NCBI GenBank assembly: GCA_030039755.1
Contig: JASHUY010000017.1
Coordinates: 1 to 64,000, forward strand
DNA: 64,000 nt
Reading direction: 5' to 3'
Source: Acidimicrobiales bacterium
GTDB lineage: Bacteria > Actinomycetota > Acidimicrobiia > Acidimicrobiales > RAAP-2
The position numbers were made by a program, and so were the translations under genes. The notes under the pieces are model-generated. The model ran no database searches. It was not told the origin of the DNA and saw only the letters and a program-made list of their open reading frames with translations. Below, piece after piece: positions 1 to 64,000 of the stretch (its first letter is position 1; the number at the start of each line of letters is the position of its first letter).

Positions 1-1
1 C

Positions 2-409
2 CTCGACACGCTCGTCGGCGAGCGCGGCTACCGGCTGTCGGGCGGCGAGAAGCAGCGGGTCGCGCTCGCACGGCTCATCCTGAAGGCGCCGGACATCGTC
101 GTGCTCGACGAGGCGACCGCGCACCTCGACTCCGAGTCGGAGGCGGCGGTGCAGGAGGCGCTGCGCCGCGCGCTCGTCGGGCGCACCTCGCTCGTGATCG
201 CGCACCGCCTCTCCACGGTGCGCGACGCCGACCAGCTGCTCGTGGTGGACGACGGCAGGATCGTGGAGCGGGGGACGCACCGCGAGCTCCTGGCCGAAGG
301 CGGCCTCTACACGCTCCTCTACCACACCCAGTTCGCCGACCAGGAGGGCGGGGGCCGCGGCTCGCCGGAGGTGCCCGCAGGCGCTCCGGTGCGTGGTCCC
401 ATCAACTGA
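2..409 (+). CDS. ABC transporter ATP-binding protein, C-terminal fragment
   Basis: This is the 3' end of an ABC ATPase whose 5' part lies outside the window; 135 residues remain. Visible are the signature LSGGEKQR (about residues 12-19 of the fragment), Walker [13 protein letters not shown] with the catalytic Glu, and the switch histidine in [11 protein letters not shown]. The sequence [13 protein letters not shown] after the H-loop is typical of exporters with fused membrane and ATPase domains, such as lipid or drug exporters. The substrate cannot be deduced. The Walker A motif and membrane domain are not in the window. Confidence 0.93.
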
Positions 410-434
410 GAACCATCAACTAAGAACTACCCCG

Positions 435-812
435 ATGGCCACCACGACCCCCACCAAACGCAGGCGGCTGCGCAAGCTGCGCGAACTGCCGGCCAGGTTC
501 ATCGGCCGCACGCCCTGGCTGCGTCGTCGGTACGCGCGCCGGATCCTGAGGACGATCGACAAGTTCCAGGACAAGGGCCGGCAGCTCCCGGACAACCTCA
601 GCAAGCTCGAGCGCCAGCTGCGCCGTGTCCCCAAGCCCAAGCGCCAGCAGATCGTCGAGCAGATGATGGAGATGGGGTCGGAGGACGACGTCTCGACGAA
701 CCGCGCGCTCCGGCGTGCGGCCGGCCGACAGGAGCGCCAGAAGGGCCAGCGGGGCGGCGGCCTCCGCCCCGGCACGCTCCCCGGGCAACCACGCCAGCGC
801 CCGCGGAACTAG
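435..812 (+). CDS. Small basic hypothetical protein
   Basis: A 125-residue protein of unknown function, very rich in Arg and Lys (for example KRRRLRKLRELPARF near the N-terminus) and with a Gly/Arg-rich tail. No signal peptide or membrane segment is visible. The ATG at 435 is preferred over an in-frame GTG 42 bases upstream because the latter overlaps the end of the ABC gene; there is no clear Shine-Dalgarno. It lies 25 bases after the ABC transporter in the same direction and may be cotranscribed. The high basic content suggests nucleic-acid or membrane-surface contact, but that is inference only. Confidence 0.55.
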   Translation: MATTTPTKRRRLRKLRELPARFIGRTPWLRRRYARRILRTIDKFQDKGRQLPDNLSKLERQLRRVPKPKRQQIVEQMMEMGSEDDVSTNRALRRAAGRQERQKGQRGGGLRPGTLPGQPRQRPRN

Positions 813-878
813 TCCGGTGAGCGCAAGGGCTCTCCGACCTCCGCACACGTTGCACGACGCGGCAAAACCTCCGGCGCC

Positions 879-1415
879 GTGAGCGAGCCTCTCCCGTTCG
901 ACCCCATCGGCGAGGCGCGCCGCCAGTGGGGGCTCCACGGCTGGGACGACGTGGCGCCGGCGATGGCGGTCGTGACGTCGATCATGCGCGTCCAGCAGCT
1001 GCTGCTCGCGCGCGCGGACACCGCCCTGCGGCCGTTCGACCTCACCTTCGCCCGGTACGAGGTGTTGATGCTCCTGTCCTTCTCCTCGCGCGGCGCGCTC
1101 CCGCTCGGCAAGATCGGTGAGCGCCTCCAGGTGAACCCCGCGAGCGTGACCAACGCGATCGACCGGCTCGAGGAGCAAGGGCTCGTCGAACGCGTGCCGA
1201 ACCCGTCCGACGGGCGCGGCACGCTTGCGCGGCTCACCGACGAGGGACGCTCGAGGGCGGGTGCGGCGACCGCGGCCGTGAACGCCGACGTGTTCGGCGA
1301 CCTCGGCGTCGACGCCGACGGCATCGGGAAGCTCTTCGAGCTGCTCCGCGACGTCCGGCTCGCCGCGGGTGACTTCGCCGAGGTCAGGGCCGGCGGCGGA
1401 GCGAGCGGTCGGTGA
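879..1415 (+). CDS. MarR-family transcriptional regulator
   Basis: A 178-residue winged-helix regulator. The MarR core is visible: a recognition region around LGKIGERLQVNPASVTNAIDRLEEQGLVER, followed by a wing with PSDGRGTLARLTDEG. Members usually act as dimers repressing neighbouring efflux or catabolic genes until a phenolic or other ligand binds. The GTG start is preceded by a 21-codon open frame (817-882) whose TGA overlaps this GTG; this could couple translation, but such overlaps also arise by chance in GC-rich DNA. The 3' end overlaps the convergent aldo/keto reductase by 32 bases. Confidence 0.9.
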   Translation: MSEPLPFDPIGEARRQWGLHGWDDVAPAMAVVTSIMRVQQLLLARADTALRPFDLTFARYEVLMLLSFSSRGALPLGKIGERLQVNPASVTNAIDRLEEQGLVERVPNPSDGRGTLARLTDEGRSRAGAATAAVNADVFGDLGVDADGIGKLFELLRDVRLAAGDFAEVRAGGGASGR

Positions 1416-2409
1416 TCGACGGGGGCTCCCAGCCGTTGTCCGGCGGGTTCAAGGTGGTGCCCGGCGGGACGATCTCGTCGATCGCGTCGAGGACGTCGTC
1501 GGAGAGGCTGACGTCGACGGCACCGAGCTGCGAGTCGAGTTGCTCCATGGTGCGAGGGCCGATGATCGCGGCCGTGACGGCGGGGTGGCGGATGACGAAG
1601 GCGATCGAGAGGTGGATGAGGCTCAGCCCCGCGCGCTCGGCCAGCTGCGCGAGTGCTTCCGCCGCGTCGAGCTTGCGCTGGTTCCCCGGCAAGCTCATGT
1701 CGTAGCGGAGGGGGACGCGGTCGGCGCGGCGGCTCACCGGGAGATCCCGCCCCTTGCGGAAGTTGCCGGTGAGCCAACCTCCTGCGAGCGGGCTCCACGG
1801 GATCACGCCCATGCCGTAGCGCTCGCACGTGGGGAGCACCTCGCGCTCGACGGCGCGCACGAGGAGGGAGTACGGCGGCTGCTCGCAGACGAACCGCTCC
1901 CTGCCGCGCCGCTCCGCCACCCACTGGGCCTCCACGATGTACGACGCCGGGAACGTCGAGCTGCCGAAGTAACGGATCTTCCCCTGATGCACGAGATCGC
2001 TGAGGGCACCGAGGGTCTCGTCGATCTCGCAGCTCGGGTCGGGGCGGTGGACCTGGTAGAGGTCGATCCAGTCGGTCCCGAGGCGCCGGAGGCTCGCCTC
2101 GCACTCGGAGACGACCCATCGTCTCGAGTTGCCCCGGGAGTTCGGCCCCGGCCCCATCGGCATGTGCACCTTGGTCGCGAGCACCACCTCGTCGCGCCTG
2201 CCGGCCAGGGCCTTCCCCACGATCTCCTCGGACTCCCCCGCGGAGTACGCGTCCGCGGTGTCCACGAAGTTGACCCCCGCGTCGAGGGCGCGCTGGATGA
2301 TGCGGACGGACTCGTCGTGGTCGGGATTGCCCCACGCCCCGAACATCATCGCGCCGAGGCACAGCGGGCTCACGCGGACGCCGGTCCGTCCGAGGGTGCG
2401 CAGTTCCAT
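1384..2409 (-). CDS. Aldo/keto reductase
   Basis: A 341-residue NADPH-dependent oxidoreductase with a TIM-barrel fold. The N-terminus MELRTLGRTGVRVSPLCLG is typical. The catalytic tetrad can be placed at Asp50, Tyr55 (in VDTADAYSAGESEEIVG), Lys80 (LATKVH) and His121 (YQVHRPD). It resembles the AKR group of general aldehyde or ketone reductases; the substrate is unknown. The gene is convergent with the MarR gene and its stop lies inside that gene's 3' end. The ATG at 2409 fits the family N-terminus exactly. Confidence 0.93.
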   Translation of the reverse strand: MELRTLGRTGVRVSPLCLGAMMFGAWGNPDHDESVRIIQRALDAGVNFVDTADAYSAGESEEIVGKALAGRRDEVVLATKVHMPMGPGPNSRGNSRRWVVSECEASLRRLGTDWIDLYQVHRPDPSCEIDETLGALSDLVHQGKIRYFGSSTFPASYIVEAQWVAERRGRERFVCEQPPYSLLVRAVEREVLPTCERYGMGVIPWSPLAGGWLTGNFRKGRDLPVSRRADRVPLRYDMSLPGNQRKLDAAEALAQLAERAGLSLIHLSIAFVIRHPAVTAAIIGPRTMEQLDSQLGAVDVSLSDDVLDAIDEIVPPGTTLNPPDNGWEPPSITDRSLRRRP

Positions 2410-2575
2410 GCCGGCAACCTACAGGTATGGCTCGACGCACGGGGCGGGGAAGGCTCTTCGGCGGGAAGGCTCGGGGTCCGACGTCGCCCGAACGAGCCGG
2501 CACTCCCCGCGCAGCCGTCGTTCGCCTGCCGATGCCGTTCCCCGCGGCCGCGCGGCCGCGCGGCATGATGCGTGG

Positions 2576-3772
2576 ATGGAGCAGCCTGACGAACCGACCT
2601 CGCGCGGCGCGCTGTCCGGCTGCCTCGTGGCGGACTTCAGCCGCGTTCTCGCCGGGCCGCTCTCGACGATGCTGCTCGGCGACCTCGGCGCGACGGTGGT
2701 GAAGGTCGAGCATTCCCGCGGCGACGACACGCGGCAGTGGGGACCGCCGTTCAAGGACGGCGAGAGCACCTACTTCCTGAGCGTCAATCGCAACAAGCGG
2801 AGCGTCGTGCTCGACCTGTCGACCGACGAGGGCGCCGCGGACGCACGGCGTCTCGCGGCGCGTGCGACAGTGCTCGTGGAGAACTTCCGTCCGGGCCGTC
2901 TCGCCGCGTTCGGCCTTGCGTACGGCCAGATCACGAGCGCGAACCCCGGTCTCGTCTACTGCTCGATCTCGGGGTTCGGAGGGCCGGGCACCCCTGGTGC
3001 GGACCTCGCGGGCTACGACTTCGTCGTCCAGGCGATGAGCGGGCTCATGGACATCACCGGCCCACCCGGCGGACCTCCCGCCAAGGTCGGAGTCGCGGTG
3101 GTCGACGTGCTCACGGGGCTCTACGCGACGATCGGGATCCTGGCGGCGCTGGGGGCGCGCCGGGTCAGCGGCCTCGGGCAGCTCGTGGAGGTGAACCTCA
3201 TGTCCAGCGCGCTCGCCTCGCTCGTGAACCAGGCGTCCGCCTACCTGAACACCGGCACCGTCCCGCACGCGATGGGAAACCGCCATCCGAGCATCACCCC
3301 GTACGAGACCCTCGCCACGATGGACGGGGTGCTCGCCGTGGCCGTGGGGAACGACGGGCAGTTCCGGGCGCTCTGCCGCGCGCTCGGCGCCGAGGCCCTC
3401 GCTGGCGACGAGCGGTTCGCGACCAATGCCGCCCGTGTCGCGCACAGGGACGCGCTCGCAGCCCTGCTCGAAGAGAGGCTGGCGATCCGTCCCGCAGCGG
3501 AATGGATGGGCCTGCTGGGGGCGGCGGGCGTGCCGTGCGGACCCGTGAACGACCTCGCCGCCGCCTTCGCCGACGCGAGCCGTCTCGGCCTCGACGTCGT
3601 CGTCGAGCAGCCGGGGGCGGAGGGGGACGTCCTCACCGTCGCGAACCCGCTGGGGCTCTCGACCACGCCGGTGGCGTACCGGCGCCCTCCCCCACCGCTC
3701 GGCCACGACACCGACGAGGTGCTCGCCTGGCTCCGCACACCGCGCCCAGCCGCGCCGCTCGGACCGGGGTAA
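2576..3772 (+). CDS. CaiB/BaiF family (class III) CoA-transferase
   Basis: A 398-residue family III CoA-transferase, which moves CoA between carboxylic acids. Hallmarks are LADFSRVLAGP-type N-terminal sequence, GDLGATVVKVEH, VENFRPGRLAAFGL and YCSISGFGGPG. Asp177, in VAVVDVLTGL, aligns by eye with the catalytic aspartate of formyl-CoA transferase that forms the aspartyl-CoA intermediate. The ATG at 2576 gives a standard family length; an upstream in-frame extension of 149 codons overlaps the antisense reductase and is rejected. The downstream DUF3054 gene begins seven bases after the stop. The donor and acceptor acids cannot be told from the sequence. Confidence 0.93.
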   Translation: MEQPDEPTSRGALSGCLVADFSRVLAGPLSTMLLGDLGATVVKVEHSRGDDTRQWGPPFKDGESTYFLSVNRNKRSVVLDLSTDEGAADARRLAARATVLVENFRPGRLAAFGLAYGQITSANPGLVYCSISGFGGPGTPGADLAGYDFVVQAMSGLMDITGPPGGPPAKVGVAVVDVLTGLYATIGILAALGARRVSGLGQLVEVNLMSSALASLVNQASAYLNTGTVPHAMGNRHPSITPYETLATMDGVLAVAVGNDGQFRALCRALGAEALAGDERFATNAARVAHRDALAALLEERLAIRPAAEWMGLLGAAGVPCGPVNDLAAAFADASRLGLDVVVEQPGAEGDVLTVANPLGLSTTPVAYRRPPPPLGHDTDEVLAWLRTPRPAAPLGPG

Positions 3773-3779
3773 CAGCGCG

Positions 3780-4181
3780 ATGACGCGGGGCCGCCTGCGT
3801 GCGGCCATCGCTGCGGTCGACGTCGTCGCCGTGGTGCTCTTCGTGGTGATCGGCCGCGCTGCGCACCACCACGGCGAGACCGTCCAGGGTTTCGCGTCGA
3901 CCGCATGGCCCTTCGCACTGGGTCTCGCCGCGGGTTGGGCCGTGGTCGTCGCAGCCGGCAGGTTGCGCGCCGTCCGCCAGGTCTCGCCGGCGTCCATCCC
4001 GGCGGGCGTCGCCGTCTGCCTCTGCGCGGTGGCGATCGGGATGGGGTTGCGCGTGGTCGCCGGTCAGGGCACCGCACCCGCGTTCGTCGCGGTCGCGGTG
4101 GGGTTCCTCGGCGCGGTGATGCTCACCGGTCGCGTCGTGCTCGTCGCGACCGCCCGGCGGCTCGCGCGTCGCGGGCGCTGA
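3780..4181 (+). CDS. DUF3054 membrane protein
   Basis: A 133-residue protein with about four hydrophobic segments. The pattern Asp-x-Val-Ala-Val-Val-Leu-Phe followed by IGRAAHHHG and a TAWPFALGLAAGW stretch matches actinobacterial DUF3054 proteins. Function is unknown. It starts seven bases after the CoA-transferase and is probably cotranscribed with it. The C-terminus ends in a short Arg-rich tail, likely cytoplasmic. Confidence 0.8.
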   Translation: MTRGRLRAAIAAVDVVAVVLFVVIGRAAHHHGETVQGFASTAWPFALGLAAGWAVVVAAGRLRAVRQVSPASIPAGVAVCLCAVAIGMGLRVVAGQGTAPAFVAVAVGFLGAVMLTGRVVLVATARRLARRGR

Positions 4182-4202
4182 CCCGCCCGGGAAGGCTTGC
4201 GA

Positions 4203-5357
4203 TCAAGCCGGGAAGGGCGCCGACGGCCGGTCCCCGTTCGCGACGCTCGTGGCGGCGCCGCGCCCGGGCGGCGCGGCCGTCCCGTCGCCGGACGCCATGC
4301 CCGGCTGGGAGCTCGCGCGTGCGCGAAGCACGATCGGGACGAGGTAGGCGCTGCCGGCGAAGACCGACCCCACGAACATGATGGCGACCCCCATGAACCT
4401 CACGGCCGAGTGTGGCTCGGTCAGCAGCCCCGCGGCGCCGGCGATGGCGATGGACACCGCTCCCGACCACGCCGAGATCCTGGCGATCCGTCCAAGCCTG
4501 CGGGCCTTCACCAAGAACGCGACGGCGCCGAGCGCGAGGAAGAGGCCCAGCGTCGCGTGGACCCCGTAGACCACCGTGCCACGATGCGGGACCCACCCGC
4601 TCGACCGGCCGAAGGGAACGAGCACCAAGGCGAGGATCCCCACGAGGAACTCGACGCCCGCCCCGGCCGCGAGCACCGCGGCCCACATGCCGGTCGACGG
4701 CTCGACGTCGGTGGGAAGCATCGAGGCCTGGGGAGCGGGCGCGCGCCCACGGCGATCGCGCGAGCGCCATCGTCGTGCGCGGTACGCGTCGGGGTTCTCG
4801 TGCACGAGGTGCCACCAACCGAGGAGGGCGAGACACGCGAAGATCGGCCACTCGACCGAGTACACCCAGCTCAACTCGTTGCCACCGAGTGCTCTCGTCG
4901 CCTGCCACCACCCGGCGAGCGCGCACCCCGGCGCGGCGACGAGGACTTCCACGTGGAGCAGCAGCGCCCGGGGTGAGAGCCACCGCTGCCGCATCGCAGC
5001 CAGCCGCGCCGAGTGGTCGGCGGTGGTGGCGGGGATCGGGGGCTTCTGCTGGGGGGGAACGAGCTCCTCGAAGCGGCGGGTCATCTTGCGTTCCGCCACG
5101 AACGCGCAGAACGGGACGGTGCCCGCAAGCAGCACGAGGAGCATTTTCAGCTTGGGGACCCCGAGCCTCCGCGTGAGCTGGAACGCAGTGACGAGGTACA
5201 CGATGTAGAGGAAGCCGTGGAGGGTTCCGACGACGTTCACCACGCCAGGCCGGCCGGCCGCGAGCTGGAGCGGGACACCCACGAAGACGAGCACGATGAG
5301 CAGGGTGGCGGTCGTGAAGGCCATGACCCGGTAGCGGACCAGCATTCCCCTGGACAC
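4203..5357 (-). CDS. Multi-pass membrane protein with N-terminal DUF3817 domain
   Basis: A 384-residue integral membrane protein. Residues about 1-95 look like DUF3817 (VRYRVMAFTTATLLIVLVFVGVP, then GTLHGFLYIVYLVTAF and LLAGTVPFCAFVAERKM). After a polar linker a second part (about 120-375) adds roughly six more membrane segments, including a WVYSVEWPIFACLALLGWWH motif. DUF3817 proteins are usually about 100-150 residues, so this may be a fusion. It is last in a same-strand run with the VOC, SDR and methyltransferase genes, 95 bases after the VOC stop. No function is known. Confidence 0.7.
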   Translation of the reverse strand: MSRGMLVRYRVMAFTTATLLIVLVFVGVPLQLAAGRPGVVNVVGTLHGFLYIVYLVTAFQLTRRLGVPKLKMLLVLLAGTVPFCAFVAERKMTRRFEELVPPQQKPPIPATTADHSARLAAMRQRWLSPRALLLHVEVLVAAPGCALAGWWQATRALGGNELSWVYSVEWPIFACLALLGWWHLVHENPDAYRARRWRSRDRRGRAPAPQASMLPTDVEPSTGMWAAVLAAGAGVEFLVGILALVLVPFGRSSGWVPHRGTVVYGVHATLGLFLALGAVAFLVKARRLGRIARISAWSGAVSIAIAGAAGLLTEPHSAVRFMGVAIMFVGSVFAGSAYLVPIVLRARASSQPGMASGDGTAAPPGRGAATSVANGDRPSAPFPA

Positions 5358-5452
5358 CGGAGCCAGAGTACGCGGCAGGCTCAGCCCGCCGTCCGTCGCC
5401 GCCGGGTGCGACGAGCCGCCGTCGCCAGGTGCCGCAGGGGCTCGCTGTCTGT

Positions 5453-5977
5453 TCAGAAGACCGCTGAGCCGTACATCTCGCCCAGGGGGTCGCTGATGAG
5501 CTCCAATCGCGCCCCGTCGGGGTCGAGGAAGTAGAGCGACGAGCCGTCGACGTGCTGGTAGGGGATGCCGGCGGCATCCAGCTTGGTGCGCAGATGTGCC
5601 CAGCGCTCCGGCTCGACGGAGATCGCAAGGTGATGGAGGCCGCCGAGGACCTCGGCGTACCCACCGAGGTCGAGCCCCGGAAGGTCGAAGAAGGCCAGCG
5701 CGTTGCCGTTGCCGATGTCGAAGAAGAAGTGGGTCGAGCCGCCGTAGTCGCGGTTCTCGAACATCTCGGTGAGCGGAAACTCGAGAACTCCCTGGTAGAA
5801 GTCGATCGTCCGTTCGACGTCGCTGCTGATGAGGGCGACGTGGTGGACGCCCCTCGCCGAGGTCGCCGGTCGGTCCCCTCGACGACGGAGGTGTCGCGCG
5901 GCAAGCTCGGCGCGGCGTGCGGTCGCCTTCTCCCGTTCCTCGCCGTGGAGCCCCGCTGACGGTCCGCCGTCGGTCAC
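5453..5977 (-). CDS. VOC (glyoxalase/dioxygenase) family protein
   Basis: A 174-residue vicinal-oxygen-chelate protein with two beta-alpha-beta-beta-beta modules. His45/46 (GVHHVALIS), His115/116 (GLHHLAIS) and Glu159 (ARLELISDP) are the likely metal ligands. The first 40 residues are Arg/Ala-rich and outside the fold, so a later start is possible. FYQGVLEFPLTEMFEN and YFLDPDG are typical of dioxygenase or glyoxalase-like members. The gene starts 40 bases after the SDR stop on the same strand and could share its transcript. Confidence 0.85.
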   Translation of the reverse strand: MTDGGPSAGLHGEEREKATARRAELAARHLRRRGDRPATSARGVHHVALISSDVERTIDFYQGVLEFPLTEMFENRDYGGSTHFFFDIGNGNALAFFDLPGLDLGGYAEVLGGLHHLAISVEPERWAHLRTKLDAAGIPYQHVDGSSLYFLDPDGARLELISDPLGEMYGSAVF

Positions 5978-6017
5978 CGCGCGAAGCGTACCGAGTCCAT
6001 GCGGATGCCGACCAGGG

Positions 6018-6821
6018 TCAACCTTCTTCGATTGTCCGGATGCGGTCGGCGAGAAACCCCTCCGGGTCGTTCGCCCGCTCGACGAACAGATCGTGCAGCT
6101 CGGGATGGGTGAGGACGAGGAACCGGTTGTGCCTGATGGCGTCGACCACCATCTCTCCGACCGCCATGGGGTCCGCGGGGCTCATGCCCCTGACCGGCGG
6201 ATGCATGCGGACTGGCGCGCCCGAGAAGGTGACGTGCTGGCGGATGTTGGTCGTGACCGGGCCCGGGCACAGGCAGGTGACCCCGATGTGCCGCGGACGG
6301 AGGTACAACGCGAGCGCCTCGCTGAGCGCGATGACGGCGGCCTTGCTCACCGAGTAGGGCATCCGCTCGTACTCGTACTGGAAGAGCCCCGTCGCCGACG
6401 CGGTGTTGACCACGTGACCGCTCGCCTGCTCGAGCAGGATCGGGAGGAAGGTGGCGTTGCTCCGCACGATGGAAAGGAGGTTCGTGCTCATGATGCGCTC
6501 CCACTCGTGGAGCGGGATCTCCTCGGGCAGGCCGGCGGCGACGACCCCGACGTTGTTCATGACGATGTCGATCCGCCCGAGCCGACGCATGATCATGTCT
6601 CGCGCGGTCTCGAACGCGGTCAGCTCGTTGACGTCGAGGGCCATCCCGAAGCAGTCGGTGCCGCGCCAGGACGCCTCGTCGGCCACAGCCATGGCTCGGT
6701 CCCGGTCGACGTCTGCGACCGCGACATGGGCACCCGCCGAGGCGAGCGCGACCGCGGTTCCTCGCCCGATCCCGCTCCCACCGCCGGTGATCAGCGCGAC
6801 CTTGCCCAACAGATCCTCCAT
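6018..6821 (-). CDS. Short-chain dehydrogenase/reductase (SDR)
   Basis: A 267-residue classical SDR using NAD(P). The nucleotide-binding loop TGGGSGIG is at residues 12-19, NNVG at 89-92, and the catalytic Ser142, Tyr156 and Lys160 sit in NTASATG and PYSVSK. Asp38 (AVADVDR) after the second strand suggests preference for NAD(H). The C-terminal part with HNRFLVLTHPE is common in actinobacterial SDRs of unknown substrate. The ATG at 6821 fits the usual family start. It lies between a methyltransferase and a VOC gene on the same strand. Confidence 0.92.
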   Translation of the reverse strand: MEDLLGKVALITGGGSGIGRGTAVALASAGAHVAVADVDRDRAMAVADEASWRGTDCFGMALDVNELTAFETARDMIMRRLGRIDIVMNNVGVVAAGLPEEIPLHEWERIMSTNLLSIVRSNATFLPILLEQASGHVVNTASATGLFQYEYERMPYSVSKAAVIALSEALALYLRPRHIGVTCLCPGPVTTNIRQHVTFSGAPVRMHPPVRGMSPADPMAVGEMVVDAIRHNRFLVLTHPELHDLFVERANDPEGFLADRIRTIEEG

Positions 6822-6916
6822 CAGCCGGCTCCGGCCGGGTGTTGCGACGTCATGGACGGCATCTTCGCAGGTCTCGGACACGACCGTGGCCGCGAGACAC
6901 CGGAGTGGCCGCGACC

Positions 6917-7663
6917 TCAAGCGGGCGTCCCCCGCTTTCGGGCGAGCACCTCGAGGTTCCAGGTCAGCACCTCGCGCAAGGCAGGGACCCGCACAAGGCC
7001 GCGAGCGGCCTCGGGCAGGTAGCGCGGGCGCGCGTCGACCACGTCCAGCCCCGGATGTCGGGCGAGACGCCTGAGCGTCCCGCCGACGTGGAGCGCGAAG
7101 AGCGACTCTCCGAAGACGTTCTTCGGGTCGCGCCCCGTGCGTGCCGCATAGCGGCGTCTCGCGCGTCCACCGCCGAGGTAGTGCCACGGCGACGTCTCGT
7201 GCCCGCCCCACGGTCCGTACCAATTGGTGAACGAGAGCCACAGGTGGCCTCCCGGGCGCAGGACCCGGGCCATCTCGTCGACGACCGCGAACGGCTCGGG
7301 GACGTGCTCGAGGACGTTGGAGGACACCACGAGGTCGACGGCCTCCGAGGGCACGGGAAGTGCGCGCGCGTCGGCCACGACGGACCCCTCCGCGGGTGGC
7401 CCGCGCCACGACAGCTCCCCGGTGTCCCCGTCGACGAGCAGGCAGCGGGCACCCGCCCTCCGCAGGGCGCGCGTCAGATACCCGGCGCCGCCTCCCACGT
7501 CAAGGGTGAGCGCGCCGGCAAGACGCACGTTCTTGCCCAGCATGGCGACCGCGTCGGCCGAGAGCAGGTCGTAGAACGCATCGGGGTCCCGTTGCTCGAG
7601 CCTGAAGCCGCGGATCAGTCGCCACGAACGCGCGATGGACCGGGTACAGTCCGCGACGGCCAC
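6917..7663 (-). CDS. Class I SAM-dependent methyltransferase, Rv0224c-like
   Basis: A 248-residue methyltransferase. SAM motif I is TLDVGGGAGYL (about 53-63); SSNVLEHVPEP and VLRPGGHLWLSFTNWYGPWGGHE follow. The order and wording of LEQRDPDAFYDLLSADA, WGGHETSPWHYLGG and the C-terminal VPALREVLTWNLEVLAR strongly recall the mycobacterial protein Rv0224c as I remember it, a conserved actinobacterial methyltransferase of unclear substrate. The GTG start at 7663 gives the conserved N-terminus. It faces the divergent isochorismatase-like gene at 7793. Confidence 0.88.
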   Translation of the reverse strand: MAVADCTRSIARSWRLIRGFRLEQRDPDAFYDLLSADAVAMLGKNVRLAGALTLDVGGGAGYLTRALRRAGARCLLVDGDTGELSWRGPPAEGSVVADARALPVPSEAVDLVVSSNVLEHVPEPFAVVDEMARVLRPGGHLWLSFTNWYGPWGGHETSPWHYLGGGRARRRYAARTGRDPKNVFGESLFALHVGGTLRRLARHPGLDVVDARPRYLPEAARGLVRVPALREVLTWNLEVLARKRGTPA

Positions 7664-7792
7664 GCCGCCATTCTGACGGAACGGGCTGTCGGCGCCCGGA
7701 CGGGACTTGAGCGGGCCTCCGATGGCCAGAGATCACGGGGGCGGAGTGCCGACCGGGGGGCGGAGAGCCGACCGAAGGGAAGGAGCGCCACC

Positions 7793-8359
7793 GTGGCCAC
7801 GCTCGAGGAACGCCCGAACACCGCACTTCTCGTCGTCGACGTCCAGAACGGAGTCGTCGCGGACGCTCACGATCGCGACGGGGTCGTTGCGAACATCGGC
7901 ACTCTCGTCGGCCGGGCCCGCGCCGGCGGCGTGCCGGTCGTGTGGGTGCAGCACTCGGACCAGGGCCTGCAACGAGGCTCGGAGGCATGGGAGATCGTCC
8001 CCGAGCTTGCTCCCGGAGAAGACGAACCTCTCGTCCACAAGCTCTACGGGGACTCGTTCGAGGGCACCGAGCTCGAGGAGATCCTCGCCGCCAGGGGCGT
8101 CGGGCGGCTCGTCGTCACCGGCGCCCAGACCGACATGTGCATCCGCTGCACCCTGCACGGCGCGTTCGTCCGAGGTTACGACGTGACACTCGTCGGCGAC
8201 GCGCACACCACCGAGGACCTCACGGAGCACGGTGCGCCACCCCCTCAACTGGTGATCGCGCACACGAACCTCTACTGGGACGAGCAAGCAGCTCCCGGGC
8301 GGCGAGGCCGCACCGTCGAAACGGCGGCGGTCGACTTCCTGACGACGGCACCCGGGTAG
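7793..8359 (+). CDS. Isochorismatase-family cysteine hydrolase
   Basis: A 188-residue amidohydrolase of the isochorismatase-like superfamily. The catalytic triad is readable: Asp16 (LLVVDVQNG), Lys83 (VHKLYGDSF) and Cys116 (TDMCIRCTL). With a nucleophilic cysteine, nicotinamidase-type amide hydrolysis is more likely than true isochorismatase activity. The GTG start is supported by an AAGGAG-like site at 7778-7785, about seven bases upstream. It is divergent from the Rv0224c-like gene. The substrate is unknown. Confidence 0.9.
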   Translation: MATLEERPNTALLVVDVQNGVVADAHDRDGVVANIGTLVGRARAGGVPVVWVQHSDQGLQRGSEAWEIVPELAPGEDEPLVHKLYGDSFEGTELEEILAARGVGRLVVTGAQTDMCIRCTLHGAFVRGYDVTLVGDAHTTEDLTEHGAPPPQLVIAHTNLYWDEQAAPGRRGRTVETAAVDFLTTAPG

Positions 8360-8381
8360 GGCCGCCGCGCGGGGCACGCGG

Positions 8382-9167
8382 TCAGGTCTTCTGCCAGACC
8401 GAGATGTGTGCGTCGCTGTCAGAGGTGAACGGTTCCCGGCTCCAGTCGGCCCACCGCTCGCGCAACCGCATCCCTGCGATCCGCGCCATCAGGTCGAGCT
8501 CCGCCGGCCACGCGTACCGGAAGGGGATCGAGACCACCTCCATGCTGCCGTTCGAGAGGAGGTAGTGGTGGGACGTCAGCCTCTGGGTGGCCACGTCGAA
8601 CTCGTCGAAACCGAGATGGGTCGGGGTGACCGAGAAGGCTCGCACCGTCTCTCCGGGTGACAGCCGCTGGAGCTGGGGCACGCCGGCCTCGATGACGAAG
8701 CACCCTTCCGGCTCGAGGTGCTCTGCGACGTTGCAGAAGCAGGCGACCTGCGCGTCCTGCGTCGTCAGGTTGTCGATCGTGTTGTACACGAGGTACGCGA
8801 GCGAGAAACGCCTGCCGACCTTCGCGGTGGCGAAGTCGCCGATGGTGACGTCGACGTCACTGCCACCCGGCTTCTCGCGCAGGCGTGACACCATCTGCGG
8901 CGAGAGGTCGATCCCGTGCACGCGGATCCCCTTGCGGCTGAGCGGCAGGGCGATGCGGCCGGTGCCGATCCCGAGCTCGAGCGCGCTCGCACCCCAGGCG
9001 AGGCCTGCGAGGAACTCCACCGCCGGCTCCACCTGCTCCCGGGCGAACATCTCGGCTGAGGTCTCCTCGTAGCGAGCGGCGACCGGCTCGTCGAAGAAGT
9101 TCCTCGGCTGGCTCTGCTGTCCGGGCCGGTCGCCCTCCGCGTCCACGTGAGGATCCTCCCAGAACAT
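8382..9167 (-). CDS. SAM-dependent methyltransferase
   Basis: A 261-residue class I methyltransferase. Motif I is ALELGIGTGRIALPL (about 62-76), with HGIDLSPQMV next and the motif IV region GRRFSLAYLVYNTIDNLTT. After motif VI the protein continues with a beta-rich C-terminal part (FDVATQRLTSHHYLL and RYAWPAELDLMARIAGM), as in small-molecule methyltransferases. It is convergent with the isochorismatase-like gene (22-base gap) and 34 bases downstream of the MFS pump on the same strand, so it may be in the efflux operon. Confidence 0.88.
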   Translation of the reverse strand: MFWEDPHVDAEGDRPGQQSQPRNFFDEPVAARYEETSAEMFAREQVEPAVEFLAGLAWGASALELGIGTGRIALPLSRKGIRVHGIDLSPQMVSRLREKPGGSDVDVTIGDFATAKVGRRFSLAYLVYNTIDNLTTQDAQVACFCNVAEHLEPEGCFVIEAGVPQLQRLSPGETVRAFSVTPTHLGFDEFDVATQRLTSHHYLLSNGSMEVVSIPFRYAWPAELDLMARIAGMRLRERWADWSREPFTSDSDAHISVWQKT

Positions 9168-9201
9168 CGGCGAAGGCTGCGTCGCCGAGGCCGTCCGGCG
9201 C

Positions 9202-10671
9202 TCACCCTTCGCTGACCGGTGCCGTCATCGGCTCGCAGGTACCGTGCGCCGGCGCGGAGGAACGGGCTCTACGGACCATCGTGGGTGCCGCGTCGACGTC
9301 GCTGACGGTGAGCGCGATCGCCGCGCCCAGGACCGCGACGATCGCCGACGCGACGAACCCGTAGCGGTAGGCGCCAAGGGCCGGCACGACGGTGGACCCC
9401 ACGTGGCGCGTCGGCCCCTCCGCCATCACGGTGGTCACGAGGGCGACGCCTACCGCACCGCCGAGCTGGCGGCACGCGTTGAACACCGCCGACGCGTCAC
9501 TCGTGCGTGTCGCGCCGATGGTCGTGAACGAAGACGCCTGGGAGACCATGAATATGTGGGACACCCCGTAGCCGAGGAACAACATGTCGAGACGGATCAA
9601 CCATTCGCTGGTCGCCGGGCCGATCTGGGTGAAGAGCACCATCGAGACCGCGATCGCGAGCAAGCCACCCGTGAGCAGTCGTCGGGGACCGAAGCGCGGG
9701 TAGAGGACCCGCGACACCACCTGTGAGCCGACCATGACCCCCAGCGCCTCCGGAAAGATCGTCAGACCGGCGCGCAGTGCGGACATGCCGAGGGCGTTCT
9801 GCAAGAAGAGGGAGACGAGGTACAAGGTCCCGAAGAATGCCATCGAGCCTGCGACCATCACGGACGTGGTCGACCTGAACAGCCGGTCGACGAACAGCGA
9901 CAAGTCGATCAGCGGATGGATTCGGCGCAGCTCGTACACGACGAAGCAGACCAAGAGGCTGCCCCCCGCCGAGACCGTCGCCACGACGTCCCCGCTCGAC
10001 CACCCTACGAGCGGCCCTTCCGAGATGCCGTACATGGCCAGTCCGAGCCCGGCACCCGAAAGAAGGAACCCGCAGACGTCGAGACGACTGATGCCGGACT
10101 GCCTGTGGTCCGAGAGGAAGACGAAGCCGAAGACCAAGGCGGCGATGCCGAAGGGGACGTTCACGTAGAAGACCCAGCGCCACGAGAGCTCGGTGGTGAA
10201 GAGGCCCCCGAGCACCGGGCCCAACGCGGGCGCCAACGCGGTCGGAGGCACCAGGATGCTCGCGGCGCGAACCCGTTGGGACGGCGGGAACACCCGGAAG
10301 AGCATCGCCAAGCCGACCGGGGTCATGAGCCCCCCACCGACCCCCTGGAGGATCCTGAACACCACGAGCTCGCCGAAGCTCGTGGACAGCCCGCAGAGCG
10401 CGGATGCGACCACGAAGACGAAGACGGCTCCGAGAAGCGTCCGCCGCCCCCCGAGACGGTCCCCCAACCAGCCGGAGATGGGGATGAACACCCCGTAGCT
10501 CACGAGGTAGCCGATCGAGACGGCGTCCACCGCGTCGGTGCTGACGTGGAAGTGACGTCCCAACGTGGGGAGTGCCAGGTTCACGATCGTGGTGTCCATG
10601 ACCGCCATGAACGTGGCGGCCACGTAGACGACCGGAACGGCCACCTTCTGGTCCAGGCTGCGCCCTCTCAT
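9202..10671 (-). CDS. DHA2-family MFS multidrug efflux transporter
   Basis: A 489-residue drug/proton antiporter with about 14 predicted membrane segments, as in EmrB/QacA. Diagnostic pieces are MDTTIVNLALPTLG in helix 1, motif A GWLGDRLGGRRTLL, and RILQGVGGGLMTPVGLAM in helix 4. It would expel lipophilic compounds through the cytoplasmic membrane. It is divergent from a MarR regulator, and the intergenic region contains a candidate operator (10777-10793), so repression by that MarR and induction by substrate are likely. Confidence 0.94.
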   Translation of the reverse strand: MRGRSLDQKVAVPVVYVAATFMAVMDTTIVNLALPTLGRHFHVSTDAVDAVSIGYLVSYGVFIPISGWLGDRLGGRRTLLGAVFVFVVASALCGLSTSFGELVVFRILQGVGGGLMTPVGLAMLFRVFPPSQRVRAASILVPPTALAPALGPVLGGLFTTELSWRWVFYVNVPFGIAALVFGFVFLSDHRQSGISRLDVCGFLLSGAGLGLAMYGISEGPLVGWSSGDVVATVSAGGSLLVCFVVYELRRIHPLIDLSLFVDRLFRSTTSVMVAGSMAFFGTLYLVSLFLQNALGMSALRAGLTIFPEALGVMVGSQVVSRVLYPRFGPRRLLTGGLLAIAVSMVLFTQIGPATSEWLIRLDMLFLGYGVSHIFMVSQASSFTTIGATRTSDASAVFNACRQLGGAVGVALVTTVMAEGPTRHVGSTVVPALGAYRYGFVASAIVAVLGAAIALTVSDVDAAPTMVRRARSSAPAHGTCEPMTAPVSEG

Positions 10672-10776
10672 CTGTCCTCACCTCGTCGCGAACAGACGAT
10701 CGTCGCGCACTTCCGGCTGCCCATCGCACGCTGCTGCTGGCAGCGGGTGGACGTCTCAGTCGTGCCACTTCTGGAT

Positions 10777-10793
10777 TGTCTAGATTATTGACA
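10777..10793. promoter_or_regulatory. Candidate MarR operator between efflux gene and marR
   Basis: TGTC and GACA form an inverted repeat separated by nine AT-rich bases (TAGATTATT). The right arm overlaps the -35 box TTGACA of the marR promoter. A site here could control both divergent genes. The arms are short, so this is suggestive only. Confidence 0.45.
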
Positions 10794-10816
10794 GTCTGCT
10801 CTTCGTAACGTACGAT
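10788..10816 (+). promoter_or_regulatory. Sigma-70-type promoter of the marR gene
   Basis: TTGACA (10788-10793), a 17-base spacer, then TACGAT (10811-10816). The -35 is perfect and the -10 matches four of six consensus bases and the actinobacterial TANNNT pattern. The predicted transcription start, seven bases further at 10823, is exactly the G of a GTG codon. Confidence 0.75.
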
Positions 10817-10822
10817 CTGGTG

Positions 10823-10888
10823 GTGCCGACAGGTGCGGTCGCCGGGATGCACGACGCGCTCGGCGAGCAGTCGTCGCCCGAGCCGTGA
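10823..10888 (+). CDS. Possible leaderless leader peptide (21 aa) before marR
   Basis: A GTG codon lies exactly at the predicted transcription start of the strong promoter at 10788-10816 and opens a 21-codon frame. Its TGA (10886-10888) overlaps the GTG start of marR (10885). The marR start has no Shine-Dalgarno of its own, so ribosomes finishing this frame could restart on marR. The peptide (VPTGAVAGMHDALGEQSSPEP) has no special composition. It may serve only to deliver ribosomes. Overlapping frames also occur by chance, hence the modest confidence. Confidence 0.45.
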   Translation: MPTGAVAGMHDALGEQSSPEP

Positions 10889-11433
10889 ACGCGCCGGCGC
10901 GGTCACGCCCGTCGGGGGACCGTCCTTGGTACGAGGACGTCCCGCTGGCGCAACTGCTGCGCGTGGCGCGCGACGTCTACCGGGACGCCGTACGGCGGGC
11001 GCTGGACAGCGCCGGGTGCGACGACATTCCGCGCAACGGCACGTTCGTGCTCTCGAGCCTGGACCGCACGACACCAGAGCCGTCGTTCAGCCCCCAGGCC
11101 GAGGTCGTCGCCTCGCTCGGGTTGAGCAAGCAGGCAGCCAGCCAGCTGATCGACACCCTCGTGCTCCGGGACTATCTCGAACGCCGCAACGACCCGGAAG
11201 ACCGCAGGCGGATGGGCGTGCGGTTGACCGATCGCGGACGTACGGCGGCGACCGCGATCCAGGGTGCGTTCGACGAGGTCGAGACGTCGATTGCGCAGCT
11301 GGTCACCGCCGATGAGCTGCACGGGTTGCGAGCGGGCCTCGCAGCCTACCGATCGATCCGTGAGCGACCCGCGTTGTCCGCAGACGACACGTTCCACACG
11401 ACCGTCGCACCCGTCGCCGGCGAGCTCCGATGA
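10885..11433 (+). CDS. MarR-family transcriptional regulator of the efflux module
   Basis: A 182-residue winged-helix protein. The HTH lies around VVASLGLSKQAASQLIDTLVLRDYLER, followed by the wing with DPEDRRRMGVRLTDRG, a classical MarR pattern. It is divergent from the DHA2 efflux pump and overlaps the downstream hydrolase by four bases (ATGA at 11430-11433), so the two are translationally coupled. It probably represses both itself and the pump through the site at 10777-10793 and releases on ligand binding. The start is the GTG overlapping the leader frame described separately. Confidence 0.9.
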   Translation: MNAPARSRPSGDRPWYEDVPLAQLLRVARDVYRDAVRRALDSAGCDDIPRNGTFVLSSLDRTTPEPSFSPQAEVVASLGLSKQAASQLIDTLVLRDYLERRNDPEDRRRMGVRLTDRGRTAATAIQGAFDEVETSIAQLVTADELHGLRAGLAAYRSIRERPALSADDTFHTTVAPVAGELR

Positions 11434-12404
11434 CCGCAGCGGGACTCGTTCACCGAGCTCGACGGGTCGTGGCGGTCGGCACGGTGGCGCTGGTGGCGGT
11501 GGGCTTTGCCGCCTGGGGCCGGCCGGGGGCAGCCGGCGCGGCCGGCGCGGCCGGCGCGAGGACCCGGTCACCGACGACGTCACCGGGCACGTCTCGAGGG
11601 ATCACCTCGGTACGGGTCCAGGTGATCCGGACCTCGGACGGAGAGGTCGCCTACCGCCGACTCGGCAAGGGCACGCCGCTGCTGCTGATCATGGGCCTCG
11701 GAGGGAGCATCGACGACTGGCAGCCCACATTCGTGAACGCGCTCGCATCCCGCTACCGGGTCATCGTGTTCAACAACGCCGGCGTCGGGCGCACCTCGGC
11801 GCTGCCCTCACCGCTCACGATCACGGCCATGGCCGACCAGACGAGCGCGTTCATCACCGCACTCGGGCTTGGGCGTGTCGACGTGCTCGGTTGGTCGATG
11901 GGGGGCATGACGGCCCAGGCGCTGACCGTCCTGCACCCTGCCCAAGTGGCCAAGCTTGTGCTGGCCGCGACCCAGGCGGGAACGGGACGTGCGCTTCCGG
12001 TGCCGGCCGCGGCCGCCGCCGACGCGGTGAGCTCGAACCCGGCCGCCGTCCTTTCCGCGCTCTTCCCGGCCAGCCAGGTGGCGGCCGAGAAGAAGTACGT
12101 CACGGGGATCTTGTCCTACCCCGGCTACTACCAGGCGCCGAGAGACCTCGTCGGCTCCCAGGAAGCCGCGGTCGAAGCCTGGCTCCGCGGCACAGACCCC
12201 TCAGGTCACCTCGTCGGCGGCATCCGGGTGCCGACCCTTGTCGCCGACGGGAGCCTCGACGCCCTGGACCCGACCGCGAACGACCGGTCGCTGGCCGCGG
12301 CCATCCGCGGTGCCCAGCTCGTCGTGTACCCCGGCGCCGGTCATGCCTTCTTGTTCCAAGACGCCACGTCGTTCGTCCGTCGGCTCGAGACGTTCCTCGG
12401 ATAG
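11430..12404 (+). CDS. Secreted alpha/beta-hydrolase
   Basis: A 324-residue alpha/beta-hydrolase. Residues 1-42 contain basic residues, a hydrophobic core (VVAVGTVALVAVGFAAW) and small residues, consistent with a signal peptide or anchor. The catalytic triad is readable: Ser156 in GWSMGG, Asp277 in DGSLDALDP and His305 in GAGHAFLF. MGLGGSIDDWQPTF supplies the oxyanion region. Coupling to marR by a 4-base overlap suggests a role with the efflux system, perhaps degrading or modifying an exported or external compound. The substrate is unknown. Confidence 0.9.
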   Translation: MTAAGLVHRARRVVAVGTVALVAVGFAAWGRPGAAGAAGAAGARTRSPTTSPGTSRGITSVRVQVIRTSDGEVAYRRLGKGTPLLLIMGLGGSIDDWQPTFVNALASRYRVIVFNNAGVGRTSALPSPLTITAMADQTSAFITALGLGRVDVLGWSMGGMTAQALTVLHPAQVAKLVLAATQAGTGRALPVPAAAAADAVSSNPAAVLSALFPASQVAAEKKYVTGILSYPGYYQAPRDLVGSQEAAVEAWLRGTDPSGHLVGGIRVPTLVADGSLDALDPTANDRSLAAAIRGAQLVVYPGAGHAFLFQDATSFVRRLETFLG

Positions 12405-12474
12405 GAGGGTCCGGGCCGGGTCCTCTATCGTCGCGACGGCGGGCTCCGACTGAGCGGAGGACCGGGAGGAGAGC

Positions 12475-13611
12475 ATGGCGGACGCGGACTTGCTGGTGGT
12501 CGGAGCAGGGCCCTACGGCGTCGCCGTCGCCGCCCATGCCCTCGAACGGGGCATCGTCACCACGGTCGTCGGCCGTCCCATGGAGTTCTGGACGGAGCAC
12601 ATGCCTGCCGGCATGTTCCTCCGATCCGGGCTGGACTGGCACCTCGACGCGTCGGCGGAGCACACCTTCGAGGCGTTCGCCGAGGACAGGGGCATCACCC
12701 CGGCGGACGTGGACCCGGTGCCGATCGGCGTCTTCCTCGCGTACGCCGCGTGGTTCCAGCAACAGAAGAAAGTGACGGTCGTCGAACGTCTTGTCACCTC
12801 GCTCCACCACGAAGGCGACGTGTTCGTAGCCCGGCTCGACGATGACAGCCGGATCACCGCGGAGAGGGTGGTAGCCGCACCTGGAGCGGGGTATTTTCCG
12901 CAGTTGCCTCACTGGGCAGCGGTGGTCGGGAACAGTGGGGCGCACACCGCCGACGCGGTCCATTTCGAAGAGATGGCGGGGGCCCGCGTGCTCGTCGTCG
13001 GAGGTCGGCAGAGCGCCTACGAGTGGGCGGCGCTGCTGGGTGAGCACGGTGCCACACGGGTCGACATCGTCCACCGCCATCCCGTTCCGCAGTTCGACAG
13101 GGTCAGCTGGGCCTTCGTGAACCCGTACATCGAGGCGACCGTGGCCGTGCCCGGGTGGTGGCGTTCGCTTTCAGAGGGTGAGCGTCAAGCCATCGGGCAA
13201 CGCTTCTGGGAGGTCGGACGCCTCACGCTCGAGTGGTGGCTGGTGCCCCGCCTGCCTCGAGACCGGTTCAACCGCTGGCCCACAAGCACCGTCGAGATCG
13301 CGGAAGTGGCCGGCGACGGCACCGTGCAGGTGCGCTTGTCGAACGGCGAGCGGCTCGATGTCGACCGGGTCGTGTTCGCCACCGGGTATCGACCGGACGT
13401 CTCGAGGGTCCCTTACCTCCAGGGTCTGCTTCCGGACATCGAGACGTTCGACGGCTTCCCGGTGCTCGACGAGTGGTTCCGCACGAGCGTCCCGGGTCTT
13501 TCCATCCCGGGGTTCGCGGCCACCAGGGACTTCGGGCCGTTTTTCGGGTTCACCAAGGGATGCCCGGCCGCGGCACGGCTCGTCGTGGAAGGCCTGGTGC
13601 GGCAAGGCTGA
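12475..13611 (+). CDS. FAD/NAD(P)-binding oxidoreductase (flavin monooxygenase-like)
   Basis: A 378-residue flavoprotein. The first dinucleotide fold has VVGAGPYG at 8-15 and the second VLVVGGRQSAYEWA near 171-184; FATGYRPDVSRVPYL is the conserved GD/ATG-type loop. This arrangement fits N-hydroxylating or Baeyer-Villiger-like monooxygenases and related NADPH reductases. The ATG is well supported by GGGAGGAG at 12465-12472. It lies 70 bases after the secreted hydrolase in the same direction and may extend the efflux-linked operon. No specific substrate can be proposed. Confidence 0.88.
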   Translation: MADADLLVVGAGPYGVAVAAHALERGIVTTVVGRPMEFWTEHMPAGMFLRSGLDWHLDASAEHTFEAFAEDRGITPADVDPVPIGVFLAYAAWFQQQKKVTVVERLVTSLHHEGDVFVARLDDDSRITAERVVAAPGAGYFPQLPHWAAVVGNSGAHTADAVHFEEMAGARVLVVGGRQSAYEWAALLGEHGATRVDIVHRHPVPQFDRVSWAFVNPYIEATVAVPGWWRSLSEGERQAIGQRFWEVGRLTLEWWLVPRLPRDRFNRWPTSTVEIAEVAGDGTVQVRLSNGERLDVDRVVFATGYRPDVSRVPYLQGLLPDIETFDGFPVLDEWFRTSVPGLSIPGFAATRDFGPFFGFTKGCPAAARLVVEGLVRQG

Positions 13612-13641
13612 AAGCGCGCTGAGCCGGAGTTTCGGGAGCTG

Positions 13642-15042
13642 TCAACGGCTGCGGAGGAGGTCGCGTTCGATCACGGGCCAGGTCTCCTCCGGCCACAAGG
13701 TCATCCCCGCCCAGTCCACCGTCGCGACCGTGCCGCCAATCGAGTGAAAGCGGACGAGCTCGCCGGGTGAGCCGTAGCTGCTCTGGTCGGCGATGCGAAA
13801 CGCCCCCGGCCCCGTGCGCTCCAAGCGGGGAGCGTCGGCGAACGGGTCCCACGTGTCCGGATCGCCGACTGCCACCGTCCCTGCGATCGCCACGACGTCG
13901 ATCGTAGAGAAGAGATTGAAATAGCGCCCCTCGAGGCGCCGCAGCGACGACGGCGCGTTCACGGTCGTAGGCGTGGGCCCTTGGAAGAGGTCGATCACCT
14001 TCACGATGCCCTTGGCGATCTCGGTGGCGGGTACATCCGTGCAGTTCGCCAGGACGGAGACGACGACGCCGTCCTCGGGGTCCGCGATCGTTCGACTGAC
14101 CTGCCCCGGGAACCCGCCGCTGTGCCCGATCGTGCATCGTTCCCCCACCCTGAGGAGCGAGAGCCCGAGCCCGTAGTCCTCTTCTCCCGCGGACGGTCGG
14201 TGGACCCGAAAGTGCACCCGTTGCATCTCGCGCTTGGACTCATCGCGAAGGAGCTTCCTCGACCCGCAGAAGAGCGCACTGTAGAACGCGCACAAGTCGG
14301 ACGCCGTGCTGGCGACGCCGGTCGCCGGCGCAAGGGCAGCCGTCGCCACTTCGGGGATCGCCGGACGCGCGCCGTCGAGCCCGCGACGCCCATGGCCCGT
14401 CACGGCACGTTCGCGCAGCGCCGGCGAGATCTCTGCGGCCGTGCCCGAGAGGCGCAACGGGTTGACGACGTGCTCGTCGAGGTAGGCGGCGTAGTCGAGG
14501 CCGCTCACCGCCTCGACAAGCAGACCGAGCAGTCCGTAGCCCACGTTCGAGTACTTCATCGAGACGTTGGGGTCGAAGACGAGATCGGCCGCGAGGACTT
14601 CCCCTTCCAGTTGCGCCCTGTCGGAGAACGGCCGCCCGAGCTGCCAGAAGTTGGCATCGAGGCCGTCACGGACGATGCCGGCACCGTGGTCGAGCAACTG
14701 GCGGGTCGTCACCGTCCGCATGCGCGGATCTCGATGGCCTGAGAGCCATCCGAGACGGTGCGCGATCGGTTCGTCGAGGCTCAGGTCCCCGCGCTCGACG
14801 AGCTGCAGGACAGCGGTGGCCGTGAACGACTTCGAGTGCGACGCGACACGGAAGACGTCGTCGTGGCGAAGAACCCTTCCCGATGAGGCGTCTGCGTACC
14901 CGTAGGCTCCCGAGAGGAGCACGTGCCCCCGCAGCGAGACCGCGACGGCGCATCCCGTGATGTCCGCGCGCGGGCAACGCCACCGGAGCCACGAGTCGAC
15001 GTAAGCGAGCGAACGATCGAGCGCGCGGCGGTCCACGTGCAC
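13642..15042 (-). CDS. Serine beta-lactamase-fold hydrolase (class C / PBP4*-like)
   Basis: A 466-residue protein of the beta-lactamase/DD-peptidase fold. The nucleophile motif SxxK is Ser68-His-Ser-Lys71, the second motif is Tyr164-Ser-Asn166, and HSGGFPG supplies the third. A C-terminal beta-rich domain of about 100 residues follows, as in esterases and D-aminopeptidases of this group. No signal peptide is visible, so a cytoplasmic esterase or peptidase is more likely than a secreted antibiotic-resistance enzyme. The GTG at 15042 is my choice; an in-frame extension upstream overlaps the small gene at 15083. Confidence 0.85.
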   Translation of the reverse strand: MHVDRRALDRSLAYVDSWLRWRCPRADITGCAVAVSLRGHVLLSGAYGYADASSGRVLRHDDVFRVASHSKSFTATAVLQLVERGDLSLDEPIAHRLGWLSGHRDPRMRTVTTRQLLDHGAGIVRDGLDANFWQLGRPFSDRAQLEGEVLAADLVFDPNVSMKYSNVGYGLLGLLVEAVSGLDYAAYLDEHVVNPLRLSGTAAEISPALRERAVTGHGRRGLDGARPAIPEVATAALAPATGVASTASDLCAFYSALFCGSRKLLRDESKREMQRVHFRVHRPSAGEEDYGLGLSLLRVGERCTIGHSGGFPGQVSRTIADPEDGVVVSVLANCTDVPATEIAKGIVKVIDLFQGPTPTTVNAPSSLRRLEGRYFNLFSTIDVVAIAGTVAVGDPDTWDPFADAPRLERTGPGAFRIADQSSYGSPGELVRFHSIGGTVATVDWAGMTLWPEETWPVIERDLLRSR

Positions 15043-15082
15043 ATCGTACGAGAAGAAATGAACGCCGCTCTCGAGGCGAGGC

Positions 15083-15295
15083 CTACGGTCGCTCGTCGAC
15101 TTCGTCGACGTAATGCCAGTCGACCAAGCCGTACCGCTCCACGACGATCGGCTCTGCCGACGAGGTGGACAACTCCCGGGCTCGAGCGATCGCCGCCTCG
15201 TCGTCGCTGAATTGACCCTTCTCGACCTCGTCGCCTTCCGGCCTGGTGAAGCGGTAGCGGTGGGTTCCCTCTGAGGGTGGCGGGTCGTCGGGCAC
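15083..15295 (-). CDS. Small hypothetical protein
   Basis: About 70 residues, hydrophilic, with the pattern THRYRFTRPEGDEVEKGQF and a C-terminal EPIVVERYGLVDWHYVDEVDE. No known family is recognised. The GTG at 15295 follows a TATCGT box by six bases, which would make it leaderless; a GTG at 15331 in frame is an alternative giving 82 residues. It sits 40 bases upstream of the beta-lactamase-fold gene on the same strand and is probably cotranscribed. Confidence 0.6.
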   Translation of the reverse strand: MPDDPPPSEGTHRYRFTRPEGDEVEKGQFSDDEAAIARARELSTSSAEPIVVERYGLVDWHYVDEVDERP

Positions 15296-15378
15296 GGACC
15301 GACGATACGCACCTGCGGTGATGCCCGCCACAACCTGTCACCCGAGGCGGCATTCGGCGTCCGCGCGTGCAGACGCTC

Positions 15379-16143
15379 CTACACGGTCGGCGTCAGGCCG
15401 CCGTCGATCCGCAGCGTCGTCCCCGTGATCGAGCCCGCTCGCGGGCTCGCCAGAAAGACAACGGCCGCGGCGATCTCTCGAGGAGTGGAGAAGCGACCGA
15501 GAGGGATCGCCCGCTCCGTCTCGGCGACGACCTCTTCTGGTTCTCCGCCCCCCAGCGCCGACACCTGTGCGGCGGCCCCGTAGGAACCGAGCCACAATGT
15601 GGTGCCGACCGGCCCCGGTGCGACGCCGACGACGCGCACCCCGCTCGGGGCGTATTCGCGCGCAAGGCCCACGGTCAGGTTGTCCATCGCCGCCTTGGTC
15701 GCGCTGTACGAGGGGATGCTCGACTCGGGCATCGATCCGTTCAGGCTCGAGACGTTGACGATCACTCCTTTGGCCTCGGTCAGAAACGGTAACGCCGCCC
15801 GACTCGTACGGACCGCAGACATGAAGTTGAGCTCCCAGAATCTCGTCCAGGCCTCGTCTGTCTCTGCAGCGAACCCGGACACGAGACGAGCGCTTCCGAC
15901 GTTGTTCACCAGGATGTCGAGTCTTCCCAGTCGTCCTACGCACGCCGACACCGCGCGATCGCCCGCCGCTGGTTCCTGCATGTCTTGGACGAGGTGCTCG
16001 AGCAGCTCGCGAGGTGGCGGCTCGGAGCGGCTCGTTCCCATGACCCGCACGCCTTCCGCCAGGAGTTCGTCGGCAACCGCGAGGCCGATGCCCCTGCTCA
16101 CGCCGGTTACCAGGGCGACGCGACCGGCCAGCCGCAGATCCAC
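15379..16143 (-). CDS. Short-chain dehydrogenase/reductase (SDR)
   Basis: A 254-residue classical SDR. TGVSRGIG lies at 13-20, VNNVG at 79-83, and the catalytic Ser132/133, Tyr146 and Lys150 in VNVSSLN and SYSATK. The C-terminal ITGTTLRIDGG is the usual family ending. The GTG at 16143 is preferred over an in-frame TTG six bases earlier because GGAGG lies six bases before the GTG but directly against the TTG. Substrate unknown; members reduce or oxidise sugars, steroids or acyl chains. Confidence 0.9.
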   Translation of the reverse strand: MDLRLAGRVALVTGVSRGIGLAVADELLAEGVRVMGTSRSEPPPRELLEHLVQDMQEPAAGDRAVSACVGRLGRLDILVNNVGSARLVSGFAAETDEAWTRFWELNFMSAVRTSRAALPFLTEAKGVIVNVSSLNGSMPESSIPSYSATKAAMDNLTVGLAREYAPSGVRVVGVAPGPVGTTLWLGSYGAAAQVSALGGGEPEEVVAETERAIPLGRFSTPREIAAAVVFLASPRAGSITGTTLRIDGGLTPTV

Positions 16144-16277
16144 CGTCAACCTCCGAATATGGCGTCACGCTCGAGAAGGCGTGACTCTATCTGGCCAGAT
16201 CGGCACGTTCGTGGTGACCTCGCCGCTGCGATGCTCGTCCGGCGGCACGGGCGGGCGAACGGGCACCGTTCAGACGA

Positions 16278-16778
16278 TCACCCGCCCTGCAGTTCCACCT
16301 CATCCAGCCTGCCGGTCTTGACGTCGTACACGAAACCCCGGATGTTCTTGTGGGGCACGAACGGACTGGCGGCGATGCGGGCCGCGGTCTGGCGAACGTC
16401 GTCGAGCGCGCGCGAGAACGCCTCGAGCGCAAATGACGGCCGGATGCCGGTGTCTGCGAGGATCTGGTCCTTCACCTGATCGTCGCGAAACGTCTCCATG
16501 CCACAGTTCGTATGGTGGACGAGGACGATCTCTTTCGTTCCGAGCAGCCTCTGGGAGATCACCAGACTTCGGATGGCGTCGTCGGTGGCCACCCCTCCGG
16601 CGTTCCGAATGACGTGGGCGTCCCCCTCTTCGAGGCCGAGGGCCCGCGCGGGGTCGAGCCGGGCGTCCATGCAGGCCAGGATGGCCACCCCCTTCGCCGG
16701 GGGCATGGCCAATTCGCCCTTGCCGAATCCCTGGGCGTACCGGGCGTTGTTGGCGAGGAGCTGATCGGTTGCGCTCAT
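16278..16778 (-). CDS. Beta-carbonic anhydrase
   Basis: A 166-residue beta-class carbonic anhydrase, interconverting CO2 and bicarbonate. Zinc ligands are Cys36, His89 and Cys92 (LACMDARLDP and HHTNCGM), with the Asp38-Arg40 dyad that gates the active site. The short length and layout recall mycobacterial Rv1284. The ATG at 16778 is preceded by AAGGGA eight bases upstream; an upstream in-frame TTG would add ten residues. The enzyme is probably cytoplasmic. Confidence 0.93.
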   Translation of the reverse strand: MSATDQLLANNARYAQGFGKGELAMPPAKGVAILACMDARLDPARALGLEEGDAHVIRNAGGVATDDAIRSLVISQRLLGTKEIVLVHHTNCGMETFRDDQVKDQILADTGIRPSFALEAFSRALDDVRQTAARIAASPFVPHKNIRGFVYDVKTGRLDEVELQGG

Positions 16779-16946
16779 GGGCAATCCCTTCGTCGGAGCC
16801 ACGGACAAGATAGCCTACTTGACCGATCCGACATATGAGGATTTGCCCTGAACCGCGTCGACCAGGCTGTCCCGACGCCGGTCACAGGCGCCGTCAGCTC
16901 GACAGAGGAAGCGCTCGCTCGAGGCTGAGGCTGAGGCAGTACCGAC

Positions 16947-17105
16947 TCAGATATTCACACGACAGGCGAGCCGCTTCTCCTCGTGCAACTTCATCTCGTG
17001 ACGAGTTTCGCGTCCGCGGTGGCCGCCCTTGAGATGTTCAGCCTCTTCCTCGGTCTCCTCCAGGTCTTCCGCAAGCTCCCGCTCGTTGCCGTCGACATGG
17101 CTCAT
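16947..17105 (-). CDS. Small highly charged protein (52 aa)
   Basis: A 52-residue open frame with an excellent start: AAGGAG five bases before ATG. 24 of 52 residues are Asp, Glu, Lys or Arg, arranged as an acidic N-terminal half (LAEDLEETEEEAEHL) and a mixed, basic C-terminal half (KLHEEKRLACRV). It has no membrane segment and would form an amphipathic helix or be disordered. It lies alone between carbonic anhydrase and the VWA gene. No family is recognised; a stress or nucleic-acid-associated small protein is possible. The ribosome-binding site and biased composition support reality. Confidence 0.65.
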   Translation of the reverse strand: MSHVDGNERELAEDLEETEEEAEHLKGGHRGRETRHEMKLHEEKRLACRVNI

Positions 17106-17308
17106 TGTGTCTCCTTCCCTACGGCCTCGATGCAGCTCGACCGAAGATCACCATGCAAGGCAAGGAGTGCGAGCGGGCACTGAGCACTCCCAGCCACCCT
17201 TCGTCGATCCCGGAGCAGCACTGCCCACCGACGCGCCGGTACCCTGCCTCCTTCGCAAGGCTGCTATCAGGTCCGAAGCAGAACCACGGCCACGTGGCCA
17301 GTGTTTCG

Positions 17309-17959
17309 TCAGTCCCCTGCCGCCCTCCGCCGCTCCTCCTCGGTGTAGCCGAGGCGGTCGGACTCGCCCCGCCGCATCCGCCCGACGCTGGCAGACAGCG
17401 ACCCCATCGCCGCCCGTGAGGCTGCCGGTGACGCCGCGAATTTCATCGAGGCGTCCGGGCTCACTCCGAGACGTTCCCCCTCCCGGATGGCATCCTGGTT
17501 GGCTCCGATGAAGGTGAAGTGCCACCCCGCGTCGATACGCTCCTTCACCGCAGCCATCACGGCGTCGCGCGTCCACTCACGCGATGCGTTCTCCAGTCCA
17601 TCCGTCACGACGGCGAAGATCACGTTTGCCGGGCGCTCATCGCGCGGGAGCCCCACGAGCCGCGCGCTCACGGTCGAGATGGTGCGCCCCATGGCGTCGA
17701 GGAGCGCCGTCGATCCCCGAGGCACGAGGCGGTAATCGTCGAGCTCTGCGACCGGAACGCCGTCGTAGAGGACTTCGTACCCGCTGTCGAACTGGGCGAG
17801 GGTGACGAGGCACCGACCCGGTTCGTCGGCCTGGTCGGCGAGGAGCGCCTTGATGCCGCCTTCCATGTCCTCCCTGATGGTCTCCATCGATCCCGAGCGA
17901 TCGACCACGAGCACGAGGAGAGTCGTGTCGTTCTTCGTCTCGGTCTTCTTGGTGGTCAT
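17309..17959 (-). CDS. Von Willebrand factor type A (VWA) domain protein
   Basis: A 216-residue single-domain VWA protein. The metal-ion-dependent adhesion site is complete: Asp20-x-Ser22-x-Ser24 in VVDRSGSMETI, Thr84 in RGSTALLDAMG, and Asp120 in VVTDGLENAS. No signal peptide or membrane segment is present, so it acts in the cytoplasm. Similar solo VWA proteins accompany tellurite-resistance or MoxR-type chaperone systems, neither of which is seen here. Its ATG overlaps the stop of the upstream HTH gene (ATGA at 17956-17959), so the two form a coupled pair. Confidence 0.9.
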   Translation of the reverse strand: MTTKKTETKNDTTLLVLVVDRSGSMETIREDMEGGIKALLADQADEPGRCLVTLAQFDSGYEVLYDGVPVAELDDYRLVPRGSTALLDAMGRTISTVSARLVGLPRDERPANVIFAVVTDGLENASREWTRDAVMAAVKERIDAGWHFTFIGANQDAIREGERLGVSPDASMKFAASPAASRAAMGSLSASVGRMRRGESDRLGYTEEERRRAAGD

Positions 17960-18285
17960 GATGGATCGGTCCCCTTCCTGCGCACTGGGCGCTTCGTGCC
18001 CGAGGGCTTCTTCTCTCGGGCTCTCGCTTCTTGGACCAGCTGATGCACTCGCTGGCGGCTCAGACCGAGAACCCTGGCGACCGAAGACAGCGAGTCCTCT
18101 TCGGCGGCATCGGCTGCCGCAGCGGCGCGCATGGCCGACAGCCGCTCCACCGCCCGCTGGTGGTCGGCAAGGGCTTCCGTAGCTCGCTGATAGCGGGTAA
18201 CCGGGTCGGGCACCTTCTCCAGCCAAGCCACGAAGGCGTCGGTGTCGGGATGTCCCGTCTTGTGATCGGGCTTTCGGGCTGCCAT
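17956..18285 (-). CDS. Helix-turn-helix protein coupled to the VWA gene
   Basis: A 109-residue protein with a C-terminal helix-turn-helix, LSSVARVLGLSRQRVHQLVQEAR, of the sigma-factor region 4 type, followed by a basic tail (EKKPSGTKRPVRRKG). The N-terminal half is helical and Ala-rich. It probably binds DNA. The ATG at 18285 is favoured; an in-frame TTG at 18291 is nearer the predicted transcription start. The promoter at 18297-18325 would give a transcript with almost no leader. The 4-base overlap with the VWA gene implies a joint function. Confidence 0.8.
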   Translation of the reverse strand: MAARKPDHKTGHPDTDAFVAWLEKVPDPVTRYQRATEALADHQRAVERLSAMRAAAAADAAEEDSLSSVARVLGLSRQRVHQLVQEARAREKKPSGTKRPVRRKGTDPS

Positions 18286-18296
18286 CGTCAAGAGGG

Positions 18297-18325
18297 ACTT
18301 TACAGTCGATCACCATCAGCGTCAA
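18297..18325 (-). promoter_or_regulatory. Promoter of the HTH-VWA pair
   Basis: On the minus strand TTGACG (18325-18320), 17 bases, then TAAAGT (18302-18297). The predicted start, near 18290, falls at or within a few bases of the first codons, so the mRNA would be (nearly) leaderless. The 11-base word CCCTCTTGACG occurs at this -35 region and again around the start codon, 33 bases apart. Confidence 0.55.
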
Positions 18326-18458
18326 GAGGGGCTAGACAGCTAGACAGACAGCCCTGCGCGAGGCGAGGCCCGCCGGTGCCGCCGTCAATGCGGTTGGCTA
18401 CGATCCTTCCGGGACTGTCCTCGACTTTCCCGACAACCAAATGACGATCGGAGGGACG

Positions 18459-18848
18459 ATGTCGAACACGGCGGGTGTTCGTTCGTTGTGCCGGGCGAGT
18501 GGCGTGATGTTGGCCGCGTTTGCAGCGCTCGGTTTCGCAGGGAGCGCGACTGCGGCTCAACTCACCTCGATGGCGGCTGGACCGAAGGTCACGAGTTGGT
18601 CGCCGCACGCTGCCGCGAAGGGGGCCAAAGTCACTTTCAGAGGTATCGATCTGGGCGCGGTCACCGGCGTGACGTGGCTGATATACCCGGGGCCAAAGGA
18701 CTACAGCGCAAAGATATTCACCAAGTCGGCGACGTCAATCGTCGCCATCGCCCCGGTGACCTTCCCAACCAAAACCTCCGCTGGAGAGATCCAGTTCAAG
18801 AGCAAGAGCGGCACGACGATGGTCACGTGTTGGGGAGGGTGCGGCTAG
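18459..18848 (+). CDS. Small secreted protein with IPT/TIG-like domain
   Basis: A 129-residue protein with a signal peptide: a basic start, hydrophobic VMLAAFAALGFAG and a likely cleavage after ATA. The mature part begins near AQLTSMAAGPKVTSW and reads SPHAAAKGAKVTFRGIDLG, the pattern of an immunoglobulin-like IPT/TIG domain. Two cysteines in the last residues (TCWGGCG) might form a disulfide or be modified. The ATG at 18459 has GGAGG four to five bases upstream. It would lie outside the membrane; a role in surface binding is only inference. Confidence 0.7.
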   Translation: MSNTAGVRSLCRASGVMLAAFAALGFAGSATAAQLTSMAAGPKVTSWSPHAAAKGAKVTFRGIDLGAVTGVTWLIYPGPKDYSAKIFTKSATSIVAIAPVTFPTKTSAGEIQFKSKSGTTMVTCWGGCG

Positions 18849-18975
18849 CGACGACGGCTCGCAGCGTCGCGCCGGGGTGCGCTGCTCGGGTGCGGGACGG
18901 ACGAAGTTCGTGCACGTCGGCGCGTGCCACTGTCCGTAAACTGTCTACCAGGGAAAACTCGGTCGCTCGGTCCGG

Positions 18976-19049
18976 TGGGCGCTGGGGGACTTGAACCCTC
19001 GACCTCAGCCGTGTGAAGGCTGCGCTCTAACCAACTGAGCTAAGCGCCC
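18976..19049 (-). tRNA. tRNA-Val (CAC)
   Basis: A 74-base cloverleaf: acceptor arms GGGCGCT and AGCGCCC pair perfectly, the D arm is GCTC/GAGC, the anticodon stem is CAGCC/GGCTG with loop TTCACAC, giving anticodon CAC. The T loop is TTCAAGT; one A-C mismatch lies in the T stem. The discriminator is A and CCA is not encoded. It reads GTG codons. Confidence 0.95.
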
Positions 19050-19172
19050 GGGGTGCCGCGCCGCGGTCCGGAGCGGTGGACGACGATAGCGCGCCGCGCG
19101 CCGGCGCAGGTCTCCGCCGAAGGAAGCCCCAGAGTGCCGCCGCGGGGTTCCGCCCAGTAGCCTTGCCACCGT

Positions 19173-19961
19173 ATGCCGCCGGGCAACACAGGACTGATCA
19201 CAATCGGCGACGACGGTTCAGGGCCGACGACGGCCTGGCAGCGGCTCTCCCAGACGTTCCTCAGACCCCCACCGCCCAAGCCGCCGCGCGAGCCCGAAGA
19301 CGTCGATTTCTCGCGCATGACCGACGACGAGAAGCGGGCGCGGATAACCGGCGTGGACCCGACCGAGCGCAAGGTGGGGATCGCCGCGGCGGTCCTCGGC
19401 ATCGCGCTCGCCATCTACGCCAACGTGCCCTACATGGTGTCGAAGACCTCGGTCGTCACGACAGTAAAGCCGAAGCACAAGTCGTGCGCTCAGGTGCTCG
19501 GGATCGCAGGTCTCCACTACGTCGCTTCGACGAAGTCCTGCGACGGCGTCTACCCGGCGAGCCACTACGTCCTCCCCTTCGTGGTGTCGCTCGTCCTCGC
19601 GACCGCCATCTACGTGACCGTGCGGATCCGCAGGCGTGCCCCACTCGCGTTCACCATGGTGATGACCGGACTCGCCTTCGGGTCGCTCCTCGTGCTCGTC
19701 CCGTACGGCGCCGCGGGCGGGTGGATCATGCTCCGCGCCTGGCGCACCCAGAAGTACGGCGCCCCTACCGCCAAGACCCCACTGACAGGCTGGACCCCGC
19801 CGGCCCCCCGGGGAACGACGCGCCGGGCGAAGTCGGCGACGCCGCGCAGCCACAAGGGGAAGGGGGCGGACACGGCCACAACGCGCAAGCCCCCGGCGGC
19901 GAACAAGCGCTACACCCCGAAGTCGCCGCCGAAGAAGAAGGTCGCGCCTCCGGCCAGCTGA
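19173..19961 (+). CDS. Membrane protein with basic proline-rich tail
   Basis: A 262-residue protein of unknown function. The N-terminal 60 residues are cytoplasmic and proline-rich (RPPPPKPPREPEDVDF). Three hydrophobic segments follow: VGIAAAVLGIALAIYANV, YVLPFVVSLVLATAIYV and FTMVMTGLAFGSLLVLV. Between the first two is a loop with two cysteines that could pair. The last 80 residues are Lys/Pro-rich (KSPPKKKVAPPAS). I recall similar proteins in many actinobacteria, without a role. It stands alone between tRNA-Val and the convergent tetR gene. Confidence 0.75.
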   Translation: MPPGNTGLITIGDDGSGPTTAWQRLSQTFLRPPPPKPPREPEDVDFSRMTDDEKRARITGVDPTERKVGIAAAVLGIALAIYANVPYMVSKTSVVTTVKPKHKSCAQVLGIAGLHYVASTKSCDGVYPASHYVLPFVVSLVLATAIYVTVRIRRRAPLAFTMVMTGLAFGSLLVLVPYGAAGGWIMLRAWRTQKYGAPTAKTPLTGWTPPAPRGTTRRAKSATPRSHKGKGADTATTRKPPAANKRYTPKSPPKKKVAPPAS

Positions 19962-19993
19962 GCAGGCCGGACCCGCGTGCTCGGCACGACCGG

Positions 19994-20596
19994 TCACCCC
20001 GTCATGAGCGCAGACCGGAGCAGCTGGAGCACGTCGGTGCGTCGACGCACCAACGACCGTGCCGTCGGCTCCTCCCCGAGAGCCCGGAGCACGTCGACCT
20101 CGGTCACCATGCCGATCACGGTCGAATAGATCGCAAGCAGCAGCAGGTTCGGGTCGTGTCGCCGCATGTGGCCTGCGTCCATCTCCGCCTCGAGGAAGTC
20201 CGACGCCCGGCGGACGAGCGGCTGGAGCTCGAGGGTCATCTTCGTCGCGGCGGGAGGTCCGAGACGGGACACCTCCCGCAGGAGACCGAGCAGTTCGGGG
20301 CGGCGCGCCGCGAGGCGGAAGACCGATCGCACCACCGCTTCGACCTTCGCCCAGCCGTCCCCCGCGCCGTCGAGCGCGGACTGCATGGCCGACGCGAGCT
20401 CCTGCGCGCTGCGGGCGATCAACGCCTCGAGGAGTGCCTCCTTGCTCGGGAACCAGTAAAGGATCGACTGCTTGGTGATCCCGAGCCCCGCCGCCAGCAC
20501 GTCGAGCGAGGTCGCCTCGTACCCGCGGGTCCCCCACGCCCCGAGGGCCGCGTCCAGGATCCGTTCGCGCGTCGGCGCGGGCGCCGCAGCGGGCAC
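19994..20596 (-). CDS. TetR/AcrR-family regulator of the acyl-CoA reductase operon
   Basis: A 200-residue TetR regulator. The N-terminal HTH is clear: RERILDAALGAWGTRGYEATSLDVLAAGLGITK, then QSILYWFPSKEALLEAL. The C-terminal helical region should bind a ligand, perhaps an acyl-CoA or lipid given the neighbours. It is divergent from the reductase operon, and two palindromes in the 70-base gap are its likely operators. A TAGTCT box seven bases before the GTG at 20596 suggests a leaderless transcript. Confidence 0.92.
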   Translation of the reverse strand: MPAAAPAPTRERILDAALGAWGTRGYEATSLDVLAAGLGITKQSILYWFPSKEALLEALIARSAQELASAMQSALDGAGDGWAKVEAVVRSVFRLAARRPELLGLLREVSRLGPPAATKMTLELQPLVRRASDFLEAEMDAGHMRRHDPNLLLLAIYSTVIGMVTEVDVLRALGEEPTARSLVRRRTDVLQLLRSALMTG

Positions 20597-20619
20597 GCCC
20601 CGAAGACTACCCGGCTTCC

Positions 20620-20657
20620 CTACCAAATGGTAGACAGCGGTGCCTACCAGGTGGTAG
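20620..20657. promoter_or_regulatory. Two tandem TetR operators, CTACCANNTGGTAG
   Basis: Two perfect 6+6 palindromes with a 2-base centre: CTACCAAATGGTAG (20620-20633) and CTACCAGGTGGTAG (20644-20657), 24 bases centre to centre. Only the two central bases differ. They lie between tetR and the divergent reductase, and the second ends nine bases before the reductase ATG, so bound repressor would block the operon's promoter. A TAGACC box within the second site is placed correctly for a leaderless start at 20667 but is a poor -10. Confidence 0.85.
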
Positions 20658-20666
20658 ACCAATGGG

Positions 20667-23021
20667 ATGCCGATCGCCGCCGCCCTCGCAGGCAAGCGGT
20701 TCTTCGTCACCGGTGGGACCGGGTTCCTCGGGACCGCGCTCGTCGAGCGGGTCCTGCGCACCGTCCCCGACGCCGAGGTCGTCGTGCTCGTGCGACCGGG
20801 ACGCAGGGCGAGCGCCGGCGAGCGGGCGACGCGCGAGATCGTTCGTAACGACTGCTTCGACCGTCTGCGCGAAGAGCTCGGCGACCGGTTCGAGGATGCG
20901 GCGAGCCGTGTCGTCGCGGTCGCGGGCGACGTGAGCCGCGACGGGCTCGGCCTCGACGCGGGGGGGAGGCGGCTTCTCGCCTCCTGCGACGTCGTCGTCC
21001 ACTCGGCCGCCACCGTCAGCTTCGACGCGCCTCTGGACCAAGCCGTGGAGATCAACATGCTCGGGCCCTCCCGGGTGGCGGCAGCCCTCCAGTACGCCCG
21101 CGCCGAGGCGGAGCGCACCGGGGGCGTCCACCTGATCGCCGTCTCGACCGCGTACGTGGCGGGCACGCACCAGGGCGAGGCGCACGAGGAGCTGCTCAGC
21201 GCCAACCGGTTCTCGCTCGAGGTGGACTGGCGCGCCGAGGTCGACTACGCGCGCAGGTTGCGTGAGGACTTCGAGGTCGAGTCGCGTCGAGCGGAGACGC
21301 TCGCGACGTTCGCCAAGAAAGCCCGCCAAGAGCTCGGCGCCGCCGGTGAGCACCTCCTCGCCGCACGCGCCGAAAGGCTGCGCGACGAGTGGATCAAGGA
21401 CCGGCTCGTCGACGCAGGCACCGCACGCGCCCAGTCGCTCGGCTGGCCCGACGCGTACCCCTTCACGAAGGCCATGGGCGAACGCGCCCTCATCGAGACC
21501 GTCGGCGTGCCGCTCAGCATCGTGCGGCCCTCCATCATCGAGTCCTCGCTCGCAGAGCCGGTTCCGGGGTGGATCCGGGGGTTCAGGATGGCCGAGCCGA
21601 TCATCATCTCCTTGGCGCGCGGGCTGCTCCGTGAGTTCCCCGGCGTGTCCGAAGGAGTGATCGACGTCATCCCTGTCGACATGGTCGTCGCCGCGATCCT
21701 GGCGATCGCCGCCGGGCCGCCGCCGGAGCAACCCGCGGTGTACCACGTCGCATCGGGGGTGGCGAACCCGTTGCGCTACGGCAGGCTCGTGGAGCTGATC
21801 CAGGAATGGTTCGCGCGCCACCCGCTCTACGACGACCGCGGTCAGCCGATCAGCCTGCCGGAATGGTCGTTCCCGGGCCGCGGGCGCGTCCAACGCCAGC
21901 TCCAGCGCGCGTCGAAGGCCATGGACGCAGCCGAGCGGTTGCTCACCGCGCTCCCACTGCGCGGGAGACAAGCCGCGCTCTCGGCGACGATCGAGGAACG
22001 CAACACGTTGGTGAAGCGCGCCCTCGACTACGTCGAGCTCTACGGCGCGTACACCGAGACCGAGGCGCGCTACCGCGTCGATCGGTTGCTCGAGGTCTGG
22101 CGCTCCCTCGACGAGGCGGACCGCGTGGCCTTCTGCTTCGACCCTTCGGCCATCGACTGGGACCACTACGTCCACGACATCCACCTGCCGTCGATCGTCG
22201 CCCACGCCCGGGTCAAGACGACGCCCGCGCGTCCCACGCTCGACAGCCGTCCGGAGCGTGCACGCCGGGCGATCCTCTCACCGGACCGCCACCTGGCCGC
22301 GTTCGACCTCGAGCACACCCTGATCGCTGCGAACGTCGTGGACAGCTACGCGTGGCTCGCGTCGCGACACCTCCCCGCGTCGCGCCGGCCCAAGCTCGTC
22401 GCGGAGCTGCTCGCGCAGGGACCCTCGCTCCTCGCGCTCGACCGGCGCGACCGCGGCGACTTCCTCAGGCTCTTCTACCGCCGGTACGACGGCGCCCCGG
22501 TCGCCCGGCTGGAGGAGGACGCGTGGGAGCTCTTCCACCGCCAGCTCCTCCCCCGGGCCTTCCCGGCAGGGCTCGCCCGGGTGCGCGCACACCGCAGGCT
22601 CGGTCACCGCACCCTCCTCATCACCGGGGCGCTCGACTTCGTGATCGCGCCGCTCCGTCCGCTGTTCGACGACATCGTCTGCGCACGCATGGCACAGGCG
22701 GGAGGGCGCTTCACGGGCCGACTCGACGAGCTGCCCCCCATCGGCGAAGCACGGGCGCAGCTCCTCGCCGACTACGCCGGCGCCCACGGCCTCGACCTCG
22801 CAGAGTCGGTCGCCTACGCGGACTCCGCGAGCGACCTCGCGATGCTCGAGGCCGTCGGGTTCCCCGTCGCGGTCAACCCCGAGACGCGACTCGCGGCGAT
22901 CGCCAGGCGGCGGGGATGGCACGTCGAGCACTGGTCCAAGGCGAAGGGAGGCGCCGAACGCCCGCTGCCGCTCGGGCCCCTCGACGTCCGGCCGCTGTCG
23001 CCCTCCCGGGTGAGAACGTGA
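20667..23021 (+). CDS. Fatty acyl-CoA reductase fused to a HAD-family phosphatase
   Basis: A 784-residue two-domain protein. Residues 1-380 are an extended SDR of the male-sterility/fatty acyl-CoA reductase type: VTGGTGFLG at 14-22, STAYVAG near 160, and Tyr264-x3-Lys268 in YPFTK. A helical region follows (380-530). Residues about 540-780 are a HAD-IB hydrolase (SerB-like): AAFDLEHTL at 544-552, LITGALDF and ADSASDLAML. The first HAD motif is DxE (Asp547, Glu549) rather than DxD. Expected role: reduction of acyl-CoA to fatty aldehyde or alcohol plus removal of a phosphate. It opens a four-gene overlapping operon. Confidence 0.88.
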   Translation: MPIAAALAGKRFFVTGGTGFLGTALVERVLRTVPDAEVVVLVRPGRRASAGERATREIVRNDCFDRLREELGDRFEDAASRVVAVAGDVSRDGLGLDAGGRRLLASCDVVVHSAATVSFDAPLDQAVEINMLGPSRVAAALQYARAEAERTGGVHLIAVSTAYVAGTHQGEAHEELLSANRFSLEVDWRAEVDYARRLREDFEVESRRAETLATFAKKARQELGAAGEHLLAARAERLRDEWIKDRLVDAGTARAQSLGWPDAYPFTKAMGERALIETVGVPLSIVRPSIIESSLAEPVPGWIRGFRMAEPIIISLARGLLREFPGVSEGVIDVIPVDMVVAAILAIAAGPPPEQPAVYHVASGVANPLRYGRLVELIQEWFARHPLYDDRGQPISLPEWSFPGRGRVQRQLQRASKAMDAAERLLTALPLRGRQAALSATIEERNTLVKRALDYVELYGAYTETEARYRVDRLLEVWRSLDEADRVAFCFDPSAIDWDHYVHDIHLPSIVAHARVKTTPARPTLDSRPERARRAILSPDRHLAAFDLEHTLIAANVVDSYAWLASRHLPASRRPKLVAELLAQGPSLLALDRRDRGDFLRLFYRRYDGAPVARLEEDAWELFHRQLLPRAFPAGLARVRAHRRLGHRTLLITGALDFVIAPLRPLFDDIVCARMAQAGGRFTGRLDELPPIGEARAQLLADYAGAHGLDLAESVAYADSASDLAMLEAVGFPVAVNPETRLAAIARRRGWHVEHWSKAKGGAERPLPLGPLDVRPLSPSRVRT

Positions 23022-24343
23022 AGTCGCTCGTCTTCGAGCGGAACCTCCCACGGTTCGCGGCCTCCAGGCTCGCGTCGACGTTCGGGTCCGGCCGCGGCGC
23101 GGGGATCGGCCCGTTGCGGCTCCTCGAGACCGAGCCGCCCGATCTGCCGGGCCCCGGGTGGGCACGGGTGACGCCGCTCCTCTCGGGCATCTGCGGCTCG
23201 GACCTCGCGACGCTCGACGGCAGGAGCTCGCGCTACTTCGAGCACATCGTGAGCTTCCCCTTCGTGCCCGGTCACGAAGTCGTGGGCGTGCTCGAGGCAG
23301 GCGGGCGCGTGGTGCTCGAGCCGGTTCTCGGTTGCGTCGCCCGCGGGATCGACCCGCCGTGCGTCGCCTGCGCGGGCGGGATGCTCGGCGGCTGTGAACG
23401 CATCGCCTTCGGTCATCTGAAGCCCGGCCTCCAGACGGGTTACTGCGCGGACACGGGCGGCGGCTGGTCCCACGCCGGGCTCGTCGCCCACGAGAGCCAG
23501 CTGCATCCGGTGCCCGACGCGTTCGGCGACGAGGACGCGGTGGTCGTCGAGCCGGTGGCGTGCGCCGTGCACGCGGTGTGCGCCGCAGCGCTGCACGACG
23601 GTGAGACGGTCGCGGTGCTCGGTGCCGGGACGCTCGGGCTCGCCGTGGTCGCGGCCGTGTCCGCGCTCTCGGCAACGGGGCGCGTCGAGGCACCCGACGC
23701 GCTGCTGGTCGGCGCGCGCTACGCGCACCAGCGCCACCTTGCGGCGGAGCTCGGCGCGACCGCGTCACTGGACCCGGAGCAGCTCGCGAGGGCCGTGCGC
23801 CGCAGGAGCAGCTCGCTCTCCCTGGTGGGCCCGCGGCCCGGCCGTCCCACCGGCCCGCTCACGGGCGGGGCGGACGTCGTCTTCGACTGCGTCGGGTCCG
23901 CCGACTCCCTCGCCCAGTCGCTCGACATGGTCCGCCCCCGCGGCCGCGTGGTGCTCGTCGGGATGCCCGGACGGGTGCACGTGGACCTTGCCCCCCTCTG
24001 GCAGCGCGAAGTCCGGCTCGTCGGCGCGTACGCCTACGGCACCGAGCCGCTCGCGTCGGGCGAGCGAGTCCGCACCTTCGACCTCGCCTTCGAGATCGTC
24101 GCCGCGCACGGCTTCGGACGGCTCGTCTCCGCGACGTACCCGATCGAGCGTTTCGAAGAGGCGGTGCAGCACGCGGGCGCCGCGGGCCGCAGGGGTGCGG
24201 TCAAGGTCGCCTTCGACCTTCGCCACGGCGGGACGCGGCACGGCGACGCGCCGTCGGCGAGCACCCGCCCGACGCGCCCCGCGCACCCGACGCGCCCCGC
24301 GCGCCCGACCATCGCCGGGACCAGCACAGGAGGCACATCATGA
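23018..24343 (+). CDS. Zinc-dependent alcohol dehydrogenase (MDR family)
   Basis: A 441-residue medium-chain dehydrogenase. Catalytic zinc ligands are Cys59 (SGICGSD) and His86-Glu87 (PGHEVVG); Cys106, 115, 118 and 126 match a structural zinc lobe. The NAD(P) fold has VAVLGAGTLGLAVVAA. It probably interconverts an alcohol and aldehyde, perhaps the product of the reductase just upstream. The GTG at 23018 overlaps the reductase stop by four bases. The last 45 residues are a low-complexity Thr/Arg/Pro/Ala tail encoded by a short tandem repeat and are not part of the family fold. Confidence 0.88.
   Translation: MKSLVFERNLPRFAASRLASTFGSGRGAGIGPLRLLETEPPDLPGPGWARVTPLLSGICGSDLATLDGRSSRYFEHIVSFPFVPGHEVVGVLEAGGRVVLEPVLGCVARGIDPPCVACAGGMLGGCERIAFGHLKPGLQTGYCADTGGGWSHAGLVAHESQLHPVPDAFGDEDAVVVEPVACAVHAVCAAALHDGETVAVLGAGTLGLAVVAAVSALSATGRVEAPDALLVGARYAHQRHLAAELGATASLDPEQLARAVRRRSSSLSLVGPRPGRPTGPLTGGADVVFDCVGSADSLAQSLDMVRPRGRVVLVGMPGRVHVDLAPLWQREVRLVGAYAYGTEPLASGERVRTFDLAFEIVAAHGFGRLVSATYPIERFEEAVQHAGAAGRRGAVKVAFDLRHGGTRHGDAPSASTRPTRPAHPTRPARPTIAGTSTGGTS
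24268..24309 (+). repeat. 18-base tandem repeat in the dehydrogenase tail
   Basis: About 2.3 copies of an 18-base GC-rich unit (copies at 24268-24285 and 24286-24303, then a partial). It encodes PTRPAH/PTRPAR at the C-terminus of the alcohol dehydrogenase. Such repeats change length easily. Confidence 0.7.
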
Positions 24344-25929
24344 CGCCCCGCCCAGGGCTCGTCCTCGAAGTGGACCGCTCCACCCCGCCCACCCTCTTCT
24401 GGCACGGCGAGCGCTTCGTCCTCGAACGCCTGCCGGAAGGGAGCCGCATCGTCTACGCACCCGAACCCCTCGCGCCGCTCGAGGACCCGGTCGCCGCGAT
24501 CCGCCGTGCGCTGCTCCACCCGCACGGCGACCGGGAGCCGCTTCCCGCGCTGCTGCGCGCGGGGATGCGCCTGACCATCTGCTTCGACGACGTCTCGCTG
24601 CCCCTTCCGCCGATGCAGTCGCCCGACGTCCGCCAGCTCGTGATCGAGCAGGTGCTCGACATGGCGGCCGAGGCGGGTGTCGACGACGTCGTCCTCGTCG
24701 CGGCGCTTGCGCTCCACCGCCGGATGACCGAAGCGGAGCTCCGCCATGCGCTCGGAGACCGCGTCTACGACGCCTTCGCGCCGCACGGTCTGCTCACCCA
24801 GCACGACGCGGAGGACCCCACGAACCTCATCCACCTCGGGTCGACGGAAAAGGGCGAGGACGTCGAGATCAACAAGCGCGCGGCGACGAGCGACCTCCTC
24901 GTCTACGTGAACATCAACTTGGTGGCGATGGACGGCGGGCACAAGAGCGTCGCAACGGGGCTCGCGAGCTACCGCAGCCTTCGCCACCACCACAACCCGA
25001 AGACGATGGTGCACAGCCGCTCGTTCATGGACGCGCCTTCTTCGGAGCTCCACTCGTCGAACTGGCGCATGGGCCGGCTCATCGCGGACTGCGGCGTGAG
25101 GATCTTCCAGATCGAGACGACGTTGAACACCGACACGTTCCCGTCGCAGTTCGGTTTCCTCCAGCGCCGGGAGTGGGAGTGGGGCCTTCGCGACCGCGCG
25201 ACCTACGTCGCGACCGCCGCCGCGCTCGACCGGACCCCGCCGCGTGTCGCCCGGCAGATCTTCCACTCGATCCGCGCCCCGCACGCGCTCGTCTCGGTCC
25301 AGGCGGGCGAGGTGGAAGCCGTGCACGCGGTCACCACGGCGAACATCTGGAAGCAGCAAGGCGTAGAGGTCGAGGGGCAGACCGACATCCTCACGATGGG
25401 CCTGCCGTACATCTGCCCGTACAACGTGAACTCGATCATGAACCCGATCCTCGTGGCGTGCCTCGGCCTCGGGTACTTCTTCAACCTCTACCGCGGCCGG
25501 CCGCTCGTGCGGAAGGGCGGTGTGGTGATCCTGCGCCACCCGACGCCCTGGGAGTTCCACCCCGGCCACCACCCGAGCTACATCGACTTCTTCGAAGAGG
25601 TGCTGAGCGACACGACCGACCCCGTCGAGATCTCCAAGACCTACGAGGAGTCCTTCGCGACCGATCCCTGGTACGTGCACCTCTACCGGACCGGCAACGC
25701 CTACCACGGCGTGCACCCCTTCTACATGTGGTACTGGTGCGCGCACGCGCTCGACCACCTCGGCCGCGTGATCGTGGTCGGCGGGGACCCGGCCGCCGTC
25801 CGGCGCATGGGCTTCTCCCCCGCCACCAGCCTCGACGACGCGCTCGAGATCGCGAGCGACGTCGTCGGACGCTCCCCGAGCCTCACCCATGTCCACACCC
25901 CGCCGCTGCTCATGGCGGACGTGCGATGA
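24340..25929 (+). CDS. LarA-like (DUF2088) protein
   Basis: A 529-residue protein with a lactate-racemase LarA-type N-terminal region: TICFDDVSLPLPPM, then VVLVAALALHRRMTEAELRHALG and DVEINKRAATSDLLVYVN. By eye, His126 and Lys202 (GGHKSVATG) align with the catalytic His and the lysine that carries the nickel-pincer cofactor in LarA, and His216-218 with a nickel ligand; the other catalytic histidine position appears to lack His. The remaining half (GLPYICPYNVNSIMNPI and later) is longer than LarA. No larB, larC or larE is in the window. Its ATG overlaps the dehydrogenase stop. An epimerase role in lipid assembly is inference. Confidence 0.78.
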   Translation: MTPRPGLVLEVDRSTPPTLFWHGERFVLERLPEGSRIVYAPEPLAPLEDPVAAIRRALLHPHGDREPLPALLRAGMRLTICFDDVSLPLPPMQSPDVRQLVIEQVLDMAAEAGVDDVVLVAALALHRRMTEAELRHALGDRVYDAFAPHGLLTQHDAEDPTNLIHLGSTEKGEDVEINKRAATSDLLVYVNINLVAMDGGHKSVATGLASYRSLRHHHNPKTMVHSRSFMDAPSSELHSSNWRMGRLIADCGVRIFQIETTLNTDTFPSQFGFLQRREWEWGLRDRATYVATAAALDRTPPRVARQIFHSIRAPHALVSVQAGEVEAVHAVTTANIWKQQGVEVEGQTDILTMGLPYICPYNVNSIMNPILVACLGLGYFFNLYRGRPLVRKGGVVILRHPTPWEFHPGHHPSYIDFFEEVLSDTTDPVEISKTYEESFATDPWYVHLYRTGNAYHGVHPFYMWYWCAHALDHLGRVIVVGGDPAAVRRMGFSPATSLDDALEIASDVVGRSPSLTHVHTPPLLMADVR

Positions 25930-26813
25930 AGCCCGCAGGGTTCCCCTTCTCCAAGCCCACCTGGCCCACCGGGGTCCCGCGCCCGGCACCGGACCGTCGC
26001 GTCGGCGTGGACTACGACCACGAGTGGTCGCGCCGCTACCCGGTGCGCCTGGCGCGCGCGGTCGTGCTCGACAACGTCACGCGGCCTGCGGCCCGAATCG
26101 TCGCCCCGACCACGGTGCGCGGGACCGAGCACCTGCGTCACGTCGCCCCGCCGGCCATCTTCGCGGCCAACCACGCGAGCCACCTGGACACCCCGCTGCT
26201 GCTCACGACCCTTCCGGTCAGGTTCCGCCACCGCACCGTGGTGGCGGCTGCTGCGGACCACTTCTTCGACCGCCACTGGAAGGCGGTGCTGTGGTCGTTC
26301 GGCGTCGCGGCGATCCCCATCGAGCGCGCGAGGGTCAACCGGCGCTCCGCCGACGTCGCGGCCGCGCTGTTGGAGGAGGGGTGGAACCTCATCGTCTACC
26401 CCGAGGGTGGCCGTTCCCCCGATGGTTGGGCCCAGCCCTTCAGGGGCGGCGCCGCCTACCTCGCGCGGCGGTCCGGGCGCCCGGTCGTCCCGGTGCACGT
26501 CAACGGGACCCGTCACGTGCTCCCGAAGGGCGGTGGGCGCCGCCTGCCGCGCCGCTCCCCCGTGTCCGTCGTCTTCGGCCCGCCGCTCACCCCCGACGAG
26601 GGCGAAGACGCGCGCCGCTTCGGCGCACGCATCGAGACCGCCGTCGCGGTGCTCGCCGACGAGGTGTCGAGCGACTGGTGGCAAGCGCGCACCCGGGCGG
26701 CCCGCGGCGACACGCCGTCGCTCCGCGGCCCGGACGTCGCCGGATGGCGGCGGTCCTGGGCGCTCGACCCGCGGCCCGAGGCGCCAGGCCGCGACCCCTG
26801 GCCACGCGTCTAA
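25926..26813 (+). CDS. PlsC-type glycerolipid acyltransferase
   Basis: A 295-residue 1-acylglycerol-3-phosphate acyltransferase-like enzyme (LPLAT family). The catalytic HX4D is His83 to Asp88 in NHASHLD, and the substrate motif is YPEGGRS with Glu160. A helix-rich N-terminus precedes. It transfers acyl chains to a glycerol or similar hydroxyl at the inner membrane. The ATG overlaps the LarA-like stop (ATGA), making it the fourth gene of the chain. This context suggests it finishes a lipid built by the upstream reductase and dehydrogenase. Confidence 0.9.
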   Translation: MKPAGFPFSKPTWPTGVPRPAPDRRVGVDYDHEWSRRYPVRLARAVVLDNVTRPAARIVAPTTVRGTEHLRHVAPPAIFAANHASHLDTPLLLTTLPVRFRHRTVVAAAADHFFDRHWKAVLWSFGVAAIPIERARVNRRSADVAAALLEEGWNLIVYPEGGRSPDGWAQPFRGGAAYLARRSGRPVVPVHVNGTRHVLPKGGGRRLPRRSPVSVVFGPPLTPDEGEDARRFGARIETAVAVLADEVSSDWWQARTRAARGDTPSLRGPDVAGWRRSWALDPRPEAPGRDPWPRV

Positions 26814-26832
26814 CCCTGTATGACTGTCAGGA

Positions 26833-27591
26833 GTGTCCCTCAGCGACGGCGCGACCCTCGACCTCACGGTCGTGGTCCCCTACTTCAACCCGGGTGACCG
26901 CGTCCGCGAGACCATCGACGAGCTCGTTCGCACGCTGTCGGGAACCGGCGCGACGTTCGAGGTGATCGCGGTCTCCGACGGGTCCACGGACGGGAGCGAG
27001 ATGGCGCTCGCAGACCTGCCGGCGGACCTGGTGCGGACCGTCCGGCTGCAGCACAACCACGGCAAGGGGGAGGCCCTGCGCGTGGGGTTCACCATGGGGC
27101 GGGGAAGGTTCCTCGGGTTCATCGACGGCGACGGCGACCTCCCCCCGGACCAGGTCGCGACCCTCGCCGCCATCGCCCACGAGGCCGACACCCCCGCGCC
27201 CGACGTCGTCTTGGGCTCGAAGCGCCATCCCGCCTCCCAGGTCGTCTACCCCCCGTTGCGGCGCCTCTACTCGTGGTCGTGGCAACAACTGGTGCTCGCG
27301 CTCTTCGGACTGCACGTGCGCGATACGCAGACCGGCCTCAAGCTCGTGCGCCGCGAGGTCCTCGCCGACGTCCTCCCGCGGATGCTCGAGAAGCGCTTCG
27401 CCTTCGACCTCGAGCTGCTCGTCGTGGCTCGCCGGCTCGGTTACCACCGCTTCGTCGAAGTGCCCGTGCGCATCCGGGAGCGGTTCGGCAGCACCGTCTC
27501 CCCTCGCGCCGTGGCGGGAATGCTCGTCGACCTGTTCGCGATCTTCTACCGACTCCGGGTCTCACGCCACTACGACGGGCCCGGCGCGTAG
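26833..27591 (+). CDS. Family-2 glycosyltransferase (dolichyl-phosphate sugar synthase type)
   Basis: A 252-residue GT-A glycosyltransferase: TVVVPYFNPGDRV at the start, VSDGSTDGS, the metal site FIDGDGDLPPDQ, and the acceptor region VLGSKRHPASQV. RDTQTGLKLVRREVL is typical of polyprenyl-phosphate mannose or glucose synthases. No membrane anchor is visible. The GTG at 26833 is immediately preceded by AGGAG, which is too close to be a normal site; a TATGAC box at 26819 could give a near-leaderless start. It begins 19 bases after the acyltransferase and overlaps convergent gatD by 22 bases. Confidence 0.88.
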   Translation: MSLSDGATLDLTVVVPYFNPGDRVRETIDELVRTLSGTGATFEVIAVSDGSTDGSEMALADLPADLVRTVRLQHNHGKGEALRVGFTMGRGRFLGFIDGDGDLPPDQVATLAAIAHEADTPAPDVVLGSKRHPASQVVYPPLRRLYSWSWQQLVLALFGLHVRDTQTGLKLVRREVLADVLPRMLEKRFAFDLELLVVARRLGYHRFVEVPVRIRERFGSTVSPRAVAGMLVDLFAIFYRLRVSRHYDGPGA

Positions 27592-28313
27592 CGCACCGTG
27601 CCGCCCGCCCGGCCGGCGCGCACCGCGGCGATCCTCTCCTTGCGCAGCGCCGCTTCCTCGGCGTCGTCGAGCGCATGCAGCACACGGCCCGTGGCCCACG
27701 AGATCAGCAGGTCCGCGAATCCGGGGTTGCGCGCGAGCACCGGACCGTGGAGGTAGGTGCCGACCACCCTTCCCGAGCGCGCCCCTTCCGTGCCGTCCCC
27801 GTTGCCCACGCCGGCCGTCACCCGGGCGAGTGGCGCGGTCGTGGGGCCGCGGGTGGTGAGCCCGCCGTGGTTCTCGAACCCGGTGAGCACGGGCAGCCCC
27901 TCGTCGAGCGGCTCGGCGAGGATCTCCCCCACCGCGCGACGCCCCCTCCCCTTGGTGGTCGTCACGTCGAGCAGGCCGAGCCCGGAGAGCGGGCGGCCGT
28001 CCGCCGCGGGGAAGCTGCGACCGACGATCTGGTAGCCCGCGCACACTGCGAGCAGGACCGCCCCCTGCCCGACTGCCCGCTCGAGCGTTCCCTCTTCGCG
28101 CAGGCGTTCGGCGGACGCCGTCTGCGCCGCATCCTCGCCGCCCCCGAGGCAGTAGAGGTCGCCGGTGGGCAGCGGCAGGTCCGACGTCGCGTCGACCAGC
28201 TCGGTCTCGATGCCGCGCCAGCGTGCGCGCTGTGCCAGCACGACGCCGTTGCCCCCGTCGCCGTAGGTGCCGAGGAGGTCGGGGTGGACCACGACCACCG
28301 TGAGGGCGCTCAC
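27570..28313 (-). CDS. gatD: Lipid II isoglutaminyl synthase, glutaminase subunit GatD
   Basis: A 247-residue CobB/CobQ-like glutamine amidotransferase. It releases ammonia from glutamine for MurT, which amidates the D-Glu of lipid II on the cytoplasmic side of the membrane. The N-terminus VVVVHPDLLGTYGDGGN is diagnostic, Cys91 in LLAVCAGYQIVG is the nucleophile, and TYLHGPVLARNP carries the histidine. The GTG start overlaps the murT stop (GTGA at 28310-28313), the standard arrangement. The 3' end overlaps the glycosyltransferase on the other strand. Confidence 0.95.
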   Translation of the reverse strand: MSALTVVVVHPDLLGTYGDGGNGVVLAQRARWRGIETELVDATSDLPLPTGDLYCLGGGEDAAQTASAERLREEGTLERAVGQGAVLLAVCAGYQIVGRSFPAADGRPLSGLGLLDVTTTKGRGRRAVGEILAEPLDEGLPVLTGFENHGGLTTRGPTTAPLARVTAGVGNGDGTEGARSGRVVGTYLHGPVLARNPGFADLLISWATGRVLHALDDAEEAALRKERIAAVRAGRAGGTVRYAPGPS

Positions 28314-29587
28314 GCCCCGGTCCTCGTCGTGCGCGCCAGCAGGTCGGTGAAGGCGGTGTAGTTGCCGACGAAGTCGACGGGGCCACGAGCGGCCATCCAC
28401 GCGGCACGAACGGCCGCGACCTGGTCGCGTACGGTGCGATGGGGAACCTCTGCGTAGCGGAGCCGAACGGAGAGGTCGCGGCACCGCTCGCCCGTCGCGA
28501 CGACCGTCCGTCCCCGCAAACGCTCGAAGGGCACGTCCCAGAGCCACGACGGGTCCCTGCCGTCGGCGAGGCGCGCGTTGATCCCGACCACGACGGCACG
28601 GTCGCCGGGACAGACGAGGTCGAGCAGCTCGCCCCAGCCGGCAGGGTTCTTGGCGAGCATCACGCGCGCGGCGCAGCCGGCGACCTCGACCACGGCGAAC
28701 CGCCCCGCGACCTCGTCGACGTCTGCGATACGGCGAAGCGCGTCGTCCCAGTCGACACCTGCCGTCACTGCGGCGGCGGTGGCCATGACCGCGTTGGCGC
28801 GGTTGAAACGTCCCGGCAGGGCCAGCGCGAGGTCGAGCCGCCGGCCGTCGGCGGTCACGACGCAATCCCCGTCGAGGCGGACGTCGAGCCGAGGACGCGC
28901 GAAGCCGCACGTGCACCTCCAGCCGCCCTCTTCACCGGTTGCACCGGCCGCAAAGGCGATGCGACCCTCGCACGCCGGGCACCCCACCGCGTCCTGCCGC
29001 CACGGGAGCCCCGCGCCGACCCAGACCGGGTGCGCCGCGCGTTGGGCCGCCCAGGCGACGATCGGGTCGTCTGCGTTCGCGACCACGGTCGTGGAAGGCG
29101 CCTGCGCCTCCGACAGCGCGGCACGCCACTTGCCCGCCACCATGCGGACCTCGTTCGTCCGGTCGAGCTGGTCCCGCGAGAGGTTGAGCAGGACCACGGT
29201 CTCGGGGGCCAGCGACGCGACGAGATGCGGCAGGTACCCCTCGTCGACCTCGAGGACCGCAGGCGCGCCCGGAGGTGCGCCGGCCAGCGCGGTCACGTGC
29301 CCGGCCGGCATGTTCGAGCCGGTGGCGTTGGTGGCGGCGCGCCCGAGCGCCCCACCGACCGCGACGGCGAGCAGGCGGGTCGTCGTCGTCTTCCCGTTCG
29401 TGCCGCTCACGAGCGCCACCCGCCGGCCGGCGGCCAGGCGCTCGAGCAGGCGCGGGTCGAGCGCGAGGCCCACGTGACCACCGGCGACGGAGCCGCTGCC
29501 CGCGCCGAGCCGCCTGGAGAGCGCGTTCACCGCCCGGGTGGCTGCGACCGCCGCCCGGGCCCGGACCGGGAGCCGCCCGGTGGTCAC
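28310..29587 (-). CDS. murT: Lipid II isoglutaminyl synthase, Mur-ligase subunit MurT
   Basis: A 425-residue Mur-ligase-like ATPase with a C-terminal DUF1727 region. The P-loop SGTNGKTTTTR lies at 61-71, the ATPase Glu in VLEVDEGYLPH, and NLSRDQLDRTNEV is the conserved helix. CPACEG and CTCGFARP form the four-Cys ribbon characteristic of MurT. With GatD it converts D-Glu to D-iso-Gln in peptidoglycan. The GTG at 29587 overlaps the TGA of a short upstream frame; no Shine-Dalgarno is seen. A 6C RNA is encoded upstream on the same strand. Confidence 0.95.
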   Translation of the reverse strand: MTTGRLPVRARAAVAATRAVNALSRRLGAGSGSVAGGHVGLALDPRLLERLAAGRRVALVSGTNGKTTTTRLLAVAVGGALGRAATNATGSNMPAGHVTALAGAPPGAPAVLEVDEGYLPHLVASLAPETVVLLNLSRDQLDRTNEVRMVAGKWRAALSEAQAPSTTVVANADDPIVAWAAQRAAHPVWVGAGLPWRQDAVGCPACEGRIAFAAGATGEEGGWRCTCGFARPRLDVRLDGDCVVTADGRRLDLALALPGRFNRANAVMATAAAVTAGVDWDDALRRIADVDEVAGRFAVVEVAGCAARVMLAKNPAGWGELLDLVCPGDRAVVVGINARLADGRDPSWLWDVPFERLRGRTVVATGERCRDLSVRLRYAEVPHRTVRDQVAAVRAAWMAARGPVDFVGNYTAFTDLLARTTRTGA

Positions 29588-29658
29588 CGGTTCACGGAGC
29601 CCGGCTGGTCGAGGTCGAGGTCGAGGAAGGCGGTGCGTGCGCCGGCGATCGTGGACAC
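29584..29658 (-). CDS. Possible leaderless leader peptide (24 aa) before murT
   Basis: A GTG codon at 29658 lies six bases after TAACCT (29670-29665), a TANNNT -10 box, so transcription should start on it. The 24-codon frame, rich in Asp and Leu in the middle (FLDLDLDQPG), ends with TGA overlapping the murT GTG. This is the same arrangement as before the second marR gene. No good -35 is visible. A chance frame cannot be excluded. Confidence 0.35.
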   Translation of the reverse strand: MSTIAGARTAFLDLDLDQPGSVNR

Positions 29659-29777
29659 GCCGGGAGGTTATCGATCGCCGAAACGGCGGGGACACGCCGC
29701 CCCCACGTCGGTCCCCTCCTCCTCGGGTACCTGCCAGGCGGGCACCCCGGCCTGGCCGCCTTCCCCGCGCCGGACGC

Positions 29778-29863
29778 GACGAAGGGACCGCCGGGGGGGT
29801 AGGCGGTCCCTTCGACTGACCAGCCAGGATCGGAGGGGGGGAATCCGGTATGCCTGAGGTCTT
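29778..29863 (-). ncRNA. 6C RNA (actinobacterial C-rich double hairpin)
   Basis: Two successive hairpins on the minus strand each expose a run of seven C in the loop, the definition of the 6C motif. Hairpin 1 (29861-29818) pairs GACC/GGTC, CAGG/CCTG and CGGA/TCCG around loop TTCCCCCCC. Hairpin 2 (29814-29780) has a perfect 13-bp stem, CGAAGGGACCGCC with its complement, around loop TACCCCCCC. The promoter at 29869-29897 puts the start at 29862-29863, just where hairpin 1 begins. Size, about 85 bases, fits. 6C RNAs (B11 in M. tuberculosis) act on G-rich mRNA sites through the C loops. No U-tract follows hairpin 2. Confidence 0.85.
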
Positions 29864-29868
29864 CGATC

Positions 29869-29897
29869 ATTGTGGAGGATGCGGGTCGATCTGTCAA
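29869..29897 (-). promoter_or_regulatory. Promoter of the 6C RNA
   Basis: On the minus strand TTGACA (29897-29892), 17 bases, then CACAAT (29874-29869). A perfect -35 and four of six in the -10. The surrounding 29,900-29,940 is unusually AT-rich and probably also holds the promoter of the divergent lysR gene, where TTTACC at 29914 is a possible -35. Confidence 0.75.
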
Positions 29898-30003
29898 TGC
29901 GTTTTACGAAGTGTTTACCATCTTTATTTCAGATAGTATCGATCGCATCGAGCTACCGATGCCGGCCGGCTCGCCCTGACGCGACGGAAAGATCGGAGGC
30001 CAC

Positions 30004-30948
30004 GTGGACCTGCGGCATCTCCAGGCGCTCCTCGGCATCGCGGACACCGGCAGCTTCTCCGCGGCCGCCGCGGCGCTCGGCACGGTCCAGTCCAACGTCT
30101 CCGCCCACGTCGCCCGTCTGGAGCGCGAGCTCGAGGTCGTGCTCGTCGACCGTTCCACCGGCCGGCTCACCGAGGAGGGGGAGGTCGTCGCCTCACGCGC
30201 CCGCAGGATGATCGGCGAGCTGGACGCCATGGTGGCGGACGTCGTCGCGATGCGCCACGAGGTGCGGGGCCTCGTCCGGCTGGGGATGATCGGGACCGCG
30301 GGGCGCTGGCTCGTGCCGCGGCTCTTCTCTGCCCTGCGTGCTCGTCATCCCCAGATCAGGTTGACGGTGACGGACGGCACCAACACCACCCTCGAAGCGC
30401 AGCTCGCCTCCGGCCAGCTCGACGTCGCCGCGGTGACCTTGCCCGTGCACAGCGACGAGCTCACCACCTCCCCGCTCTTCGAAGAGGACCTCGTCCTCGT
30501 GGTCCCCGCCGCGGATCCGCTGGCGGGCACGGCCGGCCCGCTCCCGCTCGCCGATCTTGCGAATTTCGAACTGCTGCTGCCCGCGCCCGGCACGGCGTTG
30601 CGCGAGGAGATGGATGCGGCGGCACGCGCGGTGGGAGTCGAGCTCGCCGCGTCCATGGAGCTCGACGGGCTGCGCATGATCGCGTCGCTCACGTTCGACG
30701 GTTACGGTCCGTCCATCCTCCCCGCGACCGCCGTGCCCTCGCACCTGCGCGCGCAATTCCACCTGCTCCCCATCGCAGGGCTGCCGCCCAGGCGGGTCGG
30801 CGTCGCGTTGCCCCTGCGCGGCGCACCCTCGGCGCCGAGCAGGGTCGTGATCGACCTGCTCCACTCGGTCGTGCAGGACCCGTCCGTCGCGCCGGAATGG
30901 CTCCACCCGGCTTCCTCGGCTCCGCACCGCGCGGCTCCGCGCCGATAA
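30004..30948 (+). CDS. LysR-family transcriptional regulator
   Basis: A 314-residue LysR regulator. The N-terminal HTH reads MDLRHLQALLGIADTGSFS, then AAAALGTVQSNVSAHVARLE; residues 90-295 form the periplasmic-binding-like effector domain (VRLGMIGTAGRWLVPRLF and later). The GTG start has GGAGG four bases upstream. It is followed 11 bases later by tldD in the same direction, so it may belong to that transcript; LysR regulators more often sit divergent from their targets. The effector is unknown. Confidence 0.93.
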   Translation: MDLRHLQALLGIADTGSFSAAAAALGTVQSNVSAHVARLERELEVVLVDRSTGRLTEEGEVVASRARRMIGELDAMVADVVAMRHEVRGLVRLGMIGTAGRWLVPRLFSALRARHPQIRLTVTDGTNTTLEAQLASGQLDVAAVTLPVHSDELTTSPLFEEDLVLVVPAADPLAGTAGPLPLADLANFELLLPAPGTALREEMDAAARAVGVELAASMELDGLRMIASLTFDGYGPSILPATAVPSHLRAQFHLLPIAGLPPRRVGVALPLRGAPSAPSRVVIDLLHSVVQDPSVAPEWLHPASSAPHRAAPRR

Positions 30949-30959
30949 GGTCCACACCC

Positions 30960-32456
30960 GTGGACGGCCCCGTAGACGACGACCTGCTCGCCTCGGTCAC
31001 CGACGCCGCGCTCGGTGCCGCGACCGCGGCCGGGGTCTCACACGCCGCGATCAGGGTCGAACGCGTGCGGAGCCAGGTCGTGGTCCTGCGGGACGGCACG
31101 CTCGAGACCTCCATCGACGACACCGAGGTGGGAACCGGCGTCCAGCTCGTGCACGCGGGCTCCTTCGGCTTCGCCGGGAGCGTCTTCGTGGATCCCGCGT
31201 CCGCGGCAGAGCTCACCGCTCAGGCGGTCGACGCGGCGCGCGTGACCGCACCCGCACGCCCGCAGCGCGTCGCCCTCGCCGACGAGCCGTCGCACGGCCG
31301 GGTGGAGTGGTCGTCACCGTTCCGGCGCGACCCCGTCGAGGTCCCGCTCTCCGAGAAGGTGGACGTCCTGGCCGACTGGAGCCGCAGGCTCATGGCGGCG
31401 CCCGGGATCGACCACGTCACCGCCTACGTGCTGGTGGTCCGCGAGGACAAGTACCTCGCGGACCTCTCGGGAACGGTGGCCGTCCAGCGCAGGGTACGGG
31501 TCCATCCTCAGCTCGACGCGATCTCGGTGACCGACGAAGGCGATTTCGAGGAGATGCGCACCGTCGCGCCGCCGGTCGGGCGGGGCTGGGAGTACCTGGA
31601 GGGCGAGGGGTGGGACTTCGACGCGGAGCTCGCGCAGTTGCCGGGGCTCCTCGCGGAGAAGCTCCGGTCGCCGTCCGTCGACGCCGGCACGTACGACCTC
31701 GTCATCGACCCGACCAACCTGTGGCTCACGATCCACGAATCGATCGGCCACGCCACCGAGCTCGACCGGGCCATGGGCTACGAGGCGGCGTTCGCCGGGA
31801 CGTCGTTCGCGACCCCCGACGGCCTCGGCACGCTTCAGTACGGCTCGCCCGTCATGCACGTGATCGGCGACCGCACGACCGACCACGGTCTCGCGACCGT
31901 TGCCATCGACGACGAGGGGGTGTCCGCGCAGTCCTTCGACATCGTCCGCGACGGCATCCTCGCCGGTTACCAGCTCGACCGCACGATCGCGGCGTCGCAG
32001 GGCATCGGCAGGTCCAACGGCTGCGCGTTCGCCGACTCGCCGCTCCACGCGCCCATCCAGCGCATGGCGAACGTCTCGCTCCAACCAGCCCCGGGGGAGG
32101 GACCCTCGACCGAGGAGCTCATCGCGGGCGTCGACCGCGGCATCTACATCGTCGGGGACAAGAGCTGGTCGATCGACATGCAGCGATACAACTTCCAGTT
32201 CACGGGCCAGCGCTTCTATTCGATCCGGGACGGGAAGGTCGACGGGCAGCTGCGCGACGTCGCGTACCAGGCGACCACGACGGACTTCTGGAGGGCGATG
32301 GAAGCCGTCGGCGGTCGCGCCACCTTCCTCCTCGGCGGCGCCTTCAATTGCGGGAAGGGCCAGCCCGAGCAGGTGGCGGCTGTCAGCCACGGCTGCCCGT
32401 CGGTCCTCGTGCGGTCGGTGCGCGTGCTGAACACGCGGGAGGAGTCGGGGCGGTGA
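30960..32456 (+). CDS. tldD: TldD-family metalloprotease subunit
   Basis: A 498-residue TldD. The zinc motif HExxxH is His259-Glu260-Ser-Ile-Gly-His264, followed by ATELDR; a C-terminal Cys in GGAFNCGKGQP matches the third ligand. TldD and TldE form a heterodimer that degrades unfolded peptides and trims modified peptides such as microcin B17. The GTG at 30960 is chosen because it follows the lysR stop by 11 bases; an ATG 63 bases upstream overlaps lysR. tldE overlaps the stop by four bases. Confidence 0.94.
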   Translation: MDGPVDDDLLASVTDAALGAATAAGVSHAAIRVERVRSQVVVLRDGTLETSIDDTEVGTGVQLVHAGSFGFAGSVFVDPASAAELTAQAVDAARVTAPARPQRVALADEPSHGRVEWSSPFRRDPVEVPLSEKVDVLADWSRRLMAAPGIDHVTAYVLVVREDKYLADLSGTVAVQRRVRVHPQLDAISVTDEGDFEEMRTVAPPVGRGWEYLEGEGWDFDAELAQLPGLLAEKLRSPSVDAGTYDLVIDPTNLWLTIHESIGHATELDRAMGYEAAFAGTSFATPDGLGTLQYGSPVMHVIGDRTTDHGLATVAIDDEGVSAQSFDIVRDGILAGYQLDRTIAASQGIGRSNGCAFADSPLHAPIQRMANVSLQPAPGEGPSTEELIAGVDRGIYIVGDKSWSIDMQRYNFQFTGQRFYSIRDGKVDGQLRDVAYQATTTDFWRAMEAVGGRATFLLGGAFNCGKGQPEQVAAVSHGCPSVLVRSVRVLNTREESGR

Positions 32457-33835
32457 GCGGCGACCACCTCGCCCACCCTGCGGAGGTGGCCGAACAGGTC
32501 CTGCGCGCGGCGCACCGGCCGTGCATCGCCGTCGTGGAGGAGGCCCACGAGGCGGACGTGCGCTTCGCCAACAACACCGTCACCACCGACGGGGTGCGGG
32601 CCGATCGTCGTGTCACCGCGATCCTCGCCGAGCAACCCGCCGCGCCCGGGGAGCCGGGCCGCGCGGGCATCGCGCGCCGCAGCGGACGAGTCGACGTCGA
32701 CGCGCTCTTGGCAGAGGCGGGCGCGGCCATCGGCCAGGCGGACGACGCCGCCGCGCTCGTGGAGGGTGACGCAGACACGTACTTCGGCGAAGACGCGGCG
32801 GTCACCGGACTCGACCGGCTGTCGTCGGTCGTGCGGAGCCTCGCAGGGGCGTTCTCACGCGCGGACGGCTCTGGGACCGTGCTCTCGGGCTTCGCCGAGC
32901 ACGGCGTGACGACGACGTACCTCGCCTCGTCGACCGGGCTCCGGCGCCGGTACGTCCAGCCGACGGGAGCCCTGCAGCTGGTCGGCCGCAAGGACGGCGC
33001 CTCTGCCTGGGCAGGTGTCGGGAGCGCCGATTTCCTCGACGTCGAGCTCGAGGCCCTGGAGGAGACGGTCCGCCGCGGGCTCGGGTGGTCCGCCCGGCAC
33101 ATCGAGGTCGCGCCGGGCCGCCACGAGGTCGTCCTGCCGCCCAGCGCGGTGGCGGACCTCATGATCTTCCTCGCGTCGGCTGCGGGAGGCCGCGAATCCG
33201 AGGAGGGCCGGACGGTCTTCTCGAAGCCCGGCGGTGGTACCCGGATCGGCGAGTCGCTGACGCCGCTCTCCTTCGACCTGTGGAGCGATCCGGCGGAGCC
33301 GGGACTCGAGTGCGCTCCCTTCCTCGCCACGAGCGTCTCGACCGCGGACGTGTCGGTGTTCGACAATGGGCTCCCGCTGCAGCGGACCAACTGGCTTCGC
33401 GCGGGGAGTCTCGAGCGCCTCCTCTACCACCGCGCCGGAGCCGAACGTTCGCACGCGACGCCGACCGCACCCGTCGACAACCTCTCGCTCGCCCTCTCAG
33501 GGGCGGCGGGCACGCTCGAGGACGTGATCGCCACGACCGAGCGCGGTCTCTTGCTCACGTGCCTGTGGTACATCCGGGAGGTGGACCCCAAGACGCTCCT
33601 GCTCACCGGGCTCACGCGCGACGGCGTCTACGTCGTCGAGAACGGCAAGGTCGTCGGCGCGACGAACAACTTCCGCTTCAACGAGAGCCCCGTCGACGTG
33701 CTCGCACGCGTGACGCAGGCGACGTCGAGCTCGCGCACGTTCGGGCGCGAGACCGGGTCGTGGATGAACCGGACGGCGATGCCCGCACTGCGGGTCCCCG
33801 ACTGGAACATGTCGACGGTCAGCCAGGCGGTGTGA
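32453..33835 (+). CDS. tldE: TldE/PmbA-family protease subunit
   Basis: A 460-residue partner of TldD. It has the same fold ([20 protein letters not shown] near residues 34-53, [13 protein letters not shown] and [14 protein letters not shown]), but lacks the HExxxH zinc site, as TldE does; the equivalent stretch reads [17 protein letters not shown]. It would complete the TldD active compartment. GTG at 32453 overlaps the tldD stop (GTGA), so the subunits are made together. The next gene begins 44 bases after its stop. Confidence 0.92.
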
Positions 33836-33879
33836 GCCGAAAGGGGTTCACGCCCCGGCGCACGGCCCCGGGGCGCGCG

Positions 33880-35127
33880 ATGACGGATGAGGCGCTCGGC
33901 GCGCGCCTCCGCAAGATCACGCCTGCCGTCCTCCGTGGCGAGAGCCGCGGCTGGTCGTACTTCGACGGGCCCTCCGGCACGCAGATGATCGAGCCTGCGA
34001 TCGCCGCGACCGCGGAGCTCTCCCGCACCGGGCTGGCCAACCGCTCCAACCCCTCCCCCGCCGGTGACGAGACCGAGTACGTCGTCGCGTCGGCGCGCGC
34101 CGAGCTGCAGGCGATGTTCCACGCGGACGCGTACGACGTCGCCTTCGGCCAGAACATGACGAGCCTCGCGTTCGCCCTTGGGCACGCCTTCGCCCGCCGA
34201 TGGCCCCGGGACGGTGGAACCGTGGTCGTCACGGTGCTCGAGCATTCCGGCAACGTCGACACGTGGGCACAGCCGTTCGCCGAACGGGGTGTGCGTACCG
34301 CCACGATCGACGTCGACGACCGGACGCTCGATCTGGAAGCGGGTGGCTACGACCGGGTTGACACCGGGGGAGGAGTCGCGCTCGTCGCGGTCACCGCCGC
34401 TGCGAACTCCGTGGGGGTGAAGCCGGACGTCGCCTCGGCCCACGACTTCGCACGCGCACACGACGCGCTGTTCGTCGTCGACGGCGTGCACGCGACCCCG
34501 CACGGCCCGCTGGACCTCGCCGACGCCGACCCGGACGTGTACCTGTGCTCCGCGTACAAGTTCTACGGGCCCCACGTCGGGATCGCGCTGATCAAAAGGG
34601 ACCTGCTCGACGAGCTGCGCCCCTTCAAGGTGGTCCCGGCACCTGACTCGGGCCCGGACAAGCTCGAGACGGGCACGCAGAACCACGAGGCGATCGCCGG
34701 TCTCTCCGCAGCCGTGTGCGCGCTCGGCGGGCTCGCCGGCCGACCTTCGGGCGAAGGAGCCCGGGACGTCCTGCACGCCCTGGGGGAGGTGGACGAAGAG
34801 GTGGCCCGCGGGCTGGCCGAGGACCTGCGTTCGCTCGCCGGCGTCCGGGTCTTCGGGCACGAAGACGACAAGACGACGTACGCGCCGACGATCGCCTTCA
34901 CGGTGGACGGCATCCCCCCCGACGAGGTCGGAGTGGCCTTGCGCCGGCACGGCGTCTTCGTCACGACCGGGGACTTCTACGCCACACGTCTCGCGCGGCG
35001 TCTCGGCGTCGACGCATCGGGCGGCTGGGTACGCGTCGGGCTGTCGGGCTACACGAGCAGAGAAGACGTGGACCGCCTGCTCGGGTCCCTCTCCCGTGTC
35101 GTCGGCGACCGGGCCGCCCGGGCATGA
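33880..35127 (+). CDS. Cysteine-desulfurase-like class V aminotransferase
   Basis: A 415-residue PLP enzyme. Lys227 in CSAYKFYGPHVG is the cofactor lysine, Asp201 and His204 in VVDGVHATPHG are the ring contacts, and His122 (LEHSGNVDTW) stacks on PLP. It resembles the VC1184 (TIGR01976) group, annotated as cysteine-desulfurase-like, more than true IscS or SufS; no clear mobile-loop cysteine stands out. It ends the lysR-tldD-tldE run. The ATG at 33880 lies 44 bases after tldE. The substrate may be cysteine or another amino acid. Confidence 0.88.
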   Translation: MTDEALGARLRKITPAVLRGESRGWSYFDGPSGTQMIEPAIAATAELSRTGLANRSNPSPAGDETEYVVASARAELQAMFHADAYDVAFGQNMTSLAFALGHAFARRWPRDGGTVVVTVLEHSGNVDTWAQPFAERGVRTATIDVDDRTLDLEAGGYDRVDTGGGVALVAVTAAANSVGVKPDVASAHDFARAHDALFVVDGVHATPHGPLDLADADPDVYLCSAYKFYGPHVGIALIKRDLLDELRPFKVVPAPDSGPDKLETGTQNHEAIAGLSAAVCALGGLAGRPSGEGARDVLHALGEVDEEVARGLAEDLRSLAGVRVFGHEDDKTTYAPTIAFTVDGIPPDEVGVALRRHGVFVTTGDFYATRLARRLGVDASGGWVRVGLSGYTSREDVDRLLGSLSRVVGDRAARA

Positions 35128-35154
35128 CGGCTCACGGGCCCGTGCGCCGAGCGG

Positions 35155-36051
35155 TCACTTGACGAAGAGCGGGTTCACGGGGCATCCCGAAGCTCCGACC
35201 AGCTTCAGCGGAGACGCGATGTACAGGCCCACGTAGCGCCCGTCCGCCGTGCAGTCGGCCGCCAGGTCCGCCAGCCAGAGCACCTCGTGGAACTGGAGTC
35301 CCCGATCGCGCAGCAGGTGGTGGTGGAGGCAGAACTGTTCTGTCGTCTCGGGGTCTCTCGGGAGCTCGTTGGCGAGCGTGTCGGTGCCGACGCCCAGCAC
35401 ACCGTGCGCGTCGACCCATTCGAAGAGCTCCTCGTCGTAGCTGAGGCCAGGTTCCGAGTACTCGGCGAAGAAGGCGGCGTTGCCTTCGTCTCGGTAGCGT
35501 TCGAGGCTCCCCGTGCGCAGGATCACCATGTCGCCCGGCTCGATCGCGACCTCCTCGTTCCGCAGGCACGACTCGATCTCGTCCAGGCCGATCTGATGGT
35601 CGCGCCGCAGCGGCGCGCCGCCGGTGCTCCGGCAGAGATCCACGAGAACCCCCCGGCAGAAGATGCCGACCCGCGCGATCGCGGCCACGTCCGCGTGGGC
35701 GAGCCCTCCCACGGTCGAGGATGCCGGAACCCCGCCGGTGATCGTCCCGTCGACGATGACGTGCCCCAGCGCGTCGAGGTGCGTGCCGCCGTGGCAGTTC
35801 AGCAGCACACCGTCGTCGACCCAGGCGACGTTGCCCGCGTCGGGGCGCACGATGCCTTTCTCGTAGTGCGACCAGTCCTGGTACATGATGTGCAGCGGGA
35901 CCGGGCTTCCCGGATAGCCGGGGGTGGGTGTCCGCCCGAAGAACTCGAGGCCGAGCGTGAAGACCCGTCCGTCACGGACCGAGCCGAGCGCCCGGAGGCG
36001 GTCCCTCGGGCGCAGATCCGCCAGCCGTCCGACGCCGTCGGTCGCCGTCAT
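35155..36051 (-). CDS. Cyclase-family metal-dependent hydrolase
   Basis: A 298-residue member of the kynurenine-formamidase-like cyclase family (PF04199). The metal motif HxGTHxDxxxH is His87-Gly-Gly-Thr-His91-Leu-Asp93-x3-His97. VILRTGSLERY and NELPRDPETTEQFCLHHHLL follow as in actinobacterial members. The ATG at 36051 gives the usual N-terminus (MTATDGVGRLADL); an in-frame ATG at 36090 would add 13 residues. It is convergent with the cysteine-desulfurase-like gene and divergent from the M20 peptidase. It probably opens an amide or lactone ring; the substrate is unknown. Confidence 0.9.
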   Translation of the reverse strand: MTATDGVGRLADLRPRDRLRALGSVRDGRVFTLGLEFFGRTPTPGYPGSPVPLHIMYQDWSHYEKGIVRPDAGNVAWVDDGVLLNCHGGTHLDALGHVIVDGTITGGVPASSTVGGLAHADVAAIARVGIFCRGVLVDLCRSTGGAPLRRDHQIGLDEIESCLRNEEVAIEPGDMVILRTGSLERYRDEGNAAFFAEYSEPGLSYDEELFEWVDAHGVLGVGTDTLANELPRDPETTEQFCLHHHLLRDRGLQFHEVLWLADLAADCTADGRYVGLYIASPLKLVGASGCPVNPLFVK

Positions 36052-36209
36052 CGCGATCGCGCACCCCTGCACATGGTCGCGATGTAGCACCGGCGTGGCT
36101 GACGGTCAAGCTTCCGGCACCGGGGGGAAGAAAACAAGGTGGACCGGGCGTCCGGGGGCGCCGGCTCCCGGGACGCGTCTTGCCGGTGCACGGCGGTAGC
36201 GTCGGTGCG

Positions 36210-37658
36210 ATGTCAGCCGACGCAACTCCATCTGCGCACGGCGGGACGCACGGGCTCCGTGCCGACGCCCACCGCCTCTGGGAAGGAGCCGTCCTCCCCA
36301 CCCTCTACCGGTACGCCACGATCCCGTGCCTCTCTCCGAACTTCGACGAGCACTGGGAGGCGGACGGCCACCTCGCAGAAGCCGCGTCGCTGCTCCAGAC
36401 CTGGTCGAAGGACCGGGCCGTCGACGGGCTGACGGCGGATGTGCTTGGCGGCGCCGGACGGACGCCGCTCCTCCTCGTCGACGCGCCCGCAACCAAGGGC
36501 GCGGCCGGGAACGTCCTCGTGTACGGCCATCTCGACAAGCAGCCCCCCCTGGGGGAGTGGCGCGAGGGCCTCGGTCCGTTCTCGCCCGTGCGGGAGGGGG
36601 ACCGCCTCTACGGCAGGGGTACCGCCGACGACGGCTACGCGCTGTTCGCCGCGCTGAGCGCGATCGAACTGCTGGACGGCGCGGGGATCCCCCGGCCGCG
36701 TGTCGTCGTCCTCGTCGAGGCGAGCGAGGAAAGCGGGAGCCCCGACCTTCCCGCGCACCTCTCGGAGATGGGTGGCCGTCTCGGGATCCCCGACCTCGTG
36801 GTGTGCCTCGACTCTGGCTGCCTCACGTACGACCGCCTGTGGCTCACCTCTTCCCTGCGGGGCAACCTCGTCGCGACCGTCTCCGTCCAGGTGCTCACCG
36901 AGGGGGTGCACAGCGGAAGCGCGGGCGGCATCGTCCCGACATCGTTCCGGTTGCTCCGGCTCCTCCTCGACCGCCTCGAGGACCCGCGCACGGGCGAGGT
37001 CCGCCTCGCCGCGCTCCACGCCGCGCCCACGGCGTCGGCGGCGTCACCGGGCTGGGAAGGCGCCGAGGTCTTCCCCGTGGTGCCGGGCCTCGAGCTCGAC
37101 GGCGCGTCGGACCGAGACCGTCTCGTCCGGCGAGCCTGGACACCCGTGTTGGCCGTCACGGGCATGGACGGGATCCCGGCCCTGCGCGACGGCGGGAACG
37201 TCCTGCGCCCCTTCACCACCGCCAAGATCTCGCTGCGGCTCCCTCCCTCGGTGGACGCCACCAAAGCGAAGGAAGCGGTCGAGTCCGCGCTCCTCGCCGA
37301 CCCTCCCTCCGGGGCGCGCGTCCGCGTCCACTTCGAGACGCCGGCCACAGGATGGGCATCGCCACCACTCGCCGACTGGGTCGACGCAGCGTTCACGCGT
37401 GCCTCCGAGGAGCTGTTCGGCACCGCTCCCGGAACCCTCGGAGAAGGCGGGACGATCCCGTTCCTGGCCATGCTCGGGGAGCGCTACCCGGGGGTGCCGC
37501 TGGTCGCGACCGGGGTCCTCGGCCCCGGGAGCAACGCGCACGGACCGAACGAGTTCCTCGACATCCCGACGGCCGAGGCGGTCACGATCGCGACCGCCCG
37601 CCTCGTCGAGGCCGCGGCGGCGGACGAGGCCGCGAGAGCCCCCGGCGACGCGCACTAG
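36210..37658 (+). CDS. M20-family dipeptidase/amidohydrolase
   Basis: A 482-residue di-zinc peptidase. Zinc ligands are His107 and Asp109-type residues in VYGHLDKQPP, bridging Asp140 in GRGTADDGY, the catalytic pair Glu173-Glu174 in EASEESGSPD, Asp in VCLDSGC, and His in GSNAHGPNEF. HSGSAGGIVP lies in the dimer/lid domain. It likely cleaves small dipeptides in the cytoplasm. The start at ATG 36210 lacks a strong Shine-Dalgarno; an in-frame start 30 bases earlier is possible. nadC begins three bases after the stop. Confidence 0.9.
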   Translation: MSADATPSAHGGTHGLRADAHRLWEGAVLPTLYRYATIPCLSPNFDEHWEADGHLAEAASLLQTWSKDRAVDGLTADVLGGAGRTPLLLVDAPATKGAAGNVLVYGHLDKQPPLGEWREGLGPFSPVREGDRLYGRGTADDGYALFAALSAIELLDGAGIPRPRVVVLVEASEESGSPDLPAHLSEMGGRLGIPDLVVCLDSGCLTYDRLWLTSSLRGNLVATVSVQVLTEGVHSGSAGGIVPTSFRLLRLLLDRLEDPRTGEVRLAALHAAPTASAASPGWEGAEVFPVVPGLELDGASDRDRLVRRAWTPVLAVTGMDGIPALRDGGNVLRPFTTAKISLRLPPSVDATKAKEAVESALLADPPSGARVRVHFETPATGWASPPLADWVDAAFTRASEELFGTAPGTLGEGGTIPFLAMLGERYPGVPLVATGVLGPGSNAHGPNEFLDIPTAEAVTIATARLVEAAAADEAARAPGDAH

Positions 37659-37661
37659 GAC

Positions 37662-38564
37662 ATGGTGGGGCCCTCGGTCGACCCACCGGTGAACGCGGTG
37701 CGCGAGGCGGTCGCCTTGGCGCTCGCAGAGGACTTGCTGCCCCTCGGAGACCTGTCGGCGTCCCTCCTCGACGCGTCGTGCGGTGCGGAGACCGCGGTGG
37801 TCGCCCGTGCGGCAGGCGTCGTCGCGGGGCGTCTCTGCGCACTCGAGGCCTTCCACCAGGTCGACCCGACGGTCGACGTCGACTGGCGGGCCACGGACGG
37901 CACCGACGTCTTCCCCGGGACGGTCGTCGCCCAGGTGCGCGGCCCGCTGCGGTCGATCCTCACCGCTGAGCGGACCGCGCTGAACTTCCTCTGCCACCTT
38001 TCGGGGGTGGCGACCGCGACCCGTCGCGTCGTCGAGGCGGTCGCGGCGGCCAACCCCTCCACGCGGGTGGTGGACACCCGCAAGACGGTGCCCGGGTTGC
38101 GCGCACTGCAGAAGGCGGCCGTGCGCGCGGGCGGCGGCCGGAACCACCGCGGTTCGCTTTCCGACGGCGTCCTGCTGAAGGACAACCATCTCGGTGGCAT
38201 CCCGATCGCCGAGGCCGTCGCCAGAGCGCGCGCGCTGTTCCCGATGCGGACGGTAGAGGTCGAGTGCGACCGCCCCGACCAGGCGATGGAGGCGGCCGCC
38301 GCGGGAGCGCACATCGTCATGCTCGACAACATGACGCCCGACGGCGTCGCGGACACCGTCCGCGCGTTGCGCGCATCGGGCTACTCGGTGCTCGTCGAGG
38401 TCTCGGGCGGTCTCAGCGAGTCGACCGCTCCAGCCTTCGCTGCAGCCGGCGCCGACCTGCTCTCGGTCGGGGCGCTCACGCACTCCGCCCGGGCACTCGA
38501 CCTCGGCCTCGACCTCGGCACGGGCCCCGAGCTCGGCGCCGGCTTCGAACTCGGCGCGCGATGA
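37662..38564 (+). CDS. nadC: Nicotinate-nucleotide pyrophosphorylase (carboxylating)
   Basis: A 300-residue quinolinate phosphoribosyltransferase, forming nicotinate mononucleotide, CO2 and PPi from quinolinate and PRPP in de novo NAD synthesis. Binding residues are in AERTALNFL (102-110), DTRKTVPGLR (138-147), GGGRNHR (157-163), KDNH (173-176) and VECDRPDQ. The usual partners nadA and nadB are not in the window. It starts three bases after the peptidase and its stop overlaps the start of the GAF/SpoIIE gene by four bases. Confidence 0.95.
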   Translation: MVGPSVDPPVNAVREAVALALAEDLLPLGDLSASLLDASCGAETAVVARAAGVVAGRLCALEAFHQVDPTVDVDWRATDGTDVFPGTVVAQVRGPLRSILTAERTALNFLCHLSGVATATRRVVEAVAAANPSTRVVDTRKTVPGLRALQKAAVRAGGGRNHRGSLSDGVLLKDNHLGGIPIAEAVARARALFPMRTVEVECDRPDQAMEAAAAGAHIVMLDNMTPDGVADTVRALRASGYSVLVEVSGGLSESTAPAFAAAGADLLSVGALTHSARALDLGLDLGTGPELGAGFELGAR

Positions 38565-40888
38565 CAGAGTGCTCGGCCCCTGCACACGAGGGCGAGCCGA
38601 GGGCCGTAGTCCGGGGGCAACCCGACATCACGGAGCTGGTCGGGATCGAGCGGGCGGCCGCCCAGGTCGTAGAGCCCGTCACGCGCATGTGGCGTGACCT
38701 GACCGCCACCGTCGACCGAACGCTCAGCGCCCGCTCGCTCGACGCCGCGCTGCGCGACGCGCTCTCGGCGATCGGACGCATCTTGTCGGTGAACAGCGTC
38801 GCGATCCTGCTCGCGAACGAGGCTGGCGACGAGTTGATCGTGCGCGCCGCGGTCGGGCTCGGCGAGGAGGTTTCGATCGCTCCCGGGATACGTGCGGGAG
38901 ACGGGGTGGCGGGACACGTCCTCGAGACCCGCGAGCCGCTCGTCGTGGGTGACCTTTCGAAGATCCGCGTCGTCGACCCCGCCCTGCGCGACAGCGGCCT
39001 GCGTTCCGTCGCGGCGGTCCCGATGCTCAGCGAGGGGCATCCGCTGGGCGTGATGTGGGCCGGCAGCTACGAAGGAGACCGCTTCACCCTCGAGGACGCG
39101 GAGCTGCTGCAGGTCGCGGCTGACCGCCTTGCGGCCGCGCTCGACCGGGTCCGCGTCTTCGAACGGGAGCGGGCGGCCCGTCGCGAAGCGGAACGGCTCG
39201 CGGAGCGCATCGCGCGGATCCAGCGCGCGACCGCCGAGCTGGCCGCGACGTACGCACCGGCCGACGTCGCAGACGCCATCGTACGCGTCCTGGGATCCGA
39301 TCCCCCTGTCTGGCGGGCGGTGTGGCTGCTCCAGGACGACCGGCTCGAGATCCTGTCGCAGTCCGGCGATCCGCCGGCGGGCTGGGAGACCACGGTGGGT
39401 CTCGAGAGCGACGCCCCGCTCGCTGCAGCGTTGCGCAGCGGGGTCGCGACGTTCGGCGTGACCAGCGACGGTGGGACGGGGGAGCACAGTTGGGCGGCGC
39501 TGCCGATCGTCACCCGGGAGGGCCCGGTTGCTGCGCTCGTGGTCGTCGCAGGGCGCACCGACTGGTTCACCGCCGACGAGCGACTGCTGCTGGCGCTGAT
39601 CGTCGGGCAGGCCGGGCAGGCGTTCGAGCGGGCGCACCTGGTCGCCGCCGAACGCCAGGCCGCGGACCGCGCATCGTTCTTCGCGCGCGCCGCGCAGGTG
39701 CTCGCGGAGGCCGACGATCTCGGAGAGACCCTCGACCGGCTCGGGGATCTCGCGGTGACGGCGATCGGCGAGATCTGCCTCATCGACGTCGTCGCGGAGG
39801 ACGGACGCATCGTGCGGATGGTGGCCAAGCACCGCGACCCCGCCCTCCAACCGCTCGCGGAGCGGCTGCGCACGGATTTTCCTCCCGACCCACAGGGGAA
39901 GCATCCTGCGTTACGCACGATCAGCTCCGGCGAGCCGACCTGGGCCAGGACCATGTCGGACGAGTTCCTCCGCGCGACGACCGTGAGCGAGGAGCACTTC
40001 CGGCTCGTGCGCGAGCTCGGCTTCCGCTCCTACCTCACTGTCCCGCTCGTCGCGTCGGGTCGCGTGGTCGGGTCGGTGACGAGCGTCTCGACCAGCCGGT
40101 CCTTCCGACGCGACGACCTGTCCTTCACCGAAGAGCTCGCGCAGCACGTGGCCGCAGTGGTCGACAACGCTCGCCGCTACGAGACGGCGTTCCGCACGTC
40201 GCACATCCTCCAGTCGAGCCTCCTGCCCGCGCAGTTGCCGGAAGTCCGCGGCGTCACCGTCGAGACCCGCTACCTCACCGCCAACCGCGGCCTCGAAGTC
40301 GGCGGGGACTTCTACGACGTGCTCGCGCTCCCGGCTCACGGCGTGCTCTTCGTCGTCGGCGACGTGGCGGGGCACGACCGAGTTGCGGCTGCGTTGATGG
40401 GACACCTCCGGAGCGCCGTACGGGCGCTCGCGGGTCAGGCCCCGGAACCGTCCGCACTGATCGCTGCGCTGCGGTCCGCGTGGCGGCTGCTCGGCTTCGA
40501 GCGGATCGCGACCGCCCTCGTGGGCCTGCTCGACCCGTCGACCGGTGAGCTCGCCGTCGCGTCGGCCGGCCACTACCCTCCCCTCCTCGTCACGGCGACC
40601 GGGTCGGCGTTTCTCCCGATCGTCCCGGGCCCGCCGCTCGGCATGGAGGCACCGCCTGTCGCGGAGTGGCGCGGAAGGCTCGAAGTGGGCCAGGTCCTTC
40701 TCGGCTTTACGGACGGTGCCGTCGACGAACGCACCGCGGGCAGCGAATCGAGCATGGCGAACCTCGCCCGGGTCGCGACCGGCGGCACCGTCACGCCGGT
40801 CGACGTCTGCGACCGCGTGGTTGACGCTCTCGCTCCGGAGCGTGGCGACGACGTCGCGTTGATCGCGGTGGCGATCGAGCCGGGCTGA
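38561..40888 (+). CDS. GAF-domain PP2C-type (SpoIIE) serine phosphatase
   Basis: A 775-residue signalling protein. Three GAF-like sensor modules lie at about 55-205, 225-370 and 380-530, linked by helices; no membrane segment is present. The C-terminal SpoIIE phosphatase (about 550-775) has the metal sites LEVGGDFYDVL, VVGDVAGHD, ASAGHYPPLL, LLGFTDGAVDER and GDDVALIAVAI. Such proteins dephosphorylate anti-anti-sigma factors in partner-switching control of stress sigma factors, but no anti-sigma gene is nearby. The ATG overlaps the nadC stop, which is an unusual partner for this enzyme. Confidence 0.9.
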   Translation: MTECSAPAHEGEPRAVVRGQPDITELVGIERAAAQVVEPVTRMWRDLTATVDRTLSARSLDAALRDALSAIGRILSVNSVAILLANEAGDELIVRAAVGLGEEVSIAPGIRAGDGVAGHVLETREPLVVGDLSKIRVVDPALRDSGLRSVAAVPMLSEGHPLGVMWAGSYEGDRFTLEDAELLQVAADRLAAALDRVRVFERERAARREAERLAERIARIQRATAELAATYAPADVADAIVRVLGSDPPVWRAVWLLQDDRLEILSQSGDPPAGWETTVGLESDAPLAAALRSGVATFGVTSDGGTGEHSWAALPIVTREGPVAALVVVAGRTDWFTADERLLLALIVGQAGQAFERAHLVAAERQAADRASFFARAAQVLAEADDLGETLDRLGDLAVTAIGEICLIDVVAEDGRIVRMVAKHRDPALQPLAERLRTDFPPDPQGKHPALRTISSGEPTWARTMSDEFLRATTVSEEHFRLVRELGFRSYLTVPLVASGRVVGSVTSVSTSRSFRRDDLSFTEELAQHVAAVVDNARRYETAFRTSHILQSSLLPAQLPEVRGVTVETRYLTANRGLEVGGDFYDVLALPAHGVLFVVGDVAGHDRVAAALMGHLRSAVRALAGQAPEPSALIAALRSAWRLLGFERIATALVGLLDPSTGELAVASAGHYPPLLVTATGSAFLPIVPGPPLGMEAPPVAEWRGRLEVGQVLLGFTDGAVDERTAGSESSMANLARVATGGTVTPVDVCDRVVDALAPERGDDVALIAVAIEPG

Positions 40889-40920
40889 GCACGACCGCAC
40901 CCGGTCGGCCCGCGGTCCAC

Positions 40921-40991
40921 CCTCCGCCGCCCGGTGGGCTGCCTCCGCCGCCCGGTGGGCTGCTACCGGCGTGGGCTGCTACCGGCGCGCG
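40921..40991. repeat. Short tandem repeats in a convergent intergenic gap
   Basis: Two copies of a 21-base unit (40921-40941, 40942-40962), each with CCTCCGCCGCCCGGTGGG, run into two copies of a 15-16-base unit with TGCTACCGGCG. They lie between the stops of two convergent genes. No CRISPR-like spacing is present. They may form hairpins that end transcription, or be slippage products. Confidence 0.7.
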
Positions 40992-40992
40992 G

Positions 40993-41676
40993 TCAGGAAC
41001 CGCCGGCGACCCCGCCACCGATGAGGAGGGCGTGCACTGTCTGCTCGACCTCGGCGGTCACGAGCACGAGCACCTCGTCACCGGACTGGAGCACCGTGTC
41101 CCCGCGTGGCACGACGAGACGGTCCCGTCGCACCACGGCCACGACCGTGGCGTCCCGAGGGAACGCCAGCTCGACGATGGACTTCCCCTCGGCCGGCGAA
41201 TCGTCGGCCAGGGTCACCTCGACCAGGTGCGCGCTCCCCCCCTCGAACTCCAACAGGCGGACGAGAGCCCCCACCGAGACGGCCTCCTCGACGAGAGCGG
41301 TGAGGAGCTGCGGCGTCGAGACCGACACGTCGACGCCCCAGCTCTCGTTGAACAGCCACTGGTTCTTCGAGTTGTTCACCCGCGCGACGACTCTGGGCAC
41401 CGCGAACTCCTGCTTCGAGAGGAGCGAGGTGACGAGGTTGTCCTCGTCGTCCCCGGTCGCGGCGACGACCACGTCGACCGAGGCGAGCCCGGCCGCGTCG
41501 AGAGAGCTCACTTCGCACGCGTCGGCGGCGATCCAGTGGACGTCCGGCAACTCGAGACGGCGGCGTAGCACGAGGTCCGGATCCAGCTCGAGCACGAGGA
41601 CGTCGTGGCCGTCCTTGGCGAGATCCCGGGCGATGGCCGTGCCGACGCTGCCTGCTCCGGCGATCGCCACCCTCAC
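40993..41676 (-). CDS. TrkA-type potassium channel/transporter regulatory protein
   Basis: A 227-residue RCK protein. The N-terminal Rossmann part has AIAGAGSVGTAIARDL and VLELDPDL (NAD(H)/ATP site), then ADACEVSSL, AATGDDEDNL and a C-terminal TrkA_C module (LVEVTLADDSPAEGKSI and SGDEVLVLVTAEV). It gates K+ uptake in response to nucleotides. It starts ten bases after a second TrkA gene, forming a pair like mycobacterial CeoB/CeoC. No TrkH or TrkG membrane subunit is adjacent; the KimA-like transporter divergent from the pair may be the partner. Confidence 0.9.
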   Translation of the reverse strand: MRVAIAGAGSVGTAIARDLAKDGHDVLVLELDPDLVLRRRLELPDVHWIAADACEVSSLDAAGLASVDVVVAATGDDEDNLVTSLLSKQEFAVPRVVARVNNSKNQWLFNESWGVDVSVSTPQLLTALVEEAVSVGALVRLLEFEGGSAHLVEVTLADDSPAEGKSIVELAFPRDATVVAVVRRDRLVVPRGDTVLQSGDEVLVLVTAEVEQTVHALLIGGGVAGGS

Positions 41677-41686
41677 GCTCTCGTCC

Positions 41687-42367
41687 TCATCGCTTCCCGC
41701 CCGTGCCGCCGAACGCAGGTGCCACCCCGAGACGTTGATCCAGCTCGTCCAGGGCGTCTGCCGTCACCGCGAGGTGCAGCACGTCCCCCTCCTGACCGAT
41801 CAGGTCTTGCGCGTCGAGACGCGGGGTCCCTGCCCGCGTGACGGCGACCACCGAGACGCGCCCGGGCACGGCGAGCTCGCCGAGCCGGTGCCCGGCCCAG
41901 ACGTCGGGCACGGGACGTTCGACGAGCAGGAGCTTGCCGCTCGGGTCGGACCACTCGCGGCTCACCATGGAAGGCAGGAGCCGCCTGCGGACCTGGTCGA
42001 TCGTCCACGTGACCGTCGCAACGGTCGGGATGCCGAGCCGCTGGTAGATCTCCGCCCGCCTGGGGTCGTAGATACGTGCGACGACGCGGTCGATGGCGTA
42101 GGTCTCGCGCGCGATCCGGACCGTCAGGATGTTCGTGTTGTCGCCGCTCGTCACCGCCGCGAGCGCGTCGGCGCGTGTGGCTCCGGCACGTTCGAGGTCG
42201 TCGCGATCGAACCCCGAGCCCTCGACCTGCTGCCCGTTCCAGTCGTCGGGCAAGCGGCGGAACGCCTGCGGGTTGCGATCGAGAATCGCCACACTGTGGC
42301 CCTCGCGGGTGAGCGACATCCCGAGACCCGAGCCGACCCGGCCGCAGCCCACCACTACGACGTGCAT
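41687..42367 (-). CDS. TrkA-type potassium channel/transporter regulatory protein
   Basis: A 226-residue RCK protein, first of the TrkA pair. VVVVGCGRVGSGLGMSL is the Rossmann loop, followed by AILDRNPQAF, VTSGDNTNILTVRIA and VVARIYDPRRAEIY; the TrkA_C part begins near LLLVERPVPDVW. The ATG at 42367 is the conserved start. A TTTACA box at 42401 and TAGCAC 17 bases on may be its promoter (weak -10). It is divergent from the KimA-like APC transporter. Confidence 0.9.
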   Translation of the reverse strand: MHVVVVGCGRVGSGLGMSLTREGHSVAILDRNPQAFRRLPDDWNGQQVEGSGFDRDDLERAGATRADALAAVTSGDNTNILTVRIARETYAIDRVVARIYDPRRAEIYQRLGIPTVATVTWTIDQVRRRLLPSMVSREWSDPSGKLLLVERPVPDVWAGHRLGELAVPGRVSVVAVTRAGTPRLDAQDLIGQEGDVLHLAVTADALDELDQRLGVAPAFGGTGGKR

Positions 42368-42508
42368 TTTCAATGTGCTACACGGCTCGTCGCCGCATGT
42401 AAAGTACGGCGCGCCCCGCGTCAGCTCCGCCAGGAAGGCTCCATCTCGCCACCTCGGAGCACCGGACCGGGCCCGACGAGCCTTCCTTGCCCGTTCTACG
42501 CTTTGTCG

Positions 42509-42580
42509 ATGAACCAGCAGGGCGCCACCCGGGACGAGCGCGACGGCCCGAGGTCGGGCCACGGCCCGGCCGGCGCATGA
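42509..42580 (+). CDS. Possible leaderless leader peptide (23 aa) before the APC transporter
   Basis: An ATG lies six bases after TACGCT (42497-42502), a TANNNT -10 box, and opens a 23-codon frame (MNQQGATRDERDGP and on). Its TGA overlaps the ATG of the transporter at 42577. The transporter start has no Shine-Dalgarno, so reinitiation is plausible. There is no good -35 and chance cannot be excluded. Confidence 0.3.
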   Translation: MNQQGATRDERDGPRSGHGPAGA

Positions 42581-45183
42581 CGCCCTCGCTACCGGACCCC
42601 CCCGTGGACATCGAGCGGGAGGCGGCCCACGTCGACCAGTCCGGTCTGCCGATCTCGCCGCCTTCGGTGGCGAAGCCGCTCCCCGCATCCGTCGATGCGG
42701 CTGCCGCGTTCCCCGAGTCCTCGCGCTACAAGTTGAAGAACGCCCTCCTCGGCAGACCTCTGGTCTCCGAACAGCTGCGCCACGAGCGGCTGAACCGCGC
42801 GATCGCGCTCGGGGTGCTGGCCCCCGACTGCATCTCGTCCTCGGCATATGGAACCGAAGAGATGCTCACCCAGCTCGTCCCCTATGTCGGGCTCGCGGCC
42901 TTCACGCTCGTCGTGCCGATCACCCTCGCGATCCTGGGCGTCCTCTTCTTCGTCACGCTCTCGTACCTCGAGGTCATCCAGCTCTACACCAAAGCCGGCG
43001 GGTCCTACGTCGTCGCAAGGGACAACTTCGGGCCCAAGGTCGCCCAGGTCGCCGCCGTTGCGCTGCTCATCGACTACACGGTGACCGTCGCGGTGCAGAC
43101 CTCGGCGGGCACCGCGGCGCTCACGAGCGCAGTGCCTTCTCTCGTTCCCTGGACGGTCCCGATCACGGTGGCCGTCGTCCTCGTCCTCCTCTACGGGAAC
43201 CTGCGTGGCATCCGGGAGGCCGGGAAGTACTTCGCCTTCCCGACGTACTTCTTCATCTTCAGCCTGGGCGCAATCATCCTGGCCGGTTACGTGAAGGCGG
43301 CTCTCGGCGACCTCCACGCCGAGAAGCTCCCGCCCCAGCACCTGATCTACGGGGGGCACTTCGGGACGCCCGGGAGCGGACTGTTGATGGGGCTCGCCTT
43401 CATCACGCTTCTCCGCTCGTTCGCCAACGGCGGCTCGTCGCTGACGGGGCTCGAGGCGATCTCGAACGGAGTGAGTGCCTTTCGAAAGCCCGAGTCCTAC
43501 AACGCGCGCGTGACTCTCGTCGCGATGAGCTCGGTCCTCGCGTTCTTGGTGTTCGGGGTGACGATGCTCGCCCGCTGGACCCACGCCGTTCCCTACGCCG
43601 CGGGCTCGCCGACCGTGCTCTCCCAGGTGGTCCAGGCCGTCGCAGGCCACGGTGCCCTCTTCTACGTGGTGCAGATCGCGACCTTGCTGATCCTCTACAC
43701 CGGCGGCAACACGAGCTTCAACGGCTTTCCGTTCCTGGCGAGCTTCGTCGCCGCCGACTCGTTCCTCCCACGCCAGCTCACCCGGCGGGGTCATCGGCTC
43801 GCGTTCTCGAACGGCATCATCGTGCTCACCATCGTCGCCCTCGTGCTCATCATCACCTTCCGCGCCAGCGTCGACTCGCTCGTCGCCCTCTACGCGATCG
43901 GCGTCTTCACCGGCTTCTGCATGGCGGGGTCGGGCATGGTGAAGCACCACCTCACGCACAAGGGGCGACACTGGAGACGCAAGGTGGCCGTGAACGGCTT
44001 CGCGGCCGTGCTGACGGCGGCGGTCGTCCTCATCTTCGCGGTCGCCAAGTTCCTCGAAGGGGCCTGGGTCGTGGTGCTCGTAGGTCCGCTGCTCTATTGG
44101 GGGTTGATCCACATGAACCGTCAGTACGTCGAGGAAGAGCGGCAGCTGCAAGCCGGTGCGGCGGCCAAAGGGGCCGAGGCGCCGGCACTGCGGCGCCACG
44201 TGGTCATCGCTCTCGTGGACCGGCTCGACATGGCTGCCGCCCGCGCGATCCAGTACGCCCGCGCCCTCTCGCCCGACGAGCTGCGCGCCGTCCACTTCGA
44301 CATCGACAATCGCGCGACGCGTGCGCTGGTGGAGGACTGGAGCCGCCTGGGCCTGTCCCGTCTCCCGCTCGACATCGTCGAGGTACCCGATCGCCGCCTC
44401 ACCCGCGCCGCTCTCGAGCTGGTCGCCGAGGTCGTCGCCGACGGCGAGACCCAGTGCACGCTCCTGTTGCCACGCCGGGGCTACAACAACGCGTGGCAGC
44501 GGCTGCTCCACGACCGGACCGCCGACAAGATCGCGACGGTCGTGAGCCAAGTCCCCCACGTGGCTGCGACGATCGTGCCGTTCAACCTCGCGGCCAGGTC
44601 CAAGGGCCCGGCGCTGCCCCCGCCCGCGCGGGCCGACGGGACGGCTGCCGCGCCGGTCTCCGAGACGGGCGCAGCGAGGGCGGCGGGACACGACAAGACG
44701 CCGCGACACGAGGCGCAGGGGGTGCGCGACCTCGAGGACCGGGCGCGCTCGGCCAAGGGTGCAGGGAGGTGGAAGGCGTCGGCCACCCAGGAGCGCGGCG
44801 CGTCGGAGGGCCAGGCGGGAGACATGGACGCCGACCTGGCCCTCGCCAGACGTGCCGTCGACGCGCGCCCGATCGGAGAAGTCGAGTGGCGCCAGCGGGT
44901 CCAGGTCGCCGGCCGGATCAAGTCGGTGCGGGTGCAGCCGAGGGGGGGCGCGTCGAACCTCGAGTGCACCCTCGCCGACCGGACCGGGTCGATCCTCCTC
45001 GTCTTCCAGGGGCGTCCCCGGATCCCGGGCATCGAGCCGGGGGCACGCCTCGTGGCCGAAGGGATGGTCGGCGCTTGGGGGCGAATGCTCGCGATACTGA
45101 ACCCCGACTACGAGCTCGTCGGCGAGCGGGACGCCGAGGACCCGCTTGCAGCCGGGGCACCTGACGACGCGCGCGACCGCTAG
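42577..45183 (+). CDS. KimA-like APC transporter with USP-like and OB-fold domains
   Basis: An 868-residue fusion. After a polar N-terminus, residues about 95-510 carry some 12 membrane segments of the APC superfamily (LGVLAPDCISSSAYGTEEML, GGSYVVARDNFG, FANGGSSLTGLEAISNGV), most like KimA/YdaO proton-coupled K+ importers. Residues 538-670 form a universal-stress-like domain (RRHVVIALVDRLDMA). A charged linker leads to an OB fold at 764-855 (RQRVQVAGRIKSVRV, LADRTGSILLVFQG). Location beside two TrkA genes supports potassium as substrate. The OB domain resembles a separate protein at 49981-50448. The ATG overlaps a short upstream frame. Confidence 0.85.
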   Translation: MTPSLPDPPVDIEREAAHVDQSGLPISPPSVAKPLPASVDAAAAFPESSRYKLKNALLGRPLVSEQLRHERLNRAIALGVLAPDCISSSAYGTEEMLTQLVPYVGLAAFTLVVPITLAILGVLFFVTLSYLEVIQLYTKAGGSYVVARDNFGPKVAQVAAVALLIDYTVTVAVQTSAGTAALTSAVPSLVPWTVPITVAVVLVLLYGNLRGIREAGKYFAFPTYFFIFSLGAIILAGYVKAALGDLHAEKLPPQHLIYGGHFGTPGSGLLMGLAFITLLRSFANGGSSLTGLEAISNGVSAFRKPESYNARVTLVAMSSVLAFLVFGVTMLARWTHAVPYAAGSPTVLSQVVQAVAGHGALFYVVQIATLLILYTGGNTSFNGFPFLASFVAADSFLPRQLTRRGHRLAFSNGIIVLTIVALVLIITFRASVDSLVALYAIGVFTGFCMAGSGMVKHHLTHKGRHWRRKVAVNGFAAVLTAAVVLIFAVAKFLEGAWVVVLVGPLLYWGLIHMNRQYVEEERQLQAGAAAKGAEAPALRRHVVIALVDRLDMAAARAIQYARALSPDELRAVHFDIDNRATRALVEDWSRLGLSRLPLDIVEVPDRRLTRAALELVAEVVADGETQCTLLLPRRGYNNAWQRLLHDRTADKIATVVSQVPHVAATIVPFNLAARSKGPALPPPARADGTAAAPVSETGAARAAGHDKTPRHEAQGVRDLEDRARSAKGAGRWKASATQERGASEGQAGDMDADLALARRAVDARPIGEVEWRQRVQVAGRIKSVRVQPRGGASNLECTLADRTGSILLVFQGRPRIPGIEPGARLVAEGMVGAWGRMLAILNPDYELVGERDAEDPLAAGAPDDARDR

Positions 45184-45241
45184 CCCGGGCTCGCGGGAGA
45201 GCTCGGGCGGGCGCTCCCCCGGCGGGCGCCGTCGCCTCCGT

Positions 45242-46477
45242 TCAGCTGCGCGGTACGTCCTTCCACGGAACGTCGCGGTCGGCACGTGGCTCGCCCGGGA
45301 GACCGAGCACCCGCTCGCCGAGGATGTTGCGCATGACCTCCGAGGTGCCGCCCTCGATCGAGTTGGCCCGCGTCCTGAGGAACGACCCGCGGACGTCGTA
45401 GGCCGAGAACGTGAGCTCGGAGGGTCGCACCCTCGGGTAGTCGGAGGCGTAGAGCATCCCTTCTGCACCCATGAGGTCCACGCACAGCTCCATGGTCCGC
45501 TTGTTGTCCTCGGCGTACGCGAGCTTGGCGACCGAGCCCTCCGGTCCGGGGGTCCCCGCGCGACGGTTGTGCAGCGCGCGGAGGTTCGTGAGCCGGGAGA
45601 CTTCGTGCGCCACCCAACGTTGCACGAGCCGGTCGCGCAGCACGAGGGCCTGTGGCGAGCGATCGTCCGCCCAGCGGGCACGCCAGATCCGCACGGCTTC
45701 GGAGACGGGCCACGAGCCGCGCTCTGCGACGTTGCCACCGATGGCCACGCGCTCGTTCATGAGGGTCGTGAGCGCGACGTGCCAGCCTTCGCCGACCCCG
45801 CCGAGACGCGCGTCGTCGGGGACGCCGACCTCCGTGAAGAAGACCTCGTTGAACTCCGCCTCCCCCGTGAGCTGGTAGAGAGGGCGCACCTCGACGCCAG
45901 GTGCGTGCATGTCCACGAGGAAGCAGGTGATCCCGGCGTGCTTGGGCACGTCGGGGTCCGTCCGGGCGAGCAGCAGGCCGAAGCTCGCGAGGTGGGCGAC
46001 GGTGGTCCAGACCTTCTGCCCGTTCAGCACCCACTGGTCGCCGTCACGCTCCGCCCTCGTGCCGAGGCTCGCCACGTCGGACCCCGCACCGGGCTCGCTG
46101 AAGAGCTGGCACCAGATCTCCTCGCCGGTGAAGAGGGGACGCAGGTAGCGGCCCAACTGCGCCTCGGTGCCGTGCGCCAGCAGGGTCGGGGCGACCATGC
46201 CGTAGCCGATGACGTTCCGGAGCCCTGCTGACGGCGCACCCGCGGCACGCAGCCGTGCGAGCACCCGCTGCTGGAGGGACGGGGGAAGCCCCAAGCCACC
46301 TCGACCCTTCGGGTAGTGCACCCACGCGAGCCCGCGGTCGAACTGTTCGCCGAGAAAGACCTCGGGCGGCGTCGACGCAGGCGGGAGCTCCGCGAGGAGC
46401 TCGTCGACGAGCACGTCGATCGTCCCGCCTGTGCGCTCGCCGGCCTCGCCGAGCCGGGGGGTGGTCGGAGCGGCCAT
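45242..46477 (-). CDS. Acyl-CoA dehydrogenase
   Basis: A 411-residue flavoprotein introducing a 2,3-double bond into an acyl-CoA. CQLFSEPGAGSDVASLGT and GQKVWTTVAHLA are the FAD-binding stretch; the C-terminal NSIEGGTSEVMRNILGERV has Glu at the position of the catalytic base in many members. The group with this layout includes FadE proteins of sterol and fatty-acid catabolism in actinobacteria. Its ATG shares one base with the stop of the upstream KdpD-like gene (TGATG), so the two are cotranscribed, an unexpected pairing. Confidence 0.92.
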   Translation of the reverse strand: MAAPTTPRLGEAGERTGGTIDVLVDELLAELPPASTPPEVFLGEQFDRGLAWVHYPKGRGGLGLPPSLQQRVLARLRAAGAPSAGLRNVIGYGMVAPTLLAHGTEAQLGRYLRPLFTGEEIWCQLFSEPGAGSDVASLGTRAERDGDQWVLNGQKVWTTVAHLASFGLLLARTDPDVPKHAGITCFLVDMHAPGVEVRPLYQLTGEAEFNEVFFTEVGVPDDARLGGVGEGWHVALTTLMNERVAIGGNVAERGSWPVSEAVRIWRARWADDRSPQALVLRDRLVQRWVAHEVSRLTNLRALHNRRAGTPGPEGSVAKLAYAEDNKRTMELCVDLMGAEGMLYASDYPRVRPSELTFSAYDVRGSFLRTRANSIEGGTSEVMRNILGERVLGLPGEPRADRDVPWKDVPRS

Positions 46478-47697
46478 CAGGTGGGCTCCCCTCCCGCGTC
46501 TCCCTCCCGTGCCGCGCCTTCCCCGGCGCCGGGAGCCCGGTCGTCGGGCGTGGCCGGTTCGTGCAGCTCCCTGCGCGCGATGACGTGCACGTCGATGCCT
46601 TGCTCCGCCGCGGCGCGTAGCACCTTGCGCACGACGGAACCACGCTTGAGCTCGTCCCAGCGGCTCCGCTGCGTGGCCCCCACGACGATCTGGGTCACCT
46701 GGTTGTCCGCGGCCACCTTGACGACGGTGTCCGCCGGGTTGTCCCCGTCGACCTCGATCCACCTGCCGCCGACGTCCTCGGCGAGCCCTCGCAGATCGGC
46801 CAGCGCCTTCTTCGTGCCGGCCCCCTCGCTCTCGGGGTCCCTCACGTGGAGGACGATCAGCTCCCCTTTGGTCCGTTGGGCCATCCGGGCCGCACGCCGC
46901 ACCACCGCGTCGCTGCCGGGCGCGCTCGTCACGGCGACCAGGATCCGCTCGGTCGTGTCCCATATGGCTGCGGGCCGGTGGCCTTCGAGGAACCTGAGCA
47001 GCTCCTCTTCGGTCTCGTCGGCGACGAAGCGCAGCGCGAGCTCGCGCAGCGCCACGAGGTTCTCCGTGCGGAAGAAGCCGTTGAGCGCCGCCGGCACCTT
47101 GTCCGGGGGGTAGATGTTCCCGTGGAGCATCCGGCGGCGGAGCTGGTCCGCAGAGGAGTCGATGAGCTCGAGCTGATCTGCGCGCCGCACGACCCAATCC
47201 GGCACACGCTCGCGGATCTTCACGCCCGTGATCACCTCCACCGCGTCCGCCACGCTCTCCAGATGCTGGATGTTCACGGTGCTGATGACGGCGATGCCCG
47301 CTTCGAGGAGGTCGAGGACGTCTTCCCACCGCTTCTCGTGCGGGCCTGAACCCGGCACGTTCGTGTGGGCGAGCTCGTCGACGAGTGCGACCTCGGGGCG
47401 CCGCTTCAGGACGGCCTCGAGGTCCATCTCGTAGAACGTGCCGCCCCGGTACTCGACCTCTTCGCGCGGGACGATCTCGAGGTCACGGATCTCCTCGGCG
47501 GTCTTCGGCCTGCCGTGCGTCTCGACGAACCCGATCACCACGTCCGTGCCCCGTTCGTGGCGCCGCCACCCCTCGTCGAGCATGGCGACCGTCTTGCCGA
47601 CTCCGGCCGCCGCGCCGATGTAGAGACGGAACCGCCCGGCCGGTCGCACCCCCTGTACCGATTCCTCGTCGACCAAAGGAGCCTCTTGCACGATCAC
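46477..47697 (-). CDS. kdpD: KdpD N-terminal sensor half (KdpD + USP domains), no kinase
   Basis: A 406-residue protein equal to the cytoplasmic N-terminal part of KdpD. The KdpD domain has the P-loop GAAAGVGKT (28-36), VVIGFVETHGRPKT, VALVDELAHTNVPGS and VISTVNIQHLESV; a universal-stress domain follows (ERILVAVTSAPGSD to about 376), and a disordered tail ends it. The membrane and histidine-kinase parts are absent here and are encoded divergently from 47841. It may sense K+ or ATP/c-di-AMP and modulate the kinase in trans. The start is GTG 47697, or GTG 47691 if leaderless. Confidence 0.92.
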   Translation of the reverse strand: MIVQEAPLVDEESVQGVRPAGRFRLYIGAAAGVGKTVAMLDEGWRRHERGTDVVIGFVETHGRPKTAEEIRDLEIVPREEVEYRGGTFYEMDLEAVLKRRPEVALVDELAHTNVPGSGPHEKRWEDVLDLLEAGIAVISTVNIQHLESVADAVEVITGVKIRERVPDWVVRRADQLELIDSSADQLRRRMLHGNIYPPDKVPAALNGFFRTENLVALRELALRFVADETEEELLRFLEGHRPAAIWDTTERILVAVTSAPGSDAVVRRAARMAQRTKGELIVLHVRDPESEGAGTKKALADLRGLAEDVGGRWIEVDGDNPADTVVKVAADNQVTQIVVGATQRSRWDELKRGSVVRKVLRAAAEQGIDVHVIARRELHEPATPDDRAPGAGEGAAREGDAGGEPT

Positions 47698-47740
47698 ATT
47701 GTGCCGGACGGCCCGGGCACATTGTGCCGGACGGCTCGGG
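47695..47740. repeat. Two adjacent 23-base direct repeats between the kdpD halves
   Basis: Copies at 47695-47717 and 47718-47740 differ at one base. Each begins with the near-palindrome CACATTGTG followed by CCGGACGGC. They cover the start codon and upstream region of the KdpD N-terminal gene and lie 100 bases before the kinase gene. Two helically arranged sites suggest regulator binding; which regulator is unknown. Confidence 0.8.
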
Positions 47741-47840
47741 CGGGCCGTGCGAAGGGGACGCCGTCCCGGCCGCCGGGGCCTGCTTCGCTCGGAGCTCCCG
47801 CTGACTCCTTACACTCCAGTCGGGGAGGGAGGTGTCTCTG

Positions 47841-49322
47841 GTGAAGCGGTGGGTCCTCGGCACGCTCGTGGCCTTCGCCGGGATCGGGGCCCTCAGCGGG
47901 GTCATGGTGCCGCTGCGAGCGCACCTCTCCCTCGCAACCCCGGCGCTCGTCCTGGTGGTCCCCGTCGTCGCGGGGGTGGCGGTCGGCGGCCTCGTGAGCG
48001 GCGTGCTTGCGGTCGCTGCCGGTTTCATCACCTACGACGCCCTGTTCCTCCGCCCCTACGGCACCCTCACGGTGGGGGCGTCCCAGAACTGGATCGCCTT
48101 GATCGTCTACGCCGTCGTGATGCTCATCGTCGCGAGGGTCTTCGTCTTCCTCCAGCGCGCGCGTCTCGAAGCCCGCCGGGACGCGGACGCGACGCGGCGG
48201 CTGTACGAGCTCTCCGACCTCCTCATCGGCGACCAACCCGTGACCGGGGTGCTCGGGGGCATCGCTGCCACGCTGCACCAGGCGTTCGGCGCGCGGTGGG
48301 TGGCCGTCCTCATCCCCGATCCCGACGACGACGACCGTCTGAGCATCGCGGCGACCGCCGGCGACCCGCAGGACGACGACGTCACGTCTCTCGTTCCCGC
48401 AGGAGGCCGGACCGAGAGCTTGCAGCCGTGGGCGAGCACGGGGCCTCGGGCGGATGGCGTCGTGAGGATCGCCCTCGTCGCGCGCGGGCGCCCGGTCGGC
48501 CTCGTCGGGTTGGCGGGGGCGGCGCTCGACCGCCATGAGCTCGAGCTGGCGCGGACGTATGCGAACCAGGCCGCCCTCGCGCTGGAGGCGAGCCAGCTGA
48601 GGGAGCAGGCGATGCGCACCGAGCTGCTCGAGCAGGTCGACGCGTTGCGAGCGTCGCTCATGGGCGCGGTCTCCCACGACTTGCGGACGCCGCTCGCTTC
48701 CGTGAAGACCGCGGTGAGCGCGTTGCGGCGCGCAGGCGCGCAGGGATCGCTGACCGAGCAGGACCGCGAGGAGCTGCTGGCGCTGATCGAGGAGCGGTCC
48801 GACGCGCTGGACAGGCTCGTCGCGAACCTGCTCGACATGACGCGGATCCAGTCGGGCGCCCTGGAGCTGCGTCGCGGGATCACTCCCGTCTCGGACGTCG
48901 TCGACGGGGGCCTGCGCGCGAGCGCCGTCACACCGAACGGGGTCGTCGTCAGCCTGGCCGGGGACCTCCCTCCCGTCGACGTCGACGTGGTGCTCATGGA
49001 ACAGGTGCTCGCCAACCTGCTGGACAACGCCGCGCGGCACTCGCCCGACGGCACCCCGGTCAGCATCTCGGCCGAGGCGCGCGGCGACGTCGTGGTCCTG
49101 TCGGTGAGCGACCACGGTCCTGGTGTGCCGGCGTCCGAGCGCGAGCGCGTCTTCACGATGTTCAGCCGCCTCGGCGCGCAGGGCCGGGCGGGGCTCGGGC
49201 TCGCGATCGCCAAGGCGTTCGTCGACGCGCACGGCCAATCCATCCACGTCGATGACGCGCCCGGCGGGGGCGCCAGGTTCCTCGTGACGCTCCCGGCGGC
49301 CCAGGTGCCCGTGGAGGTCTGA
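47841..49322 (+). CDS. kdpD: Sensor histidine kinase, KdpD C-terminal half
   Basis: A 493-residue kinase. About four membrane segments in the first 105 residues (DUF4118-like, LVLVVPVVAGVAVGGLVSGVL) precede a GAF-like domain (130-250), the phospho-acceptor region with His279 in GAVSHDLRTPLASVK, and an HATPase with NLLDNAARHSP, DHGPGVP and AGLGLAIAKAF. This is KdpD without its KdpD/USP part. GTG 47841 is chosen: GGAGG at 47828-47832 is eight bases upstream; GTG 47832 would sit on the Shine-Dalgarno. kdpE follows five bases after the stop. Confidence 0.93.
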   Translation: MKRWVLGTLVAFAGIGALSGVMVPLRAHLSLATPALVLVVPVVAGVAVGGLVSGVLAVAAGFITYDALFLRPYGTLTVGASQNWIALIVYAVVMLIVARVFVFLQRARLEARRDADATRRLYELSDLLIGDQPVTGVLGGIAATLHQAFGARWVAVLIPDPDDDDRLSIAATAGDPQDDDVTSLVPAGGRTESLQPWASTGPRADGVVRIALVARGRPVGLVGLAGAALDRHELELARTYANQAALALEASQLREQAMRTELLEQVDALRASLMGAVSHDLRTPLASVKTAVSALRRAGAQGSLTEQDREELLALIEERSDALDRLVANLLDMTRIQSGALELRRGITPVSDVVDGGLRASAVTPNGVVVSLAGDLPPVDVDVVLMEQVLANLLDNAARHSPDGTPVSISAEARGDVVVLSVSDHGPGVPASERERVFTMFSRLGAQGRAGLGLAIAKAFVDAHGQSIHVDDAPGGGARFLVTLPAAQVPVEV

Positions 49323-49327
49323 AGGGC

Positions 49328-50008
49328 GTGGCACGGATCCTGGTGGTGGACGACGACCGCGCGCTCCTCCGCGCCCTCGAGATCGCGTTGAGCGCCCGGG
49401 GACACGAGGTGGTCATGGCGAGGACCGCCGCGGACGGGACCGCCCAGGTGTCCCTCACGTCTCCCGACGTGGTGATCCTGGACCTCGGCCTGCCGGACAT
49501 GGACGGCGTCGAGCTGGTGCGCAGGGTCCGCCAGTGGACGAAGGTCCCCGTCATCGTGCTCTCTGCTGCTGCCTCGGAGGGCAGGAAGGTGACGGCCCTC
49601 GACGCGGGCGCCGACGACTACGTGACCAAGCCCTTCGGGATGGCCGAGCTCGAGGCTCGGCTACGCGTCGCTCTCCGCCATCTCGGCGACGACGCGCCCG
49701 GCTCGCCGGCCACCATCGACGTCGGGGAGCTGGAGGTCGACCTCGTGCACCACATGGCGCGCCTCGCAGGGAAGGACCTGGAGCTCACCGGCCGGGAGTT
49801 CGACCTTCTCGCCTACCTCGCCCGTCACGCCGGCAAGGTCTGCACGCACCAGATGATCCTGCGCGACGTCTGGGGTTCCGCCTACGGCGCCGAGGCGCAC
49901 TACCTGCGGGTCTACGCCCACCGGCTGCGCCGCAAGCTCGGCCCTGCGGGCGGGATGCTGCGGACCCAGCCCGGGATCGGCTACCAGCTCGTCGAGGACT
50001 CCGCCTGA
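49328..50008 (+). CDS. kdpE: Response regulator KdpE
   Basis: A 226-residue OmpR/PhoB-type regulator. The receiver has the acidic triad VVDDD at 7-10, phospho-acceptor Asp52 in VILDLGLPDMDG, and Lys in DYVTKPFGMAELEAR; the winged-helix DNA-binding domain covers about 130-226 (LTGREFDLLAYLARHAG, YAHRLRRKLG). It should be phosphorylated by the upstream kinase and activate kdpFABC at low K+. It starts with GTG five bases after the kinase. Its last 28 bases overlap the OB-fold gene on the opposite strand. Confidence 0.95.
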   Translation: MARILVVDDDRALLRALEIALSARGHEVVMARTAADGTAQVSLTSPDVVILDLGLPDMDGVELVRRVRQWTKVPVIVLSAAASEGRKVTALDAGADDYVTKPFGMAELEARLRVALRHLGDDAPGSPATIDVGELEVDLVHHMARLAGKDLELTGREFDLLAYLARHAGKVCTHQMILRDVWGSAYGAEAHYLRVYAHRLRRKLGPAGGMLRTQPGIGYQLVEDSA

Positions 50009-50448
50009 ACGGCCGCGCCGCCGTCCTCCCCGCTTCGCGTCGCGGGCTCGGTGGCCGGCCGTGGCGTCGAACGTGCCTCGACCGCGGGTTCGGCCGGGGG
50101 GCCGGGAGCGGCGAAGCGGTAGAGCGGGTTCAGGATCAGGAGCCGGCCTGCCTCCTGGGACACGGTTCCCTCCACGTGCATGGCCGCACCGACGACGACG
50201 CCGCCGAGCGCCTGGCGGCCGAGCCACCGAAGGGTGATCGTCCCGGAACCGTCGTCGAGCCACGCGTCCAGCGCGCTGCCGCGGCCCCCGGGGTGCAGCC
50301 GTCCGTGCGAGGGGCGTCGGCGCTGCACGAAGACCGCACGCACCACGCCGGTGACCACCGCTCGCTGGCGCGGCGCGGCGTCGGCGACGCGCCTGGCGAC
50401 CGGCCGCCCCTGCCACTGCGCCGTGCCGTCGGGGACCCAGCCGCTCAC
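49981..50448 (-). CDS. OB-fold protein at the end of the kdp operon
   Basis: A 155-residue protein with an OB-type nucleic-acid-binding fold: RQRAVVTGVVRAVFVQRR, then ALDAWLDDGSGTITLRWLG, GAAMHVEGTVSQEAGRLLILNPLYRF. The last 45 residues are Pro/Glu/Ala-rich and probably disordered. It resembles the C-terminal domain of the KimA-like transporter (GRIKSVRV, TLADRTGSILLVF, LNPDYELV) and, from memory, mycobacterial Rv2694c, which lies near ceoBC. GTG 50448 overlaps the kdpC stop by four bases, so it is part of the kdp transcript. Its role in K+ uptake is unknown. Confidence 0.82.
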   Translation of the reverse strand: MSGWVPDGTAQWQGRPVARRVADAAPRQRAVVTGVVRAVFVQRRRPSHGRLHPGGRGSALDAWLDDGSGTITLRWLGRQALGGVVVGAAMHVEGTVSQEAGRLLILNPLYRFAAPGPPAEPAVEARSTPRPATEPATRSGEDGGAAVQAESSTSW

Positions 50449-51032
50449 TTCTCGAGCTTCGCCAGCGCCTCGTTCAGCTGGAGGACCACGACGTAGCGGG
50501 ACCCGAGGAACCCGAGCTCGGCGCCTCGGGTCTCGTGCGAGATCAGCGCGCGCAGCCGCGCCGCGGAGACTCCCGTCGCCTTGGACACCATCGGGATCTG
50601 CACCAGTGCGTCCGCGGGCGAGATGTCCGGTGTGATGCCGCTCCCCGACGTGGTCACGAGGTCGGTCGTCGGGTCGACGCCCACCTTGTGCCAGGCGACG
50701 ACCAGCGCGTGCACGTCCTGTAAGAGCTCCTCGGAGCGCGGAGCGAGGTTCGCGCTCGCCGACTCGCCGGGCTTTCCTGTCGCGACCAGAGGATCGTCCG
50801 AGTCGGGGCGGCCGTGGAACCACTGCGGGTGGAGGATCCTCGTCGTGGAGTAGCCGTTCCAGTTCTGACCGATCAATGTCGAGCCTTCTGCGCTGACCGA
50901 GCCGTCGGCCTGGTGACGGAAGAAGAGCTGCGACACACCGGTCCCGGCGAACATGTAGACGAAGCCGAAGAAGACCGTGAACACGACCATCGCCACCAGG
51001 CTTCGCCGGATGTTCAAGAGCGCCGTTGCCAT
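50445..51032 (-). CDS. kdpC: Potassium-transporting ATPase subunit KdpC
   Basis: A 195-residue single-span subunit that helps KdpB bind ATP. One N-terminal membrane segment (SLVAMVVFTVFFGFVYM) is followed by an extracytoplasmic domain with STLIGQNW, QWFHGRPDSDD, TTSGSGITPDISPADALVQ and LISHETRG, all family hallmarks. It lies 16 bases after kdpB and its stop overlaps the OB-fold gene. Length is normal. Confidence 0.97.
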   Translation of the reverse strand: MATALLNIRRSLVAMVVFTVFFGFVYMFAGTGVSQLFFRHQADGSVSAEGSTLIGQNWNGYSTTRILHPQWFHGRPDSDDPLVATGKPGESASANLAPRSEELLQDVHALVVAWHKVGVDPTTDLVTTSGSGITPDISPADALVQIPMVSKATGVSAARLRALISHETRGAELGFLGSRYVVVLQLNEALAKLEK

Positions 51033-51048
51033 CTGGGAACGCCTCCTC

Positions 51049-53141
<2,093 letters not shown>

Positions 53142-53145
<4 letters not shown>

Positions 53146-54893
53146 CGGAGCACCGCCCACAGGTGGGAGAACGCCATGCCGGCGTGCGACAGAAGTGGCA
53201 TCACCGAATAGAACTTGTGGCTCAGCGCTGTGGCGATCGGACCGAGCGCGACGGCCGGGAAGAACGTGAGGCCTCCGACGATGATGATCACGCCGACCAC
53301 CAGTCCGACGAACATCGTGTTGTCGGTGCGGAACGTGCCGGCCGACGAAGACACGATGTTCTTCGCGGCGAGCGCGCCGGCCAAGGCGAGGCTCGGGACG
53401 ATGATCGCGAAGCGGCCCAGCAGCATGGCGATCGAGCCGACGACGTTGTAGAAGGCGTGGTTGCCTGTCAGGCCTGCGAAGGCGGAGCCGTTGTTGTTCG
53501 TCTGCGACGTGAACGCGTACAGGATCTCCGTGAACCCGTGGGGACCGCCGTTGAGCGGGCCGGCCCGCCCGGCATGGATGGACACGGCGATACCGGTCAG
53601 GACCAGCACGACGATGGGCATCACGAGGATCCCGAACCCTGCGAGCTTGACTTCGCGCGCCTGGATCTTCTTCCCGAGGTACTCCGGCGTGCGGCCGATC
53701 ATGAGGCCGCCGATGAACACCGCCACGATGGCGAAGAGCAGGATGGTGTAGAGCCCGCTCCCCACCCCCCCAGGCGTCACCTCACCCAGCATCATCCCGG
53801 ACAGCAGGCCGAAACCGCCGATCGCGTTGTAGGAGTCGTTCGCCCCGTCGACCGCACCGTCGGAGGTCTGCGTCATCGCGACGTCGAACAGGGCGCTGGT
53901 CGTGTCGCCGAAGCGGACCTCCTTGCCCTCCATGTTCCCCGTCGGCTGGGCCGTGACGCCGGCCGCCGCGACCGCGGGGTTCGGCTGGTGCTCGGAGTAG
54001 GACGTGAAGCCGACCCACACCCCGAAGATGATGACCATGGCCGCGAGGAGCGCCGCCCCGGCGCGGACGCTCTTCACCATCTTTCCGAAGGTGTAGGTGA
54101 GGGAGAACGGGATGGAGAGGGTGAGCACGATGTAGAGCAGGTTCGTGAGACCCGTCGGGTTCTCGAAGGGATGCGCCAGGTCGACGTCGAAGAAGCCGCC
54201 GCCGTTGGTTCCCAGCTGCATGATGGGTCCCATGAACCCCGCCGGTCCTCGTGGGATCGTCTGCGTCACGCCGTTCAACGAGTCGTGGACCGTGACCGTC
54301 CCGGCCAGCGTCATCACCGCGCCCTGGCTCACGACGATGATCCCGGCGACGAAGGCGATCGGCAGCAGGATGTAGAGCATGCAGCGGGTGATGTCCACCC
54401 AGAAGTTCCCGATCGTGTCGGAGCCCCTTCGGGAGAACCCGCGCACGAGGGCGATCGCGACCGCGATCCCGACCGCCGCGCTCACGAATTGCTGGACCGT
54501 CAGCACGCCGATCTGGGAGAAGTACGACATCGTCTCCTCGCCGCCGTAGTTCTGCCAGTTGGTGTTGGTCAGGAACGAGATGGCCGTGTTGAAGCTGAGC
54601 CCCGGCGGCACGGCTCCGAGGTGCTGGGGGTTCAGCGGCAGCGAGCCCTGGATGCGCAGGAGGAGGTACCCGAGCGCGGCGAACAGCGCCGAGAAGACGA
54701 TGAGCGAGGTCGCGTACCGCTTCCAGGTCTGCTCCTGGTCGGGACCGGTCCGGAGCAGCCGGTAGAACGGTCGCTCCGCCCAGGCCAGGAACTGGACGCG
54801 CCCGTCGAAGACCGCGGCCATGTAAGAGCCCAGGTACCGCCAGCTGATGGCGAGGACGACGACGAGGACGACGATGGTCCAGAGGAAGTCCAC
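53142..54893 (-). CDS. kdpA: Potassium-transporting ATPase subunit KdpA
   Basis: A 583-residue channel-like subunit with about ten membrane helices. Selectivity-filter segments are recognisable in [39 protein letters not shown] and [14 protein letters not shown]. It binds and conducts K+ with very high affinity. The start is GTG 54893 ([13 protein letters not shown]), 14 bases after kdpF. Length fits the family. kdpB follows by ATGA overlap. Confidence 0.97.
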
Positions 54894-54907
54894 GGGCTAG
54901 CGCCGCC

Positions 54908-54997
54908 TCAGAACCACTCGGGCTTGAAGAGCGCGACGCCGATGTAGACGAACACGGCGATCGACAACGCGAGCAGGATGCCCTGGACGACGGTCAT
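54908..54997 (-). CDS. kdpF: Potassium-transporting ATPase subunit KdpF
   Basis: A 29-residue single-helix peptide, VVQGILLALSIAVFVYIG then VALFKPEWF; the ending L-x-K/R-P-E-x-F is the signature of KdpF. It stabilises the KdpABC complex in the membrane. Its ATG overlaps the stop of another short membrane peptide (ATGA at 54994-54997). kdpA starts 14 bases downstream. Confidence 0.92.
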   Translation of the reverse strand: MTVVQGILLALSIAVFVYIGVALFKPEWF

Positions 54998-55077
54998 ACC
55001 CGCTCCAACGCCCAGATCAGACCGAGCATGGCGACGACGAACGCCACGATGCCCACAACCGCGAGGAAGTCACCCAT
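54994..55077 (-). CDS. 27-residue membrane peptide preceding kdpF
   Basis: An open frame of 27 residues, MGDFLAVVGIVAFVV then AMLGLIWALERV: a single hydrophobic helix with a short acidic start and Glu-Arg end. GGGGA three to four bases before the ATG supports translation, and the stop overlaps the kdpF start. Short membrane peptides upstream of kdpF occur in other actinobacteria in my recollection, but no function is known. It could be an extra Kdp subunit or a leader for coupling. Confidence 0.7.
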   Translation of the reverse strand: MGDFLAVVGIVAFVVAMLGLIWALERV

Positions 55078-55205
55078 GTCCCCAGTGAAGTAAGGAGGAC
55101 GTAAACGCGGCGTCAACGTCGACTTCCCGGGCGTCAAGAAAACGTGAACACGCACTGGATCGACCATGCGGCCGGCACGGGCATCGGTTTCGTAGGCTCT
55201 CGTCC

Positions 55206-55811
55206 ATGCGCGGACCGGGGCGCCAGCCGTTGGACCGGCGGGTGTGGCCGCTCCCCCGTCTCGCCGCCCGTCCCGTCCCGCGTCTCGTGGCCGCGCTCGT
55301 CGCGGTACTCGCGGCCGCTGCGTTCGTCGCCTGGGAGGCGGTCCAGGCGCGGCTCTCGACGTCGTCGCACGCGGGCATCCTCTCCGCCATCGGGGTGCTG
55401 CTCGTCCTCGCGCTGGCCTGCGGTCACGGCCGGCAGCGCGAGCGCAGCCGCACCTGGTCGCTCGGCGTGGCCCGTGCGCTCAGGTCGGTCTTCGCAGCGG
55501 GGCGTGTCCGAACCGCCGCGGTGGGGGGGGCGCTCGTGTGGGTGCTGCTGATCGCGGCGACCGCCGGGTGGGACGCGACCAGCTTCTCGGAGCAGAGGCA
55601 CGACCTTCCGACCCTCAGCCGTCTCTTCGGCGACGTCACCGATCACGACTGGGGCCGGGCCCTCCTGTTCGCCGCGTGGCTGGCCCTCGGGGCCTATCTC
55701 GCGACCGGGTGGCGGCGTCGGTCACGGGACCCCGCCGCGGACGTGGACCACGCGAACGGACGTACAGGACCGCGGCCCGGTGGCTCGCCCGGCGAGGACG
55801 GCCGCAGGTGA
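55206..55811 (+). CDS. Hypothetical membrane protein
   Basis: A 201-residue protein with about four hydrophobic segments (LVAALVAVLAAAAFVAW, GILSAIGVLLVLALACG, AAVGGALVWVLLIAATAGW, ALLFAAWLALGAYLATGW) and a polar, Gly/Asp-rich tail. The topology suggests cytoplasmic ends. No family is recognised. It is divergent from the kdp operon (128-base gap) and overlaps the next small membrane gene by four bases, so the pair is coupled. Confidence 0.7.
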   Translation: MRGPGRQPLDRRVWPLPRLAARPVPRLVAALVAVLAAAAFVAWEAVQARLSTSSHAGILSAIGVLLVLALACGHGRQRERSRTWSLGVARALRSVFAAGRVRTAAVGGALVWVLLIAATAGWDATSFSEQRHDLPTLSRLFGDVTDHDWGRALLFAAWLALGAYLATGWRRRSRDPAADVDHANGRTGPRPGGSPGEDGRR

Positions 55812-56002
55812 CGGTCGGGGCGACCGTGTGGGCGGTCATCGGAACGGGGTGGGTCGTGTGGCTCGTCCTGACCGGGCTCGTTCGGAGGCTTCCGGGGATC
55901 GACTCGGTGGTGCACGCCTTCCTCGGCTCGTGGCTCGGGAGGCTGCTCGCGCTGGCTGCGTGGGCGGAGGCGGGCTGGCACCTCTTCGGGCAGCGGCCCT
56001 GA
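55808..56002 (+). CDS. Small membrane protein (DUF6186-like)
   Basis: A 64-residue protein with two hydrophobic segments (TVWAVIGTGWVVWLVL and LGRLLALAAWAEAGWHLF) joined by a loop with RRLPGIDSVVHAF. The ending W-x2-AGWHLF recalls small actinobacterial proteins of the DUF6186 type, which I recall only roughly. GTG 55808 overlaps the upstream stop (GTGA). It is likely made with the upstream membrane protein. Confidence 0.7.
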   Translation: MTVGATVWAVIGTGWVVWLVLTGLVRRLPGIDSVVHAFLGSWLGRLLALAAWAEAGWHLFGQRP

Positions 56003-56086
56003 CGCCGGAGCCGCCCGAGCCCCGGAGCCCGCCCGCCGTCCGGGAGCCGCCCGATCCCCGGGGCCGCCCGGAGCCCCGGGGCGGCC

Positions 56087-57490
56087 TCAGTGACGATGGA
56101 GCTCGTCGAGCGCGGCGAGCACGGCGCGGTGGAACGTGGGGTACGCGTAGATCATCCGCGAGAGCTCCTCGGTCCGGACCCGCGCGTGCACGGCGAGCGC
56201 GACGAGGCCGAGCATCTCGCCGCCCATCGGACCTGCGGTCGTCGCGCCGACGAGGACCCGGCGCGCCCGGTCCGAGACCAGCTTCACGAAGCCCGCATTG
56301 CCCGGTCCGTGGATCCAGCCGCGTGCCGAGCTCGGGAGCTCCGTGCACGCCACCGCGACGTCAATGCCGTCTGCGCGCGCCTGCGCCTCGGTCATCCCAA
56401 CCGCGCCGACCTCGGGATCGGTGAAGGTCACCCGAGGCAGCGCGTGGTACGAGGCCTCGGCGGGGGCGCGGCCCAGGATGTCGTCAGCCGCGATCCTCGC
56501 GTGGTACATGGAGAGATGCGTGAACGCGCCGATGCCGGTCACGTCCCCGATCGCCCAGACCCCCGGCCGCACGCGGCAGCGCCCGTCGATGGGGATCCCC
56601 CGGGCCTGCACGTCCACCCCCAGCGAGCCCGCGCCGATCGCGGCGAGGTCCGGCCGGCGGCCGGCCGCGACGAGGAGGCGTTCCCCCGAGACCGCACCAA
56701 CCGGCCCAGCCGAGAGCCGCAGGGTGAAGCCGCCCGTACCGGCCCGGACGGCGGCGACCTTGGCGCCGGTGTGCACCCGGACGCCGTCGGCGACGAGTGC
56801 GGCGTGGACGACCTGCGACGACTCCGGTTCCTCCATGGAGAGAAGCCGCGCTCCGCTCTCCACGATCTGGACCTCCACGCCGAAGCGTGCGAACACCTGG
56901 CCCAGCTCGACGCCGATCGCGCCGCCTCCGAGCACCACCAGCGACGCGGGGAGCTCCTCGCACTCGATCGCCTCACGGTTCGTCCAGTACGGGGTCTCGG
57001 CGAGCCCGGGCACCGGGGGTGCCGAGGGCAAGGATCCGGTCGCCACGACCAGCGCCGAACCTGCTTCGATCAGTTCGTCGCCCACCCGGACACGGCCGGG
57101 CCCCTCGATCACGCCCCAGCCGCGGACGAGGTGGCCGCCTCTCGAGCGGAACCGCTCCACCGCCACCGCGTCTCCCCAGTGGTCCGTCGCCGTCGCGACG
57201 CGGCTCGCGACCGGTCCCCAGTCGGGGACGGTCGTCGCCGACCCGGCCATCCCCGGAATACGCGCCGCCTCCGCGAGGAGCCCCGCGGCGCGGACCATCA
57301 TCTTGGAGGGGATGCATCCCCAGTAGGGACACTCGCCACCGACGAGATTCGCGTCGATGCCGACGACGGACATCCCGGCGTCGGCGAGACGCCCCGCGAC
57401 TTCTTCGCCGCCGGGCCCCATGCCGAGGACGATCGCGTCCACCTTGCCCGGGACCGCGAGCCCGTCGTCCGTCTGCGGCCGGAGGCTCAC
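56087..57490 (-). CDS. FAD-dependent pyridine nucleotide-disulfide oxidoreductase
   Basis: A 467-residue class I flavin reductase of the mercuric-reductase/lipoamide-dehydrogenase family. GMGPGGEEVAGRL binds FAD, the redox pair Cys54/Cys59 is in GGECPYWGCIPSK, VVLGGGAIGVELGQVFARFG binds NAD(P)H and WAIGDVTGIG is the second FAD site. The C-terminal segment reads IYAYPTFHRA, with Tyr where lipoamide dehydrogenase has the catalytic His (HAHPT), so lipoamide is unlikely to be the substrate; a quinone or metal reductase like mycobacterial LpdA is possible. GTG 57490 is favoured over TTG 57508. Confidence 0.9.
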   Translation of the reverse strand: MSLRPQTDDGLAVPGKVDAIVLGMGPGGEEVAGRLADAGMSVVGIDANLVGGECPYWGCIPSKMMVRAAGLLAEAARIPGMAGSATTVPDWGPVASRVATATDHWGDAVAVERFRSRGGHLVRGWGVIEGPGRVRVGDELIEAGSALVVATGSLPSAPPVPGLAETPYWTNREAIECEELPASLVVLGGGAIGVELGQVFARFGVEVQIVESGARLLSMEEPESSQVVHAALVADGVRVHTGAKVAAVRAGTGGFTLRLSAGPVGAVSGERLLVAAGRRPDLAAIGAGSLGVDVQARGIPIDGRCRVRPGVWAIGDVTGIGAFTHLSMYHARIAADDILGRAPAEASYHALPRVTFTDPEVGAVGMTEAQARADGIDVAVACTELPSSARGWIHGPGNAGFVKLVSDRARRVLVGATTAGPMGGEMLGLVALAVHARVRTEELSRMIYAYPTFHRAVLAALDELHRH

Positions 57491-57526
57491 GCTCCGACGT
57501 CCGTGCAACGGCTCAACTGGACGTGG

Positions 57527-58096
57527 TCACTCGCGGGTCAGCGCCGCACGGGACTTCTCGACACCGGCTGCGACGCTCTCGACCTCCCGTACCGCGTCCG
57601 ATGCCAGCTCTCCGGCCCTCGCACCGGTGGTCGTGCTCGCGGAGGCCAGCGCGGCCCGCCGGATGGCCGACGACGCGGCGAGCGCGTCGGCGACCTGGCG
57701 GCGCAGCTCCGCGACCTCCGGCGTCGCGGACGGCATCCCCGATGCCATGCCGAGCAGCCGGTCCAACTCGTCGGCCGTGCCCCGCAATCGGCGATTCAGG
57801 CTGCGCAGCTCGCCGAGCGGGCTGCCGGACGCCACTTCGGCTTCCCGGAGCGCGCGTGTCGCGTCCGCGACGCCCTGCCACAGCTCGTAGCGCCACCGTG
57901 CCGCGCCGCTGCCGCCCGCCTTCCGCCATGAGCCGATCCAAGAGAGGCCGACCCGGATGTCGGCACGGGCGCGGAACGCACGCCAACGCGCTCGGATCCG
58001 GTGCACGACGACGATCGCTCCGCCCACGACCAGGACACCCAATACCGCGACCACGATCCCGGCCTCGGAGCCGCTCTGCGCCACGACCGCGCCCAC
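57527..58096 (-). CDS. Hypothetical protein with N-terminal membrane anchor and helical domain
   Basis: About 189 residues. One hydrophobic segment (AGIVVAVLGVLVVGGAIVVV) near the N-terminus is followed by a basic stretch and a long helical, Ala/Arg/Glu-rich region that may form a coiled coil (LGELRSLNRRLRGTADELDRLL). Function unknown. The GTG at 58096 is six bases after a TATACT box, indicating a leaderless transcript; GTG 58084 in frame is an alternative. It lies 36 bases upstream of the disulfide oxidoreductase on the same strand. Confidence 0.65.
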   Translation of the reverse strand: MGAVVAQSGSEAGIVVAVLGVLVVGGAIVVVHRIRARWRAFRARADIRVGLSWIGSWRKAGGSGAARWRYELWQGVADATRALREAEVASGSPLGELRSLNRRLRGTADELDRLLGMASGMPSATPEVAELRRQVADALAASSAIRRAALASASTTTGARAGELASDAVREVESVAAGVEKSRAALTRE

Positions 58097-58102
58097 CGGC
58101 GG

Positions 58103-58108
58103 AGTATA
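58103..58108 (-). promoter_or_regulatory. -10 box TATACT for a leaderless transcript
   Basis: TATACT on the minus strand matches five of six consensus bases and lies six bases before the GTG at 58096. No clear -35 is seen. Confidence 0.5.
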
Positions 58109-58177
58109 CGGCCGTGCTCCGTCCCGGAAGCCGGCGCATCCACCCCGTCGAACGCCAGCGGGGGAAGACTCGGAGGC

Positions 58178-58375
58178 ATGCTCGGCGAGCAACGTCCGGC
58201 AGCTGCCCCCGGCGGCGCACCCGAGCCGTCCGGCGCCACCGGCGAGGCGCGCGCCGGCGGCCGGTCACGCCATGGGACGTTTGCGTGGTGCCCGATGTGC
58301 GACGGGCGCCTCGAGCCAGAGCACGCCCACTTCCGCTGCGTCGACTGCGGGTGGCGCGACAGCTGCTGCGACTGA
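58178..58375 (+). CDS. Small zinc-ribbon protein
   Basis: A 65-residue protein. The first half is Pro/Ala/Gly-rich; the second has two CxxC pairs, WCPMCDGRL and FRCVDCGWRDSCC, spaced like a rubredoxin-type zinc ribbon, with two further cysteines at the very end. The ATG at 58178 follows GGAGG by one base, with GGGGAAG 10-15 bases upstream as a better site. It may bind zinc; function unknown. Confidence 0.6.
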   Translation: MLGEQRPAAAPGGAPEPSGATGEARAGGRSRHGTFAWCPMCDGRLEPEHAHFRCVDCGWRDSCCD

Positions 58376-58421
58376 TCCGGCTCTCCGCTCCCGTGGGCCC
58401 CGGCGGGCACGTGGGCGCCCG

Positions 58422-58943
58422 CTACAGGTGCGGCAGTGGCTCGGTATGGGCGGGGGGCGAACCGTGCTCCCCGGGAGCGTGCAGCCCGAGCCGCTCCTGG
58501 CGCTCGAGACGCGCGCGGCGGGCGGGCACGACGATCGACTCGTTGCGGACGTGGACGAACCACGCCGTCATGGCGAGGACGCCTTGGACGCCCATGCCCG
58601 CGAATCCGAGGAAGATGAGGAGGCCCAGCGTGAGGTAGGCGTTGTTGTCGCCCACGGAGCGCTTGCCGAGCACCCAGGTGACGAGCGCCATGATGAAGAA
58701 CTCGAGCCCCCACCACGAGCTCGCGGCGACCACCGCGGTGCGCGCGGTGCGGCGCGCACCACCGGACAACGAACGCAGGGGCCCGGGGATCACGGCGCCG
58801 CCGACCGCGAGAAAGACCAGCAGGATGCCCGCGGCCACCACCCCCGGCCACCAGGTGTCGGTGTACACGGCGAGCGTCGCAAAGCACATCGCACAGGCGA
58901 AAACCAGGGTCAACCCGATCAGCGTCAGGTAAAGCGTCCGCAC
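58422..58943 (-). CDS. Four-helix membrane protein
   Basis: A 173-residue protein with four hydrophobic segments (LTLIGLTLVFACAMCFATLAV, VVAAGILLVFLAVGGAVI, WWGLEFFIMALVTWVLG, YLTLGLLIFLGFAGMGVQGVL) and a cytoplasmic C-terminal tail ending in a Pro/His-rich stretch. GTG 58943 is preferred because GAGGTGA lies seven to eight bases upstream; GTG 58967 is an alternative. Function unknown. A possible 35-residue frame ends just before it. Confidence 0.75.
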   Translation of the reverse strand: MRTLYLTLIGLTLVFACAMCFATLAVYTDTWWPGVVAAGILLVFLAVGGAVIPGPLRSLSGGARRTARTAVVAASSWWGLEFFIMALVTWVLGKRSVGDNNAYLTLGLLIFLGFAGMGVQGVLAMTAWFVHVRNESIVVPARRARLERQERLGLHAPGEHGSPPAHTEPLPHL

Positions 58944-58950
58944 CGCGTGC

Positions 58951-59058
58951 TCACCTCGCTTCCTCACCGGCGTCGGCGCGCCGGGGCTTCACGCACTCTT
59001 CCCGCCACAGCTTGCCCCACTCGCCGCCGTCGGGCACATCCTCGTGGCGGTGGCGCAA
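58951..59058 (-). CDS. Possible small protein (28-35 aa)
   Basis: A short frame whose C-terminal part, PDGGEWGKLWREECVKPRR, looks protein-like (two Trp, one Cys, balanced charges). It could start at TTG 59058 (35 residues) or GTG 59037 (28 residues; GAGGAT just upstream). Its stop lies eight bases before the GTG of the four-helix membrane protein, so it could be translated with it. No family recognised. Confidence 0.35.
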   Translation of the reverse strand: MRHRHEDVPDGGEWGKLWREECVKPRRADAGEEAR

Positions 59059-59135
59059 CGGCCCAGGACGGCGACGTGCAGGGGGAGACCCTCGACGGCG
59101 GGGCGGACCGTGTCGACGCGGACGTGGTGCGCGGA

Positions 59136-59804
59136 TCAACCCGTCACGAGCGCAACGGCGAACCCGTCGTACCCCTTCGAGCCCACGGTCTGGAGCGCCG
59201 TCGCGAGGAGGCGCGGCTCAGCGCCCATGATCTCCAGCGCGCTGCGGGTCCCCGCGACCATGGGGTCGTCCGACCCGGCTTCGAGGATCTCGCCGCCGCG
59301 CACCACGTTGTCGACCACGATCAGCGCTCCAGGTCTCGCGAGCCGGAGCGCCCAGCGGATGTATTCGGGGTACGCCGGCTTGTCCGCGTCGACGAACACG
59401 AAGTCGAAAGGACCGCGGTTCTCCTCTTCGATCGCGACGAGCGACTCGAGCGCCCGACCGAGCCGCAGTTCGACGACGCGGTCCACCCCGGCGCGCTCGA
59501 AGTTGCGCCGCGCGACCTCCGCGTGGTGCGGGTCGAGCTCGAGGGTGACGAGCGTGCCCCCCTCGGGGAGGGCCCGCGCCATCCAGATGGTGCTGTACCC
59601 CGCGAGGGTCCCGATCTCGAGCACCCGGTGGGCGCCGAGCGAGCGCACGAGAACCTGGAGGAGCATGCCTTGCAGCGGGGACACGTTGATCGGCGGCAGG
59701 CCGGCGGCGTCCCCCGCGCGGAGCGTCTCGGCGAAGACGGGGTCGTCCGGGAGAAGCGTGTCGGTGAAGAATCGGTCGACGTCTGTCCAGATGGTGTCGT
59801 TCAC
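59136..59804 (-). CDS. O-methyltransferase (caffeoyl-CoA OMT type)
   Basis: A 222-residue class I SAM methyltransferase of the metal-dependent catechol/caffeoyl-CoA group. SAM motif I is VLEIGTLAGYST, LELDPHHAEVARRN follows, and the metal-binding FVDADKPAYPEY and VVDNVVRGGEI are present. It methylates hydroxyls, often catechols; the substrate is unknown. The GTG start at 59804 is 49 bases after the MFS stop on the same strand, so it may be cotranscribed with the transporter. Confidence 0.92.
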   Translation of the reverse strand: MNDTIWTDVDRFFTDTLLPDDPVFAETLRAGDAAGLPPINVSPLQGMLLQVLVRSLGAHRVLEIGTLAGYSTIWMARALPEGGTLVTLELDPHHAEVARRNFERAGVDRVVELRLGRALESLVAIEEENRGPFDFVFVDADKPAYPEYIRWALRLARPGALIVVDNVVRGGEILEAGSDDPMVAGTRSALEIMGAEPRLLATALQTVGSKGYDGFAVALVTG

Positions 59805-59853
59805 GAGACCCCTTCGTAGCCGATCCGCACCGCGCGCCGCAGCCCCTCGGGTG

Positions 59854-61215
59854 TCAGCTCGCCGCGTCCGCCGGGGTGACCCGCACGAGCGCCCGCACCC
59901 GCCCCGGCACGCGACGCCACAAGAGCGCGACCAGGACGACCATCAGGCCGCAGCAGATGGCGCCCGAATCGAACGGCACCCAGGGGGCGACGCCGAAGAG
60001 CGCACCCGCGGCCAAGGCCGCGAGCGCCGTGGTCCCTGTCTGGCTCGCGGCGAAGAGCCCTTGTGCGTGGCCTTGGCGCTCGGCCGCCGTGCCTTCCCCG
60101 AGCAGCGACTGGGTCGCGGGCAGCGCGAGCGCGAAGCCGGCCGACTCCCAGATGCCCAGCACCATGAGGGCGATGACCCCGGGGACGAACGGGTAGGCCG
60201 CGCAGAAGCAGGCCATCCAGCAGAGTGAGGCCACACCCAGCCATCGCCGGTCGAAGTGGTCCGCCAGCCAGCCCGCAGGCCGCGACAGCAGCACGAACGG
60301 CAGCGCGAAGAGCGTCCAGCTCACGCCCACCTCCCAGGTGGCGGCGCCGTGGCGCGTCATGAGCAGCGTCCAGCAGGTCTCGTAGACGCCGGCGGTGACG
60401 CCGAGGGCCGCCGAGGCGAGGAACGCGCCCCACACCGCGCGCTCCGCAGCGCTCCGCGGGAACGCCGTCCCTCCCACCCACCGGTCGCCCGGGGGGACCG
60501 GCGGGTCCGCAGCTCGTGCCGGCGCGCCGCCTCCCCCCGTGCTCGGCGCCTCGACCCCGAGCATCCGGGCGTTCGGGATCGAGCCGCCCTGCCTGATCCC
60601 GTCCAATGTCCTCGCGGCGCGGCTCGCGGCGAGGACCGGCCCGATCGCGACCACCGAGGCGACGCCGGCTGCGACGAAGAGCCAGTGCATGGCGCCGACA
60701 CCCGCGAGGCTCCCGATCACGGGCCCGACCGCCAGACCACCGAGCTTGGCGCCGTAGATGAGCCCGGTCGCGCGGCCGCGGTAGGCGATCGGGACCGCGT
60801 GCGACAGCATCGCAAGAGCCGCGACCATCGACGCCCCGGCGCCGGCGCCTTGGAGGGCCCGGAAGACGATGTCCAACGCCGCAGGGCCGGGCACGAGGAA
60901 GAGCAGGCTGCCCCCCGTGTAGAGAAGGAGGCCGCCCACGAGCACCGGCAGCCGCCCGAGGCTGTCGGAGAGCCGTCCGGACCCGTACTGGAAGACGAAG
61001 GCCGTGACGAAGTACGAGGCCATGACGGCGCCGACGATCGTGTCCGAGCCGCCGTGCACCTTCACGTAAAGAGGGAGGAGCGGGAGGATGGCGCCGGCTC
61101 CGACCCATTGCAGCACCACCGCCACCGAGAGCGACCGGACGAGGCCCGCGACGCTCGGGGAGTAGGACCCCGGGCCGCCGAACGCGCCGGAGCGGAGCTG
61201 GTGGGACGCGTCCAT
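59854..61215 (-). CDS. MFS transporter (DHA1-like)
   Basis: A 453-residue transporter with about 12 membrane segments. Motif A is GSGRLSDSLGRLPVL after helix 2, FRALQGAGAGASMVAALAM lies in helix 4, and a polar loop of about 70 residues (RQGGSIPNARML, PVPPGDRWVGG) joins the halves. It likely exports small organic molecules. ATG 61215 has GGTGG close upstream. Three short GC tandem repeats lie just upstream between it and the M48 gene. Confidence 0.9.
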   Translation of the reverse strand: MDASHQLRSGAFGGPGSYSPSVAGLVRSLSVAVVLQWVGAGAILPLLPLYVKVHGGSDTIVGAVMASYFVTAFVFQYGSGRLSDSLGRLPVLVGGLLLYTGGSLLFLVPGPAALDIVFRALQGAGAGASMVAALAMLSHAVPIAYRGRATGLIYGAKLGGLAVGPVIGSLAGVGAMHWLFVAAGVASVVAIGPVLAASRAARTLDGIRQGGSIPNARMLGVEAPSTGGGGAPARAADPPVPPGDRWVGGTAFPRSAAERAVWGAFLASAALGVTAGVYETCWTLLMTRHGAATWEVGVSWTLFALPFVLLSRPAGWLADHFDRRWLGVASLCWMACFCAAYPFVPGVIALMVLGIWESAGFALALPATQSLLGEGTAAERQGHAQGLFAASQTGTTALAALAAGALFGVAPWVPFDSGAICCGLMVVLVALLWRRVPGRVRALVRVTPADAAS

Positions 61216-61250
61216 CCACCCATCATGCCTGCCGGCAGTCACGCCTCCGA

Positions 61251-61286
61251 CGCCCCGACCGCGCCCCGACCGCGCCCCGACCGCGC
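61251..61286. repeat. 11-base tandem repeat (about 3 copies)
   Basis: CGCGCCCCGAC occurs at 61260-61270 and 61271-61281, with partial copies on each side. It lies between the divergent MFS and M48 genes. No function is evident. Confidence 0.65.
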
Positions 61287-61384
61287 TCAGGTCCTTCGAG
61301 GAGGGGCGCGGTACGCTCGAACGCGCCGTCCATGGCAGCCCGACGACATTCGCACCAGGACGACGTTCGCACCAGGGAGGGGCG

Positions 61385-62413
61385 ATGACCATCGAGACGT
61401 CGTACCGCTACGAGCAGATCAGCCCCAAGGCCTACGAGCACCCTGCGGACCGCGCGGCGACCTCCGCGCTCCACGCGGTGCCGTTGCTCGACAAGGTCAT
61501 CAAGCGGCTCATCGACCTCGGGCACGAGAAGCGGCTGCGCCAGATCGTCCTGGGCAACGCGGTGAAGCTGGGGCCCGAGCAGCTCGACGAGATCTGGCGC
61601 CGCTACATCCAGGCGGCGACGATCCTCGACCTGCCCTACGTGCCCGATCTCTACGTCTACAACCAGTCCGAGGTCAACGCGATGACGCTCGGCGCCAACA
61701 AGCCGATCGTCGTCATGAACTCCTCGCTCGTGTCGGGCTACACGATCGACGAGGTCCAGACGGTCCTCGCGCACGAGGCCGGCCACGTGCTGTCCGAGCA
61801 CTACTACTACACGACGGCGCTCGTCCTGCTCGGCCAGTTCCTCAACGGCTCGCTCCCCAAGTCGCTCCTGCTCGGCCTTCCCGCGCGGGGCATCTACTAC
61901 GCCCTGTTGGAGTGGGCACGCGCAGCCGAGCTCTCCTCGGACCGGGCGGCTGCGCTCGTGCGGGCCGACCCGCTCGACCCCTGCCGGGTGATGATGCGGC
62001 TCGCGGGGGGCGCGCTGCCCGGCATGAATTTCGAAGCGTTCCTGAAGCAGGCGACCGAGTACCAGGGGCAGGACGACCTCTTCTCACGTCACGCCCGCTT
62101 CTGGGCGGAGCTCCGGAGGAACCACCCGTTCGCCGTACGACGTGTGAAAGAACTGGTCGACTGGGTTCAATCGGGCGACTACGACCGCATCCGCTCGGGG
62201 TCGTACCCGCGACGCGGGCAGGAACCACCGCCCTCCGCGGAGTTCGACGCGGCGGTCGCCATGTACCGTGCGAAGTTCTCCGCGTTCTTGGATCGCACCG
62301 CCGGCGACGTCCAGCGCCTCGGGCGGCAGTTCAGCGATTGGCTGAGAGCGCGCGCCCCGGGCGCCGGAGCGGCCGACGAGGACGCGGAGGACGACGAGGA
62401 AGAGCCCGAGTAG
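61385..62413 (+). CDS. M48-family zinc metallopeptidase
   Basis: A 342-residue protease. The zinc motif HExxH is His130-Glu131-Ala-Gly-His134 in LAHEAGHVLSEHY, and Glu182 in AAELSSDRAAAL is the third ligand. A hydrophobic stretch (LVLLGQFLNG to LLLGLPARGIYYALL) between them may associate with the membrane, as in HtpX. The C-terminus is acidic (ADEDAEDDEEEPE). ATG 61385 has GGGAGGGG four to five bases upstream. It probably takes part in protein quality control. Confidence 0.92.
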   Translation: MTIETSYRYEQISPKAYEHPADRAATSALHAVPLLDKVIKRLIDLGHEKRLRQIVLGNAVKLGPEQLDEIWRRYIQAATILDLPYVPDLYVYNQSEVNAMTLGANKPIVVMNSSLVSGYTIDEVQTVLAHEAGHVLSEHYYYTTALVLLGQFLNGSLPKSLLLGLPARGIYYALLEWARAAELSSDRAAALVRADPLDPCRVMMRLAGGALPGMNFEAFLKQATEYQGQDDLFSRHARFWAELRRNHPFAVRRVKELVDWVQSGDYDRIRSGSYPRRGQEPPPSAEFDAAVAMYRAKFSAFLDRTAGDVQRLGRQFSDWLRARAPGAGAADEDAEDDEEEPE

Positions 62414-62462
62414 GACTCGCACGGGGCGCGGCCTGTACCCGGTGCCGCGCCGCCCGTAGAGC

Positions 62463-64000
62463 TCAGGCGCTCACCTGTGCCGCCCCGTGCTCCACCTCGC
62501 CCGGCTGCACGGTGCCGACGTACTGGTCGACTCTGGCCGTGTCGAGGCGCCGGTAGATGGCCATGTAGTAGATGAACAGGCTCCAGGCGGCCACGATGAC
62601 GAGGTCCCACCAGAGCGGGATCATGCCGTCAGCCCCGTTCCAGACTGTCTTGAAGATCCCCGTGCCGCCGATCATGCCGCCCGCCCCGAAGTTGCCGAAG
62701 TAGCAGAGGATGCCCATCCCGATGAGCCACGGGAATACCCATACCGCCGCCGCCCAGTCGAGCTTCGGCCGGTTCGGGTTGAGCTTGAACGCGTACGAGG
62801 CGCCGATCAGGATGAAGCCGATGACGAGTCCCGCGTACACGGCCGTGATCGTCGACCAGCCTGCCCAGTAGATGATGAAGTTGCCGAACACGAAGGCGAG
62901 CGGTGCGAGCACCCCGCCCATGGGCAGCAGGTACGGGCGCCGGAGCTCCGGCTTGGACTTGCGGAGCGCACCGAGAGCGAGAGGAGCGCCGCAGTACATC
63001 AGGACCGCCGAGGTGGTCACCGCTGTGACCAGCCTGTACCAGCTCGGGAACGGAAGGAGGAAGAGGATGCCGAAGACGAAGGCGACGGCGACCGCGATTA
63101 GGGGCACCTTCGTGTTGCGGGTCGTCTTCTCGAACGCATTCGGGATGTAGCCGTTCCTCGAGAGCCCGTAGGAGACACGGGACGCCGACGTGATGTAGAT
63201 GAGCCCGGTGCCCGACGGGGAGACCACTGCGTCGAGCCGGAGGATCCACGCCAGCCACGCGAGACCCGCCACCTTCGCCACCGTGTAATAGGGCGAGCTC
63301 GAGAGGAGCGTTGTCTTCATCAGACCGGCCCATGTGTGCGCATGGGCGATCGTCGCCGGGCTCAGCGCGCCGACGAAGGCGAACTGGACCAGGATGTAGA
63401 TCACGCAGCCGATGAGGACCGCCCCGATGACCGAGCGTGGAAGGTCGCGTTGCGGGTTGCGGCTCTCGGCACCGAGCTGGACGGCCTGCTCGAAGCCGAG
63501 CAGGGCGAACACGATGCCGGCGTGCGGGATCGCCTCCATGATCGCTTCGGGGATCGATTTCGTTGTGCCCTTGAACCAGAACCCGCCGTCGGCGCTGAAG
63601 TTGCCCGAGTGGAACTTGAACCCCAGGAACACGATGATCGCCAGGATCGGGATGAGCACCTTCCACGTGGTGACCGTCGTGTTCGTGTGGGCGAACCAAC
63701 GGATGCCGACCACGTTGATGACGACGAAGACCAGCATGAGCCCGATGGCGATCAGCACCCCGTCGGTGGTGAGGATCGCTGTCTTCGCGTTGTACATGAA
63801 GCCACCCCAAGAGGTGGTCGACATGTAGGTGACCGCGGCGATCGCTTCGATCGGCGCGACGGCCGCAGCCTGCAGGTAGGAGAACCACCCGAAGGTCGCG
63901 CCGGCCACGCTGCCGTACGCGTAGTGCGGGTACCGGGCGGTCCCTCCGGAAACGGCGAACATGCCACCGAGCTCCGCGTGGACCAGGGCGATGACGATCA
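62463..64000 (-). CDS. APC-family amino acid permease (5' end outside window)
   Basis: 512 residues of a permease continue beyond the right edge, since the reading frame is open to base 64000 (VIALVHAELGGMFAVSGG at the edge). About 11-12 membrane segments remain. AELGGMFAVSGGTARYPHYAYG, LGAESRNPQRDLPRSV and TSASRVSYGLSRNGYIP are typical of amino acid/polyamine permeases. The C-terminal YMAIYRRLDTARVDQYVG is cytoplasmic. The gene is convergent with the M48 peptidase. The substrate cannot be assigned. Confidence 0.93.
   Translation of the reverse strand, partial: IVIALVHAELGGMFAVSGGTARYPHYAYGSVAGATFGWFSYLQAAAVAPIEAIAAVTYMSTTSWGGFMYNAKTAILTTDGVLIAIGLMLVFVVINVVGIRWFAHTNTTVTTWKVLIPILAIIVFLGFKFHSGNFSADGGFWFKGTTKSIPEAIMEAIPHAGIVFALLGFEQAVQLGAESRNPQRDLPRSVIGAVLIGCVIYILVQFAFVGALSPATIAHAHTWAGLMKTTLLSSSPYYTVAKVAGLAWLAWILRLDAVVSPSGTGLIYITSASRVSYGLSRNGYIPNAFEKTTRNTKVPLIAVAVAFVFGILFLLPFPSWYRLVTAVTTSAVLMYCGAPLALGALRKSKPELRRPYLLPMGGVLAPLAFVFGNFIIYWAGWSTITAVYAGLVIGFILIGASYAFKLNPNRPKLDWAAAVWVFPWLIGMGILCYFGNFGAGGMIGGTGIFKTVWNGADGMIPLWWDLVIVAAWSLFIYYMAIYRRLDTARVDQYVGTVQPGEVEHGAAQVSA

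Follow-up and report, generated by a model that had tools for sequence, protein, structure and literature searches.

The marR locus

The window, by which we mean the whole 64,000-nucleotide stretch analysed here (contig C177 of a 70%-complete MAG), carries marR (10885..11433, + strand), whose 182-aa product matches MarR_2 (PF12802) in Pfam at 6.5e-10, a match that places it in the MarR winged-helix family. The start of an alpha/beta hydrolase gene (11430..12404, + strand; ORF and profile match) overlaps the marR stop, these two genes probably form one operon, and an FAD-dependent oxidoreductase also lies to the right of marR. Divergently oriented is a gene for an EmrB/DHA2-type MFS exporter that is native to the genus (9202..10671, − strand; TIGR00711, 9.3e-96) and likely to be co-regulated. 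A search for viral contigs gave none. As the MAG is 70% complete, the assembly may be collapsed or faulty at this locus.

Immediately upstream of marR lies a mini-ORF of 21 codons (10823..10888, + strand) that translates to VPTGAVAGMHDALGEQSSPEP followed by a stop, and that is probably the leaderless, internally deleted relic of a gene, MarR1, to which its two ends are homologous. Its TGA (10886-10888) overlaps the marR GTG at 10885 in a GTGA (10885..10888, + strand), and with a length within 5-50 codons and a TGA inside the RTG of the next gene it has the form of a coupled small ORF. The overlap of the marR stop with the hydrolase start (ATGA, 11430-11433) is a second one within the operon.

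A predicted leaderless promoter

The marR promoter consists of a −35 box TTGACA (10788..10793, + strand; promoter scan), a spacer of 17 and a −10 box TACGAT (10811..10816, + strand), and matches the consensus at 10/12 positions. In the two closest orthologous loci, L049 and L071, the −10 counterparts are TATGCT and TACGCT, respectively, and the −35 box stands in the same register before the MarR1 gene of L049. The marR promoter is the one promoter-like site between 9500 and 12500, where shuffled sequences give a mean of 0.1; when both strands of the 64 kb were screened for promoters that score at least 8 and are followed by an RTG at a distance of 6-8 nt, no other was found. Two adjacent GTGs follow, at 10820 and 10823, and a mechanically called ORF therefore has 22 codons; the second GTG is 7 nt past the −10 box, and its first base (10823..10823, + strand) is the predicted transcription start. 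The initial annotation had described exactly this promoter, start position and 21-codon frame with a TGA overlapping the marR GTG, and each is present in the sequence as claimed; the similar arrangements that it had seen elsewhere in the window (murT, APC transporter) were not reproduced with the threshold and RTG distance given above, since marR alone passed that screen.

Comparison with relatives supports a window transcript that would begin, without a leader, at GTG10823. In about ten homologous genes (L031-L036, L039, L042, L046 and both MarR1 genes), the start codon lies 7-8 nt past the −10 box, so that a leaderless, operator-controlled MarR start appears to be ancestral, and GTG10823 occupies the very position that homologs use as their own MarR start codon.

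We considered that the frame might never be translated, with marR read independently from GTG 10885 or from an internal start and the overlap merely incidental, given that high-GC DNA readily yields RTGA overlaps. We regard this as quite unlikely: the 20 nt preceding marR hold no Shine-Dalgarno sequence, the frame opens with an RTG at the predicted +1, where homologs place their own start, and an RTG that stands at the 5′ end of an mRNA suffices for translation in mycobacteria (PMC4633059). The GTGA overlap together with the lack of a Shine-Dalgarno sequence before marR makes it plausible that marR is translated by reinitiation after the mini-ORF.

The operator and predicted autoregulation

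Overlapping the promoter is a candidate MarR operator, the inverted repeat GGATTGTC-N9-GACAGTCT (10773..10797, + strand), with imperfect arms at 10773-10780 (GGATTGTC) and 10790-10797 (GACAGTCT) that are separated by 9 nt; its core reads GATTGTC-N7-TTGAC. The right arm overlaps the −35 box (10790-10797 vs. 10788-10793), as had been proposed from the first inspection of the locus. The motif GAYWGTC-N7-WTGAC (also written GAYWGTC-N7-[ATG]TGAC) is conserved upstream of 16/38 MarR homologs; none of the 38 carries it at any other spacing from 2 to 13, and random segments from the same homolog loci contain it in 29/3,120 cases. Exact matches to the operator number three only in the 2.98 Mb MAG. The operator core also occurs just upstream of two further MarR paralogs in this genome (L080, G000:C23:1979; L085, G000:C245:57221), in one of which it overlaps the start region.

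An inverted repeat that overlaps the promoter of its own gene and is conserved in orthologs is the arrangement of an autoregulated MarR repressor. The fixed spacing of the operator and the starts 7-8 nt past the −10 box in relatives back the autoregulation that had been proposed for marR, and we regard autoregulation from a leaderless promoter as strongly supported by these comparisons; the MarR protein would repress by covering the −35 box at the predicted operator.

Intact MarR1 in the nearest orthologous loci

The closest orthologs of marR, at 77% and 70% aa identity, respectively, are found in L049 (G807, Candidatus Dormiibacterota palsa_859) and L071 (G809), two genomes of one other genus in a lineage distantly related to that of the window. 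In both loci the ortholog, MarR2, is the second gene of a tandem pair: a full-length MarR1 of 152 codons lies directly upstream (L049:5514-5972; L071:1020-1478), its stop sits 22 nt before the MarR2 ATG, and the two MarR1 proteins are 91% identical. MarR2 is likely to be the DNA binder of the pair, because it matches the Pfam helix-turn-helix and the L049 MarR1 gave no such match. The apparent loss of the helix-turn-helix from MarR1 suggests that this protein acts alongside MarR2 as a ligand sensor or dimer partner.

We found no close marR ortholog in same-genus genomes (the match in G011 is only 44% identical), wider sampling across the order and class gave no locus closer than L049 and L071, and none of the sequences sampled has MarR1 reduced to a short frame as in the window. 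The suggestion that conservation of the short frame in relatives would support it thus stood in part: the start, stop and promoter are conserved, and the frame itself is not, the relatives having full MarR1 instead, as would be expected if the frame is the residue of a gene that is intact in the nearest orthologous loci.

These comparisons also bear on whether the frame encodes a dedicated leader peptide of the attenuation or stalling type, which would sense a condition and control marR, a kind of role that has been proposed for mycobacterial leaderless small ORFs (PMC4633059). A GC-rich 24-nt palindrome does span the marR start (10884..10907, + strand), and we asked of it a hairpin that would hide this start, with the GTG mostly paired; it is no more stable than shuffles, as 32% of these and 9.6% of window 38-mers are equally stable, and this candidate was rejected. 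By eye, the palindrome is absent from L049 and L071, and it may be a product of chance. The scan found no terminator-like site at the locus, the mini-ORF peptide holds no cluster of one codon, and there is no conservation as a short peptide, because the relatives carry the full gene. With neither a terminator, a codon cluster nor a significant hairpin, an attenuator leader peptide was rejected, and we consider any dedicated leader peptide very improbable.

The mini-ORF as a probable relic of MarR1

The two ends of the mini-ORF align with the two ends of MarR1 in the proper order. At the 5′ side, GGATTGTC, TTGACAGTCTG, TACGAT and GTG align, in this order, to the MarR1 promoter and ATG; in a start-anchored, ungapped comparison with L049 MarR1 the window's site matches at 29/50 positions, the best of the window's 127,902 50-mers (next best, 25). 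The ungapped count for L071 is low (18/50) because its spacer is one base longer, and its promoter boxes are nonetheless conserved. An anchored, gapped DNA test placed the site at rank 1 (L049) and 5 (L071) of 1,083, the window's own site being counted among these. At the 3′ side, the blastn homology of MarR2 continues through the end of the mini-ORF, and the last 20 nt before the TGA match the MarR1 end at 15/20 positions in L049 and 14/20 in L071, ranking top among 4,678 TGA-ended controls for each of them.

The interior is less telling. The middle of the mini-ORF aligns to MarR1 only with gaps, and the match is unconvincing; the gapped local homology of the whole mini-ORF to MarR1 is not significant alone (105/1000 shuffles equal it), significance being confined to the anchored ends, and the protein-level test was modest (3 and 12 of 1,414). 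With both ends homologous in order and the full gene present in relatives, the mini-ORF most likely represents MarR1 after an internal deletion, with its two ends surviving; most simply, ~130 codons would have been lost from the interior, leaving the start, a few end codons and the stop in frame.

A second site in the same MAG bears on another possible origin. On contig C25 (L106, G000:C25, 1946-3830, − strand), an exact operator and TTGACA-17-TACGAT are followed 7 nt on by an ATG that opens a leaderless 8-codon frame (MPARGIRR and a stop), whose TGA overlaps, again in a GTGA, the GTG start of a gene encoding a 603-aa, PMT_2/YkcB-like membrane glycosyltransferase; this promoter is identical at 35/53 positions to that of the window and to that of L049. 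The site suggests that the glycosyltransferase is a member of the regulon and a second case of an RTGA-coupled leaderless mini-ORF, and it is a better second example than murT or the APC transporter within the window. It may also illustrate how an operator, promoter and start codon could have been copied before marR as well, with the frame that follows being a chance one and not a remnant of MarR1; the copy on C25 precedes an unrelated gene, and the central part of the window's frame has no clear MarR1 match. We find such a promoter capture unlikely for marR, though with a real chance of being correct, for the 3′ end matches the end of MarR1 in a register continuous with that of the neighbouring MarR2 homology, and does so best of 4,678 controls.

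Probable acquisition of the cassette and a model of the locus

The cassette looks acquired. Ribosomal protein bS6 of the palsa_859 genus shares only ~34-39% identity with that of the window's order, vs. 77% for MarR2 (relatives of the MAG were used for bS6, the window's incomplete MAG having given no bS6 match), and the exporter of the same-genus genome G011 stands beside a different MarR, two findings which together make the window's cassette appear foreign. The G011 exporter ortholog is 82% identical, and DNA homology ends at ~10679, just upstream of the exporter start. That locus (L087, G011:C232) pairs the exporter with a non-orthologous divergent MarR, an apparent regulator replacement. 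Adjacency of MFS and MarR genes is absent in the palsa_859 lineage, where the best MFS is 33% identical and no neighbour matches. Most likely, to judge from these comparisons, the MarR cassette was gained horizontally and took the place of the regulator that originally stood next to the EmrB-type exporter.

We therefore propose, with a probability of roughly 0.68, that the locus is a horizontally gained, self-repressing MarR cassette whose first gene was internally deleted and whose mini-ORF would serve for ribosome entry. The proposal starts from what can be read in the DNA, namely the promoter, the operator and its conservation, the overlap, the end homologies and the apparent foreign origin. 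The ancestor would have had a single operator and promoter, with a leaderless transcript from the MarR1 start codon and MarR2 22 nt behind. A deletion would then have removed ~130 MarR1 codons and kept the promoter, the operator, the start (now GTG), the last codons and the stop; the MarR2 ATG would have been lost, and the GTG inside the relic's stop (GTGA) would have become the new start. The cassette would have arrived by horizontal transfer, displacing the exporter's original regulator. Beyond this we infer the transcription start, that the relic is translated and coupled to marR, that the repressor binds and that the exporter is affected: ribosomes would load at the leaderless GTG10823 with which the transcript opens, read through the relic, terminate at 10888 and reinitiate at 10885, and MarR2 at the operator would cover the −35 box and shut off its own transcription, probably also affecting the divergent EmrB-type exporter.

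The origin of coupled leaderless small ORFs is rarely traceable, and the intact relatives provide here a before/after pair, a full MarR1-MarR2 operon and the same operon with MarR1 cut to its ends. If correct, the proposal offers a simple, testable route to such mini-ORFs, together with a regulator swap beside a drug-type exporter. We suggest more generally, and only tentatively, that the deletion of a gene or the move of a promoter creates a 5′ mini-ORF, which would arise automatically because a leaderless promoter carries its own start codon, and that the downstream gene survives via the RTGA overlap. If true, this would account for the origin of many actinobacterial leaderless coupled small ORFs, and this MAG would hold two examples controlled by a single repressor, a deletion relic (marR) and a promoter capture (the C25 glycosyltransferase).

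Comparison with known systems

In mycobacteria, leaderless small ORFs joined by an RTGA to the next gene are common and overrepresented, and the coupling is sometimes retained without conservation of the peptide (Shell et al. 2015, PMC4633059). The mini-ORF resembles these in its RTG at the predicted 5′ end, its length within 5-50 codons and its TGA inside the next RTG (PMC4633059); it differs in that it belongs to another lineage, has a start that is predicted only, has a source gene that can be named and lies under a MarR operator. CrtR of Corynebacterium glutamicum, a MarR regulator that is encoded divergently from the operon it controls, represses its own gene and is reported to be leaderless (PMC5401885), is likewise an actinobacterial, divergent MarR regulator with a leaderless start and autoregulation, the last two being predicted in our case. 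CrtR, however, itself starts the transcript and has a different operator, and the accessible portion of that report notes no upstream mini-ORF (PMC5401885). Overlapping gene pairs were strictly coupled in 13/14 tested cases (Huber et al. 2019, PMC6728339), and the mini-ORF and marR share the overlapping stop and start with them; those pairs consist of ordinary genes, whereas the upstream partner here is a probable 21-codon remnant. Our literature search found no paper in which a leaderless coupled ORF is described as the relic of a gene. The leaderless, RTGA-coupled arrangement is thus already known from mycobacteria, and what is unusual about the marR mini-ORF is that its origin can be traced.
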